This document shows positions 1 to 42,600 of a stretch of 42,600 nucleotides of DNA, one piece after another (position 1 is the stretch's first letter; every line of letters begins with the position of its first letter). Below the pieces are notes generated by a model that did no database searches, had not been told where the DNA came from, and saw only the letters and a list, made by a program, of their open reading frames with translations. The stretch comes from Clostridia bacterium (lineage in GTDB: Bacteria > Bacillota > Clostridia > Oscillospirales > RGIG8002): positions 1 to 42,600 of the forward strand of contig JAFRVI010000033.1 in assembly GCA_017438525.1 (NCBI GenBank), given 5' to 3'. Position numbers and translations under genes: made by a program.

Positions 1-29
1 AGGGCGTCTGCCAATTCCGCCACACCGGC
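1..29 (-). tRNA. tRNA-Leu, 5' part only (cut by window edge)
   Basis: Read on the minus strand, the first bases are GCCGGTGTGGCGGAATTGGC followed by AGACG. This is the acceptor 5' strand and D-arm typical of bacterial tRNA-Leu. The anticodon, variable arm and 3' end lie outside the window, so the isoacceptor cannot be named. Confidence 0.85.
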
Positions 30-102
30 GTTTGAACAGTCGTATGATACCACATCGGGCGGGAAAGCGCAAGTGGTTTTTGAAAAAATAAGGCGCAACG
101 CA

Positions 103-131
103 TTGACACCGGCGCGCGAAGATAGTAAAAT
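103..131 (+). promoter_or_regulatory. sigma-A promoter of the pfkA operon
   Basis: TTGACA (103-108) and TAAAAT (126-131) are separated by exactly 17 nt and lie 39 nt upstream of the pfkA start. It is the only good promoter seen ahead of the three-gene pfkA operon. Confidence 0.85.
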
Positions 132-169
132 ATAGAAGACGATAATCCATACGAAACGGATATGATACT

Positions 170-1144
170 ATGAGCGAAGAAAAGAAAACCATAGGCATAA
201 TGACCAGCGGAGGCGACGCCCCCGGCATGAACGCCACGATACGCGCCGTCGTCAGAAGCGCGCTTTCGCGCGATATGCGCGTTATGGGCATAATGCGCGG
301 CTACAACGGCCTTATCAACGACGAGGTCAAAGAAATGCATATGCGCAGCGTTTCGGAGATACTCCACCGCGGCGGCACGATTCTTTATACCGCGCGCTGC
401 GACGAGTTCCGCGCGCTTGAGGGACAGATAAAGGCCGCCGAAATCTGCAGGAAGCACGGGATGAGCGGCGTCGTCGTTATCGGCGGCGACGGCTCTTTCA
501 GAGGCGCGGTCGATCTGTCGAAGCAGGGGATAAACTGCGTCGGCATACCCGCGACAATCGACAACGACATCGCGGCGAGCGAATACACAATCGGCTTCGA
601 TACCGCTATGAATACCGCCTGCGAAATGATAGACAAGCTTCGCGACACCTCGCAGTCGCACGAACGCTGCTCCGTCGTAGAGGTTATGGGCCGTCACGCC
701 GGCCACCTCGCGCTTGAGGTCGGAGCCGCCTCCGGCGCGACTTCGATAGTTATTCCCGAGATCCCGATCGACATTGAGAAGGATATAATCGACAAGATCA
801 ACAGGGTGCAGCGCAAGGGCAAAAAGCACTTCATAATCGTAGTCGCCGAGGGCACCGGTCTGACGAACGAGATATCGCGCCGCATTCAGGAGGAAACCGG
901 CATCGAGAGCCGCGTCACCGTTCTCGGTCACGTCCAGCGCGGCGGTGCGCCGACCGTACGCGAAAGGGTCATGGCGAGCGCGATGGGATACCGCGCCGTA
1001 GAGCTGCTTTCCTACGGCGTGACAAACCGCGTCGTAGTGCTGAGAAACACGCAGATAACCGATATGGATATCAACGAGGCGCTCGGGATGAAAAAGCAGA
1101 TCGACATGAAGCTTTATCAGATATCCAACACCATTTCGATATAA
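170..1144 (+). CDS. pfkA: ATP-dependent 6-phosphofructokinase
   Basis: The protein phosphorylates fructose 6-phosphate with ATP to give fructose 1,6-bisphosphate, the committed step of glycolysis in the cytoplasm. Its 324 residues match the usual PfkA length. Visible motifs are the nucleotide loop TSGGDAPGMN (12-21), GGDGS (105-109), the catalytic stretch PATIDND (127-133, base Asp131) and EVMGRHAGH around residue 170. Gly in GGDGS and a small residue rather than Lys before TIDND fit the ATP-dependent, not the pyrophosphate-dependent, type. The ribosome site is weak (ACGGA, 156-160), but the ATG at 170 is the only in-frame start in the right place. It heads an operon with an XRE-cupin regulator and a uracil-DNA glycosylase. 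Confidence 0.96.
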   Translation: MSEEKKTIGIMTSGGDAPGMNATIRAVVRSALSRDMRVMGIMRGYNGLINDEVKEMHMRSVSEILHRGGTILYTARCDEFRALEGQIKAAEICRKHGMSGVVVIGGDGSFRGAVDLSKQGINCVGIPATIDNDIAASEYTIGFDTAMNTACEMIDKLRDTSQSHERCSVVEVMGRHAGHLALEVGAASGATSIVIPEIPIDIEKDIIDKINRVQRKGKKHFIIVVAEGTGLTNEISRRIQEETGIESRVTVLGHVQRGGAPTVRERVMASAMGYRAVELLSYGVTNRVVVLRNTQITDMDINEALGMKKQIDMKLYQISNTISI

Positions 1145-1162
1145 CGTTTAGGGGGAAGAAGT

Positions 1163-1732
1163 ATGGACAGCAAAGTCACCGATACCGCTCAGCGACTCAA
1201 GGGACTGCGCGAGATGGAGGATATTTCCGTTTCGCAGATGGCGTCCGCGCTCGGCATTTCAGAGGAAGTTTACAACGAATACGAAGCGGGGAAGCGCGAC
1301 TTCTCGATATCCTTCCTGCATAACTGCGCAAAGCAGCTCGGCGTCGACGTCGTCGACATAATCACCGGCGAAAGCCCGAAGCTTTCCGGCTACACCGTCG
1401 TCCGCACCAACGAGCGCCAGCCGATCGAACGCCGCAGGGGATTTACCTACAACCACCTCAACCCGAACTTCAAGGGCAAGATCGTCGAGGCGTTCGAGGT
1501 CTTCTGCCCGTATTCCGAAGCGGAGCACATCATGGGCATACCGCTTTCGACGCACAAGGGGCAGGAGATGGACTTCGTCCTCGAGGGCGAGCTTGACGTC
1601 GTCGTCGACGGGCACGTCGAACGCCTGAAGCCGGGCGATACGCTTTATATGGATTCCTCCAATCCTCACGGTATGAATGCCGTCGGCAAGGAAGGCTGCC
1701 GCTTCCTCGCGATAGTCGCGTCGGTCGAATAA
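1163..1732 (+). CDS. XRE-family transcriptional regulator with C-terminal cupin domain
   Basis: This is a 189-residue DNA-binding regulator. Residues about 10-68 form an XRE/HTH_3 domain (SQMASALGISEEVYNEYEAG). Residues about 110-187 form a small cupin barrel with HKGQEMDFVLEGELDVVVDG and LKPGDTLYMDSSNPHGM, expected to bind a small-molecule effector. Such fusions usually control small-metabolite or stress operons, and the target and ligand here are unknown. A strong GGGGGAAG site (1151-1158) sits 4 nt before the ATG. It lies 18 nt after pfkA and 3 nt before the glycosylase gene, so it is probably co-transcribed with both and might regulate the operon itself (inference). Confidence 0.88.
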   Translation: MDSKVTDTAQRLKGLREMEDISVSQMASALGISEEVYNEYEAGKRDFSISFLHNCAKQLGVDVVDIITGESPKLSGYTVVRTNERQPIERRRGFTYNHLNPNFKGKIVEAFEVFCPYSEAEHIMGIPLSTHKGQEMDFVLEGELDVVVDGHVERLKPGDTLYMDSSNPHGMNAVGKEGCRFLAIVASVE

Positions 1733-1735
1733 GCT

Positions 1736-2281
1736 ATGGAAGAGTTACGCAAAGAATGCCTCGAATGCAAGCGCTGCGAGCTGTGGAAAACGCGCAATAA
1801 CGTCGTTTTCGGCAAGGGCGATCCGCACGCCGACATTATGTTTATCGGCGAAGGCCCGGGCGAGCAGGAGGACCTGCAGGGCCTTCCGTTCGTCGGCAGG
1901 GCGGGGCAGCTGCTCGATAAGATGCTCGACGCCGCCGGCATACCGCTCGGCAGCGTCTATATCGCGAACACCGTCAAATGCCGTCCGCCGCACAACCGCG
2001 ATCCGCTGCCGGAGGAGAAGGACGCCTGCCGCGGCTGGCTTCAGCGCCAGATCGAACTGATAAACCCAAAGGTCATAATCGCGCTCGGGCGTATCTCCGC
2101 CGCCGACTACGTCAAAGAGGACATTCGCATAATGAAGGAGCACGGTCAGTGGATGGAACGCGACGGCAGAAAGTGTATGGCGATGCTCCATCCCGCCGCT
2201 TTGCTTCGCAACCCGAATCTCAAACCCGAGGCGTTCGCCGACATCCTCAAGGTGCGGGACTATATAGAAGAGAACAACTGA
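1736..2281 (+). CDS. Uracil-DNA glycosylase, family 4 (iron-sulfur type)
   Basis: The enzyme removes uracil from DNA and starts base-excision repair of deaminated cytosine. The 181 residues carry the family-4 pattern: Cys11 and Cys14 (CKRC), Cys82 (KCRPP) and Cys98 as likely [4Fe-4S] ligands, the active-site loop GEGPGEQED (38-46) and the HPAALLR motif (152-158). The ATG follows the previous stop by 3 nt without a clear ribosome site, which suggests translational coupling to the upstream regulator gene. A perfect terminator hairpin lies 17 nt beyond the stop. Confidence 0.95.
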   Translation: MEELRKECLECKRCELWKTRNNVVFGKGDPHADIMFIGEGPGEQEDLQGLPFVGRAGQLLDKMLDAAGIPLGSVYIANTVKCRPPHNRDPLPEEKDACRGWLQRQIELINPKVIIALGRISAADYVKEDIRIMKEHGQWMERDGRKCMAMLHPAALLRNPNLKPEAFADILKVRDYIEENN

Positions 2282-2298
2282 TGATCCCCATAAACAGG

Positions 2299-2328
2299 CC
2301 GACCGAAACAAGCGTTTCGGTCGGTTTT
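2299..2328 (+). terminator. Intrinsic terminator of the pfkA operon
   Basis: CCGACCGAAAC (2299-2309) pairs perfectly with GTTTCGGTCGG (2314-2324) around an AAGC loop, followed by TTTT. The 11-bp stem closes the operon. Confidence 0.9.
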
Positions 2329-2366
2329 CCGCATATTGACAATTTTATATAAACGGGTAAACAATA

Positions 2367-2822
2367 TCAGAATATCGCGCGTTCGAGACGAAGCAGGTAT
2401 TCCTTCTTTTCAACTCCTCCGGCGTAGCCGACGAGATTGGTGTTAACGCCTATCACGCGATGGCAGGGGATGATTATCGCGACCGGATTATTATGACACG
2501 CCATACCTACCGCGCGCGCCGCGCCCGGTTTTCCTATCGCGGCGGCGATCTCGGAGTAGGCGCGCGTCGCGCCATAGGGTATCTTCAGCATCTCGCGCCT
2601 TACCGCGAGCGCGAAATCGGAGCCGTCTTCGGTCAGCGGCAGGTCGAAATCCGTGCGGACGCCGGCGAAATACTCCTTCAGCTGTATCTGCGCTTCGATA
2701 AGCAGACGGCTTTCCCGCGTTTCAACGGCTTCTCCGTTATAATATGACAGTTCGCATATGCGCCCGTCATTTTCCGCGATAAACAGCTTGCCTACGGGAC
2801 TGTCAAATACCGCTGCGTTCAT
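2367..2822 (-). CDS. ogt: Methylated-DNA--protein-cysteine S-methyltransferase
   Basis: This suicide DNA-repair protein transfers the methyl group of O6-methylguanine to its own cysteine. In the chosen 151-residue form the active site IPCHRVIG lies at 118-125 with acceptor Cys120. It is preceded by the helix-turn-helix region YGATRAYSEIAAAIGKPGAARA. The frame stays open upstream to 2969, but GGAGGTG lies about 8 nt before the ATG at 2822, and the adjacent ATG at 2828 would be too close. The extra upstream residues would also overlap the divergent gene and its own promoter. It is transcribed alone. Confidence 0.94.
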   Translation of the reverse strand: MNAAVFDSPVGKLFIAENDGRICELSYYNGEAVETRESRLLIEAQIQLKEYFAGVRTDFDLPLTEDGSDFALAVRREMLKIPYGATRAYSEIAAAIGKPGAARAVGMACHNNPVAIIIPCHRVIGVNTNLVGYAGGVEKKEYLLRLERAIF

Positions 2823-2844
2823 TCTCATCACCTCCACCGATAAT

Positions 2845-2873
2845 AATATACCACACTTTCGCCGTCCTTTCAA
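2845..2873 (-). promoter_or_regulatory. sigma-A promoter of ogt
   Basis: On the minus strand TTGAAA (2868-2873) and TATATT (2845-2850) have a 17-nt spacer. It supports the ATG at 2822 as the ogt start. Confidence 0.75.
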
Positions 2874-2942
2874 CCGCTTTGTAGCAAACGCGGCCCTGCG
2901 AGAATAGAATATCATATAAAAGCAAAAGCGGGGAGTATGGTT

Positions 2943-4037
2943 ATGAATAACGGCGAAAAAAGCACGCATTATTTTCTCGGCGCAAACAGCGGCGAGGGTT
3001 TCGTATCAAGGTTCGACGAGCTCGACTGTATGCTCGGGCTGAATAGGAAAATCATCATCAAAGGCGGTCCCGGAACGGGTAAATCGCGCATGATAAGGCG
3101 CGTCGCGGAGCATTACGAGGGGATGGGCAAGGCGGTGGAATACATCCACTGCTCCTCCGATCCCGACTCGCTCGACGGAATAATCGTTGACGAGCTCGGC
3201 GTATGCGTCGCCGACGGCACCGCGCCGCATATCCTTGAAGCCGATCTGCCCGGCGTGCGCGACAGCATCGTCAACACCGGCGACTTCTGGGACGAGAAGG
3301 CGCTCGCGGCCGAGGCGGAGGCGGTCGCGGACCTCTGCAAGCGCATCAAGCACGAGTATAACTCCGTCTACCGCTCGCTCAAGGGCGCGGAACGGCTGAA
3401 AAGCGACAATTTCAACATAGTAGACGCGGGCGTGAAGCGCGATAAAATGAAGGCGTACACACAGCGCCTTATACGTAAAGAAATACCTTTTTCCGCGAAT
3501 CCCGAGCCGTATTACTACCGGCGGTATCTGTCGGGCATAACGCCTCGCGGCGTGCTGGTTTACTGGAACACCGTCCGCACGCTCTGCGACAGGGTTTACG
3601 TGCTGAACGACGAATACGGCGTCGGAAGATATATCCTTGAAGAACTTCGCACGGCGGCGGTGATGCGCCGGCAGAACGCGATAGTATGTCTCTGCCCGCT
3701 TTACGAGGGCGAAGTCGCGGAGCACCTGCTGCTTCCGGAGCTGCGGCTCGCGTTCGTAACGTCGAACGAATACCACGCGTTCCCCGGCGAGCCGTACAAA
3801 CGCATAAATATGCAGCGGTTTTACGATAACGAAAACGTCCGTTCGCACCGCAACCGCATCCGCTTCAACAAGAAGACTGCCGCCGCGCTGATCGGGAAGG
3901 GATGCGAGACGCTCGCCGGCATTAAGATAATGCATGACAAGCTCGAGCGGCTCTACACACATACGATGGATTTTGCAAAGCTCGAAGGACTTACGCGCTC
4001 CGTTATAGACCGCCTCGACGCTTTCGTCGGAGAATAG
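2943..4037 (+). CDS. Putative P-loop ATPase resembling the PRK06851 family, second P-loop degenerate
   Basis: The protein has 364 residues. The first half carries a clear Walker A, GGPGTGKS (41-48), followed by VEYIHCSSDPDSLDGIIVDE. It resembles, from memory, a two-lobed NTPase family of spore-forming Firmicutes annotated PRK06851, with no known function. In that family the second lobe repeats the design, with a stretch like YLSGITPRGVLVYW followed by another P-loop. Here the equivalent position reads VLNDEYGVGRY (about 219-229), with no Lys-Ser/Thr, so the second site is probably dead. The ATG at 2943 is preferred to 2937 because GGAG (2932-2935) then sits 7 nt away. It is divergent from ogt and stands alone. 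Confidence 0.7.
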   Translation: MNNGEKSTHYFLGANSGEGFVSRFDELDCMLGLNRKIIIKGGPGTGKSRMIRRVAEHYEGMGKAVEYIHCSSDPDSLDGIIVDELGVCVADGTAPHILEADLPGVRDSIVNTGDFWDEKALAAEAEAVADLCKRIKHEYNSVYRSLKGAERLKSDNFNIVDAGVKRDKMKAYTQRLIRKEIPFSANPEPYYYRRYLSGITPRGVLVYWNTVRTLCDRVYVLNDEYGVGRYILEELRTAAVMRRQNAIVCLCPLYEGEVAEHLLLPELRLAFVTSNEYHAFPGEPYKRINMQRFYDNENVRSHRNRIRFNKKTAAALIGKGCETLAGIKIMHDKLERLYTHTMDFAKLEGLTRSVIDRLDAFVGE

Positions 4038-4057
4038 GAAAAATTTTGCATTATCTA

Positions 4058-4087
4058 TTGAAAGAAACCTATATAGTATGCTATAAT
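4058..4087 (+). promoter_or_regulatory. sigma-A promoter of the DUF512-der-plsY-gpsA operon
   Basis: TTGAAA (4058-4063) and a perfect TATAAT (4082-4087) are separated by 18 nt, ahead of the ATG at 4138. Confidence 0.85.
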
Positions 4088-4137
4088 AACAAACAGAGTA
4101 ATATGCCCGCAGTGTGATCTGCGCCGGAAGTGAAACA

Positions 4138-5457
4138 ATGTCCGTAAATGTTGCAAAAGTGAATAAGCATACACCGGCGTATGAAGCGGGGATCCGCGCC
4201 GGTGCGCTTTTGCATAGAATAAACGGGCAGGAGATAAACGACCGCCTCGACTATGATTTTTACTCTTCCGACGAGGATCCCGTATTTGAGTTCGAGCAGG
4301 ACGGCGAGCTTCGCGAGGTAACGCTCGAAATGGACGAATACGACGACGCGGGACTTGAGTTCGACACCTATCTTATCGACTGCCAGCAACGCTGCAAAAA
4401 CAAGTGCGTCTTCTGCTTCATCGAGCAGAATCCCGCAGGTATGAGGGACGCGATATACTTCAAGGACGACGACTCCCGTATGTCGTTCCTCGCCGGCAAC
4501 TACATAACGATGACCGCCGTTGACGACGCGGAGCTCGAGCGGATGATCCGTTACAAGCTGAACGTCAACGTTTCCGTCCACACCACCGAGCCGGAGCTGC
4601 GGGTGGCTATGATGAAGAACCCCGCCGCCGCGAAGATAAACGACCAGCTTAAAAAACTCGCAGCCGGCGGCGTGAAGATGAACTGTCAGATAGTGCTATG
4701 CCCGGAAATAAACGACGGAGCGCATCTGGAACGCAGCGTGCGCGATCTCGCCGCGCTGTATCCGGCCGTGCAGAGCGTCGCGGTTGTGCCGGTGGGACTG
4801 ACGGAGCACCGCGGCGGACTTTCTCCGCTGCGGCTGAACACTCCCGAAGAAAGCGCCGCCGTGATAGACTTCGCCGAGAGCTTCGGCAGGGAGTTCAAAG
4901 CGAAGAACGGCACGAGCTTCGTTTTCGCCGCGGACGAGTTCTATATCAACGCGGGCAGGGCGATACCGCCGGCGGAGTACTACGAGGATTATCTGCAGTA
5001 CGAAAACGGCGTAGGAATGCTCGCTTCACTGCTTGACGAGTCCGAAGCGCTGATTGCTTCGCTCACCGAGGGGAAAAAGAAGGCGACGGTGCACGTTATA
5101 ACCGGCGTCGCCGCGGCGCCATACATAAAGCGCGTGCTCGAGGAGCTGCGGGCGAAATGTCCGCGTCTCGAATACGCCGTCCACGCGGTGAATAACGACT
5201 TTTTCGGCAGGAGCGTGACCGTCGCCGGTCTCGTTACCGGCACGGATATATGCGGCCAGCTCGCGAAGTTAAAGCTCAAGGGATACGTTTTTATCCCGGA
5301 TACGATGCTTCGTTACGAAAACGATATGTTCCTCGACAGCATGACGCTGAAAGAGGTTTCCAAGCGCCTCGGCGTGAAGGTCCGTCCGGTTCCCGCGGCG
5401 GGCGCGGCGCTGGCGCGTGAAATTGCGGAGGTATGCGGATGCGGAAGTATACGGTAG
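4138..5457 (+). CDS. DUF512 family protein: PDZ-like domain plus radical-SAM-type Fe-S domain
   Basis: This 439-residue protein belongs to a group of Fe-S proteins of unknown reaction, common in Clostridia and cyanobacteria and often found next to der. Residues about 1-60 resemble a PDZ fold (TPAYEAGIRAGALLHRINGQ). Cys86, Cys90 and Cys93 form a C-x3-C-x2-C cluster (CKNKCVFC) of radical-SAM type, with Cys82 just before it. The C-terminal half is the DUF512 domain (GRSVTVAGLVTGTDI, FIPDTMLRYENDMFLD). The ATG at 4138 has GGAAG about 8 nt upstream, and an earlier ATG at 4114 lacks such a site. Its 3' end overlaps der, indicating coupled translation. Confidence 0.88.
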   Translation: MSVNVAKVNKHTPAYEAGIRAGALLHRINGQEINDRLDYDFYSSDEDPVFEFEQDGELREVTLEMDEYDDAGLEFDTYLIDCQQRCKNKCVFCFIEQNPAGMRDAIYFKDDDSRMSFLAGNYITMTAVDDAELERMIRYKLNVNVSVHTTEPELRVAMMKNPAAAKINDQLKKLAAGGVKMNCQIVLCPEINDGAHLERSVRDLAALYPAVQSVAVVPVGLTEHRGGLSPLRLNTPEESAAVIDFAESFGREFKAKNGTSFVFAADEFYINAGRAIPPAEYYEDYLQYENGVGMLASLLDESEALIASLTEGKKKATVHVITGVAAAPYIKRVLEELRAKCPRLEYAVHAVNNDFFGRSVTVAGLVTGTDICGQLAKLKLKGYVFIPDTMLRYENDMFLDSMTLKEVSKRLGVKVRPVPAAGAALAREIAEVCGCGSIR

Positions 5458-6767
5458 CCGTCGTAGGCAGGCCGAACGTGGGCAAGTCCACGCTCTTCAA
5501 CAAGCTTACGGGCAAGCGAATTTCGATAGTGGAAGACACTCCGGGCGTTACGCGCGACCGTATTTACGGCGAGTGCGAGTGGCGCGGAGTGGTTTTTGAC
5601 CTGATCGACACCGGCGGCATCGAGCCGTCGGCTGACGACGTCATACTCGCGAATATGCGCGCGCAGGCGCTCGTCGCCATCGAGTCCGCGGACGTGATAA
5701 TCTTTATGACCGACGTGCGCACCGGTGTTACCGCCGCGGACGCGGAGATCGCATCCATGATAAAGAAGGCGGGCAAAAACGTAGTCCTCTGCGTCAACAA
5801 AGTCGACTCCGTCGGCAGCGTTCCGCCCGAGGTTTACGAGTTCTATTCGCTCGGTTTGGGGGATCCTTACCCGGTTTCGTCGGTCCACGGCTCCGGCACC
5901 GGCGATATGCTTGACGCAGTGTTCGAATACTTCCCGACGCTCGAGGGCGAGTCAGACGAAGAGGATATGATAAAGGTCGCGCTTATCGGCAAGCCGAACG
6001 TCGGCAAATCCTCGCTGCTCAACCGCCTCGCCGGCGAAGAGCGCGCCATCGTTTCCGATATAGCGGGCACGACGCGCGACGCCATCGACTCCCGCGTCGA
6101 GAACGAATACGGCAAATACCTCTTCGTTGACACCGCCGGACTCCGCCGCAAGCCAAAGGTCGACGCGGATATAGAGAAATACAGCGTTATGCGCACGCAG
6201 CTCGCTGTCGAACGCGCCGACGTCTGCGTCGTAATGATCGACGCCGAGACCGGATTCACCGAGCAGGACGCGAAGGTTGCGGGTATCGCCGTCGAAGCCG
6301 GCAGAGGACTTATCGTTGCCGTCAACAAGTGGGACGCCGTAGATAAGGAAACCGGTACGATGAAGGAATACGACAAAAAGCTCGCGGAAGGGCTTTCGTT
6401 CATGCCTTATGCGCCGTATATCTACATATCGGCGAAGACGGGGCAGCGCTGCGATTCGCTTTTCCAGCTGATAAACGAAGTCGCCGGAGAATGCGCGCGC
6501 CGCATCACGACCGGACGCCTCAACGAAGTGCTCGCCGACGCTACTACGCGCGTCCAGCCGCCTACAGACAAGGGCAAGCGTCTGAAGGTCATGTATATGA
6601 CGCAGTCCGGCACGAAGCCGCCGACCTTCGTCATATTCGTAAATTCCAGAGACCTATTCCATTTCTCGTATCAGAGATATATAGAGAACCGGCTGCGTGA
6701 AGTTTTCGGCTTCAAGGGTACGCCGATAAGATTCGTCATAAGGGAACGTGAAAAGGAGCAGTTCTGA
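5439..6767 (+). CDS. der: Ribosome biogenesis GTPase Der (EngA), tandem G domains
   Basis: Der is an essential double GTPase that assists maturation of the 50S subunit. In the 442-residue form, G domain 1 has GRPNVGKS (10-17), DTGG (57-60) and NKVD (120-123). G domain 2 has GKPNVGKS (184-191), DTAG and NKWD. A KH-like C-terminal domain follows. An in-frame ATG at 5433 exists, but GGAGG (5427-5431) would then be only 1 nt away. With the ATG at 5439 the spacing is 7 nt. The start lies inside the DUF512 gene and the stop overlaps plsY by 1 nt. Confidence 0.97.
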   Translation: MRKYTVAVVGRPNVGKSTLFNKLTGKRISIVEDTPGVTRDRIYGECEWRGVVFDLIDTGGIEPSADDVILANMRAQALVAIESADVIIFMTDVRTGVTAADAEIASMIKKAGKNVVLCVNKVDSVGSVPPEVYEFYSLGLGDPYPVSSVHGSGTGDMLDAVFEYFPTLEGESDEEDMIKVALIGKPNVGKSSLLNRLAGEERAIVSDIAGTTRDAIDSRVENEYGKYLFVDTAGLRRKPKVDADIEKYSVMRTQLAVERADVCVVMIDAETGFTEQDAKVAGIAVEAGRGLIVAVNKWDAVDKETGTMKEYDKKLAEGLSFMPYAPYIYISAKTGQRCDSLFQLINEVAGECARRITTGRLNEVLADATTRVQPPTDKGKRLKVMYMTQSGTKPPTFVIFVNSRDLFHFSYQRYIENRLREVFGFKGTPIRFVIREREKEQF

Positions 6768-7399
6768 TGTTTTATCTGAAGCTTGCGGGGATAGCGATAC
6801 TCGCTTATCTGCTGGGAAGTCTGTCATTCTCGATAATAGCGTCCGACGTGCTCGGTGAAGAGGATATACGCAAAAAGGGAAGCGGCAACGCCGGCTTGAC
6901 CAACGCGATTCGCACCGGCGGAACGTGGGTGGCGATAATGACCTTCATCGGCGACTCACTCAAGGGAGTCGGCGCGATTTACGCGGCAAAGTGGATAATG
7001 AGCTCCGACCCGACACCTTTTGCTGTTAATTGGGGAATGTACGTCGCCGCCGTCGCGGTTATGTTCGGGCATATTTATCCGGTCTTTTTCCGGTTTCACG
7101 GCGGCAAGGGAGTGCTTACGTCGGCGGCGGTCGTAGCCGTTCTGGACTGGCGCGCTCTTCTGGCGCTGCTCGGAGTCTTTCTGATCGTGTTCATTATCAG
7201 CGGCATAGTGTCGCTTTCTTCGCTCGTCGCCGCGATACTGATTCCCGGCGCGACGGTTGTCTTTAATTCGGACGGGTTTTATTATTCCATAATTTTCATG
7301 ACGATAATCGCCGTAACGATCATCGCCGGACATAAAAAGAATATAGACCGTATTATAAACGGTACCGAAAAGAAACTGTTTTACAAAAAGGAGAAGTAA
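6767..7399 (+). CDS. plsY: Acyl-phosphate:glycerol-3-phosphate acyltransferase PlsY
   Basis: PlsY is an integral membrane enzyme that transfers an acyl group from acyl-phosphate to glycerol 3-phosphate, giving lysophosphatidic acid. The 210 residues show about five membrane segments and the family loops KGSGNAGLTNAIRTGG and FHGGKG. The start ATG shares its first base with the der stop (TGATG), so it is probably translated by coupling. Its substrate is the product of the next gene, gpsA, so the two form a phospholipid-precursor pair. Confidence 0.96.
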   Translation: MFYLKLAGIAILAYLLGSLSFSIIASDVLGEEDIRKKGSGNAGLTNAIRTGGTWVAIMTFIGDSLKGVGAIYAAKWIMSSDPTPFAVNWGMYVAAVAVMFGHIYPVFFRFHGGKGVLTSAAVVAVLDWRALLALLGVFLIVFIISGIVSLSSLVAAILIPGATVVFNSDGFYYSIIFMTIIAVTIIAGHKKNIDRIINGTEKKLFYKKEK

Positions 7400-7401
7400 A
7401 T

Positions 7402-8388
7402 ATGGCTGCGATAACTGTTCTCGGCGCCGGAGGATGGGGAATAGCATTCGGCATAATGTGCTTCAGAAACGGCAACGCCGTAACGCTCTGGACGCCTTTT
7501 GACGAGGAGCGCGAGCTGCTGCTCCGCGAACGCGAGCATACCGCGCTGCTCGAAGGCGTAAAAATCCCTGAGGAAATAAAGATAACGTCCGAGCTTTCAT
7601 CCGTTTCGACCGCGGATATAATCGTCGTCGCCGTGCCTTCGTCCGCCGTCAACGAAACGGCGGAGAGGATAAAGGGAATAATAAATGAAAACGCCGTCGT
7701 CATCTGCCTTTCAAAAGGCCTTGACGGCACGCGCTTTATGCTTATGCACGAAGTTATAAGGGAGCAGCTGCCGGATTGCAAGCTCTGTGTCGTTTCGGGT
7801 CCGTCACACGCGGAAGAAGTCGCGCGCGATCTGCCGACGGCGGTCGTCGCCGCTTCCGAAGACGAAGAGGTGGCGAAATACGTTCAGCGTCAGGTCTCCT
7901 GCGACACGTTCCGCATTTACACCACTACCGACGTTATCGGCGTCGAGACCGCCGGCGCGATAAAGAACGTCGTCGCGCTCGTCGCGGGCGTGCTCGACGG
8001 AATGGGCTACGAAGACAACACCAAGGCGGCGCTTATGACGCGCGGCATGAAGGAGATCTCCGACCTCGGCGTCGCGATGGGCGGCAGGAAGACTACCTTC
8101 CTCGGCCTTGCGGGTTTCGGCGACCTGATAGTTACCTGCACGAGTATGCACAGCCGCAACAGGCGCGCGGGAATACTCATCGGGCAGGGCTGTTCCGCAG
8201 AGGAAACGCTGAAAAGGATCGGCATGACCGTCGAGGGCTACGCCACGACGAAGGCGGCGTACAACTTTGCCCGTGAGAAGAACGTGGAAATGCCGATAGT
8301 CACGGAAATGTACCGCGTGCTTTACGAAGGCAAGGATCCGCGCGTCGCGCTTACCGATCTGCTCAACCGCCCGATGAAGGCGGAATAG
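7402..8388 (+). CDS. gpsA: Glycerol-3-phosphate dehydrogenase [NAD(P)+]
   Basis: GpsA reduces dihydroxyacetone phosphate to sn-glycerol 3-phosphate, the substrate of PlsY. The 328-residue length is normal. The Rossmann motif GAGGWG (8-13) begins the N-terminal NAD(P) domain. The C-terminal helical domain contains ETAGAIKNVVALVAG, with the catalytic Lys, and GLAGFGDLIVTCTS. An AAAAGGAGAAG site lies just before the ATG, overlapping the end of plsY. It is the last gene of the operon and is followed by a hairpin shared with the convergent rpmB. Confidence 0.97.
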   Translation: MAAITVLGAGGWGIAFGIMCFRNGNAVTLWTPFDEERELLLREREHTALLEGVKIPEEIKITSELSSVSTADIIVVAVPSSAVNETAERIKGIINENAVVICLSKGLDGTRFMLMHEVIREQLPDCKLCVVSGPSHAEEVARDLPTAVVAASEDEEVAKYVQRQVSCDTFRIYTTTDVIGVETAGAIKNVVALVAGVLDGMGYEDNTKAALMTRGMKEISDLGVAMGGRKTTFLGLAGFGDLIVTCTSMHSRNRRAGILIGQGCSAEETLKRIGMTVEGYATTKAAYNFAREKNVEMPIVTEMYRVLYEGKDPRVALTDLLNRPMKAE

Positions 8389-8405
8389 GGGAAGAGCGCA
8401 AAATA

Positions 8406-8437
8406 AAAAATCCAACCGCGTAAGCGATCGGATTTTT
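8406..8437. terminator. Bidirectional terminator between gpsA and rpmB
   Basis: AAAAATCC (8406-8413) pairs with GGATTTTT (8430-8437). A smaller inner stem, CGC/GCG, is capped by GTAA, a GNRA-type loop. The A-run and T-run flanks suit termination of both convergent genes. An internal mismatched bulge lowers the certainty slightly. Confidence 0.7.
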
Positions 8438-8458
8438 ATCTTGTGTTTGGAGCGAGCG

Positions 8459-8644
8459 TCAGACTCTCTCGACCTTTCCGGAACGCAGGCAGCGGGTGCA
8501 AGCGTAAACGTGAGTCGGAGTGCCGTTCACCATGGCCTTTACGCGTCTGATGTTGGGCTTCCAGGTCCTGTTGGATCTGCGGTGAGAGTGGGAAACTTTA
8601 ATTCCGAAAGTGACGCCTTTATCGCAAAAATCGCATTTAGCCAC
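8459..8644 (-). CDS. rpmB: 50S ribosomal protein L28, zinc-ribbon form
   Basis: This is a 61-residue large-subunit ribosomal protein. It begins with AKCDFCDKG and contains YACTRC near the C-terminus, so the two CxxC pairs form the four-cysteine, zinc-binding version of L28. The ATG-free start is a GTG at 8644. AGGAGG lies 8 nt upstream, whereas the earlier GTG at 8653 overlaps the ribosome site. It is a single gene, convergent with gpsA, with its own strong promoter. Confidence 0.96.
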   Translation of the reverse strand: MAKCDFCDKGVTFGIKVSHSHRRSNRTWKPNIRRVKAMVNGTPTHVYACTRCLRSGKVERV

Positions 8645-8678
8645 CAAAAACACCTCCTAATGAATTCGCAACTTTGCT

Positions 8679-8707
8679 ATTATAACAAAGGTATTCCGAA
8701 AATGCAA
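8679..8707 (-). promoter_or_regulatory. sigma-A promoter of rpmB
   Basis: On the minus strand TTGCAT (8702-8707) and TATAAT (8679-8684) are separated by 17 nt. Confidence 0.85.
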
Positions 8708-8770
8708 GAGTTTTTTTCAAAAAAATTCACTATTATAAATCAATATAAAGGAATCGTATAAGAAACCGGG

Positions 8771-8788
8771 CCGCCGACGCATCGGCGG
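8771..8788 (+). repeat. Perfect GC-rich hairpin in the hprK leader
   Basis: CCGCCGA (8771-8777) and TCGGCGG (8782-8788) pair around CGCA. The hairpin ends 5 nt before the GGAGG site (8794-8798) of hprK. No T-run follows, so it is not a terminator. It may shape access to the ribosome site. Confidence 0.7.
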
Positions 8789-8803
8789 GGAACGGAGGAT
8801 TTT

Positions 8804-9763
8804 ATGCCGGCAAACAAAATCGTGCCTTTGAAGCACGTAATTGATGAACTCGGTCTGCGCGTGATATACGCGCCGGAGCATTACGGAAAAACGGAGATAA
8901 TCACCTCCGAAATCAACCGTCCGGCTCTGCAGCTCGCGGGCTTTTTCGAGGCCTATGACCCCAACCGCATACAGATCGTCGGAATGGTCGAAACAATCTA
9001 TCTGCGCGACCTTGACCATGTCTCCCGTGCGAAAAGTATTGACAGTCTGTTTTCCGCGGGGCTTCCGCTGCTCGTCGTGACGCGCTCGATCGAGCCGTTC
9101 CCCGAAATGATCGAAGCGGCGCAGAAATACGGCGTTACGCTCGCGCAGTCCGCGGCCACGACGTCAGAGTTCACTGCCGCGCTCATAAGCTATCTTAACG
9201 TCGAAATGGCGCCGTACATCAATCAGCACGGCGTGCTCGTCGAGGTCTACGGCGAAGGCGTGCTGCTTCTGGGCAACAGCGGCGTCGGCAAGAGCGAGAC
9301 CGCGATAGAGCTCGTCAAGCGCGGACACCGCCTTATCGCCGACGATTCCGTCGAGATCAAGCGCGTTTCTTCAAAAACGCTCGTCGGCACCGCGCCGGAG
9401 ATCATCCGCCACTATATCGAGCTGCGCGGCATCGGCATCGTCGACGTCCGCCGCCTGTTCGGTATGGGCTCGGTCAAGCTGACCGAAAAGATCGACCTGG
9501 TCGTCCATCTCGAGCCGTGGAGCGAGGACGTGGTCTACGACAGAATGGGTATGGAAACGGAATACACGAGCATCCTCGGTATAAACGTCCCGTCCGTTAC
9601 GATCCCTGTCAGGCCGGGACGCAACCTGGCGATAATCGTCGAGGTCGCGGCGATGAATAACAGACAGAAAAAACTCGGCTACAACGCCGCCGCGGAGCTC
9701 GACGCGAAGATAACCCGCGGCAGCCGTGAAGCGCAAATCTTATCGGAGATGAACGAAGTATGA
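8804..9763 (+). CDS. hprK: HPr kinase/phosphorylase
   Basis: HprK phosphorylates HPr on Ser46 and removes that phosphate again, linking glycolytic flux to carbon catabolite control in Firmicutes. The 319 residues show the conserved His region NQHGVLVEVYG (around His142), Walker A GNSGVGKSE (157-165), the family signature ELRGIGIVDV (206-215) and IPVRPGRN. GGAGG lies 5 nt before the ATG, behind a small GC-rich hairpin. I could not assign a convincing -35/-10 pair in the AT-rich leader. The stop overlaps the glucokinase start by 4 nt, which fits a shared role in sugar use. Confidence 0.97.
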   Translation: MPANKIVPLKHVIDELGLRVIYAPEHYGKTEIITSEINRPALQLAGFFEAYDPNRIQIVGMVETIYLRDLDHVSRAKSIDSLFSAGLPLLVVTRSIEPFPEMIEAAQKYGVTLAQSAATTSEFTAALISYLNVEMAPYINQHGVLVEVYGEGVLLLGNSGVGKSETAIELVKRGHRLIADDSVEIKRVSSKTLVGTAPEIIRHYIELRGIGIVDVRRLFGMGSVKLTEKIDLVVHLEPWSEDVVYDRMGMETEYTSILGINVPSVTIPVRPGRNLAIIVEVAAMNNRQKKLGYNAAAELDAKITRGSREAQILSEMNEV

Positions 9764-10713
9764 AAAGAATAGGTATAGACCTCGGCGGCACTTACATCAA
9801 AGCCGGTATAACCGACGAAAACAACGACATAATCTTCAGAGGAGAAGCCCCTACCGGTCTGCCTTGTCCTGCGGAGACCGTCGCGGATAACGTAGCCGCA
9901 CTCGTCAAAAAACTCACGGCGGACGCCGGCCTTACTCTTGACGACATAGAGAGCGTCGGTATGGGCAGTCCCGGCACCGTAGACTGCGATCACGGCATAG
10001 TGGAGTACGCCAACAACCTCGGCTTCCGCGACGTGCATTTCTCGGATATGCTCCGCGAACGCATCGCAAAGCCGCTTTATATGGGCAACGACGCGAACGT
10101 CGCCGCCTACGGTGAATACGTCAAGTGCGGCGAAAAATACACCTCCTTCGTTTTCATCACGCTCGGAACGGGCGTAGGCGGGGGAATAATACTCGACGGC
10201 AAGATTTACACCGGCTTCAATTTCGCCGGCGCGGAGCTCGGCCACATAGTTATCCAAAAGGACGGTTATCCCTGCACCTGCGGCAGAAAGGGCTGCTGGG
10301 AGAGCTATTCCTCTACCAACGCGCTGATCAGAATGTGCCGCGAGGAGATGGCGAAGGATAAAAACTCCGCGCTCTGGCGCCTCTGCGGAGGCGACGAAGG
10401 CAAGGTCAGCGGCAGAACGGTCTTCGCCGCGGTTGCAGAAGGCGACGCAGCGGCAAAAGCCGCGCTGAAGGTCTTTATCGACTACCTCGCCTGCGGTATC
10501 GCGAGCGTTATCAATATTTTTCAGCCGGAGGTGCTCTGCATAGGCGGCGGCATTTCCGCGCAGGAGGAATACCTAATCAAGCCGCTGAAAAAGGCGGTGG
10601 AGTCCGAAACCTACGGTATGGGCGGCGGCAGGCGCACCGAGATACGCGCCGCAAAGCTTCTCAACGACGCCGGGATCATCGGAGCCGCCGCGCTCGGAGA
10701 TATATATAAATAG
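9760..10713 (+). CDS. ROK-family glucokinase
   Basis: This 317-residue sugar kinase is expected to phosphorylate glucose with ATP. The phosphate loop IGIDLGGTYIKAG starts at residue 4, and the ROK signature region includes GTGVGGGIILDGKIYTGF and AGAELGHIVI. The ROK zinc-binding motif CTCGRKGC is intact. ROK regulators carry an N-terminal winged helix, which is absent, so this is a kinase. Glucose is the most likely substrate, but another hexose cannot be excluded. The ATGA overlap with hprK implies coupled expression of a glycolytic entry enzyme with the flux-sensing kinase. Confidence 0.9.
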   Translation: MKRIGIDLGGTYIKAGITDENNDIIFRGEAPTGLPCPAETVADNVAALVKKLTADAGLTLDDIESVGMGSPGTVDCDHGIVEYANNLGFRDVHFSDMLRERIAKPLYMGNDANVAAYGEYVKCGEKYTSFVFITLGTGVGGGIILDGKIYTGFNFAGAELGHIVIQKDGYPCTCGRKGCWESYSSTNALIRMCREEMAKDKNSALWRLCGGDEGKVSGRTVFAAVAEGDAAAKAALKVFIDYLACGIASVINIFQPEVLCIGGGISAQEEYLIKPLKKAVESETYGMGGGRRTEIRAAKLLNDAGIIGAAALGDIYK

Positions 10714-10732
10714 AATCATTCGGAGGAAAGCA

Positions 10733-11623
10733 TTGGAGCTTATTAAACGCTTTCGGACAATCAAATACCTTACCGACGAGCCGATGAGCCGGCACACGAC
10801 CTTCCGCACGGGAGGTCCGGCCGATCTTATGCTGCTTCCTTCTTCCGTTGCGGAGCTTTGCGAAGCGCTCGCGATCCTTCGGGAAGAAGGCGTGACGCCG
10901 TTCGTTCTCGGCAACGGATCGAATCTTCTCGTTTCAGACAAGGGGATAAGGGGCGTCGTCATCAAGATCGGCGCCGGAATGGACGGGATAATCGCCGACG
11001 GCAGCCGCGTTATCTGCGGCGCGGGCGCGCTTTTGACGCGTTTTTGCTCTTTCGCGGCGGAAAACTCGCTTTCGGGCGCGGAAGCGCTTTACGGTATCCC
11101 GGGTTCTGTCGGCGGCGCGGTTTATATGAACGCCGGAGCGTACGGCTCGGAGATAAAGGATATCCTCGTCAGCGCCGACTATATTGAACCCGACGGCAAG
11201 ACCGGAACGCTTCACGGCGTCGAGGGATACGGCTACAGGCGCAGTCCTTTCACGGACGGCGAGAGGATAATAACGTCCGCCGTTTTCGCGCTGAAGGCCG
11301 GAAAGCGTTCGGAGATCGAAGCGAAAATGGCGGAGATCAAGACGCGCCGGACCGAAAAGCAGCCGCTGAACTACCCGAGCGCCGGCAGCGTTTTCAAACG
11401 CCCGGAGGGGTACTTCGCCGCGGCGCTGATCGACCGGGCCGGACTTAAAGGAACGTCCGTCGGAGGCGCCTGCGTCAGCGAAAAACACGCCGGTTTCATT
11501 GTCAACAAAGGCGGCGCGACGACGGGTGACATTCTCCGTCTTATCGACATCGTGAAAGAGAAGGTTCTTGCTGATTCCGGCGTCGCGCTGGAAACGGAAG
11601 TCAGATTCGTGGGGGAGGAATAA
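10733..11623 (+). CDS. murB: UDP-N-acetylenolpyruvoylglucosamine reductase
   Basis: MurB is an FAD enzyme that reduces UDP-GlcNAc-enolpyruvate to UDP-MurNAc for peptidoglycan synthesis. The 296 residues show the FAD-binding stretches GNGSNLLVSDKGIRG and YGIPGSVGGAVYMNAGAYG, the catalytic Ser in AGSVFKRPEG and a C-terminal HAGFIVNKGGAT. The start is TTG at 10733 with GGAGG (10722-10726) 6 nt upstream, and no ATG or GTG fits as well. The gene lies 19 nt after the glucokinase gene. Confidence 0.96.
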   Translation: MELIKRFRTIKYLTDEPMSRHTTFRTGGPADLMLLPSSVAELCEALAILREEGVTPFVLGNGSNLLVSDKGIRGVVIKIGAGMDGIIADGSRVICGAGALLTRFCSFAAENSLSGAEALYGIPGSVGGAVYMNAGAYGSEIKDILVSADYIEPDGKTGTLHGVEGYGYRRSPFTDGERIITSAVFALKAGKRSEIEAKMAEIKTRRTEKQPLNYPSAGSVFKRPEGYFAAALIDRAGLKGTSVGGACVSEKHAGFIVNKGGATTGDILRLIDIVKEKVLADSGVALETEVRFVGEE

Positions 11624-11624
11624 A

Positions 11625-12473
11625 ATGGGCAATACGGTATTTATAACGGGTATGTCGGGCGCCGGAAAATCCCGTGCGATAAACGCGCTCGAGGATATGG
11701 AATACTACTGCGTGGATAATCTCCCCGCAAGCTTAGCGACCACGTTCGCCGACCTCGTTTCGCAGTCGCGGGACAAGCTCTCGAACGTCGCTATCGTTAT
11801 CGACACGCGCGACGGCGAAAACGTCGGCGTCGAACTTTCGGCCGCGCTTCGCGAACTGACCGAAAGGGGCATCGGATACAAGGTGCTTTTCCTCGAAGCG
11901 TCAACTCCGACTATCGTGCGCCGCTACCGCGAAACGCGCCGCAGACACCCGCTGGCGCACTCCACCGGAAGCGACGTCTCGAACGCGATAGAGCGCGAGC
12001 GCGAATTGCTTACACCGCTGCGTTCCATGGCGGATTACATCATCGACACGAGCAACTCCACTCCAGCGCAGCTCCGCGAACGCATAGTTTCGCTCTTCTC
12101 TACGGAAAAGAGTTCGGGCATGGCGGTTTCCTGCGTCTCGTTCGGCTTCAAATACGGCGTTCCCACCGACGCGGATCTCGTTTTTGACGTCCGCTGCCTT
12201 CCTAATCCGTTCTACGTTGACGAACTGAAGCATTGCACCGGCCTCGAAGAGCCCGTCAAAAAGTTTATCTTTTCTCATAAATCTTCCAACGAGTTTCTCG
12301 CGAAGATAATAGACTTCATAGATTACGCCCTGCCTCTCTACGCGGAGGAGGGCAAAAGTCAGCTTGTGATTGCCATCGGCTGCACCGGAGGCAGACACCG
12401 CTCCGTCGCGTTCGCGCAGGCGGTCGCGGATCATATCGGCGCCGAGGCCATACACAGAGATATCACGAAATAG
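11625..12473 (+). CDS. rapZ: RNase adapter RapZ / YvcJ-family nucleotide-binding protein
   Basis: The 282-residue protein has a P-loop GMSGAGKS (9-16) and the conserved C-terminal block IGCTGGRHRSV. Homologues bind nucleotides. In E. coli RapZ controls glucosamine-6-phosphate synthase through small RNAs, and in Bacillus YvcJ affects competence. The frame is open from 11568, but GGGGGAGG (11611-11618) lies 6 nt before the ATG at 11625, so the upstream part is murB overlap. In many Firmicutes yvcJ-yvcK-whiA are contiguous. Here rapZ is followed directly by whiA, with no yvcK between. Confidence 0.94.
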   Translation: MGNTVFITGMSGAGKSRAINALEDMEYYCVDNLPASLATTFADLVSQSRDKLSNVAIVIDTRDGENVGVELSAALRELTERGIGYKVLFLEASTPTIVRRYRETRRRHPLAHSTGSDVSNAIERERELLTPLRSMADYIIDTSNSTPAQLRERIVSLFSTEKSSGMAVSCVSFGFKYGVPTDADLVFDVRCLPNPFYVDELKHCTGLEEPVKKFIFSHKSSNEFLAKIIDFIDYALPLYAEEGKSQLVIAIGCTGGRHRSVAFAQAVADHIGAEAIHRDITK

Positions 12474-12483
12474 CGGAGCGAAT

Positions 12484-13374
12484 ATGTCTTTTTCAGCTGA
12501 AACGAAAACCGAGTTATGCGAGCTTCCGCTCGGCGAAACGTGCTGCGTTACCGCCGAATGCTACGGTATGCTGCTTTTTGCAAGAGAATTCGGCGAGCGC
12601 CGCATACGCGTCGTAACGGAGAGCGAAGCGGTCGTAAAGCGCCTTCGCGAGCTTTGCAGAGCGCTTTTTTCGATTGCGCCGAAGGCGGTGCAGAGCAAAG
12701 GGCACGGCGCCGGAAAATACGAGGTCAACGTTTCCGACGATGACGCCGAGCGCATATTCAGTTTCTTCGGCCACGATGAAACGCAGGTTTCCACACGCAT
12801 CAATTACGATATCGTGCTGCCGCAATGCTGCCGCAGGTCGTTCCTGCGCGGAGCGTACCTTACCGGAGGAAGCGTTACCGATCCCAACAGCGGATATCAT
12901 CTTGAAATATCGACGCCGCTCTTTAATCTTTCAAACGACGCTGCCGAAATAATGACGAGTCTTGGGCTTTCGCCGAAGCGTACGGTGCGCGGAGGCAAAA
13001 ACGTCGTCTATTTCAAGTCGAGCGAAGAAATAGAGGACTTTCTGAATAATATCGGCGCCGGTTCAAGCGCGTTTCGTCTGATGGAAGTCAAGGTCATGAA
13101 GGACGTCAGAAACCGCGCAAACCGCCTGAGCAACTGCGACAGCTTCAATATTTCACGCAGCATCAACGCCGGCGTCGAGCAGGCGGAAAAGATACGCAAA
13201 ACGCTCGAAACCAAGGGGCGTTCGCATTTTCCGCAGGAGCTCCGCGAACTCGCGCAGATACGTGTCGACAATCCGGAAGCGTCGCTCCGCGAGCTCGGCG
13301 AAATGCTCGAAAAGCCGCTTTCGAAATCCGGCGTCAGCCATAAGTTAAGAAGGATAATGGAGTATACCGAATGA
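12484..13374 (+). CDS. whiA: DNA-binding protein WhiA
   Basis: WhiA joins a LAGLIDADG-like N-terminal fold to a C-terminal helix-turn-helix. It affects cell division and, in actinomycetes, sporulation. The 296-residue protein shows RRSFLRGAYLTGGSVTDPN, typical of the homing-endonuclease-like domain without its catalytic acids. The C-terminal HTH runs EASLRELGEMLEKPLSKSGVSHKLRR. GGAG (12475-12478) sits 5 nt before the ATG. The frame is open further upstream inside rapZ, but that has no support. The stop overlaps dnaE by 4 nt. Confidence 0.95.
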   Translation: MSFSAETKTELCELPLGETCCVTAECYGMLLFAREFGERRIRVVTESEAVVKRLRELCRALFSIAPKAVQSKGHGAGKYEVNVSDDDAERIFSFFGHDETQVSTRINYDIVLPQCCRRSFLRGAYLTGGSVTDPNSGYHLEISTPLFNLSNDAAEIMTSLGLSPKRTVRGGKNVVYFKSSEEIEDFLNNIGAGSSAFRLMEVKVMKDVRNRANRLSNCDSFNISRSINAGVEQAEKIRKTLETKGRSHFPQELRELAQIRVDNPEASLRELGEMLEKPLSKSGVSHKLRRIMEYTE

Positions 13375-16300
13375 CCGACTTCGTCCACCTTCACGTTCAC
13401 AGCGAATACAGTCTCCTTGACGGCGCGTGCCGCATCAAGGAGCTTGTTTCGCGTGCGAAGGAAATGGGGCAGACGGCGGTCGCGATAACCGACCACGGCG
13501 TAATGTACGGCGCGGTCGATTTTTATAAGGAATGCAGAGCGCAGGGGATAAAGCCGATCATCGGCTGCGAGGTCTACGTCGCTCCGCGCACGCGCTTTGA
13601 CAAAGAGCACGCGTATGACTCAAACTACAACCATCTTATCCTGCTGTGTGAAAACGACGAGGGCTATCACAATCTGATGAAGCTCGTTTCCGTCGGATTC
13701 ACCGAGGGCTTTTACGTCAAGCCGCGAGTGGACGAAGAAACGCTGCGCAAATACAGCCGCGGGCTGATCTGCCTTTCCGGCTGTATTGCCGGGGAAGTCC
13801 CGCAAAAACTCCTTTACGGCGACTACGACGGCGCGAAGCGCGCCGCGCTGAAGCACCTTGAGATATTCGGCGAGGGCAACTACTTCCTCGAGGTCCAGGA
13901 TCACGATATGGACGAGGAACGCCGCGTCCTGCCGCAGCTCAAACAGCTTTCCGAAGAAACCGGCATACCGATGGCGGCGACCAACGACGCGCACTATATC
14001 ACGAAGGACGACGCGCTGCTTCAGCGCGTGCTTATGTGCGTGCAGATGAACCGCACGCTCGACGATCCGGAGAAGTACGGGTTTCCCACCGATGAGTTTT
14101 ATCTGAAGACCGGCGATGAAATGGCGGAACGCTTCGGCGGTTTCGACGGCGCGATCGAAAACACCGTGAAGATCGCCGAGCGCTGCAACGTTGAGATCGA
14201 ATTCGGCGTTACAAAGCTGCCGTATTTCGTGCCGGAAAACAACGAAACCCCTTACGACTGCCTCTGCCGCCTGTGCTTTGAGGGAATGAAAAAACGCTAC
14301 GGCGAAAATCATCCGAAAGAGATTACCGACCGCCTCGATTACGAGATAAAGACCATAAGCAAGATGGGGTACGTCGAGTATTATCTCATCGTCCACGACT
14401 TCATACACTATGCCAAAACGCACGATATACCCGTCGGACCCGGCAGGGGAAGCGGCGCCGGAAGTCTCGTCGCGTACTGCATCGGCATAACCGGCATCGA
14501 CCCGATAAAATACGGGCTGATATTCGAGCGTTTTCTCAATCCCGAGCGCATTTCGATGCCTGATTTTGACGTTGATTTCTGCGTTGAGAAGCGCGGGCAG
14601 GTCATCAACTACATCTCGTCGAAATACGGCGAAAGCCACGTCGCGCAGATAATCACCTTCGGAACGATGGCGGCTCGCGCGGCGATACGCGACGTCGGCA
14701 GAGTGCTCGGAATGCCTTATTCCGACGTCGACCGCATCTCGAAGATGATCCCGTTCATGACCGACCTGACTACCGCGCTCGCGCGCAATAGAGAACTGCG
14801 CGAAAAATACGACGAGGGCGGGCAGACAAAGAAGCTTATCGACCTCGCGCTCCGCGCCGAGGGGATGCCGCGCCATGCGTCCACCCACGCCGCGGGCGTC
14901 GTGATAACACGAGGCGAGGTCACAGAGTACGTTCCGCTGATGAAAAACTCCGACTCGATCGTCACGCAATACCCGATGGGGACTCTCGAGCAGCTCGGAT
15001 TGCTGAAGATAGACTGCCTCGGGCTCCGTAACCTTACCGTTATCGACAACGCCGTCAAGGCGATACGCCGCAAATGGCCCGGTTTCGATATCAACGAGAT
15101 ATCCCACGAGGAAAAGCGCGTCTACGATATGCTGTCGAAAGGGCATACCGAGGGCGTATTTCAGCTTGAATCGGCGGGGATGCGCAACCTGCTTTCGTCG
15201 CTGAAACCGAAACATCTCGAAGATATCATAGCCGCCATTTCGCTTTACCGGCCCGGCCCTATGGATTCGATCCCGAAATATCTCGAATACCGCGCGCATC
15301 CGGAAAGAATAAAATACGACCACCCGCTGCTTGAGAACATCCTCAAGGTGACAAGCGGCTGCGTGATATATCAGGAGCAGGTAATGCAGATCGTCCGCGA
15401 CCTCGCCGGCTATTCGCTCGGCAGGGCGGACCTCGTCCGCCGCGCGATGAGCAAAAAGAAAGCGGACGTGATGAAAAAGGAGCGTCACAACTTCATCTAC
15501 GGCAAGCCCGAAGACGAAGACGGCCCCGCCATAGACGGCTGCGTCAAGCGCGGAGTCGACGAAAAGACGGCTAACCGCATTTTCGACGATATGATGTCTT
15601 TTGCGTCGTACGCGTTCAATAAATCCCACGCCGCCGCGTACGCGATAGTCGCTTACCAGACCGCCTATCTGAAGGCGCTTTATCCGAAGGAATACATGGC
15701 GGCGCTGCTGACAAGCGTAATGGGCAGCGCGGAAAAGATAGCCGAATACATCAACGAGTGCAGGCGTATAAACATCAGGATCCTGCCGCCGAGCATAAAC
15801 GAGAGCTTCGAGAGCTTCGTAGCCGGCGAGGACGGAATTCGCGTCGGGCTTCTTACTATAAAAGGCGTCGGCTTGAAGTATCTGAACGACTGCGTGCGCG
15901 AAAGGGAAGCGAACGGAAAATACAAGTCTGTATTCGATTTCATCAGGCGTACAGCGAAGTTCGATTCCAACAAGCGCGCGATTGAAAGCTTGATAAAGTG
16001 CGGCGCGTTCGACGGGCTCGGCGCGACTCGTAAGCAAATGCTTACGAGTTACGAAGCGTATATGTCGCAGGTTTCCGCGTCAAAGAATCGCAACCTCGAG
16101 GGTCAGACCTCGCTTTTCGGCTTTATCGAACAGCGCGAGGATCTGTCTGAACCGCGGCTTGAAAACGTGGGAGAATACCCGATCACCGACTTGCTCCGCA
16201 TGGAAAAGGAAACGCTCGGGCTTTACGTTTCCGGTCACCCGATGAGCGGCTACGAAGATAAGGTCAAACGCCGCGGATGCGTCGATATCGCGCGCGTGCT

Positions 16301-16883
16301 CACGGAATCCTCCGAGGAATACGGAGGTATAAAGGACGGCGATATCGTTTCTGTCGCGGGGATCGCGGCGGAAATCAAGAAAAAAGCCACAAAGAACGGG
16401 CAGCTTATGGCGTTCGTAACGCTTGAAGATATGAGCGGACAGATCGAGTGTCTGCTTTTCCCGAACGTATATGAAAAACTCGCGCCGCGGATATCGGAGG
16501 AAAAGCCGCTTTTCGTCCGGGGCAGAGTCAGCGTTCACGAGGAGGAGGCGGCGAAGCTCGTCGCGAACGAGGCGTCACTGCTGACCGATCCGGTCACGGA
16601 ACCGCGCCGCGCCGCGTACGAAGAGCCGGAAAGGGAAGAGCCGCCGCGCAGGAATATGCGCAGCGGACTCTATCTGAAGGTGCCGTCGAAGTCATCGCGT
16701 GAGTTTGAGCGCGCGATGAAGCTTATCGCCGTCTTCGAGGGCGAAACGCCCGTGTATTTCTACTTCGACGATGAGAAATCGCTGAAATGCGCGCCGCGAG
16801 GCAGCTTTGTGCAGTTCAATGACGTGCTTTTCGGCGAGCTGAAAAAGCAGCTCGGCGACGGCGCGGTCAAATTCGTCAACTGA
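13371..16883 (+). CDS. dnaE: DNA polymerase III subunit alpha, DnaE type
   Basis: This is a replicative C-family polymerase catalytic subunit of 1170 residues, normal for DnaE. An N-terminal PHP domain begins HLHVHSEYSLLDGACRI. The palm contains MPDFDVDF (about 397-404), with two catalytic aspartates, and LLKIDCLGLRNLT (about 545-557), with the third. FNKSHAAAYAIVAYQTAYLKA follows near 748, then a helix-hairpin-helix region and an OB fold around 1000-1080 (VSVAGIAAEIKKKATKNGQ). There is no internal 3'-5' exonuclease as in PolC. It starts with ATGA overlap to whiA, and its last 8 nt overlap the convergent sigK. Confidence 0.97.
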   Translation: MTDFVHLHVHSEYSLLDGACRIKELVSRAKEMGQTAVAITDHGVMYGAVDFYKECRAQGIKPIIGCEVYVAPRTRFDKEHAYDSNYNHLILLCENDEGYHNLMKLVSVGFTEGFYVKPRVDEETLRKYSRGLICLSGCIAGEVPQKLLYGDYDGAKRAALKHLEIFGEGNYFLEVQDHDMDEERRVLPQLKQLSEETGIPMAATNDAHYITKDDALLQRVLMCVQMNRTLDDPEKYGFPTDEFYLKTGDEMAERFGGFDGAIENTVKIAERCNVEIEFGVTKLPYFVPENNETPYDCLCRLCFEGMKKRYGENHPKEITDRLDYEIKTISKMGYVEYYLIVHDFIHYAKTHDIPVGPGRGSGAGSLVAYCIGITGIDPIKYGLIFERFLNPERISMPDFDVDFCVEKRGQVINYISSKYGESHVAQIITFGTMAARAAIRDVGRVLGMPYSDVDRISKMIPFMTDLTTALARNRELREKYDEGGQTKKLIDLALRAEGMPRHASTHAAGVVITRGEVTEYVPLMKNSDSIVTQYPMGTLEQLGLLKIDCLGLRNLTVIDNAVKAIRRKWPGFDINEISHEEKRVYDMLSKGHTEGVFQLESAGMRNLLSSLKPKHLEDIIAAISLYRPGPMDSIPKYLEYRAHPERIKYDHPLLENILKVTSGCVIYQEQVMQIVRDLAGYSLGRADLVRRAMSKKKADVMKKERHNFIYGKPEDEDGPAIDGCVKRGVDEKTANRIFDDMMSFASYAFNKSHAAAYAIVAYQTAYLKALYPKEYMAALLTSVMGSAEKIAEYINECRRINIRILPPSINESFESFVAGEDGIRVGLLTIKGVGLKYLNDCVREREANGKYKSVFDFIRRTAKFDSNKRAIESLIKCGAFDGLGATRKQMLTSYEAYMSQVSASKNRNLEGQTSLFGFIEQREDLSEPRLENVGEYPITDLLRMEKETLGLYVSGHPMSGYEDKVKRRGCVDIARVLTESSEEYGGIKDGDIVSVAGIAAEIKKKATKNGQLMAFVTLEDMSGQIECLLFPNVYEKLAPRISEEKPLFVRGRVSVHEEEAAKLVANEASLLTDPVTEPRRAAYEEPEREEPPRRNMRSGLYLKVPSKSSREFERAMKLIAVFEGETPVYFYFDDEKSLKCAPRGSFVQFNDVLFGELKKQLGDGAVKFVN

Positions 16884-17568
16884 CGCCCTCGCTTTCGAGA
16901 AGTGCGCGAAGCTTCGTCAGCGCCCGCTTTTCGATACGCGAAACGTAAGAGCGCGAAATATTAAGCTGTGCCGCGACCTCGCGCTGCGTTCGCGGTCGGC
17001 GGTTGTCAAGCCCGTAGCGCATAACTATGATGCGGCGTTCGCGTCCGTTGAGGCCTTGAACGCACCGCCGGAGTTTTTCATTTTCCATCATCCGCGAGAT
17101 GTTCTCGAACGTGTCTTCCTCGCTGCATATCACGTCGAGCAGCCGGATTGCGTTTCCGTCTTTATCCGTATCTATCGGATCGTCTATGTAAACTTCCGCG
17201 CCGGTCTTTTTAAGTGCCCGGAAATACATCAGTATCTCATTCTCAATACACCGCGCCGCGTACGTGGAAAGATTTATGCCTTTGTCGGTTTTGAAGGTGC
17301 CTATCGCCTTTATAAGTCCTATCGTGCCTATCGAAATGAGATCGTCCTGGTCCTTCGCGTCGGAATGGTATTTCTTGACGATATGCGCCACGAGGCGCAG
17401 ATTGTGCTCTATAAGAGTATCGCGCGCGCTCGTGTCGCCGTTTTTCATCCGCTCAAGCGCTTCCTTTTCTTCCTTTTGTGAAAGCGGTTTTGGGAAGAAA
17501 CCCGCCACGCCGACCTCGAGCGCGAAAAACGCCGCGTTTATCAGCAAAAGCAGTATGCCGTAAATCAT
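16876..17568 (-). CDS. sigK: Sporulation sigma factor SigK (pro-sigma-K)
   Basis: This is the late mother-cell sigma factor. The 230 residues start with a hydrophobic pro-sequence (IYGILLLLINAAFFALEVGV) that must be cleaved for activation, followed by FPKPLS. Region 2 reads LIEHNLRLVAHIVKKY and DQDDLISIGTIGLIKAI. Region 4 ends with RTQREVAAQLNISRSYVSRIEKRAL. SigK rather than SigE is favoured by the FPKPLS junction and overall resemblance. The gene is uninterrupted, with no skin-like element. GGGAGTGA precedes the ATG. Its 3' end overlaps dnaE by 8 nt, and a BofC-like gene lies just upstream in the same orientation. Confidence 0.92.
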   Translation of the reverse strand: MIYGILLLLINAAFFALEVGVAGFFPKPLSQKEEKEALERMKNGDTSARDTLIEHNLRLVAHIVKKYHSDAKDQDDLISIGTIGLIKAIGTFKTDKGINLSTYAARCIENEILMYFRALKKTGAEVYIDDPIDTDKDGNAIRLLDVICSEEDTFENISRMMENEKLRRCVQGLNGRERRIIVMRYGLDNRRPRTQREVAAQLNISRSYVSRIEKRALTKLRALLESEGVS

Positions 17569-17589
17569 ATAAACATCACTCCCGTGAAG

Positions 17590-17620
17590 ATTATATGACG
17601 CCGCCCGACGTTGCGTGCAA
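17590..17620 (-). promoter_or_regulatory. Candidate sigK promoter
   Basis: CATATAAT (17590-17597, minus strand) lies about 20 nt upstream of the sigK start. It differs by one base from the sigma-E -10 consensus CATACAAT, which would fit mother-cell control. It can also be read as a sigma-A TATAAT with TTGCAC (17615-17620) at a long 19-nt spacing. I cannot decide between them from sequence alone. Confidence 0.45.
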
Positions 17621-17647
17621 GTCCGCGATTTGATTCTTTCCGCCTGT

Positions 17648-17962
17648 TTATGATGAATAGTCCTCTATTCTGCGGTTCAGTTCCTCGTCGTCCGCGGCGT
17701 AAACGCCGAGTATGAGCGCAGCCCTGTCTCTTTCCGGCAGCGTGCGCGTATCGACTTCGATTACGCTGATCGGTTCGCTGACACCCGCTTTGAAGACGCC
17801 GATCACGCCTTCGTATTCGCGCAGAACGTATCCGTATTCTGACGAAATCTCCGGCGCCGACCCGTCCGGCAGGGGAGCCGTCCGCTTCGCGATTTGCGGA
17901 GCGAGCATCGCAAGAACCGCCGAAACAGCGAGGAAAGAATAAATAATTATTCGATTTTTCAT
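17648..17962 (-). CDS. Small membrane-anchored protein resembling the BofC C-terminal domain
   Basis: The 104-residue protein has one N-terminal membrane or signal segment (about 4-22), a short linker and a compact domain: GYVLREYEGVIGVFKAG, then TLPERDRAALILGVYAADDEELNRRIEDYSS. This pattern resembles the BofC C-terminal domain (bypass-of-forespore C), seen in many small clostridial proteins. In Bacillus, BofC restrains the SpoIVB signal that triggers pro-sigma-K processing. Placement directly upstream of sigK fits such a role but does not prove it. The ATG at 17962 has GGAGG 7 nt upstream. The N-terminal domain of full-length BofC is missing. Confidence 0.6.
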   Translation of the reverse strand: MKNRIIIYSFLAVSAVLAMLAPQIAKRTAPLPDGSAPEISSEYGYVLREYEGVIGVFKAGVSEPISVIEVDTRTLPERDRAALILGVYAADDEELNRRIEDYSS

Positions 17963-18042
17963 CCGACAACCTCCGGTATACAAGTTTGCGATATATGGTT
18001 GACAATGCTTTTGTATAAAGCAAGTTAGCGTTGCTATATGCC

Positions 18043-18070
18043 TTTCGTTATTCTGCGCAGAATAACGAAA
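18043..18070. repeat. Perfect 28-bp palindrome between the BofC-like gene and the PBP gene
   Basis: TTTCGTTATTCTGC (18043-18056) is followed immediately by its exact reverse complement (18057-18070). Arms of 14 bp without mismatch or spacer suggest a dimeric protein operator or a cruciform. It has no proper U-tract on either side, so it is a poor intrinsic terminator. It lies about 24 nt upstream of the -35 of the PBP promoter. Confidence 0.9.
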
Positions 18071-18093
18071 AATAGTCGTATTGAAAAAAAGTC

Positions 18094-18122
18094 TTTCAAT
18101 TGCCGCGTCATCGTGTTATAAT
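18094..18122 (+). promoter_or_regulatory. Promoter upstream of the interrupted PBP reading frame
   Basis: TTTCAA (18094-18099) and TATAAT (18117-18122) have a 17-nt spacer. ATTGAAA (18080-18086) and TTTCAAT (18094-18100) form a 7-bp inverted repeat overlapping the -35. Confidence 0.65.
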
Positions 18123-18150
18123 AATGATGTAGAAAGGGGTCTTGTGACGA

Positions 18151-18237
18151 ATGAAGCAATTCCTTAAAAACGTCTGGAATAAGATCAAGGCCTTTTGGAA
18201 AATCATCACGAAACCGTTCTCAAAACTGCGCGCTTAG
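18151..18237 (+). CDS. 28-codon basic/aromatic ORF in frame with the PBP, ended by tandem stops
   Basis: ATG at 18151, with AAGGGG about 11 nt upstream, opens a peptide beginning MKQFLKNVWNKIKAFWK and ending FSKLRA, then TAG and TGA in succession (18235-18240). It is in exactly the same frame as the penicillin-binding protein downstream. The codons between the stops and 18295 read RSYRETKVGKVIKWVGRTVG, which looks like the normal basic cytoplasmic tail of a class A PBP. So this is either the severed N-terminus of that PBP, a leader peptide, or a sequencing or assembly error. Confidence 0.6.
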   Translation: MKQFLKNVWNKIKAFWKIITKPFSKLRA

Positions 18238-18294
18238 TGACGCTCCTACCGCGAAACGAAAGTCGGCAAGGTCATCAAGTGGGTAGGCAGGACC

Positions 18295-20439
18295 GTGGGG
18301 ACGTTTCTTTTGGTACTCTTTTTTACCGGCGTATTCACCGCGCTGACCGTGCTTATTTACATCACTCAGTTCATCAACCCTGATATAGGCATTGACCTTA
18401 ACAACCTGAGTCTCGCGTATACGTCAACGATTTATTATACCGACAACGCTACCGGTCAACCCGTTGTTGAAGAGAAGCTTTATCTCAACGAAAACTGCAT
18501 CTGGGTAGACCTCGAGAACATACCCGACAACCTTGTCAACGCGTTCATAGCGATTGAAGACCAGCGTTTCTGGGAACACAGCGGCGTCGACTGGAAGCGC
18601 ACGTTCGGCGCGATACTAAACACCTTTACAGGCACCGACAGCCGCTACGGCGGATCCACTATAGACCAGCAGCTTATCAAGAATCTTACGGGCGATAACG
18701 AAGTCTCCATAAAGCGAAAAATAATGGAAATCGTCCGCGCTAATTACCTCGAGAAAAAGTACTCCAAAAAGACGATCCTGGAGGTCTATCTCAACAGGAT
18801 AAACCTCGGAAGCACTTACACCGGAGTGCAGGTCGCCGCAAACTCGTATTTTGACAAGGACGTTTCCGAACTCACGCTTGCCGAATGCGCAAGCATAGCG
18901 GGCATAACGCGCGCTCCGACGAAGTATAATCCGCAGCTTAACCTTCAGAATAACCGCGACCGCGCCGTCGTCGTTCTCGATCAGATGCTCCAGCAGGGCT
19001 ATATCAGTCCGCAGCAGCACGCCGAGGCGAAAGCGGAGATAGCGACGCTTGAGGTCCTGCCCAGAAAGAATATCGACCTGCCGGAATTCATTCAGAGTTA
19101 CTTCACCGATCAGGTCATAGAAGAAGTCACAAAGGACCTGATGGAGCAGTACGGCTATGAAAAGAGCCACGCTCAGAACATCGTCTACACCGGCGGTTTG
19201 AATATCTACTGCACCATGGATAAGGATATCCAGAACATCATGGAGCAGAAGTATTCCGAGACGGAGTTCAACAACGCGACAAATAAATACGGCGAGAATA
19301 TCGAATCCGCGATGGTGGTTATGGACTATTCCGGCGCAGTTCGGGGCATAATAGGCGGCAGAGAGAAGACCGGCAACCGCGTTCTAAACCGCGCAACGCA
19401 GTCGCTGCGTCCGCCGGGATCGTCGATCAAGCCGCTGAGCGTCTACGGTCCGGCGTTCGAGTATTCTTCCAAGGACTTCGTCTGGAATCTCGAAATCGAG
19501 GATTCTCCGATCGACGGCAAATGGCCGAAAAACCAAAGCGGCACGCCGTCCGGAGAGATGATAACCGTCCAGAAGGGTATCGCGCAGTCGCTCAATACGA
19601 TAGCGGTCAGAGTCATGAAGGATTACGTGACAACGTCCGTATCCTATGAATTCCTTAAAACGAAGCTGCATATAACCAGTTTGATCGATTCGCAGAAGCG
19701 GGACGGGAAGACGCTTTCCGATATCGCGCTTGCGCCGCTTGCGCTCGGGCAGCTTACTAACGGTATCTCCGTACTCGAGCTTTGCGCCGGCTACACGATT
19801 TTCGGAAGCGGCGGCATGCACGCCGATCCGTATTTCTACGAGAAGGTCGTCGACTCCGCCGGCAACGTCATCCTTGAGAAACGCCCGAATATCACTGAGG
19901 CAATCAGCGAGCAGACGGCGTTCATCATGAATAAACTGCTTCAGACCGTCGTCAACTCCGGCACCGGTACTCCGGCGAAATTCAAAGGGTTTGAGATCGG
20001 CGGCAAGACCGGTACTTCAAACGACGACTGCGACCGCTGGTTCGTCGGTTACACTCCGTACTATGTGGCTGCCGCCTGGACCGGATTCGATTCTCCGACC
20101 ACGGTCAAGGGTTTCCGCACCAATCCGTCAGTTACCATATGGAAGAAGGTAATGGAGGAAATCCACAAGGGGCTTCCCGCCAAGAGCTTCCCGAAGGCGC
20201 CGTCCGGCGTATACGCATCCGGAGGCGGCTGGTACAGGAAGGGCACGAAGCCGTACGTACCGCCCGAACCGGAACCCGAGGAGAATCCGGAAAGCAATTC
20301 CTCTGAGGAGGCAACCGGCGGTGAAGGATCCGTGCCGGAGGAATCGATGTCCGGAGATGTTGTCATAGAGAGCAGCTCCGGCGGAGGCGAGGATTCGAGC
20401 TCTTCGGCGACATCTGAGGGCAGCTCTAAAACGGGATAG
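18295..20439 (+). CDS. Class A penicillin-binding protein (PBP1a type), N-terminal tail interrupted
   Basis: This bifunctional peptidoglycan synthase polymerises glycan strands and cross-links stem peptides outside the membrane. The open part has 714 residues. A membrane segment at about 3-25 is followed by a GT51 domain with catalytic Glu88 in EDQRFWEH and GGSTIDQQLIKNL. The transpeptidase has Ser376-x-x-Lys379 (SSIK), Ser432-Leu-Asn434 and KTG (571-573). The C-terminal tail is rich in Ser, Glu, Pro and Gly. After the tandem stop at 18235-18240, the first possible start is GTG at 18295, which has a poor ribosome site and removes the cytoplasmic tail. All catalytic motifs are intact, so a functional product is plausible if initiation or readthrough occurs. 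Confidence 0.9.
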   Translation: MGTFLLVLFFTGVFTALTVLIYITQFINPDIGIDLNNLSLAYTSTIYYTDNATGQPVVEEKLYLNENCIWVDLENIPDNLVNAFIAIEDQRFWEHSGVDWKRTFGAILNTFTGTDSRYGGSTIDQQLIKNLTGDNEVSIKRKIMEIVRANYLEKKYSKKTILEVYLNRINLGSTYTGVQVAANSYFDKDVSELTLAECASIAGITRAPTKYNPQLNLQNNRDRAVVVLDQMLQQGYISPQQHAEAKAEIATLEVLPRKNIDLPEFIQSYFTDQVIEEVTKDLMEQYGYEKSHAQNIVYTGGLNIYCTMDKDIQNIMEQKYSETEFNNATNKYGENIESAMVVMDYSGAVRGIIGGREKTGNRVLNRATQSLRPPGSSIKPLSVYGPAFEYSSKDFVWNLEIEDSPIDGKWPKNQSGTPSGEMITVQKGIAQSLNTIAVRVMKDYVTTSVSYEFLKTKLHITSLIDSQKRDGKTLSDIALAPLALGQLTNGISVLELCAGYTIFGSGGMHADPYFYEKVVDSAGNVILEKRPNITEAISEQTAFIMNKLLQTVVNSGTGTPAKFKGFEIGGKTGTSNDDCDRWFVGYTPYYVAAAWTGFDSPTTVKGFRTNPSVTIWKKVMEEIHKGLPAKSFPKAPSGVYASGGGWYRKGTKPYVPPEPEPEENPESNSSEEATGGEGSVPEESMSGDVVIESSSGGGEDSSSSATSEGSSKTG

Positions 20440-20470
20440 AGCAACTGTTTATAAAAGAATCGGCAACAAA

Positions 20471-20525
20471 CGGTTTGTCAGGCATTTTTGATGTCATCCT
20501 GCCGCAAAAAATGCTTGACAAACCG
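20471..20525. repeat. Long inverted repeat reaching into the tRNA-Lys promoter
   Basis: The 19-nt arms 20471-20489 and 20507-20525 are complementary with a single G-to-A difference (still a G-U pair in RNA). They are separated by 17 nt. The right arm contains the TTGACA -35 of the tRNA-Lys promoter. The repeat may terminate PBP transcription or regulate tRNA-Lys, but no T-run follows the stem. Confidence 0.85.
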
Positions 20526-20543
20526 TCGCTCTGTTGTTATACT
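20515..20543 (+). promoter_or_regulatory. sigma-A promoter of tRNA-Lys
   Basis: TTGACA (20515-20520) and TATACT (20538-20543) have a 17-nt spacer, and the tRNA begins 17 nt beyond the -10. Confidence 0.88.
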
Positions 20544-20560
20544 ATCGTGGTGTGAGTTTT

Positions 20561-20636
20561 GACCCATTAGCTCAGTTGGCAGAGCACTTGACTTTTAATC
20601 AAGGTGTCCGGAGTTCGAATCTCCGATGGGTCACCA
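20561..20636 (+). tRNA. tRNA-Lys (anticodon TTT), CCA encoded
   Basis: The cloverleaf is complete: GACCCAT acceptor strand paired with ATGGGTC, D-loop TAGCTCAGTTGGCAGAGC, anticodon stem TTGA/TCAA with loop CTTTTAA giving TTT, T-arm with GTTCGAAT, and 3' CCA encoded in the DNA. It is a single tRNA gene with its own promoter and terminator. Confidence 0.97.
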
Positions 20637-20675
20637 CAAAGAAGCCCCCCGCTACAGCGGGGGGGCTTCTTTGTG
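20637..20675. terminator. Strong terminator shared by tRNA-Lys and the convergent helicase gene
   Basis: CAAAGAAGCCCCCCGCT pairs with AGCGGGGGGGCTTCTTTG around ACA, with one extra G bulged. The stem is GC-rich with A/T-rich ends and can act in both directions. Confidence 0.85.
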
Positions 20676-20683
20676 TATGCGTG

Positions 20684-22873
20684 TTACTGCTGCGTTTTCG
20701 CTTTTGATATTCTCTCGTACTCCGCGTCGATCATCGCGTTGTAGTCGCTGTCGGTGAGTTTTAAGCTTTCCTGACCGCTAACGGACTCAGCAGCGAAGCT
20801 GTCGAACATCCTTTGTTTTTCTTTAAGTATATTGACAATCTGCTCGTCGACGGTGTTGGCGCAGAGCAGCCGGTAAACCATAACTTTGTTGATCTGTCCC
20901 ATTCTGAAAGCTCTGCCGACCGCCTGGCTTTCGAGCGACGGCTTGAGCTGCGGCTCGCAGAAGACGATGACGCTCGCCGCCTGGATGTTCAAGCCGGTGC
21001 CGCCCGCCTGTATCTGCGCGAGAAGCACCGCGCCGGTCTCGCAGTTGGTGAAATCGTCGATGATCTTTTGCCTGTTTTCCGCGGAAACGCTGCCGTCGAT
21101 GGGGCCGAAGACGGGCGCGCCGACGACCTCCTTCGCCGCGGCGATCGTGCTGATAAAGAAGGAGAAAACGATGACCTTGCGTCCCTCGCTGACCGCCTGC
21201 TCGCAAAGGTCGCGGAGAAGGTCCGCCTTCGAGGAATCACCGATATCGGCGGCGCTCCACGAAACGCGCCGCATATCCATAAAGTTCTTGCTCATGACGG
21301 AAGCGCAGTACGCCTCCGACTCCGCGTCGTTCAGCTCGCACCACATTTCCTTCTCGACCTTTTCGGGCAGCTCGTCGAGCACGTCCTCCTTCGTGCGGCG
21401 GAAGTAGACGGACGAGATCGCCTGTCTGAAGAGGAGCGCGTGTTCAAGCGTTGCGTATTTCGACGCCTCCTGTTCGACCTCCGGTTTCAGCGATTTAATG
21501 AGGAAGCACATCTCGCCGACGTTGTTCTCGAGCGAAGTGCCTGTCATGAAGAGAACTCTGTCGGTGTGCGCGCGGAGGCGAAGGACCGAAACGGTGCGGT
21601 TTGCGGACGGATTCTTTATGTAATGCGCTTCGTCAACCACGAGCATCGAGTAATGTAAACCTTCCTCGAGGTCGATTTTGTTCGCGGTTTCGTAGGTGGT
21701 GACGCCGACCCCGCCTTCGCTCTGCCACTTTTCTAGATTCTCAAAAAGGTCTTTCCCATGCAGACCGACGAGATCGAGTGAGCTGTGCTTGTTTATTTCG
21801 CGGCACCAGTTGACGAAGACGCTGGCGGGGCAGACGACGAGGAAGCGCGCCTTTTCTTCGGCGGAGTTTTCGATCGCGGTCATCGCAGCGATCGCCTGGA
21901 CGGTCTTGCCGAGTCCCATATCGTCGCCGAGCAGGACGGCGCCCTGGTTGATTATATACTGAACGCCGAAATACTGATACGCTCTGAGCGTGCATTTCAG
22001 CCCTGTCAGGTCGAGCGGAACGCTCTCGATCGCGACGGCGAGCTCGTTAGGCAGGCCGTTCCTCTCGATGATATCGCGGTACTTGCGGCGCGTCGCCGAA
22101 GCTTCGCCCTGCTTTCTGCCGCTCAGAATGGCGTCGAGCGTTGAGTAGAAGCCGGCGGCGTTCCGCGCGAAACTGCTCCAGTACTCGTCGTGCCGCGCCT
22201 TAAGTATGCGGTTTCTGCCGCTTATCAGCTCGCTTATTTCGTTGCCGTATTCGCCTACGGTGTAGAAATCGACCTTTTGCAGGCATTCGCCGACCCGCCG
22301 CTTTGTTTCTGCGGAGCTGAAAAGCCAGCTTATGCGGTTGGAAGCGGGACGCGTGTCCCTCAGCGCCTGAGAAATATCGCCGTGATTGTTTTTATAAAGC
22401 GCGCTCGCTGCGTCGCTGTTCTGCTTCAGCTCGCGTGAAAGATAGAGCGCGCGTATCAGCGCTTCCTGCTTTGCGGATTTATTGTTCGGGTCGATGCGCA
22501 GGCGGGTGGAAGCGTTTACGTCTTTAACTATCCGCCGGACGCTTCGGACTATCCCGTCCGCGCTCTTGCTGCCGACGCCATTTATTCGGGTAAGGGAAGA
22601 GGCGCTCGCGTCCTTGAGTTGATAAACGCTCTTGTATCCGACTTTTTTGAGCGCGGATACTCTGATGCCGGAAGCGTATTCGTTCAGTCGCTCAATCGGA
22701 GTTTCCCACAGCGTGAGCGCGCGGAGTTCCTCAAGATACTCCTCCGCGGCTTGCGCGGCCTCTTTTTCTATACGAGAATCAACGCCGATAAGCGCTTTGA
22801 GCTGCTTCTCGGCTTCGACAAGCGCTCTGCGTCTGCCGTGCGCGGATTTATACGTAACGGTGTTTTCGCTCAT
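20684..22873 (-). CDS. SNF2-family DEAD/DEAH-box ATPase with N-terminal helix-hairpin-helix
   Basis: This 729-residue Swi2/Snf2-type double-stranded-DNA translocase may act on DNA- or RNA-polymerase-bound substrates. The N-terminal third holds a helix-hairpin-helix (LTRINGVGSKSADGIVRSV). The core has Walker A LLGDDMGLGKT (near 318), DEAH in VVDEAHYIKN (near 413), AGGTGLNIQAAS, and the motif VI arginine region QAVGRAFRMGQ (near 654). The long segment between the HhH and the core is of unknown fold. The frame is open to 23047, but GGGAG precedes the ATG at 22873 by 6 nt and a promoter lies just upstream. No methylase or nuclease partner is adjacent, so there is no evidence for a defence system. 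Confidence 0.9.
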   Translation of the reverse strand: MSENTVTYKSAHGRRRALVEAEKQLKALIGVDSRIEKEAAQAAEEYLEELRALTLWETPIERLNEYASGIRVSALKKVGYKSVYQLKDASASSLTRINGVGSKSADGIVRSVRRIVKDVNASTRLRIDPNNKSAKQEALIRALYLSRELKQNSDAASALYKNNHGDISQALRDTRPASNRISWLFSSAETKRRVGECLQKVDFYTVGEYGNEISELISGRNRILKARHDEYWSSFARNAAGFYSTLDAILSGRKQGEASATRRKYRDIIERNGLPNELAVAIESVPLDLTGLKCTLRAYQYFGVQYIINQGAVLLGDDMGLGKTVQAIAAMTAIENSAEEKARFLVVCPASVFVNWCREINKHSSLDLVGLHGKDLFENLEKWQSEGGVGVTTYETANKIDLEEGLHYSMLVVDEAHYIKNPSANRTVSVLRLRAHTDRVLFMTGTSLENNVGEMCFLIKSLKPEVEQEASKYATLEHALLFRQAISSVYFRRTKEDVLDELPEKVEKEMWCELNDAESEAYCASVMSKNFMDMRRVSWSAADIGDSSKADLLRDLCEQAVSEGRKVIVFSFFISTIAAAKEVVGAPVFGPIDGSVSAENRQKIIDDFTNCETGAVLLAQIQAGGTGLNIQAASVIVFCEPQLKPSLESQAVGRAFRMGQINKVMVYRLLCANTVDEQIVNILKEKQRMFDSFAAESVSGQESLKLTDSDYNAMIDAEYERISKAKTQQ

Positions 22874-22901
22874 AATTCTCTCCCGAAAGAGTATTCGCCA
22901 T

Positions 22902-22910
22902 ATTATAGCA
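22902..22910 (-). promoter_or_regulatory. Extended -10 promoter of the SNF2 gene
   Basis: TGCTATAAT on the minus strand is a good extended -10, about 29 nt before the start. No convincing -35 is visible. A palindrome occupies that area. Confidence 0.6.
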
Positions 22911-22917
22911 TATTTCG

Positions 22918-22931
22918 GCGGCGTACGCCGC
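22918..22931. repeat. 14-bp GC palindrome upstream of the SNF2 promoter
   Basis: GCGGCGTACGCCGC is a perfect palindrome. It is followed on the plus strand by ATTTTTTT, which resembles a short terminator pointing toward the ALDH gene. Because no plus-strand gene ends here, an operator or a block to antisense transcription is equally possible. Confidence 0.7.
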
Positions 22932-22999
22932 ATTTTTTTGAATTTGTTTATAATCCGTTTGTTTTGATTGCAAATGTGACGGGTTCGCTTACACAGTGC

Positions 23000-23028
23000 T
23001 TGAAATATCGAGTTGGATATGTTATAAT
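23000..23028 (+). promoter_or_regulatory. sigma-A promoter of the ALDH gene
   Basis: TTGAAA (23000-23005) and TATAAT (23023-23028) have a 17-nt spacer. Confidence 0.85.
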
Positions 23029-23064
23029 ACAATATATTTGACCGCATCGGGAGGGGTGAATGAC

Positions 23065-24483
23065 ATGGCTTATACGCAGGAAAGGATAAGCGGGATAGTA
23101 GCCGCGCAGCGCAAATACTTCCGCGGCGGCGAAACCCTCGACGTCAAGTGGCGCATCGAGCAGCTCAAAAAGCTCAAGCAGGCCGTGATCGACCATAAAG
23201 AAGAGCTTCTTGCCGCGCTTTACGAAGACCTCGGCAGAAGCCCTGTCGAGGCGTACCTGTGCGACGTCGGCCCCGTTATCGTCGAAATCAACGAAATCAT
23301 ACGCGGAGTGAAAAAGTGGGCGAAGCCCGAAAAACATTTCAGCGGTCTTATGTGCTTCCCGAGCACGCGCACGACGGTGTATAAAATGCCTTACGGCGTT
23401 TCGCTGATAATCAGCCCGTTCAACTTCCCGATACTGCTGACGCTCGGCGTGCTCGCGGCGAGTATCGCCGGAGGCAACACCGCCGTCGTCAAGGCGAGCT
23501 CGAAGTCCGCGGCGAGCACGAAGGCGCTGCAGAAGCTTATTGCCGACACCTTCCCCGAGAACTACATCACCCTTATTGACGGCGGACACGACGTTGCGGA
23601 TATGTGCCTCGCCGAACGCTTTGACAAGATATTCTATACCGGTTCGCCCGCGGTCGCGAAGCACGTGCTTTCCGCCGCGGCGGAGAATCTCACGTCCGTC
23701 GCGCTCGAGCTCGGCGGCGAAACGGGCAACTGGTGCGTCGTGCGCAAAGACGCCGACCTGAAGGACGCCGCGCGCAAGATCGCCTTCTTCAAGCTCTGCA
23801 ACGCGGGGCAGATCTGCATTAACGTCAACCAGATCGCCGTTGCCGAGGAGGTCGCCGACGAGTTCCTCGCGGAGCTCAAAAAAGAGTTCGTCCGCCAGAT
23901 AGGCGAGAAGCCGGAGGATAATCCCGACTACCCGAAGCTCATCACGGACGCCGTCTATGACAAGTGCGTGCGGCTTACCGACGAATACGCCGGCAGAATC
24001 GTTTTCGGCGGCACGGGAAATAAAGAAACGCGCCGGTTTTCACCGACGCTTATCTACCCCGTGAAGCCCGACGAGGATATCGTGCGGCACGAGCTGTTCT
24101 GCCCGCTGCTGCCGGTCGTTCCGTTCAAGGACGCCGAGGTCGACGGGATTATGGATATAATCGCGGAGCGCGAGCATCCGCTTTCTATGTACGTTTTCAC
24201 TTCGGATAAGAAGTGGGCGAATAAGGTCATGTCGACTCAGCAGTACGGCGGCGGCTGCATCAACGAAGTGTGTATTCATATGATGGTCAAGGGCGTGCCG
24301 TTCAACGGCACCGGACATTCCGGTATGGGCGCCTACCACGGGGAGTGGGGCTTCCGCGAGTTCACGCATCCCTCGACCGTGCTGACTGGTAAAACGCACT
24401 TCAACATTCCGCTCCGCGAACACCCGTATTCGGGCAAAGAAGGGGAGAAGAAGATGAAGCTGCTCAGAAAGCTGGAGAAGTGA
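23065..24483 (+). CDS. Aldehyde dehydrogenase, ALDH3-like
   Basis: This NAD(P)-dependent oxidoreductase of 472 residues converts aldehydes to acids. The cofactor-site stretch PYGVSLIISPFNFPILL, the catalytic Glu215 in ALELGGE and nucleophile Cys251 in NAGQICI are present. The C-terminal block FNGTGHSGMGAYHGEWGFREF matches class 3 (fatty or aromatic aldehyde) enzymes. The substrate is not predictable. The ATG at 23065 follows GGGAGGGG by about 8 nt, and the frame is open further upstream without support. The stop TGA abuts the convergent bofA stop, forming TGATCA with no gap. The nearby genes give no pathway clue. Confidence 0.93.
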   Translation: MAYTQERISGIVAAQRKYFRGGETLDVKWRIEQLKKLKQAVIDHKEELLAALYEDLGRSPVEAYLCDVGPVIVEINEIIRGVKKWAKPEKHFSGLMCFPSTRTTVYKMPYGVSLIISPFNFPILLTLGVLAASIAGGNTAVVKASSKSAASTKALQKLIADTFPENYITLIDGGHDVADMCLAERFDKIFYTGSPAVAKHVLSAAAENLTSVALELGGETGNWCVVRKDADLKDAARKIAFFKLCNAGQICINVNQIAVAEEVADEFLAELKKEFVRQIGEKPEDNPDYPKLITDAVYDKCVRLTDEYAGRIVFGGTGNKETRRFSPTLIYPVKPDEDIVRHELFCPLLPVVPFKDAEVDGIMDIIAEREHPLSMYVFTSDKKWANKVMSTQQYGGGCINEVCIHMMVKGVPFNGTGHSGMGAYHGEWGFREFTHPSTVLTGKTHFNIPLREHPYSGKEGEKKMKLLRKLEK

Positions 24484-24738
24484 TCACAGCAGTATTTCCG
24501 CCGCGACGACCGCGAATGTACCCGGCGCACCGAGCAGGAAGGACGCCGAAACGCTTATCGCATTGAGTCCGACTGAAATGCCGGTCAGCCCCGCCGCGAG
24601 ATTAAACGCGCAGAGCAGGGAAAGACCTCCGAGCCCTCCCGCGAAGAAGCGCCGCTTCTTCGAGCCGCCCGCGGCGGTGAGAAAAAACGACAGCGCAAAC
24701 AGCGCCGAAGCACCAACGACAGTCCAAAACGTATTCAT
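24484..24738 (-). CDS. bofA: Pro-sigma-K processing inhibitor BofA
   Basis: This small membrane protein of 84 residues has two hydrophobic stretches. In Bacillus BofA holds the SpoIVFB protease inactive until a forespore signal arrives, so it controls SigK activation. The family signature is the C-terminal part LAAGLTGISVGLNAISVSASFLLGAPG, ending in a hydrophobic tail. AAAGGA lies about 8 nt upstream of the ATG. It follows yaaL by 18 nt, as in Bacillus, where the order is recR-yaaL-bofA. No recR is present here. Its target sigK lies about 7 kb away in this window. Confidence 0.88.
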   Translation of the reverse strand: MNTFWTVVGASALFALSFFLTAAGGSKKRRFFAGGLGGLSLLCAFNLAAGLTGISVGLNAISVSASFLLGAPGTFAVVAAEILL

Positions 24739-24756
24739 AAATATGTCCTTTCCGAT

Positions 24757-24954
24757 TCAGCTCGCCTTGCGGCGCGCCTTTTCCATCAGAGCGCCGTATT
24801 TGCTTTCCGCGGCACAGATAAGGAAGATTATCTCATCCATTCTGTCCGGGTCGTTTTCGTAGTCGAAACGGCAATACAGCCGCGAGAGCTCGGTTTTGGC
24901 TTCCTCAATCTGTTCGAAGAGCGTCAGCTCGTTTTCCGCCGCGTTTGTCAGCAT
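24757..24954 (-). CDS. yaaL: YaaL-family protein (DUF2508)
   Basis: This 65-residue, helical, charged protein of unknown function reads EQIEEAKTELSRLYCRFDYENDPDRMDEIIFLICAAESKYGALMEKAR. It is recognised from the DUF2508 pattern and its conserved place before bofA. The ATG at 24954 has AGGGTGG 5 nt upstream. An alternative TTG at 25011 would add 19 residues. It has an excellent AAAGGAGG (25023-25030), but at a long spacing of about 11 nt, so the longer form cannot be excluded. Confidence 0.8.
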   Translation of the reverse strand: MLTNAAENELTLFEQIEEAKTELSRLYCRFDYENDPDRMDEIIFLICAAESKYGALMEKARRKAS

Positions 24955-25052
24955 AGTTACCACCCTTTTTGTAAAAGATATTGAGCGCGCATTGAAAATA
25001 TACCCGCGCAAAGATATTTTTGCCTCCTTTGGTGAAACTTATGCCGACGCGG

Positions 25053-25081
25053 TTGACATACGGTATTTGATTTGCTAAAAT
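25053..25081 (+). promoter_or_regulatory. sigma-A promoter of the DUF4364 gene
   Basis: TTGACA (25053-25058) and TAAAAT (25076-25081) have a 17-nt spacer. The expected transcript start (about 25088) leaves only about 10 nt before the ATG at 25098. Confidence 0.85.
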
Positions 25082-25097
25082 ATGTTTGGTGATAAAT

Positions 25098-25613
25098 ATG
25101 AGAGTTGAACCCGGTGGACTCAGCAATATCAACGAAGTGAAAATATTGATTTGCCGCGTCCTGAATGAACTTGACAACCCGATAGCTATGTCGGATCTTA
25201 CCGACGGAATGCTCGCGGACGGCTACGTCAATTACTTTGATTACGCGATAGCCATAAACGATCTGTGTGAGAACGGTCATGTCCGCAAGGAGACCGAGGA
25301 CGGCAGGATAGTTTTTTATTTAACCGAAGACGGCAAAAACGCCGACCGTCTCCTCGGAGCGAATCTTCCGCTTGCCGTATGCGAAAAAGTATACGCCGCC
25401 GTGCTTGCCGCGAGAAGCGGCGGCAGGGCGATCTGCACGATAGAGCCGCACGAGCTGGGCTGCTTTGTACGTATGCGTTTCATTCTCGGGGGCAGGGAGC
25501 TCTTCAACGTCAAGCTTGAGGCGGGCGACGAGATGACCGCCGAGGATATGAAGCGCAACTTCCTGAAGAATCCTCACGACGTTTATATTTCTCTCGTCAA
25601 GCTGATAAAATGA
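25098..25613 (+). CDS. DUF4364 family protein, predicted winged-helix domain
   Basis: This 171-residue protein of unknown function occurs in many Clostridia. Residues about 10-75 read like a winged helix (MSDLTDGMLADGYVNYFDYAIAINDL, then GHVRKETEDGRIVFYLTEDGK). The second half is an alpha/beta domain (CFVRMRFILGGRELFNVKLEAGD). It is probably a transcriptional regulator (inference). GTG at 25089 and TTG at 25086 are in frame, but GGTGA lies 5 nt before the ATG at 25098. The 5' leader would be very short given the promoter position. Its stop abuts the convergent DUF4363 stop. Confidence 0.82.
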   Translation: MRVEPGGLSNINEVKILICRVLNELDNPIAMSDLTDGMLADGYVNYFDYAIAINDLCENGHVRKETEDGRIVFYLTEDGKNADRLLGANLPLAVCEKVYAAVLAARSGGRAICTIEPHELGCFVRMRFILGGRELFNVKLEAGDEMTAEDMKRNFLKNPHDVYISLVKLIK

Positions 25614-25997
25614 TCAGAGTATATTTCGCAGCAGCGGCGTTTCGCTTTCGGTGATATGCGCCAGCATCGCTTTCAGCATACGCAGTTCGCCTATAATACC
25701 GCTTTTGTCCCGGCATTGAGCAAATCCTTTCATTTGCTCGATGCCGATTTTTATGTCGTGCATTTCCTCATGCCGCACGAAGAGCAGATAATACGGCTCG
25801 CGATCGTCCCAGAAGTCGCCGAATTCATCGAGCGTCTGCAGACAAGCGGCGTAATCCTCGCTCATCGCCGCCTTATCGACTTTTTCAATAAAAACGTCGG
25901 CGTCCGCCTCGGTGCCGCGTAGGAAAAAGAGGCAGGCGAGGGATGAGCTTATTATAAACGCCAGCAGTATAGGAACCGCGATCACAATACGCTTCAT
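25614..25997 (-). CDS. DUF4363 family protein, membrane-anchored
   Basis: This 127-residue protein has one N-terminal membrane segment (about 4-26). A helical extracytoplasmic part follows, with FGDFWDDREPYYLLFVRHEEMHDIKIGIEQM, typical of DUF4363. Its function is unknown. The ATG overlaps the stop of the DUF421 gene by 4 nt and an AAGGGA site lies inside that gene, so the two are translated together. The DUF421-DUF4363 pairing is familiar in spore-forming Clostridia. Confidence 0.85.
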   Translation of the reverse strand: MKRIVIAVPILLAFIISSSLACLFFLRGTEADADVFIEKVDKAAMSEDYAACLQTLDEFGDFWDDREPYYLLFVRHEEMHDIKIGIEQMKGFAQCRDKSGIIGELRMLKAMLAHITESETPLLRNIL

Positions 25998-26638
25998 TTC
26001 GCATCCCTTCCGACTATCTCAAATTCTCCGCCTCCGAGGCAGAAGCAGTAAAACACGTCGCGGAGCGAGAAGTTTTCCGCGTTAAGCGCGGCAGTCAGTT
26101 CGTTTTTGTCAACTCCGGCCGCTTTGAGTTCGTTTTCATCAATTTTCCCGTCGCTGACGACCATTCTCGGCAGTGTTTTCGGAGGGGGAGTCGACGGATC
26201 CGCGGGGATAACGCTGATCTTTCCGTCCGTTTCCACTATCGCGAAAGCGACGTCTGCGAATGAGGCGCAGCCGCAGTTGCGTACCTCTCCGAGCAGGTCG
26301 TCGAGAGTGAAACGCAGACGAAGCAGATTATTCTGTACGACTGTACCGTTATCGATAACGACTATCGGCGAGCCGAGCGCGCGGCGTCGGAATCCCGCTG
26401 AACGCAGACTTATCGCCGAAACGGCAAGCTCGCAAATAACGAGCGTTATAAGCGGTATCAGCCCCTGCAAAAGCGGTATACCGGTGTTCGTTATCGGTAT
26501 TGCGGCGAGGTCGGAAATAATTATCGTGATTATCAGCTCGCCCGGCTGAAGATCTCCGAGCTGTCGCTTGCCCATAAGCCGCATCGCGAGCATCAGCAGG
26601 GCGTATATAGTTATCGTGCGTATAAAAGAAACGAGCAT
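25994..26638 (-). CDS. DUF421 family membrane protein (YetF-like)
   Basis: This 214-residue protein has three N-terminal membrane segments (IRTITIYALLMLAMRLMGKRQLGDLQPGELIITIIISDLAAIP and beyond). A cytoplasmic alpha/beta domain follows with PIVVIDNG, LRFTLDDLLGEVRNCG and FAIVETDGKISVIP, all hallmarks of DUF421/YetF. In Bacillus YetF-type proteins are linked to spore germination or envelope, but no reaction is known. The ATG at 26638 has GGGAGG 7 nt upstream. The open frame beyond it (to 26878) lies over the divergent yunB gene and is not supported. Confidence 0.9.
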   Translation of the reverse strand: MLVSFIRTITIYALLMLAMRLMGKRQLGDLQPGELIITIIISDLAAIPITNTGIPLLQGLIPLITLVICELAVSAISLRSAGFRRRALGSPIVVIDNGTVVQNNLLRLRFTLDDLLGEVRNCGCASFADVAFAIVETDGKISVIPADPSTPPPKTLPRMVVSDGKIDENELKAAGVDKNELTAALNAENFSLRDVFYCFCLGGGEFEIVGRDAK

Positions 26639-26736
26639 TTTTCCGCCTCCCGTGCGTATTTTTCCCTCATATACGCTTCGATTATTCGGAAACAAGCCGC
26701 TTTTCGCTTCATAAAATGAGGCGAGGGGGCGAGAAT

Positions 26737-27372
26737 ATGAAGAAACGCCGCAGGCGCATAAGGATAGTGTTGTATGTCGCGCTGACCGCCGCCGCGCTGA
26801 TGTTTCTCCGCGCGCGGCTGCGCCCGTATATTGCGTCGCTTGCAGAGATGGAGGGCAAGCGGCTCGGCGCCGATGCAATAACCAGAGGCGTCGTTCGTGT
26901 GTTTGCAGAGGATAAACCGGCGTACAGCGATGTGGTCACAGTGACTTACGCCGACGGCAAGGCAGTGTCGCTCCACGCGGACGCGGCGAAGCAGAACGCG
27001 CTTCGGCTTGCGGTCGGAGACGCTGTCGCGGACGAACTCGGCGAAAATCCGGCGTCAAGCGTGAAGGTGTCGCTCGGCAGTCTCGTGGGCGAGCTTTTCG
27101 CGGGCAGGGGAGTTTCGATGAAAGTAATACTCGATTCCGTCGGCACGGTCGACGTCGACTTTGCGAGTGAATTCGTTTCCGCCGGGATTAACCAGACACT
27201 CCACCGCATCACCATGAAGGTCGTCGTCAGCTTCACGATTCTCGCGGCGACTTATCGCGTCGATACGCAATCGACGTGTGCATTCAATCTCGCGGAAACC
27301 GTCATCGTCGGAGCAGTTCCGGAGAATTATACGGATATCGGACCGATATCCGAAGGCGAATACGGTAAATAA
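26737..27372 (+). CDS. yunB: Sporulation protein YunB
   Basis: YunB is a mother-cell sporulation protein with one N-terminal membrane anchor and a conserved C-terminal domain, required in Bacillus for normal spore formation. The 211 residues show a basic start and membrane segment (about 8-25), then VKVSLGSLVGELFAGRG. The signature SAGINQTLHRITMKVVV and FNLAETVIVGAVPENY follow. GAGGGGG lies 7 nt before the ATG at 26737. ATG 26716 is in frame but lacks a site. No clear sigma-E promoter was found. Confidence 0.9.
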   Translation: MKKRRRRIRIVLYVALTAAALMFLRARLRPYIASLAEMEGKRLGADAITRGVVRVFAEDKPAYSDVVTVTYADGKAVSLHADAAKQNALRLAVGDAVADELGENPASSVKVSLGSLVGELFAGRGVSMKVILDSVGTVDVDFASEFVSAGINQTLHRITMKVVVSFTILAATYRVDTQSTCAFNLAETVIVGAVPENYTDIGPISEGEYGK

Positions 27373-27417
27373 TAAAAACTTACCTTAAAATTTCAGCCAT
27401 ATTTTGACATTTTTGTG

Positions 27418-27446
27418 TTGTAATTGCCTCGTCATGCGTGTATAAT
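27418..27446 (+). promoter_or_regulatory. sigma-A promoter of ytvI-rnhA
   Basis: TTGTAA (27418-27423) and TATAAT (27441-27446) have a 17-nt spacer. Confidence 0.75.
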
Positions 27447-27474
27447 AATATATAAAGCGAAAGGATGTGAATCC

Positions 27475-28551
27475 ATGACGTCACTGGCCGAAAACCGAAA
27501 AGTCAAGTTTTTAATCAATATCGCATTTATAGCGGTTTGCGTTGTGCTGGCATATTTCGGTCTGCGATATCTGCCGGGATTGTTTATGCCGTTCATCTTC
27601 GCGCTGTTCATCGTGCTTATCACGAATCCGCTTGTTAATTTCTGCGAGCGCAAGTTCAAGATCCCGCGCAAGATCGGCGGTCCGATAATAGTGATACTTG
27701 CGATCGGATTGATAGTTCTCCTGTTTTACTTTCTGATAACCGTCGTTCTCAGCGAGGCGACCGATCTCGTTAAAGATATCAGCCAGCTTGTAAAAAGCTT
27801 GCCGGAGAAGTGGGAAAAGATAATCGCTTCTTACGAAGCTTTCCTTGACAGGATAGCTCTTCCGACAGTCTTGCGCGATGCGTTTGATTTTAACAAACTT
27901 GTTTCGAACATGACGAAATCCCTGTCGGAGACGCTGGACGTGCAGAATATAGTGTCCGGCATAGTATCCAACGCGTCGGCGTTCCTATTCGGATTCTTTA
28001 TTATGGTAGTCGCGACAGTGCTGCTCAGCGCGGATTACGTCCGCATTAGAGCGTTCGTGATGCGACAGCTTTCGCCGCGGTATCAAAAGACGATGCTGAA
28101 CGTCAAGGTGTTTATGAAGACGACGGTCTGGGGCTACATCAAGACTTATGCGATTATTTTTGCTTTCTACTTTGTTGCAATGATGGGATTGTTCTTGATA
28201 CTGAAGGTGGATCATGCGGTGCTGATTTCTTTCCTGATCGCGCTGGTTGATCTGCTGCCGGTATTGGGACTCGGCATCGTTTTCATTCCGTGGTCGATAA
28301 TCAGCATTATCGGCGGAGATGTCTGGTTCGGCATCGCGCTTATAGTCGCTTACGTGGTGCTGACCTTCGTCAGAAACCTCATCGAGCCGAAGTTGATAGG
28401 TAAACAGGTCGGGATACATCCGTTCGTCGCTCTGCTCGCGCTGTACCTTGGGCTTAAACTCTTCGGAATAATCGGCGTGTTCGTGCTGCCGCTGTCGGTC
28501 ATACTGCTTAAAAGCGAGCACGACGCGGGAAGACTGCATCTATGGAAATGA
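27475..28551 (+). CDS. AI-2E family transporter, YtvI-like
   Basis: This 358-residue polytopic membrane protein of the PF01594 family (PerM/AI-2E exporter) has about seven or eight hydrophobic segments. The conserved block [19 protein letters not shown] and the [30 protein letters not shown] stretch match YtvI, a sporulation-associated member. The transported substrate is unknown. AAGGA lies about 9 nt before the ATG at 27475. Upstream in-frame codons from 27424 overlap the promoter and are rejected. Its 3' end overlaps rnhA by 10 nt. Confidence 0.85.
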
Positions 28552-28991
28552 CGCGTCCGCACGTTGAAATATTCACCGACGGCGCCTGCTCCGGAAATCC
28601 GGGCGCGGGCGGATGGGGAGCTGTCCTGCGGTATAACGACAGGGAAAAGGAGCTCGCCGGCGGCGAAAAGGAAACGACGAACAACCGTATGGAGCTGACC
28701 GCAGTCATTGAGGCGCTCTCCGTGCTGAAAAAACCGTGCAGGGTAACGCTTACGACGGATTCGCAGTACGTTGCCAACGCCGTCGGGCAGCGATGGGTCT
28801 ACTCTTGGCAGGCAAAGAATTGGCGCAAAGCGGACGGGAAACCGGCACTGAACGTCGACCTTTGGCAAAAACTGCTCCCGCTTCTCGAAACGCACGACGT
28901 CGAATTCGTCTGGATCCGCGGCCACAACGGCCACCCGGAAAACGAGCGGTGCGACGCTCTCGCGGTCGCGGAAACCGCTAAACAAAAGTGA
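28542..28991 (+). CDS. rnhA: Ribonuclease HI
   Basis: The enzyme cleaves the RNA strand of RNA-DNA hybrids in replication and repair. The 149 residues hold the full DEDD set: Asp13 ([11 protein letters not shown]), Glu51 (NNRMEL), Asp73 (TTDSQYV) and Asp138 (NERCDALA). The basic-handle region [11 protein letters not shown] is of the E. coli RNase HI type. The ATG at 28542 lies within ytvI without a clear ribosome site, and 28548 is an alternative. A strong terminator follows. Confidence 0.95.
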
Positions 28992-29002
28992 GTATAAATA
29001 AT

Positions 29003-29038
29003 AACACCCTCGGGGATTTCAATTCCCGAGGGTGTTTT
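29003..29038. terminator. Bidirectional terminator between rnhA and trkH
   Basis: AACACCCTCGGG pairs with CCCGAGGGTGTT (12 bp) around a short AT-rich loop, followed by TTTT on the plus strand. It serves both convergent operons. Confidence 0.9.
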
Positions 29039-29054
29039 GTCGTATGTGCCGTTC

Positions 29055-30488
29055 TTATTTTTTCCACGTAGCCGGTGAAAGTCCGATTATCAACGGGAAT
29101 ATCTCAAGTCTTCCGAGCATCATCATAGCCGAGAGAACTATCTTCGAGAACGCCGAGTAGTTCGCGTAACAGGACTGCGTTCCGAAGAACGGGCCGATAT
29201 TGTTAAAGCAGGATATCGTTGCCGTCAGATTCGTTTCAAACCCGAAACGCTCCCACGAGATCAGAAGGAATGCCGTGATGAGACACAAAACGTAAAACGC
29301 GAGGTAAATCGTTACGCTCTTCTGCGTCGCTTCGTCGACGTCTTTTTCCTCAAATTTAATAGCGTTTACGGAACGCGGATGGAGCATGTGTCTGACTTCG
29401 CGCGTTATCTGCTTAAAAATCAGTATGACTCGCGAGACTTTAATGCCGCCGGCCGTCGAACCCGCGCAGCTGCCGATACACATCAGCACCAGCAGAATGC
29501 CTTTTGAAAGTGAAGGCCACGCGTTCATATCTGTCGTAGTATAACCGGTGGTGGTGATGATCGATGACACCGAGAACGTCGAGTCCTTGATCGCTTCGCC
29601 GAGCGTGGCATACAGCGAGCTGATGTTCCAGGTGATTATCGCAGCGCCGATGACAAAGAGAGAAAGATACAGCTGCAGCTCCGAGCTTTTCAGTACCGCA
29701 CGGAGTTTGCGCATCAGCAGCAGGTAATAGAGGTTGAAGTTTATACCGAACATCAGCATGAAGACGGTTACGACAATCTGTGAATATGAGCTGTATGCGC
29801 CGATCGAAGCGTTCTTTATGCTGAATCCGCCTGTGCCGGCGGTGCCGAACGTGTGGACGAGCGCCTCAAAAAGATTCATGTCGCCTGCCCAGAGGAATGC
29901 GACCTCGGTAAGTGTGAGCACTATGTAGATATAATACAGTATTTTAGCTGTGTCGCGTGCCTTCGGCACGAGCTTGCCTACGGCGGGGCCGGGCATTTCC
30001 GCACGCATCAGATGTATCGAGCGGTCGGAAACGTTGCGCACGACAGCCATGAGGAGCACTATAACGCCCATACCGCCGAGCCAGTGGGTGAAGCTTCGCC
30101 AGAAGTGCATTCCGTGTGAGAGCGTTTCGACGTCTTCGAGAATGGAGGCGCCGGTGGTCGTAAATCCGCTGACCGTTTCAAAAAACGCGTTGACATAGTT
30201 CGGTATGGCGCCGCTTATGACAAAGGGGAGAGCGCCTATGGCGGACATTCCTATCCAGCTCAGCGCCGCGATGGCGAAACCCTCTTTGGCATAGATTACG
30301 TGGTTTTTCGATTTGAATATCAAAAGCAGCAAAAAGCCGAGCAACGCAGCACCCGCCGAAACGACGATAAAAGACTGCATGGACTTCTGCTCGCCGTATA
30401 TCAATGAAACGACTGCGGGGAGCAGAAGACATGCCGCGCACGCGAGCGACATTCTGCCGAGGGTATTGAATACCATTTTGCGATTCAT
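29055..30488 (-). CDS. trkH: Potassium uptake membrane subunit, TrkH type
   Basis: This 477-residue ion-conducting subunit has four repeated pore units: SGFTTTGASI, GTAGTGGFS, TTTGYTTTD and CFNNIGPFFG. The Gly in each forms the selectivity filter. Its length and the SPATWKK end match TrkH rather than the shorter KtrB. It needs an NAD/ATP-binding RCK partner, which could be either TrkA or KtrA in this operon. The ATG at 30488 follows GAGGTG by about 10 nt. A GTG at 30500 overlaps that site. It is the last gene of the four-gene operon. Confidence 0.93.
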   Translation of the reverse strand: MNRKMVFNTLGRMSLACAACLLLPAVVSLIYGEQKSMQSFIVVSAGAALLGFLLLLIFKSKNHVIYAKEGFAIAALSWIGMSAIGALPFVISGAIPNYVNAFFETVSGFTTTGASILEDVETLSHGMHFWRSFTHWLGGMGVIVLLMAVVRNVSDRSIHLMRAEMPGPAVGKLVPKARDTAKILYYIYIVLTLTEVAFLWAGDMNLFEALVHTFGTAGTGGFSIKNASIGAYSSYSQIVVTVFMLMFGINFNLYYLLLMRKLRAVLKSSELQLYLSLFVIGAAIITWNISSLYATLGEAIKDSTFSVSSIITTTGYTTTDMNAWPSLSKGILLVLMCIGSCAGSTAGGIKVSRVILIFKQITREVRHMLHPRSVNAIKFEEKDVDEATQKSVTIYLAFYVLCLITAFLLISWERFGFETNLTATISCFNNIGPFFGTQSCYANYSAFSKIVLSAMMMLGRLEIFPLIIGLSPATWKK

Positions 30489-30540
30489 AACCGAACGCAC
30501 CTCATGATTGTTTTCACCTTTTGGGAAAACGTGTTATCGT

Positions 30541-31188
30541 TTAGATTTTGAAGCACTTCTGGAGTGCCTTGCGGTCGCCGAGGACAAGCATTGTCTTGTG
30601 CTCGTTGAGGACCGTCTCGGGAGTGACGGAAAGATTCATGTCGCCGTTATTCTTGACGGCGAGGATATTTATGCCGTACTTTTTGCGGATATCAATCTGA
30701 CCGACGGATTTGCCGATCCAGTCTTTAGGAACCGTGACTTCGAATATGGCGTGTTCTTCGTCAAGCCGTATGTAGTCGAGGATGTGATCTGAGGAGTAGC
30801 GGATAGCCGCCCATTCGGCGATCTGCTTTTCGGGATTGATGACTTCGTCGGCGCCGTTGCGCAGCAGGAACTTCGCCTGCACCTCTCTGTCCGCGCGGGA
30901 AACGACGAGTTTGCCCCCCAACTCTTTGAGCAGAGAAGTCGTTTCGAGGGAGCTTTGGAAATCGTTCCCGATAGCCACGATGCATACGTCGAAGTTGTTG
31001 ATGCCGAGAGATTCGAGGAACACCTCGTTCGTGCTGTCGCCGATCTGCGCGTCGGTGACGTAGGGGAGAACGGCGTTCACGCGCTCCTCGTCGCGATCGA
31101 TAGCGAGCACCTCGTGACCGAGCTCGCTGAGCTGTTTCGCGACCAGGCGGCCGAAATTGCTGAGGCCTATTAACAGAATAGATTTCAT
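30541..31188 (-). CDS. ktrA: Potassium uptake regulatory subunit, KtrA type (single RCK)
   Basis: This 215-residue cytoplasmic gating ring protein starts KSILLIGLSNFGRLVAKQLSELGHEVLAIDRD, a nucleotide-binding RCK_N (TrkA-N) domain. It ends with a TrkA-C domain (EVTVPKDWIGKSVGQIDIRKKYGINILAVK). One RCK unit, about 220 residues, is the KtrA size. AAGGAG lies 8 nt before the ATG. It follows the ktrB gene by 22 nt, so the two probably form the KtrAB channel. Confidence 0.92.
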   Translation of the reverse strand: MKSILLIGLSNFGRLVAKQLSELGHEVLAIDRDEERVNAVLPYVTDAQIGDSTNEVFLESLGINNFDVCIVAIGNDFQSSLETTSLLKELGGKLVVSRADREVQAKFLLRNGADEVINPEKQIAEWAAIRYSSDHILDYIRLDEEHAIFEVTVPKDWIGKSVGQIDIRKKYGINILAVKNNGDMNLSVTPETVLNEHKTMLVLGDRKALQKCFKI

Positions 31189-31210
31189 AATAACATCTCC
31201 TTGTTGTTGA

Positions 31211-32545
31211 TCAGCCGACGCTGATCCTTCCGACCGGACGCTGCGAAACGTCTCCGCCTTTGCTGTTGACGGCGGCGTACATCAGCGTCAATCCGCCCAC
31301 ACGACCGAAGAACATCAGCAGTATAAGGATCATATGCGACGCAAAACTGAGCGCGGGGGTTATGCCGAGCGTCAGGCCGACCGTACCGATTGCCGACGCG
31401 GTTTCAAAAATACAAGCGCCGAGCGGCAGACTGTCAATAATACTGATCGCTGCGGCTCCGGTAAGCGCGAGGAACAAATACATTATCAGCAGCGCGGCGG
31501 CGCTTTTGACCGTGCTGTCCTCGATGCGCCTGCCGAACATTTCCGGGCTTTTCTTTCTGCGGATAACAGAAACCGAGCTTGAGCACAGTACCGCGAGCGT
31601 TGTTGTTTTCATACCGCCGGCAGTCGAACCGGGCGAGCCGCCGATGATCATAAGTACGATGATCAGCATACGTCCGGCGCTCGTGAGCGCGGTAAGGTCG
31701 GCGGTGTTGAAGCCCGCGGTCCTCGGCGTTATCGCCTGGAAAAGCGACAGACAAATGCGGTCGCCCATCGGATGATCGGCGTATTCGCCGAAGAACAGTA
31801 TCACGGCGGGGATAAATATCAGCAGGGCAGAGGTAACGAGAACGACCTTCGTCTGAGTTCTGTATCTCTTAAAGTGATGCTTGTGCGTGTAAATATCGTC
31901 CCACGTCAGGAAGCCGATGCCGCCTATGATAATCAACAGCGACAGAGGGATGACTACGCCGGGATTGCTTCCGAACGACGTCAGTGAAGAGAACTGTCCG
32001 GTCCGCGCTCCCATAATATCGAAACCGGCGTTGCAGAAGGCAGAGATCGAATGGAAGAACGACATCCATATACCCGCGGCGCCGTACTGCGTGCAGAAGC
32101 TTGGCAGCAGCACCAGCGCGCCGGCAACCTCGAATATCAGCGCGGTCTTGAAGATGAAGCTCGTCATCCTTACGATGCCGCCTATCTGGTGCGCGGAAAT
32201 GCTGTCCTGGAGCATACTGCGCTGCAGAAGGGAAATCTTCCTGCCGGAAATCATCGCGATAAACGCGGCGACGGATATGACGCCGAGTCCGCCTATCTGT
32301 ATCAGCACGAGGATCACGGCCTGCCCGAAAGGCGACCAGAAGCTCGCGGTGTCCTGAGTAACGAGTCCGGTGACGCATGCGGCGGAGGTGGAGGTGAAGA
32401 GCGCGTCTTCAAAGCGCGCGCCGCCTTCGCCGTTCGTCGCCATGGGAAGCGTCAGCAGGGCGGTCCCGACGAGGATCAGGCATATAAACCCGAATATAAT
32501 GATTTGGAAGGAAGACGGTTTCTTTTTGAATAGCCCTCCGCTCAT
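31211..32545 (-). CDS. ktrB: Potassium uptake membrane subunit, KtrB type
   Basis: This 444-residue pore-forming subunit has four pore motifs: SAACVTGLVT, AFCNAGFD, PRTAGFNTAD and ASAIGTVGLTLG. The substitutions in filters 1 and 4 and the shorter N-terminus match KtrB rather than TrkH. The C-terminal FGRVGGLTLMYA is a common family ending. It lies 41 nt after trkA and just before ktrA in a single leftward operon. Confidence 0.93.
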   Translation of the reverse strand: MSGGLFKKKPSSFQIIIFGFICLILVGTALLTLPMATNGEGGARFEDALFTSTSAACVTGLVTQDTASFWSPFGQAVILVLIQIGGLGVISVAAFIAMISGRKISLLQRSMLQDSISAHQIGGIVRMTSFIFKTALIFEVAGALVLLPSFCTQYGAAGIWMSFFHSISAFCNAGFDIMGARTGQFSSLTSFGSNPGVVIPLSLLIIIGGIGFLTWDDIYTHKHHFKRYRTQTKVVLVTSALLIFIPAVILFFGEYADHPMGDRICLSLFQAITPRTAGFNTADLTALTSAGRMLIIVLMIIGGSPGSTAGGMKTTTLAVLCSSSVSVIRRKKSPEMFGRRIEDSTVKSAAALLIMYLFLALTGAAAISIIDSLPLGACIFETASAIGTVGLTLGITPALSFASHMILILLMFFGRVGGLTLMYAAVNSKGGDVSQRPVGRISVG

Positions 32546-32586
32546 AACGGTACTCCGATCATAAAAACTGATTATCCGCCGCGCTG

Positions 32587-33945
32587 TTACGCGAGGATGT
32601 CCGAAAGGTCGAAAAGCTTCTTGCCGGAAACGATAACTACGACTCTGTCGCCGGAAAGGATCATATCGTCGCCGGTGGGGATCATCGCCTTGCGTCCTTT
32701 AATTATTCCGGCGATGAGGATGCCGGGTTTCAGCTTAAGATCCTTGAGCGCGGTTTTGACGCCCCTGAAATCGGCGCCGACCTTGAACTCGATCGCCTCG
32801 ACGCTGCCGTCCATCAGTTTGTAAAGCGTCTCGACGTTGCTGCCGAGGGAGTTTTGCAGCGCACGGGCGTAGCGCGAAACTATATCCGAAACGATGCGTT
32901 TAGGCGAGATGACGCTGTCGAGCCCGAGGTTCTGCGCCATAGCGTAAAGCTCGTCGCGGTTGACTTTGGAAATGACCTTCGGCACGTTGCGCGAGCCGGC
33001 GAAAATGGAGATGAGTATGTTCTCTTCGTCCATGCCGGTCAGCGCGAGGAACGCGTCGACGCGGTCGATGCCTTCTTCGATGAGAAGCTCCTGCTCGGCG
33101 CCGTCGCCGACGATCATCGTAGCGGCCGGCAGCTTTGAGGAAAATTCGCGGCAGCGTTTTTCGTCCTTGTCTATGACCGTGACGTTGCTTCCGCCGGAGA
33201 GCAGACGCTTAGCGAGGTAGAAAGAGATTCGGCTCGCGCCGAGTATAAGACTGCTTCGCGTCTGGCGGCTGACGACGTCCATCATCTTCAAAAGCTTGAT
33301 TATTTCGGCGGGCGGCGCGGTGAGGCCGATCCTGTCGCCGCTCTGCAGAACGAAGCTGCCGTCGGGGATATAGACCTTGCCTTCGCGCTGGACGGCGCAG
33401 ATAAGGAACTTCGCCGGGAACTTGCGGCGCAGGTCATGGAGTGCAACACCGTCGAGAGGGGAGCCCGCCTTCAGTTTCATCTCGACCATTTCGAGGTTGC
33501 CGCCGGAGAAGGTCTCGACGTTGACCGCCGCGGGGAGCTTGAGTATTCTGAATATTTCCTGCGCGGCGAGCCAGTCGGGGTTGATCGATGCGGCGAGGCC
33601 GAGGTGCTGGCGGACGAAGATCATGCTCTTGTCATTGTATTCGGGGTTGCGGATACGCGCAATGGTGTGCTTTGCGCCCATGCGCTGGGCGAAAAAGCAG
33701 CTGAGCATATTCGTTTCGTCTGCGCCCGTAACGGAAACGAAAAGCTCCGCCTTCTCAACGCCGGCTTCGGTAAGAGTCTCGAAGTCCGTGCCGTTTCCGC
33801 AGACGGAAATAACGTCGTATATATTGCCGATGTTTTCGGTGACGGCTGGATCCATATCGACAGCGACGACGTCGTGTCCTTCGGCGACGAGACTGGAAAT
33901 GATAGCCGTGCCGATCTTGCCGCAGCCGACGATGATAATTCTCAA
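32587..33945 (-). CDS. trkA: Trk system regulatory subunit TrkA (double RCK)
   Basis: This 452-residue cytoplasmic regulator has two complete RCK units. The first begins RIIIVGCGKIGTAIISSLVAEGHDVVAVDMD. The second begins SLILGASRISFYLAKRLLSGGSNVTVIDKD near the middle. Each is followed by a TrkA-C lobe. The likely start is TTG at 33945 with a GAGAG site 8 nt upstream, giving the usual MRIIIVGCG beginning. A GTG at 33954 touches the site and is less likely. It is the first gene of the potassium operon, with a strong promoter. Confidence 0.93.
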   Translation of the reverse strand: MRIIIVGCGKIGTAIISSLVAEGHDVVAVDMDPAVTENIGNIYDVISVCGNGTDFETLTEAGVEKAELFVSVTGADETNMLSCFFAQRMGAKHTIARIRNPEYNDKSMIFVRQHLGLAASINPDWLAAQEIFRILKLPAAVNVETFSGGNLEMVEMKLKAGSPLDGVALHDLRRKFPAKFLICAVQREGKVYIPDGSFVLQSGDRIGLTAPPAEIIKLLKMMDVVSRQTRSSLILGASRISFYLAKRLLSGGSNVTVIDKDEKRCREFSSKLPAATMIVGDGAEQELLIEEGIDRVDAFLALTGMDEENILISIFAGSRNVPKVISKVNRDELYAMAQNLGLDSVISPKRIVSDIVSRYARALQNSLGSNVETLYKLMDGSVEAIEFKVGADFRGVKTALKDLKLKPGILIAGIIKGRKAMIPTGDDMILSGDRVVVIVSGKKLFDLSDILA

Positions 33946-33976
33946 TCGTATCACTCTCTTTCACAACGATACCGGA

Positions 33977-34005
33977 ATTATACCACAGGTATCCGAATAA
34001 TTCAA
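33977..34005 (-). promoter_or_regulatory. sigma-A promoter of the potassium uptake operon
   Basis: On the minus strand TTGAAT (34000-34005) and TATAAT (33977-33982) have a 17-nt spacer. Confidence 0.85.
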
Positions 34006-34083
34006 GTGAAATAATTATTAGGAAAAACAAACGCCGTATTTATGCGTCAAAACAGCTTTGATAATACCAGGAACGCCGCGAAA

Positions 34084-34153
34084 AGTTACAAAGAGTTACA
34101 AAAACGCCTTAAAAGTAACAAAAAGGTTACAAAACTGTAACTAATTTGTAACC
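34084..34153. repeat. Helically phased GTTACA/TGTAAC array with A-tracts
   Basis: Between the divergent trkA and lipoprotein promoters, GTTACA-like units start at 34085, 34095, 34115 (GTAACA) and 34126. Inverted TGTAAC units lie at 34136 and 34147. Spacings are 10-11 bp with one turn skipped. Each unit is followed or preceded by an A/T tract, so the DNA should be bent. The inner part, GGTTACAAA (34125-34133) with TTTGTAACC (34145-34153), forms a hairpin. It is followed by T-runs on both strands and so could also terminate transcription in either direction. Confidence 0.75.
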
Positions 34154-34171
34154 GTTTTTTTCCTTATTATG

Positions 34172-34180
34172 TGATATAAT
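34172..34180 (+). promoter_or_regulatory. Extended -10 promoter of the lipoprotein gene
   Basis: TGATATAAT is a near-perfect extended -10, 68 nt before the start. No clear -35 is present. The phased repeat array ends about 20 nt upstream. Confidence 0.6.
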
Positions 34181-34248
34181 ACGATTGTGATGGGAAACAA
34201 ATGCTTTCTGACATTATACATACAACTCTGTTTACGGAGGTAACGACA

Positions 34249-34959
34249 ATGAAAAAGCTTACAGCGATAATCCTTATTTTCGCGCTTGCGGTGCCGCTTT
34301 TGACCGCCTGCGCGAAGCCGAGCGACGCTCAAAGCGAAACCGTCGAAAGCTCTTCGCAGGGTGGGAGCGCGCTTCCGTTCGATCCGACTGTTCCGCAGAG
34401 CGTTGACAGCGGGACTTACAGCTATTATATCTACGACGGCAGCGAAATTCTGAAAGAATGGCTGGGCGGCTTCGGCATTTTGGACTATTTTTACAGGATA
34501 ACCAACTCGTCCAAAGTTGCCGAAAGAATACTCGACAGACCTATCAGGGAGTTCGGCGGCTTTGGTACGGAGTTTGTTGCGATAACGAAGGACTGCAAAC
34601 TTATTCGCTTTCCGAATATTGCCGACGTGCCTGAAGGCAAAATCACCTATCTCGGAGATGTTCCCGCTGACGCGTCTTGTTTCGCAACGAACGGCAAGGC
34701 AGCGTGTTATATGGCGGGAGAAGAACTCGTCGGCGTTTCCGTTGATGACGGCTCTGAAGTGTTCAGGCAGAAGTTTGACGGATTGAAGCAGATATATTTC
34801 GGCGATAGCGTCGGGATTGTTTGCCGGACGGACGAGCGATATTACGTTTATGATACCGAAAAACGGCAGATCGTATTCACGGGCGTTAAGTTAAGCGAAC
34901 AGACGTGGGAAAATGAGGCAGTTTACGAATTGGATAAATACTTTGGTAAAGCCGATTAA
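34249..34959 (+). CDS. Predicted lipoprotein of unknown function
   Basis: This 236-residue exported lipoprotein has signal peptide KKLTAIILIFALAVPLLTA and lipobox Cys21 (LTAC). A Ser/Gln/Glu-rich linker follows. The mature part has repeated short strands around motifs such as FGTEFVAITKDCKLIRF, GEELVGVSVDDGSEVFR and RYYVYDTEKRQIVF, reminiscent of beta-propeller or PQQ-like repeats. No family was recognised. GGAGG lies 8 nt before the ATG at 34249. It is monocistronic, with its own terminator, and divergent from the potassium operon. Confidence 0.85.
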   Translation: MKKLTAIILIFALAVPLLTACAKPSDAQSETVESSSQGGSALPFDPTVPQSVDSGTYSYYIYDGSEILKEWLGGFGILDYFYRITNSSKVAERILDRPIREFGGFGTEFVAITKDCKLIRFPNIADVPEGKITYLGDVPADASCFATNGKAACYMAGEELVGVSVDDGSEVFRQKFDGLKQIYFGDSVGIVCRTDERYYVYDTEKRQIVFTGVKLSEQTWENEAVYELDKYFGKAD

Positions 34960-34975
34960 CGATACTCGCTTCCGC

Positions 34976-35011
34976 AAAAAAGCCGCTGCTCGATTGAGCA
35001 GCGGCTTTTTT
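34976..35011. terminator. Bidirectional terminator between lipoprotein and GH38-like genes
   Basis: AGCCGCTGCTC (34981-34991) and GAGCAGCGGCT (34996-35006) pair perfectly around GATT. They are flanked by A6 and T6. Confidence 0.93.
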
Positions 35012-35025
35012 CGTATCTTTTCGTT

Positions 35026-37896
35026 TTATCTCACAAACTTGAGCGTGAGGATCTTCTTCGGCGCGATCTCGAAATCGACGAAGCCGTCCTTGCCGATCGC
35101 AAGCTCGGATTCGGGAAGTTCTTCGAGCGTTACGACGCTGCACTTGCTCCACATCCTGCCGTCGTAGGGGGGCAGATACCACTCCGCCGCCTCTCTCTCG
35201 CAGGGGGACTGCGGCGCTTCGATCGGCGCGCGCCCCTTGTTGAGCCGGATGGCGTTCTTGATCGTCTTGTCGGAGTAGTTGAAGAGTCTGACGACGTAGC
35301 CCTCCTCGTCCTCGCTCTGTTTTACGGCGCTGACGTTGAGGTTCTCTTCCTTCAGCTCGAGGAAGGAGTGCGTCATCGGGTTCTTGCCGCCGTCCTTCGG
35401 CGCGATCTGCGCGAGCGAAGGATCGAGGGTGAAACGCTCGGACATCTGCCATACCTTCGCCTTCTCGTAATCGCCGGTGTAGGGGTAGAAGGCGTATTTG
35501 AAGGTGTGCTTGCCGAGGCACTGGGAGCCCTTGTCGATCTGGCTGTAATCCTGCATCGAGCAGACGCAGATGCGCAGCGGGAAGGCGCGCAGCAGCGTCA
35601 GGTACATCGTGCGGTCCTTGTCGGCGTCGTCGACTTCGTACGCTTTCAGGCCGAAGTTGAGCAGCGCTACGCCGTCCTTGCCGTCGTGCATCGTGACGAA
35701 GGAGTTCATAGGATGCTCGGTCATCGGCAGCTCGTCATAGAGCGAATAGTCGAGCTTCGCGGTCTGGCGCTTGACGATATCGAACTGTCCCTGCGCATAG
35801 ACGCTGTCGCTCACTATGCCGGTGGGGAAGCCGACCTGCAGGTAGTGATCCTCGGCGCGGTTGTTGACCGTGGTCTCTATGGCGACGTACTTGGCGCCCT
35901 TATGCAGCGTGATGACGCTGTCGATGGAAACGGGCACGAGGTGCGGGCTTCTCTTCTTGTCGCCTTCGCCGCGGGATTCGGGCAGCATCCAGTCTAGCGT
36001 TACGCGGAACGCCGTTTCAAGCTTGCCGCTGCGATAGACGGAGACCTTCGGAGTCTCGGTGAGGGTGGTGAAGACCTCTTCCTGCTCGACCGTGAAGTGC
36101 TCCCACGGATTGGCGATCTCGGAGGAATCCTTGAAGAAGCCGAGGTTTTTGTATTCTCTGCCGTTCTCCTTGTTGATGACGTTGAACGTGCCGTTGGAGT
36201 TCATCGAAACGATGAGATATTCATTCTCCATCGTGGTCGGGGAGGTGAGCATCGTTTCGGGAGTCGTCTTTCTCTCGCCGGCCTTGACGGTCACGAGCTT
36301 GAGCGTCTTATAGCCCATCGCGGGGATATCGGCGACTTCAAGGCGGATCTCATATTGCTCGGTCGGGATGACGTTGGGCGAGTCATGCATAAACTGGACG
36401 ACCTGCTCGTTGGCGCGGTTGGTGGAAACGAGCTGATATGCGAGCTCCTTGCCGTCCTCGTCGTAGATGTGGAACGCCTGGCCCTTGTCGTTCTTCGGCC
36501 AGGGGCGCAGCTCGACTCTCGCTTCAACGACCTCGGTGCGCTTGAAGGGCGCGGGGTTGTAGACGACGATGGCGCTGTCGTCCTCGGAGAAGCCCTCGAG
36601 CTTGATGTCGCCGGCGACGTCGATGAACGCGCGCTCATAGACGCAGCTGCTGATCTCGCGGGACTGCTTGAAGCGCGCCATGACGTCGTCCGCGACGACG
36701 TCGCGGCTGCAGGCGCCGATGCTGTCGTGTCCGTGATTCTGGAGCAGGTAGTTATAAGCCAGCGCGATGAAGTTCTTCGGATACGCGGCTCCGCAGAGCG
36801 CGGCGAAGACCGCGAGCGGCTCGGCGTAGTTGGTTAAGTCGCGCTCGGTGCGGAAGTTTGACTGCTTGATATACATTCTCGCGGAGCAGACCCAGCCCAT
36901 CAGCGGCGAAACGCTGCCCTTGGTGGAGGGCCTTCTCATCTCGCCCTTGATGAGCGTGGACTTGGGATCGAAGTTCTCGATGACCGCGTCCTCGAACTCC
37001 TTGAGGGAGGAGAAGAAAACGTCGCATTCGGGGAGCTTGTCGTTGAGGTCCTTGACCATCCTGACTTCGCGGGCGTCCGGGAAGGAGGAGTCGTGGCTCT
37101 CGGACCAGAAGCGGTGGTTGGTCGTCCATTCGCCGTCCTGCTCTTTAAGGGCGTTCTTTCCGGCTTCCTCGACTCTCTCGGTGAAGTATTTATAGAAAGG
37201 ATGGGTATACTGCATATCCATCGGGTGACGCTCGGAGTCGATGAACTTGAAGACGCCGTTGGTGCTGTCCCACTTGAAGACGCGGTTGTTTACGTCGTCT
37301 ACGTTGAAGTACACCGGGCGGTGGACGACGTACCAGACGTTATAGCGCGGGCGGGTGGCGAGACGGGAGGCGTAGATGCGCGTGCCGTCGGCGCCTTCCC
37401 AGAAGAATTCGGACTTCGGCGCGACGTAGGGGTTGAGTCCGCGGTAGAAGGAGGCGAAGCGGATCCCGAAGCCGCTGTAGATCTGCGGCATCTGCGAGAT
37501 CTGGCCCCAGCCGAAGGGGGAGTAGCCGGTCTTGCTGACCGCGCCCATCTCCTTGCCGATCTTATGGCCGAGCAGCAGGTTGCGGATAAGGGATTCGCCG
37601 CCGACGCAGAACTCGTCCGGCAGGCAGAACCACGGGCCGATGGCTATGCGGCCTTCGCGGACGTACTTCTGGAATCTTTCCTTCTTCTCCGGATATACCT
37701 CGAGGTAATCCTGGACGGGCATCGTCTGCGAGTCGAGGTGGAAGTGCTTGTAGTCGGGATTCTTGTCAAGGATGTCGAAAAGCAGGTCGAGCATCTGGCC
37801 CAGCATGAACTGGGTGCGTCTGGCGGAGTAGCGCCATTCTCTGTCCCAATGGGTGTTGGGGATAAAGTGGCACTGGATCTTCTGATTCTTGTCCAT
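35026..37896 (-). CDS. GH38 (alpha-mannosidase) family protein lacking the canonical nucleophile Asp
   Basis: This 956-residue cytoplasmic protein (no signal peptide) has GH38 architecture. It carries the N-terminal zinc motif THWDREW (His16, Asp18), LDSQTMPVQDYLEVYPEK, GPWFCLPDEFCVGGESLIRN and NHGHDSIGACSRD (near 388). A large C-terminal beta domain follows. In ordinary GH38 enzymes the nucleophile and third zinc ligand is the Asp of a PDxFG motif before QMPQI. Here residues 124-139 read GYSPFGWGQISQMPQI, placing Phe128 at that position. So the family is sure but mannosidase activity is not. It is translated 12 nt after the HAD gene. AAGGAG precedes the ATG. Confidence 0.85.
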   Translation of the reverse strand: MDKNQKIQCHFIPNTHWDREWRYSARRTQFMLGQMLDLLFDILDKNPDYKHFHLDSQTMPVQDYLEVYPEKKERFQKYVREGRIAIGPWFCLPDEFCVGGESLIRNLLLGHKIGKEMGAVSKTGYSPFGWGQISQMPQIYSGFGIRFASFYRGLNPYVAPKSEFFWEGADGTRIYASRLATRPRYNVWYVVHRPVYFNVDDVNNRVFKWDSTNGVFKFIDSERHPMDMQYTHPFYKYFTERVEEAGKNALKEQDGEWTTNHRFWSESHDSSFPDAREVRMVKDLNDKLPECDVFFSSLKEFEDAVIENFDPKSTLIKGEMRRPSTKGSVSPLMGWVCSARMYIKQSNFRTERDLTNYAEPLAVFAALCGAAYPKNFIALAYNYLLQNHGHDSIGACSRDVVADDVMARFKQSREISSCVYERAFIDVAGDIKLEGFSEDDSAIVVYNPAPFKRTEVVEARVELRPWPKNDKGQAFHIYDEDGKELAYQLVSTNRANEQVVQFMHDSPNVIPTEQYEIRLEVADIPAMGYKTLKLVTVKAGERKTTPETMLTSPTTMENEYLIVSMNSNGTFNVINKENGREYKNLGFFKDSSEIANPWEHFTVEQEEVFTTLTETPKVSVYRSGKLETAFRVTLDWMLPESRGEGDKKRSPHLVPVSIDSVITLHKGAKYVAIETTVNNRAEDHYLQVGFPTGIVSDSVYAQGQFDIVKRQTAKLDYSLYDELPMTEHPMNSFVTMHDGKDGVALLNFGLKAYEVDDADKDRTMYLTLLRAFPLRICVCSMQDYSQIDKGSQCLGKHTFKYAFYPYTGDYEKAKVWQMSERFTLDPSLAQIAPKDGGKNPMTHSFLELKEENLNVSAVKQSEDEEGYVVRLFNYSDKTIKNAIRLNKGRAPIEAPQSPCEREAAEWYLPPYDGRMWSKCSVVTLEELPESELAIGKDGFVDFEIAPKKILTLKFVR

Positions 37897-37908
37897 GTTC
37901 GTTTCTCC

Positions 37909-38904
37909 TTATCCTTTGATTATATTCATTATTTCGGCGAAGGAATCGGTGTAGTGCGAGCAGAGCGCTTTAGTGCCGCTGGATTCGATGTTGCCTCCGG
38001 AAATGCCGATGGTGGCGTAGCTCGCGAGCCGGATGGAGCAGGCGCCGGCGCCGCTGTCCTCGATGCCGACGACGTGAGCGCGCTCGGCGAAGGGGATGTT
38101 AAGACCGACGACGCAGGTCTCGGAGTAGAGCCACGGATGCGGCTTCGGCGAAAGCTCGCCGAGCGTTCCGACGCTGCCTTTGCGGAGCGGGAAGCCGGCG
38201 GAAATTATCGCGTCGTAGAAATCCTTCGGATCGCCCATCTTCAGCGTCTTGAACGCAGAGAGGATCTCGGGCCACGCTTTTTCGTAGAGGCCGGAGGTTA
38301 CGAGGCCGATCTTGACGCCCATATCCTTCAGCTCGTAGAGGAAATCCTTGAGCCCGGGGGTGGGGACGAATGCGTTTTCTCTGCCGCGGCCTTCCATGAT
38401 CTCCTGCATCTCTCTGTGAGTATGCTCGAAGTAGAAGTTTCTCGCGTCCTCGAGCTTCTTGTCGGGGCAGTACTTGTTGATGCAGTACTTCAGATGTTCC
38501 GAAACGCTGTGGCCGGAAACGTAGGGGAGGTCCGCCTCCTCGAGCTCGAACTTCGGATTGCCGAGCAGACTCGCGACGGAAAGCTGTATGATCCAGATCC
38601 AGAACTCCTCGCTGCGGACGGAGGTTCCGTCGAGGTCCATAAGGACCGCTTTCAGCGGGCGCTCGATGGATACGGGGTAAACGGGATAATAGACCGGGAA
38701 CGCGATCGCGGATTTGACGCAGGCGAGAGTCTGGTTTCCGAAGGAAACGAACTCGACCTTGCGGTCGCCGGTCGCGGCGATCTCCTCGACGCCGTTGACG
38801 CCGCGGGTGTAGCGTCCGTCGCTGGTCTGTTCCATTCTGATGAGACCCGCGTCGGCGCTGAAGGTTCCCAGATCGGGAAGAAAAATAGGTTTGATTTCAC
38901 TCAT
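37909..38904 (-). CDS. HAD-superfamily hydrolase with an unusual N-terminal extension
   Basis: This 331-residue protein has a C-terminal HAD domain of the beta-phosphoglucomutase/phosphatase class. It has DLDGT (Asp90, Asp92), VTSG, the Lys of SPKPHPWLY and GIEDSGAG. A helical cap (EEFWIWIIQLSVASLL onward) follows motif I. The first ~85 residues (IFLPDLGTFSADAGLIRMEQ to SIERPLKAV) are not part of a usual HAD fold and I do not recognise them. It probably acts on a sugar phosphate or phosphosugar in the same pathway as the GH38-like protein. AAAGGA lies 11 nt before the ATG at 38904, and an ATG at 38916 overlaps that site. It heads the two-gene operon. Confidence 0.85.
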   Translation of the reverse strand: MSEIKPIFLPDLGTFSADAGLIRMEQTSDGRYTRGVNGVEEIAATGDRKVEFVSFGNQTLACVKSAIAFPVYYPVYPVSIERPLKAVLMDLDGTSVRSEEFWIWIIQLSVASLLGNPKFELEEADLPYVSGHSVSEHLKYCINKYCPDKKLEDARNFYFEHTHREMQEIMEGRGRENAFVPTPGLKDFLYELKDMGVKIGLVTSGLYEKAWPEILSAFKTLKMGDPKDFYDAIISAGFPLRKGSVGTLGELSPKPHPWLYSETCVVGLNIPFAERAHVVGIEDSGAGACSIRLASYATIGISGGNIESSGTKALCSHYTDSFAEIMNIIKG

Positions 38905-38970
38905 AGGTTTTACCATCCTTTGCCGGAGTTGGCAGAATGTCCTTTTTACAATCTGCCTTATATATTGACT

Positions 38971-38999
38971 ATTATAATTCTATGTTATAGAAATGTAAA
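38971..38999 (-). promoter_or_regulatory. Promoter of the HAD-GH38 operon with operator-like palindrome
   Basis: On the minus strand TTTACA (38994-38999) and TATAAT (38971-38976) have a 17-nt spacer. The spacer is almost filled by the palindrome TTCTAT-GTT-ATAGAA (38978-38992), a likely repressor site. Confidence 0.75.
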
Positions 39000-39012
39000 G
39001 AGTGTTTTTTAC

Positions 39013-39030
39013 AAAATAAGCGATTATTTT
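39013..39030. repeat. Small inverted repeat in the divergent intergenic region
   Basis: AAAATAA (39013-39019) and TTATTTT (39024-39030) flank GCGA. It lies about midway between the divergent HAD and phosphoesterase promoters. Its function is unknown. Confidence 0.45.
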
Positions 39031-39093
39031 CAGAAAATTTTCCAATATCTTGCGGTAGAAGACTCGATTTTCGCTCTTTGTTATTGTATTTGA

Positions 39094-39122
39094 TTGACAA
39101 GACGCAGCGCGTATGTTATAAT
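39094..39122 (+). promoter_or_regulatory. Consensus sigma-A promoter of the phosphoesterase gene
   Basis: TTGACA (39094-39099) and TATAAT (39117-39122) have a 17-nt spacer, a full consensus match. Confidence 0.92.
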
Positions 39123-39158
39123 TATGGAAACAAATATGCGCATAAAGGAGTGATTCTA

Positions 39159-41684
39159 ATGAGTGTAAAGAAAAGTGCTATGAGAGCATTGTCAATCGTT
39201 CTATGCCTGGCTATGTTTGCCGGAATCGGATTCACACGCTTCACGATGAGCGCTTCCGCAGATGCGCTTGTCAGGGTCGTTAACGGCAAGGCGCTCATGT
39301 CGTCTTCTGTTACATTCATTCAAGCATATATCGACTGCGAAAAAGACGTATCAACGGAGGTGAGTTTTTTCGCGGCGACCGGACTTGACGTTTACGGTTT
39401 CTCTTCCTACTACGGCGGAGACGTAGACAACGTAAAGTCCGATCCTTCCGAAACGCATCTGACCGGCACCGACGGAGATTATTACGTTACATGGACGAAT
39501 GACCGCTCTTTGAATCCTTATCAGGCGTTTGAAGCTGATGTTTCGGGTATCGTTGGCAACATCATCATAGGATATGACGGCAAACTCCACGATACGGATA
39601 CCAATGGTTCGATAATACTCCAAGTATGGAGCCCTGCCGAGAATAAGTATATTAAAATGGATGAATGCGGAGTCGTGAGCGGCACGGGTGTCCCTGCCGG
39701 CTCGGTATCGGTATGTGCGGAAATAAACGCGGCTGAGTATTCTGAGAACGGCATCGTCAGGTACAGAGTCGTTCTGCCGACCGACGCAGCTTATAAGTGG
39801 ATTTATACACGTCACGCAACAGTGGGGCAAGTAGACGAAAGCACGCAGTACGGCACTACAAAAACGCGGACTAAGCCCGGCAACGCTTCCTTGAATTATA
39901 AAGGCGAAGTTGTTCCCGGAATGTGCTTCTGCGTGAAGACGGAGACCGACGCCGGATACGGATATTCGATGATATTCCCGTTCAGCTCTGAAAACACCGC
40001 GCAGTCTCAGCTTGCTCACTTCAACGTTAACTTTAACGGCGACGCCTGCACGACGCGCAACATGAGCTGGGTTTCCAAAAACGACCTCGCTGCCGCTGTG
40101 GTTCAGGTCGTGCCTTACGGCAAGCTCGACCCCGATTTCACCAATGCGAGAACCTATACCGGCAAAAAAGACAGGATAAAGAACGCCGAGAAACCCTACG
40201 GCTTCTACGTCACCGTCGACGACCTCGAGCCCGATACTGAATACTGGTACCGTTACGGCGACGGGAATAGTGTTTGGTCTTCACCGTGCTATTTGCGTAC
40301 CGATGACGGCGACGCGCACTTTTCGTTCATGATGAGCGGAGATCCGCAGTCTTACACCGACAGCACCGATGAAGCGCAGATCGAAAAGGTGTTCGGACAG
40401 TACAGGCAGGTCGGTTATTCTTTTAATGAAGCGAAACGCACCACCGGCGCGGAGTTTATGGTCGTGTGCGGTGACGAAAGCGACCACGGCAACTATGAGT
40501 CTTGCTGGGATTGGTACTATGACAAAAACCAGACGTTCTACCGATCTTCGACGCTTGCGCCGACGATGGGCAACCATGACAGCTGGGGGTGGGATATGTG
40601 GCTTGCGAATCACTTCCTTTCGGACCCCGATACCGGCGAACGGGGAAGTTACTGTTCGTTTGACTACGGCAACGCTCACTTCATTATCCTTAACGGCAAT
40701 ATAGCCGAGGCAAATAACAGAAGGGCGATGCGCGATAAGGAATACGCGTGGCTCATAAGAGACCTTGAAGAGCACAAGGACGCTGACTTCAAATTTATAA
40801 TCGAGCACCAGGGTATGTATTCGTATCCGGTGCATACAAACGAGGCGGAAACTGTCGAAATCCGTTCTATCCTCGTGCCGATAATAGACGAATACGGAGT
40901 AGACTTCATGATGCAGGGGCACGATCACATCTGGCTCCGCACGAGCTCTATGGAAGGCGGCAGAAATGTTTCCCCCGGCAACACGACGACGATAACCGAT
41001 ATCGTCACCGGAGATACCTACATCGTGGATCCGCAGGGAACGACCTACTGCAACGGCGGCTCGCTGACGGGCAGTAAGTATCACAATCCGAACCCCGCGA
41101 ACTTTCTGACGCTTATTTCCGTTGCCTGTGCCGCTCAGCCCAATATGCCGACTTATAACACCTTTGAGATCGACGGGGGCAAGCTGAAGTTCAAGGGCTG
41201 GGCTTTCAACAAGTCGACAGGCGTGATTTCGAGGATCGGCCAGTATTCGCATTACGGCAATGAAACAGATGGCTACAGCATAGTCAAGACTTCCTACTAC
41301 ACTAAGATCAATAACCGCATAAACGCGCTTCCCGAAACGCTGACGCTTGAGGACAGGGAAGAGGTCCTCGCGCTCAAAAAGATGTGCGACGCCGAGAGCG
41401 AAACGTTCCTTGACGCTTACGTTCCGGACGCGGGAAAACTCGCGGCAGCTTATGAAACCGTCGAGCAGCTTTATCAGGATTCGATAATCAAAGGAGACCT
41501 TGACGGAGACGGCGAAGTGACCGTAGCGGACGCGCTTGCCGCGCTTCGTGTTGCCGTTGGTCTTGCGGATCAGCCCGAAGGCGACGCGCTTATCGTTGCC
41601 GACGTCGACTGCGACGGTGAAGTGACTGTTTCCGACGCGCTTCACATTCTCCGTTTTGTCGCAAAACTCGTTGACGAGCTGTAA
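39159..41684 (+). CDS. Secreted metallophosphoesterase with C-terminal dockerin
   Basis: This 841-residue exported protein starts with a signal peptide (about 1-32, AMRALSIVLCLAMFAGIGF, SASA). An uncharacterised N-terminal domain (about 35-280) and a purple-acid-phosphatase-like Fn3 domain (near 300-390, ending DDLEPDTEYWYRYGDG) follow. The calcineurin-type catalytic domain has GDPQ (around 394), VVCGDESDH, MGNHD (around 470), EHQGMYS and QGHDHIW (around 586). The last ~60 residues form a type I dockerin: two calcium loops, DLDGDGEVTVADALAALR and DVDCDGEVTVSDALHILR. Dockerins dock to cohesins, so it probably joins an extracellular complex. AAAGGAG precedes the ATG at 39159. No cohesin gene is in the window. 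Confidence 0.92.
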   Translation: MSVKKSAMRALSIVLCLAMFAGIGFTRFTMSASADALVRVVNGKALMSSSVTFIQAYIDCEKDVSTEVSFFAATGLDVYGFSSYYGGDVDNVKSDPSETHLTGTDGDYYVTWTNDRSLNPYQAFEADVSGIVGNIIIGYDGKLHDTDTNGSIILQVWSPAENKYIKMDECGVVSGTGVPAGSVSVCAEINAAEYSENGIVRYRVVLPTDAAYKWIYTRHATVGQVDESTQYGTTKTRTKPGNASLNYKGEVVPGMCFCVKTETDAGYGYSMIFPFSSENTAQSQLAHFNVNFNGDACTTRNMSWVSKNDLAAAVVQVVPYGKLDPDFTNARTYTGKKDRIKNAEKPYGFYVTVDDLEPDTEYWYRYGDGNSVWSSPCYLRTDDGDAHFSFMMSGDPQSYTDSTDEAQIEKVFGQYRQVGYSFNEAKRTTGAEFMVVCGDESDHGNYESCWDWYYDKNQTFYRSSTLAPTMGNHDSWGWDMWLANHFLSDPDTGERGSYCSFDYGNAHFIILNGNIAEANNRRAMRDKEYAWLIRDLEEHKDADFKFIIEHQGMYSYPVHTNEAETVEIRSILVPIIDEYGVDFMMQGHDHIWLRTSSMEGGRNVSPGNTTTITDIVTGDTYIVDPQGTTYCNGGSLTGSKYHNPNPANFLTLISVACAAQPNMPTYNTFEIDGGKLKFKGWAFNKSTGVISRIGQYSHYGNETDGYSIVKTSYYTKINNRINALPETLTLEDREEVLALKKMCDAESETFLDAYVPDAGKLAAAYETVEQLYQDSIIKGDLDGDGEVTVADALAALRVAVGLADQPEGDALIVADVDCDGEVTVSDALHILRFVAKLVDEL

Positions 41685-41719
41685 TAATCGTTAATTAGCA
41701 AAATAATGTAAAAATTATC

Positions 41720-41748
41720 TTGCAATTATCGAGTTTATGTCTTAAAAT
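41720..41748 (+). promoter_or_regulatory. sigma-A promoter of efp
   Basis: TTGCAA (41720-41725) and TAAAAT (41743-41748) have a 17-nt spacer. Confidence 0.75.
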
Positions 41749-41777
41749 AAAAATATACTGATTATGGAGGAATGCAA

Positions 41778-42341
41778 ATGCTTTCAGCAGGAGATTTCAG
41801 AAACGGCGTAACCTTTGAACTGGACGGCGACGTAATGCAGGTCGTTGAGTTCCAGCACGTTAAGCCCGGCAAGGGCGCTGCTTTCGTGCGCACGAAGATG
41901 AAGAACGTCATCACCGGCGCCGTCACCGAGCGCAGCTTCAACCCCACGGAGAAATTTGAAAACGCCTACGTCGAGCGCAAGGATATGGAATATCTTTACA
42001 ACGACGGCGACCTTTACTACTTCATGGACGGCGAGACCTATGAGCAGGTTCCGATCAGCAAGAATATACTCTCTGACAACTTCAAGTTCGTCAAGGAGAA
42101 TATGGTCTGCAAGATCGTTTCCTACAAGGGCAACGTTTTCTCCGTCGAGCCGCCGCTGTTCGTTGAGCTCGAAGTCACCGAGACAGAGCCCGGCGTCAAG
42201 GGCGACACCGCCACCAACGTCACCAAGCCCGCTACGCTCGAAACCGGCGCGGCGATCAAGGTCCCGCTGTTCATCAACGAGGGCGACGTGATCAAAATCG
42301 ATACCAGAACGAGCGAATATCTGCAGCGCGTCCAGGGTTGA
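41778..42341 (+). CDS. efp: Translation elongation factor P
   Basis: EF-P relieves ribosome stalling at polyproline stretches. The 187 residues show the three beta domains. The loop [17 protein letters not shown] places Lys32 at the tip, the residue modified in Bacillus by 5-aminopentanol. The end, [18 protein letters not shown], is the family signature. GGAGG (41766-41770) is 7 nt before the ATG at 41778. An in-frame ATG at 41772 is too close. A CD1247-like gene follows after 50 nt with no terminator between. Confidence 0.97.
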
Positions 42342-42391
42342 CGATTCGATTTTATAGGGTTACAATACTTGAAAATAAAGGAGTTATAATT

Positions 42392-42600
42392 ATGTCTTCT
42401 CAGGAAAAGATTGCTTATATCAAAGGACTTATCGAAGGCCTCGATCTCGATAAGGAAAGCAAGGAAGCGAAGGTCTTCGCGGCCATCATAGACGCGCTCG
42501 ACACCATCGCCGAGGACATCGAAGAAGTCAAGGACGACATCTTTGACCTCAACGAGTACGCAGAAGCTATGGACGAGGATCTCTATGACGTCGAAGAGGC
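42392..42600 (+). CDS. CD1247 N-terminal-domain-like protein, partial (runs off window)
   Basis: The ATG at 42392 follows AAAGGAG (42377-42383) by 8 nt. The 69 visible residues begin SSQEKIAYIKGLIEGLDLD and continue with an acidic helical stretch (IIDALDTIAEDIEEVKDD, LNEYAEAMDEDLYDVEE). This matches, from memory, a clostridial family named after C. difficile CD1247, often found just after efp. Its function is unknown. The C-terminus, which in relatives can include a zinc-ribbon-like part, is outside the window. Confidence 0.8.
   Translation, partial: MSSQEKIAYIKGLIEGLDLDKESKEAKVFAAIIDALDTIAEDIEEVKDDIFDLNEYAEAMDEDLYDVEE

Follow-up and report, generated by a model that had tools for sequence, protein, structure and literature searches.

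A class A PBP gene of a Clostridia bacterium split by two consecutive stop codons in its N-terminal tail

N-terminal tails of described class A PBPs

Two described proteins are close to the case reported here. In Clostridioides difficile PBP1, likewise a class A PBP from a spore-forming clostridium, deletion of the N-terminal tail of 46 residues showed that neither growth nor division requires it (PMC12539705). In Escherichia coli PBP1b, a natural additional form is started 46 codons downstream; the long tail serves recruitment to the division site, and the short form is made without most of this tail (PMC13423804). A search of the literature on PBP1b internal starts and on tandem stops in MAGs found nothing on point.

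The gene under study lies in a window of 42,600 nucleotides, the whole stretch of DNA that was analysed, which is identical with its source contig and belongs to a 1.85 Mb genome (90 contigs, 97% complete). It differs from the C. difficile case in that the deletion there was engineered and placed under an inducible promoter (PMC12539705), whereas here stop codons cut the tail and expression of the enzyme body is putative. The short (gamma) isoform of PBP1b (PMC13423804) offers another parallel, with its internal start 46 codons into the tail and the candidate start here 48 codons in. However, E. coli keeps the long form, which is impossible here without readthrough, and the gamma isoform retains a basic stretch, whereas none would precede the anchor here with GTG as the candidate start. 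Like a nonsense allele or pseudogene, the gene carries premature stops missing from relatives; unlike one, it has no other lesion, the changes in its body are mostly silent, and it is the sole copy.

The simplest reading of the locus is that a recent pair of nonsense changes removed the tail of a single-copy class A PBP. Should the stops be real, they would test in nature whether a clostridium can live with a tail-less sole class A PBP, or without the enzyme altogether, two questions of current interest given the studies of PBP1 in C. difficile and of PBP1b isoforms in E. coli. An error would make this no more than a remark on one assembly.

The split reading frame, its congeners and the enzyme body

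The frame opened by ATG 18151 reads MKQFLKNVWNKIKAFWKIITKPFSKLRA over 18151-18234, runs into TAG (18235-18237) and TGA (18238-18240) after 28 codons, and is then open in the same frame as a class A PBP to the stop codon at 20437-20439 (Table 1). The sequence-only reading had reported a PBP frame broken by consecutive TAG and TGA, with a 28-codon ORF in the same frame, and this is confirmed from the sequence.

Table 1 Features in and upstream of the class A PBP gene (positions in the window).
Feature	Position	Strand	Basis
Perfect 28-base palindrome 5' of the PBP promoter	18043..18070	.	Related core copies in the genus
Probable promoter: TTTCAA and a TG-preceded TATAAT, with a 17-base spacer	18094..18122	+	Aligned in relatives; strict scan negative
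Ribosome site for ATG 18151	18132..18140	+	Duplex -7.6 kcal/mol, same in G002
Initial segment of the ancestral cytoplasmic tail, an open frame of 28 codons closed by TAG TGA	18151..18240	+	Frame reading, relatives
The stop codon pair; congeners have Trp-Trp (three) or Lys-Trp (one) here	18235..18240	+	Congener alignment
Remainder of the ancestral basic tail; 15/18 residues identical to G002	18241..18294	+	Relatives
Possible ribosome site for GTG 18295	18280..18288	+	Duplex -6.4 kcal/mol, identical in G002
Body of the class A PBP (membrane anchor plus transglycosylase and transpeptidase domains), free of further stops	18295..20439	+	Frame, domains

We compared the window genome (G000) with four distinct congeners, G001 (L032), G002 (L004; the nearest), G003 (L033) and RGIG10334 (L034); those close relatives that were located in a named collection are rumen MAGs labelled Clostridia bacterium. 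The PBP frame was open throughout in all four, with an ATG 44 or 48 codons upstream of the GTG position in each. The open frames were 765 to 768 codons long in G001-G003, compared with 732 in the window genome. Because the codons upstream of GTG 18295 are coding in four distinct congeners, the split frame is more than chance, and the codons flanking the stops do belong to the PBP tail, as had been proposed from the letters. The open frame in all four also indicates that the stops are lineage-specific and not a conserved leader peptide. Judged from the alignment, they are lineage-specific nonsense changes (or an error) in a formerly 48-codon tail, particular to this genome. The gene thus carries an inactivating change absent from its relatives, as a pseudogene would, and the earlier suggestion of recent damage or error gains support. 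The arrangement named as counter-evidence, relatives whose PBP starts at the GTG with unrelated sequence upstream, was not found in the four congeners. In a wider set, 31 homologue rows were read and one was lost to a contig end; all 30 informative rows (29 without a duplicate contig, L022/L035) had an open stretch of at least 13 codons before the anchor, mostly basic, and start-like codons adjoined the membrane anchor in some of them.

The gene is single-copy. PF00912 matched once in the window genome and once in each of three other genus genomes, and a search of viral contigs for a further copy of the PBP gene gave none. The window genome also has two SEDS genes without stops, a Spo0A gene and a dcw-like cluster including a PASTA-bearing class B PBP. 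C. difficile has a similar synthase set, in which the class A PBP (PBP1) is described as the core division synthase that drives vegetative division (PMC10693644). Given this resemblance, the sole class A PBP gene may, by analogy, be important in this lineage. Counting against such importance, when the PBP was used as the query against 58 relatives, four gave weak matches only (best E between about 1e-6 and 1e-13), and one of these four is 97% complete.

The 714 residues from GTG 18295 matched PF00912 with 197 bits (cut-off 27) and PF00905 with 79 bits (cut-off 22). The protein therefore has what defines a class A PBP, namely a GT51 transglycosylase domain, a transpeptidase domain and a membrane anchor before the catalytic domains; hydropathy reached up to 2.4 over 19 residues directly after GTG 18295. 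The body contains no further stops or frameshifts, and the GT and TP motifs are present. Window-only substitutions were counted at sites where all four relatives agree. In codons 49-690, 7 changed the amino acid and 37 were silent; the corresponding counts were 1 and 43 for G002, and a similar 9 and 42 for G001. The mostly silent changes indicate that constraint on the body held until recently at least. The excess over G002 in amino-acid changes (7 against 1, two-sided P 0.07) is a hint of relaxed constraint. Codons 31-48 had two changing and no silent window-only changes; an early impression that amino-acid changes cluster there was dropped, as it rests on very few events. One extra codon, absent from all four relatives, was found in the transpeptidase region. 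It lies at 19450-19490, after the SxxK region, where EYSSKDF replaces the EYSKD of relatives in a stretch that is otherwise constant.

Candidate starts and the background of stop codons

The best predicted duplex between the region of GTG 18295 and the 16S tail was -6.4 kcal/mol with a spacing of 6. The ribosome site at this codon had been called weak; this does not hold, since the start-region ATG of 70 of 122 genes had a duplex of -6.4 kcal/mol or stronger, and the site is thus ordinary for starts in this genome. Among internal start-like codons, 134 of 1924 (the strongest 7%) have a duplex at least as strong. The same sequence is present in G002, so that an internal start at GTG 18295 could predate the stops. 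The four congeners have GTG, GTG, GTT and GCG at this position, and the two without a start codon indicate that GTG 18295 is not a conserved or old start. A protein started here would be without a basic residue ahead of the anchor.

For the 28-codon ORF, a ribosome site and a promoter had been claimed. The ribosome site was borne out (-7.6 kcal/mol). The promoter was missed by a strict scan of 17900-18420, although its TATAAT (18117-18122), with TG one base upstream, aligns in relatives. An extra in-frame TGA (18145-18147) lies immediately 5' of ATG 18151; in G002 the codon there is a sense codon. This TGA would close a start at TTG 18142 as well, but ATG 18151 is the likelier start.

To place the stop pair against the rest of the genome, 158 gene pairs (49,394 codons), drawn from 299 kb of the window genome (16%) and 1.45 Mb of G002, were compared. 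In-frame stops were seen on the window-genome side of six pairs, and that of the PBP alone was inside a gene. The others were upstream of a likely real start (three), near a C-terminal end (one), and in an ORF running antisense to the gene for DNA polymerase III alpha (one). In the reverse direction, 6 of 150 had stops in G002; judged by listed position, these seem to reflect start or end effects or antisense frames. We therefore rejected general decay of the assembly, or frequent stop errors in it, as the PBP alone was internally stopped among the 158 pairs. A looser count (19/215 and 33/219 stretches with stops) was discarded because most looked like antisense shadow frames, and seemingly broken genes at 24479-27191 were antisense or overextended frames. 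A cluster of changes at the stops, as bad reads would leave, was also rejected: window-only differences showed no local excess, with at most 4 per 39 bases compared with 4 to 7 in relatives. Elsewhere in the window, 39744-41482 is 79% identical to G002, compared with 91-95% across most of the window, and appears to be a fast-changing gene.

Genes with aligned ends (n = 86; 177 ORFs entered) were terminated by TAA in 44 cases, TGA in 28 and TAG in 14. No stop anticodon was found among the 37 tRNAs passing the cut-off (38 hits), a set that is incomplete, with some ordinary tRNAs missing. Neither a decoding tRNA in this incomplete set nor general sense use of a stop codon was thus found, which makes recoding unlikely and agrees with the earlier statement that TAG and TGA are not generally recoded here.

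Explanations of the stop pair and the upstream palindrome

We tentatively favor a recent loss of a dispensable tail, with the tail-less class A PBP body made from GTG 18295. Two substitutions in adjacent codons would recently have severed the N-terminal cytoplasmic tail of the only class A PBP gene. With the promoter and first ribosome site kept, 28 tail codons would be translated before ribosomes stop, and the PBP body would come from initiation or re-initiation at GTG 18295, 54 bases downstream, at a reduced or altered level. The product would be a tail-less enzyme with its membrane anchor already at the first residues. In favor are the open frames of all four congeners, the single copy, the intact body with its mostly silent changes, the ribosome site of the GTG, already present in G002, the adjacency of the two stops, and the precedents of C. 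difficile PBP1 and the short form of E. coli PBP1b. We infer a genuine sequence, use of GTG 18295 as a start, and a tail-less enzyme that is correctly oriented in the membrane and functional. Use of the GTG is weighed down by the lack of a start codon in two of the four relatives and by the equally good sites at internal codons. The missing basic residues before the anchor of the tail-less form, unlike all 30 informative homologue rows, also count against this explanation, as do the extra codon and the seven window-only amino-acid changes compared with one in G002.

The main rival to a recent tail-removing nonsense pair is an error in the sequence or its assembly, or, this being a metagenome-type assembly, a base call from a minority strain, with the frame open in the real population. 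It would fit a sole copy of a possibly important gene with an intact body and open frames in the congeners. However, nonsense substitution errors are uncommon in this assembly, with one internal stop in the 158 gene pairs, and window-only differences are not clustered at the stops. Sequence errors are more usually indels, whereas both changes are substitutions; we regard an error as somewhat unlikely. A true null allele, with a dead gene in this strain and a wall built by the two SEDS synthases and their class B PBPs, appears less probable still. The two SEDS genes without stops, the weak matches in four of 58 relatives, the window-only codon insertion and the slightly higher number of amino-acid changes than in G002 all point toward it, and class A PBPs are reported as dispensable in several Bacillota (PMC12539705). 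Against it stand the absence of another lesion across 714 codons, the strong excess of silent changes, and the role of PBP1 in vegetative division of C. difficile with its similar synthases (PMC10693644). The position of the second stop also bears on this point. In the G002 PBP gene, a stop can arise through 288 single substitutions; the tail accounts for 24 of these, the two Trp codons for 4. An independent second stop would fall in the adjoining codon in about 2 in 22 cases if only the tail were free to change, compared with about 2 in 286 with no such restriction to the tail. The adjacent stops therefore weight the odds about tenfold toward a live body rather than a dead gene, a ratio that is uninformative if both changes are one event or errors.

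In a two-cistron arrangement, the 28-residue basic tail peptide would be made separately, the tail-less synthase would be made only via termination and re-initiation, and the loss of the tail, together with that of any tail-based septum targeting, would be fixed in a wild population; this we consider very unlikely. A conserved leader peptide controlling PBP expression, one of the options raised by the sequence-only reading, would suit a frame of 28 codons that has a ribosome site of its own and a promoter-like region, but none of the four congeners has the split, the RNA of 18129-18330 folded no better than shuffles (z 0.09), and no terminator-like site was found. This option is highly improbable. 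Regulated readthrough, or recoding, of TAG TGA to give full-length PBP is scarcely credible: the tail after the stops is still like that of relatives, matching G002 at 15 of 18 residues, but two different stops stand in tandem, both are ordinary terminators ending 14 (TAG) and 28 (TGA) of the 86 aligned genes, and no stop-reading tRNA was among the 37 of the incomplete set.

Upstream of this region, the palindrome at 18043-18070 sits between the PBP gene and a divergent small gene. Two of three other genus genomes carry looser copies of its core (up to 3 mismatches) ahead of their PBP gene, and the core is rare elsewhere in the three.

Follow-up and report, generated by a model that had tools for sequence, protein, structure and literature searches.

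The window, by which we mean the whole stretch of 42,600 nucleotides analysed here, encodes a 956-residue GH38-type protein (35026..37896, minus strand) that lacks the nucleophile aspartate and is accompanied by a HAD-family protein. The loss of the nucleophile, the kept acid and metal site, the gained arginines and the HAD partner fit, by analogy with known enzymes, an inverting alpha-mannoside phosphorylase. From the sequences and this analogy we consider the chances even that the GH38-type protein is such a phosphorylase on a zinc GH38 scaffold, and that the HAD protein makes mannose 6-phosphate from beta-mannose 1-phosphate. The two genes would then form a cytoplasmic module for the phosphorolytic use of alpha-mannosides.

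Loss of the nucleophile aspartate

The open reading frame gives an uninterrupted translation with the Pfam GH38 N, mid and C domains, and GH38N, GH38C and GH38C2 all scored above their cut-offs (Glyco_hydro_38N, 94.7 bits against 25; Glyco_hydro_38C, 75.8 bits). In phmmer alignments to the solved enzymes EfGH38 (3lvt/5kbp) and SpGH38 (2wyh), GYSPFGWGQISQMPQI lies without gaps opposite GYFPDTFGNMGQTPQ, which places Phe128 (codon TTC, 37513..37515, minus strand) opposite the Asp of PD-x-FG. The equivalent Asp125 of SpGH38 is both zinc ligand and nucleophile (PMC2815779). The preliminary description of this DNA had reported this substitution beside intact HWDREW and NHGHDS motifs, and the codon, the alignment and both motifs bore it out. 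We then compared alignment columns between 62 nucleophile-less sequences and 36 canonical GH38 proteins from the same genomes and loci. The nucleophile Asp was present in all 36 canonical proteins and in none of the 62, which have Phe, Ser or Thr there. Judged by its sequence, the GH38-type protein lacks the nucleophile of a retaining alpha-mannosidase and should not be classed as one. The same genome also encodes one canonical GH38 protein (C16, with NVDSFG).

Alignments can shift at 22-30% identity and Asp and Glu residues are plentiful in the protein, so that it might be an ordinary retaining alpha-mannosidase in which another residue is the nucleophile and the alignment was misjudged. The motif alignment is, however, gapless between the fixed Pro127 and Gly131. 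A column scan of the clade revealed no new universally conserved acidic column: each such column is either common to canonical bacterial GH38 or the known acid/base, and the clade therefore appears to have no new nucleophile. An alignment error of this kind is very unlikely. The preliminary description had named another Asp at the nucleophile site, or a homologue with the same motif and proven normal activity, as findings that would speak against it; we found neither.

Our genome scan yielded 69 loci, from Clostridia/Oscillospiraceae MAGs, one Spirochaetaceae MAG and one Anaerolineales MAG. Every scanned locus covering the site carries SPF[GS]WG, and Phe is found in all close relatives (58 sequences counted). 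More distant relatives carry ESFGWG (G103), TPSSWGQ (G044) or TATSYGQ (G090, G374), and Ser or Thr stands at the nucleophile position in those that share the partner gene. A maximum-likelihood tree, in which branches are long, was compatible with one to two changes among the Phe, Ser and Thr variants, with a single origin in only 7% of bootstrap trees. Between the window gene and its genus relatives dN/dS was 0.09-0.10, which indicates that the GH38-type protein is under purifying selection. Since Phe does not vary across genomes that are independent of one another, and given a dN/dS near 0.1, we dismiss decay, sequencing error and an isolated variant. The proposal that the gene is not decaying and that the protein belongs to a divergent subgroup whose chemistry is altered or lost is thereby upheld: the clade is real, and its substitutions at and around the nucleophile position are invariant. 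No relatives were found in viral contigs.

Structure modelling agreed with this picture. An initial model built from 19 close sequences (mean pLDDT 65.6) was set aside because its catalytic domain was predicted too poorly, while a model from the 69-sequence alignment reached a mean pLDDT of 80.9 and a pTM of 0.87. The latter superposed on SpGH38 and EfGH38 with Z 33 and rmsd 2.6-2.7 over 828-836 residues at 24-28% identity, and Foldseek matched it to solved GH38 structures with an E-value of 7e-65. From the extent of this match, the predicted structure retains the whole GH38 fold.

Kept and gained residues of the active site

The remaining zinc ligands of SpGH38, His13, Asp15 and His351 (PMC2815779), are matched in the alignment by His16 (37849..37851), Asp18 (37843..37845) and His390 (36727..36729); these and the residues below are all encoded on the minus strand. 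Its acid/base Asp232 corresponds to Asp269 (37090..37092), present in 62 of 62 nucleophile-less sequences. The column comparison further showed that Trp21, Arg152 and Asp391 are kept, the first two being the counterparts of the stacking Trp18 and of Arg149 in SpGH38 (PMC2815779). Zinc ligands, acid/base and -1 subsite residues are invariant in the 57-62 sequences compared.

Several residues have been gained. Where canonical enzymes read HWDREWY, the clade has HWDREW[RK]: Arg22 (37831..37833) is Arg or Lys in 62/62 sequences, and 8% of canonical GH38 proteins have a basic residue aligned there. Arg184 (37345..37347) forms an R-x-N motif with Asn186 (37339..37341); the Asn occurs in all 62 nucleophile-less sequences and is rare in canonical ones, 14% of which have a basic residue at position 184. 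Arg321 in GEMR (36934..36936) is invariant in the nucleophile-less set and basic in 8% of canonical proteins. The scan of catalytic-domain columns also showed Trp or Tyr at position 130, where PDxFG has Phe. In SpGH38, Tyr192 hydrogen-bonds the nucleophile (PMC2815779). Counted from the conserved preceding strand, Arg184 falls roughly one residue away from the equivalent of this Tyr, and by this count it should lie close to the vacated site.

Residue 184 is followed by some 45 residues that are specific to the clade, being absent from canonical GH38 proteins, and that could remodel an acceptor site. Together with the three-ligand zinc site, this would be compatible with another kind of group transfer, either by a transglycosidase with a sugar phosphate or an organic acid as acceptor or by a zinc hydrolase resembling deacetylases of the distantly related NodB fold. 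We regard this explanation as improbable: the mannose subsite and the acid/base are kept, both superfluous for a deacetylase, and no direct evidence points to another acceptor.

With its essential nucleophile gone, the protein might instead be a pseudoenzyme, which has no catalytic activity of its own but binds mannosides or has a regulatory role, controlling or scaffolding the HAD protein or a neighbouring canonical GH38. The same change in dGMII, D204A, gives an inactive variant used for complexes (PMC2815779; PDB entries), and many relatives have canonical GH38 genes in the vicinity. A protein that only binds would, however, have no need for Asp269, the three zinc ligands and the -1 subsite all to be invariant, and the new residues are conserved as strongly as the catalytic ones. 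A pseudoenzyme thus seems rather unlikely. The evidence favours altered over lost chemistry, since the zinc triad and Asp269 are invariant and a dedicated HAD partner is conserved; the chemistry itself is something we infer.

The HAD partner gene

The gene ending 12 bp upstream of the GH38-type start codon, absent from the preliminary description, encodes a HAD-family protein of 335 residues (37909..38916, minus strand; Pfam HAD_2 and Hydrolase), composed of an N-terminal extension of about 85 residues and a HAD domain. Among the 59 loci that include the GH38 start with sufficient flanking sequence, tblastn placed a HAD gene directly upstream of the GH38-type gene in 56, mostly 12-48 bp away. 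The three exceptions comprise one locus with the HAD gene about 1.1 kb upstream and two genomes in which it is found elsewhere. Across the order (394 genomes) the HAD gene occurs in 13 genomes and the nucleophile-less GH38 gene in 12, all of them among the 13; these are related genomes and hence non-independent samples, spanning several genera. The HAD gene was also found in the Spirochaetaceae and Anaerolineales genomes. The Ser variant keeps the pairing with the gene order swapped, the HAD gene lying on the opposite side, and in the Thr variant of G090 it lies just downstream. A HAD match was found neither in plasmids nor, apart from the window's own genome, among 398 genomes sampled from the phylum.

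The HAD protein is the better conserved of the two. Within the main clade its identity is 65-77%, against 54-67% for the GH38-type neighbour; for the Ser and Thr variants the values are 65-69% against about 31-35%. One further genome, G023, has no GH38; there the gene for a HAD protein of 53% identity adjoins one for a GH2 beta-mannosidase-like protein that retains both catalytic Glu residues. The phosphorylase model does not simply account for this pairing.

All 19 homologues compared carry, without variation, the motifs DLDGT, VTSG, KPHPW and EDS, which supply the DxD, Thr/Ser, Lys and acidic pair of HAD catalysis. Each of them matches the beta-phosphoglucomutase family TIGR02009, the top family in the scan (best E-value 2.5e-9). 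TIGR01990 and several families of HAD phosphatases are matched too, and every one of these scores, that for TIGR02009 included, lies far under its curated cut-off. The window copy scored 18.4 bits for TIGR01990 (cut-off 189.4) and 18.2 bits for TIGR02009 (cut-off 153.35). The phosphatase families (TIGR02253, HxpB) scored almost equally, and higher for the window's own HAD protein. A PDB profile search returned only two matches, both beta-phosphoglucomutases and both weak (E-value about 0.002). The sequences thus suggest a lean towards beta-phosphoglucomutase that is real but weak, since scores stay below the cut-offs and a phosphatase family scores higher for the window copy. Neither the HAD nor the GH38-type protein matched PADLOC, and a defence system was rejected.

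The resemblance of the HAD protein to phosphatases and the pairing with GH2 in G023 both count against the phosphorylase reading. They are easier to reconcile with an inverting or otherwise altered hydrolase, in which zinc, held by three protein ligands at an open site, would activate water, and the HAD protein would act as a sugar-phosphate phosphatase or mutase elsewhere in mannose catabolism. Such an enzyme would make use of the kept zinc triad and acid/base, its vacant ligand site could hold hydroxide, and G023 shows that the HAD gene can adjoin one for a plain hydrolase-type protein. The clade has, however, no new conserved general base, and it gained arginines, not acids. A route through free mannose would also leave the tight coupling to a weakly beta-phosphoglucomutase-like HAD protein unexplained. 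An altered hydrolase is therefore unlikely in our estimation, yet somewhat more probable than a pseudoenzyme.

A candidate phosphorolytic route and its counterparts

Inverting phosphorylases are described as having 'a single catalytic residue', with phosphate as the attacking group (PMC8950772), and for this reason they need an acid only. The GH38-type protein follows this pattern: the acid Asp269 is kept, the nucleophile is lost and no new conserved acidic column has appeared. Under the phosphorylase reading, a terminal alpha-mannose would be bound on the zinc held by His16, Asp18 and His390, and Asp269 would protonate the leaving group. Inorganic phosphate would take the place of the lost Asp and attack C1 on its beta side; gained basic residues (Arg22, Arg184 and Arg321 are candidates) and possibly also the zinc would hold it in position. 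The product would be beta-mannose 1-phosphate, formed with inversion, which the beta-phosphoglucomutase-related HAD protein would convert into mannose 6-phosphate and phosphomannose isomerase into fructose 6-phosphate. The bulky Phe at the Asp site is an argument against this scheme, as it could hinder phosphate there.

Phosphomannose isomerase was present in 7 of 7 genomes checked when searched with PF20511; PF01238, which covers the C-terminal domain only, missed it. In relatives, the two-gene unit is flanked by mannose-related genes (GH125, canonical GH38, phosphomannose isomerase, a PGM/PMM-type mutase) and by other carbohydrate genes (fucosidase, GH94, GH88, an MFS sugar transporter).

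A review of glycoside phosphorylases places the inverting ones in GH65, GH94, GH112, GH130, GH149, GH161 and GT108, with GH38 unmentioned (PMC8950772). In the open-access literature searched, outside which most subscription journals lie, we found no GH38 phosphorylase, no nucleophile-less GH38 and no description of the clade. We tentatively propose, at somewhat less than even chances, that this is the first phosphorylase for alpha-mannosides and also the first glycoside phosphorylase to depend on zinc. It would have arisen by nucleophile loss, as a natural chemical rescue by phosphate, and would work with a dedicated HAD beta-phosphomannomutase that yields mannose 6-phosphate without ATP. If so, rumen and gut Clostridia would have an energy-saving route for alpha-mannosides from fungal mannan or N-glycans. 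Loss of the nucleophile would have made a retaining scaffold phosphorolytic, beta-mannose 1-phosphate would be a metabolite with its own mutase, and the reverse reaction would offer a new tool for alpha-mannoside synthesis. Should the proposal fail, the clade remains an example of annotation pipelines labelling a nucleophile-less protein as alpha-mannosidase, and the GH38-type/HAD pair is still a well-defined, testable two-gene unit.

Among known GH38 proteins, MngB was the best NCBIfam match of the nucleophile-less protein (NF007331, 444.5 bits), which fell far below the equivalog cut-off of 1138 and was not assigned to this mannosylglycerate hydrolase family. With SpGH38 (2wyh/2wyi) and EfGH38 (3lvt/5kbp) it shares the whole-length fold, the zinc-binding His, Asp and His, the acid/base Asp, the stacking Trp21 and Arg152. 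Unlike them, the clade has Phe, Ser or Thr for the Asp, Trp or Tyr for the Phe of PDxFG, Arg or Lys for the Tyr after HWDREW, the R-x-N motif, the stretch of about 45 extra residues and a HAD neighbour that looks obligate. The HAD partner belongs, like beta-phosphoglucomutase (TIGR01990/TIGR02009; 3nas, 4gib), to the HAD subfamily with a DxD motif and matches it weakly in 19 of 19 homologues, but it scores far below the cut-offs, its N-terminal extension is without a match and its cap residues (GHSVSEHL) differ.

The closest parallel to the proposed logic is found in GH65, whose phosphorylases act on alpha-linked glucosides with inversion to give beta-glucose 1-phosphate, which is used by the HAD-fold beta-phosphoglucomutase (PMC4336185, PMC8950772). 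GH65 differs in its unrelated (alpha/alpha)6 fold, in having no catalytic zinc and in acting on glucose rather than mannose. GH130 would resemble the proposed enzyme in mannoside phosphorolysis and in holding phosphate by basic residues, three of which bind phosphate in its phosphorylases and are absent from its hydrolases (PMC4599007); it is a five-bladed propeller, however, and converts beta-mannosides into alpha-mannose 1-phosphate.

Mannose and carbohydrate genes around the pair

In many relatives, the HAD/GH38 pair adjoins a divergently encoded canonical GH38 of 1010-1070 amino acids with an intact PDVFG motif. Most of these 28 ORFs lie on the minus strand at about 1.4-4.1 kb of loci L026-L090. 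GH88 and GH94 genes precede the pair in the relatives' loci L075 and L086, and in L086 the genes downstream of it encode a GH125 mannosidase as well as phosphomannose isomerase.

Neighbouring genes in the window

A large protein is encoded divergently from the unit (39078-41684, plus strand). Judging by inspection and clustering, it resembles a secreted metallophosphoesterase (GD-GNHD-GHDH motifs) with dockerin-like C-terminal repeats, and related genes adjoin the unit in four loci, those of the closest relatives only. Elsewhere, judged from their sequences, TrkH- and TrkA-like proteins form two side-by-side Trk-type potassium uptake sets (29055-33954, minus strand).

Split, duplicated and alternative pairs

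The nucleophile-less GH38 of genome G103 is divided between two contig ends (L112 on C47 and L147 on C8), probably by an assembly break, with the HAD following its C-terminal part. Genome G044 carries two copies of a Ser-variant GH38 and HAD unit (L111 and L010), in each of which an extra GH38 N-terminal fragment starts directly after the HAD.

Genome G023, which lacks any GH38, pairs a HAD relative (53% identical) with a GH2 beta-mannosidase-like protein retaining both catalytic Glu residues (L113, contig C22, 1273-4791). Here, a hypothetical retaining beta-mannoside phosphorylase would likewise yield beta-mannose 1-phosphate, the proposed product of the window GH38-type protein.
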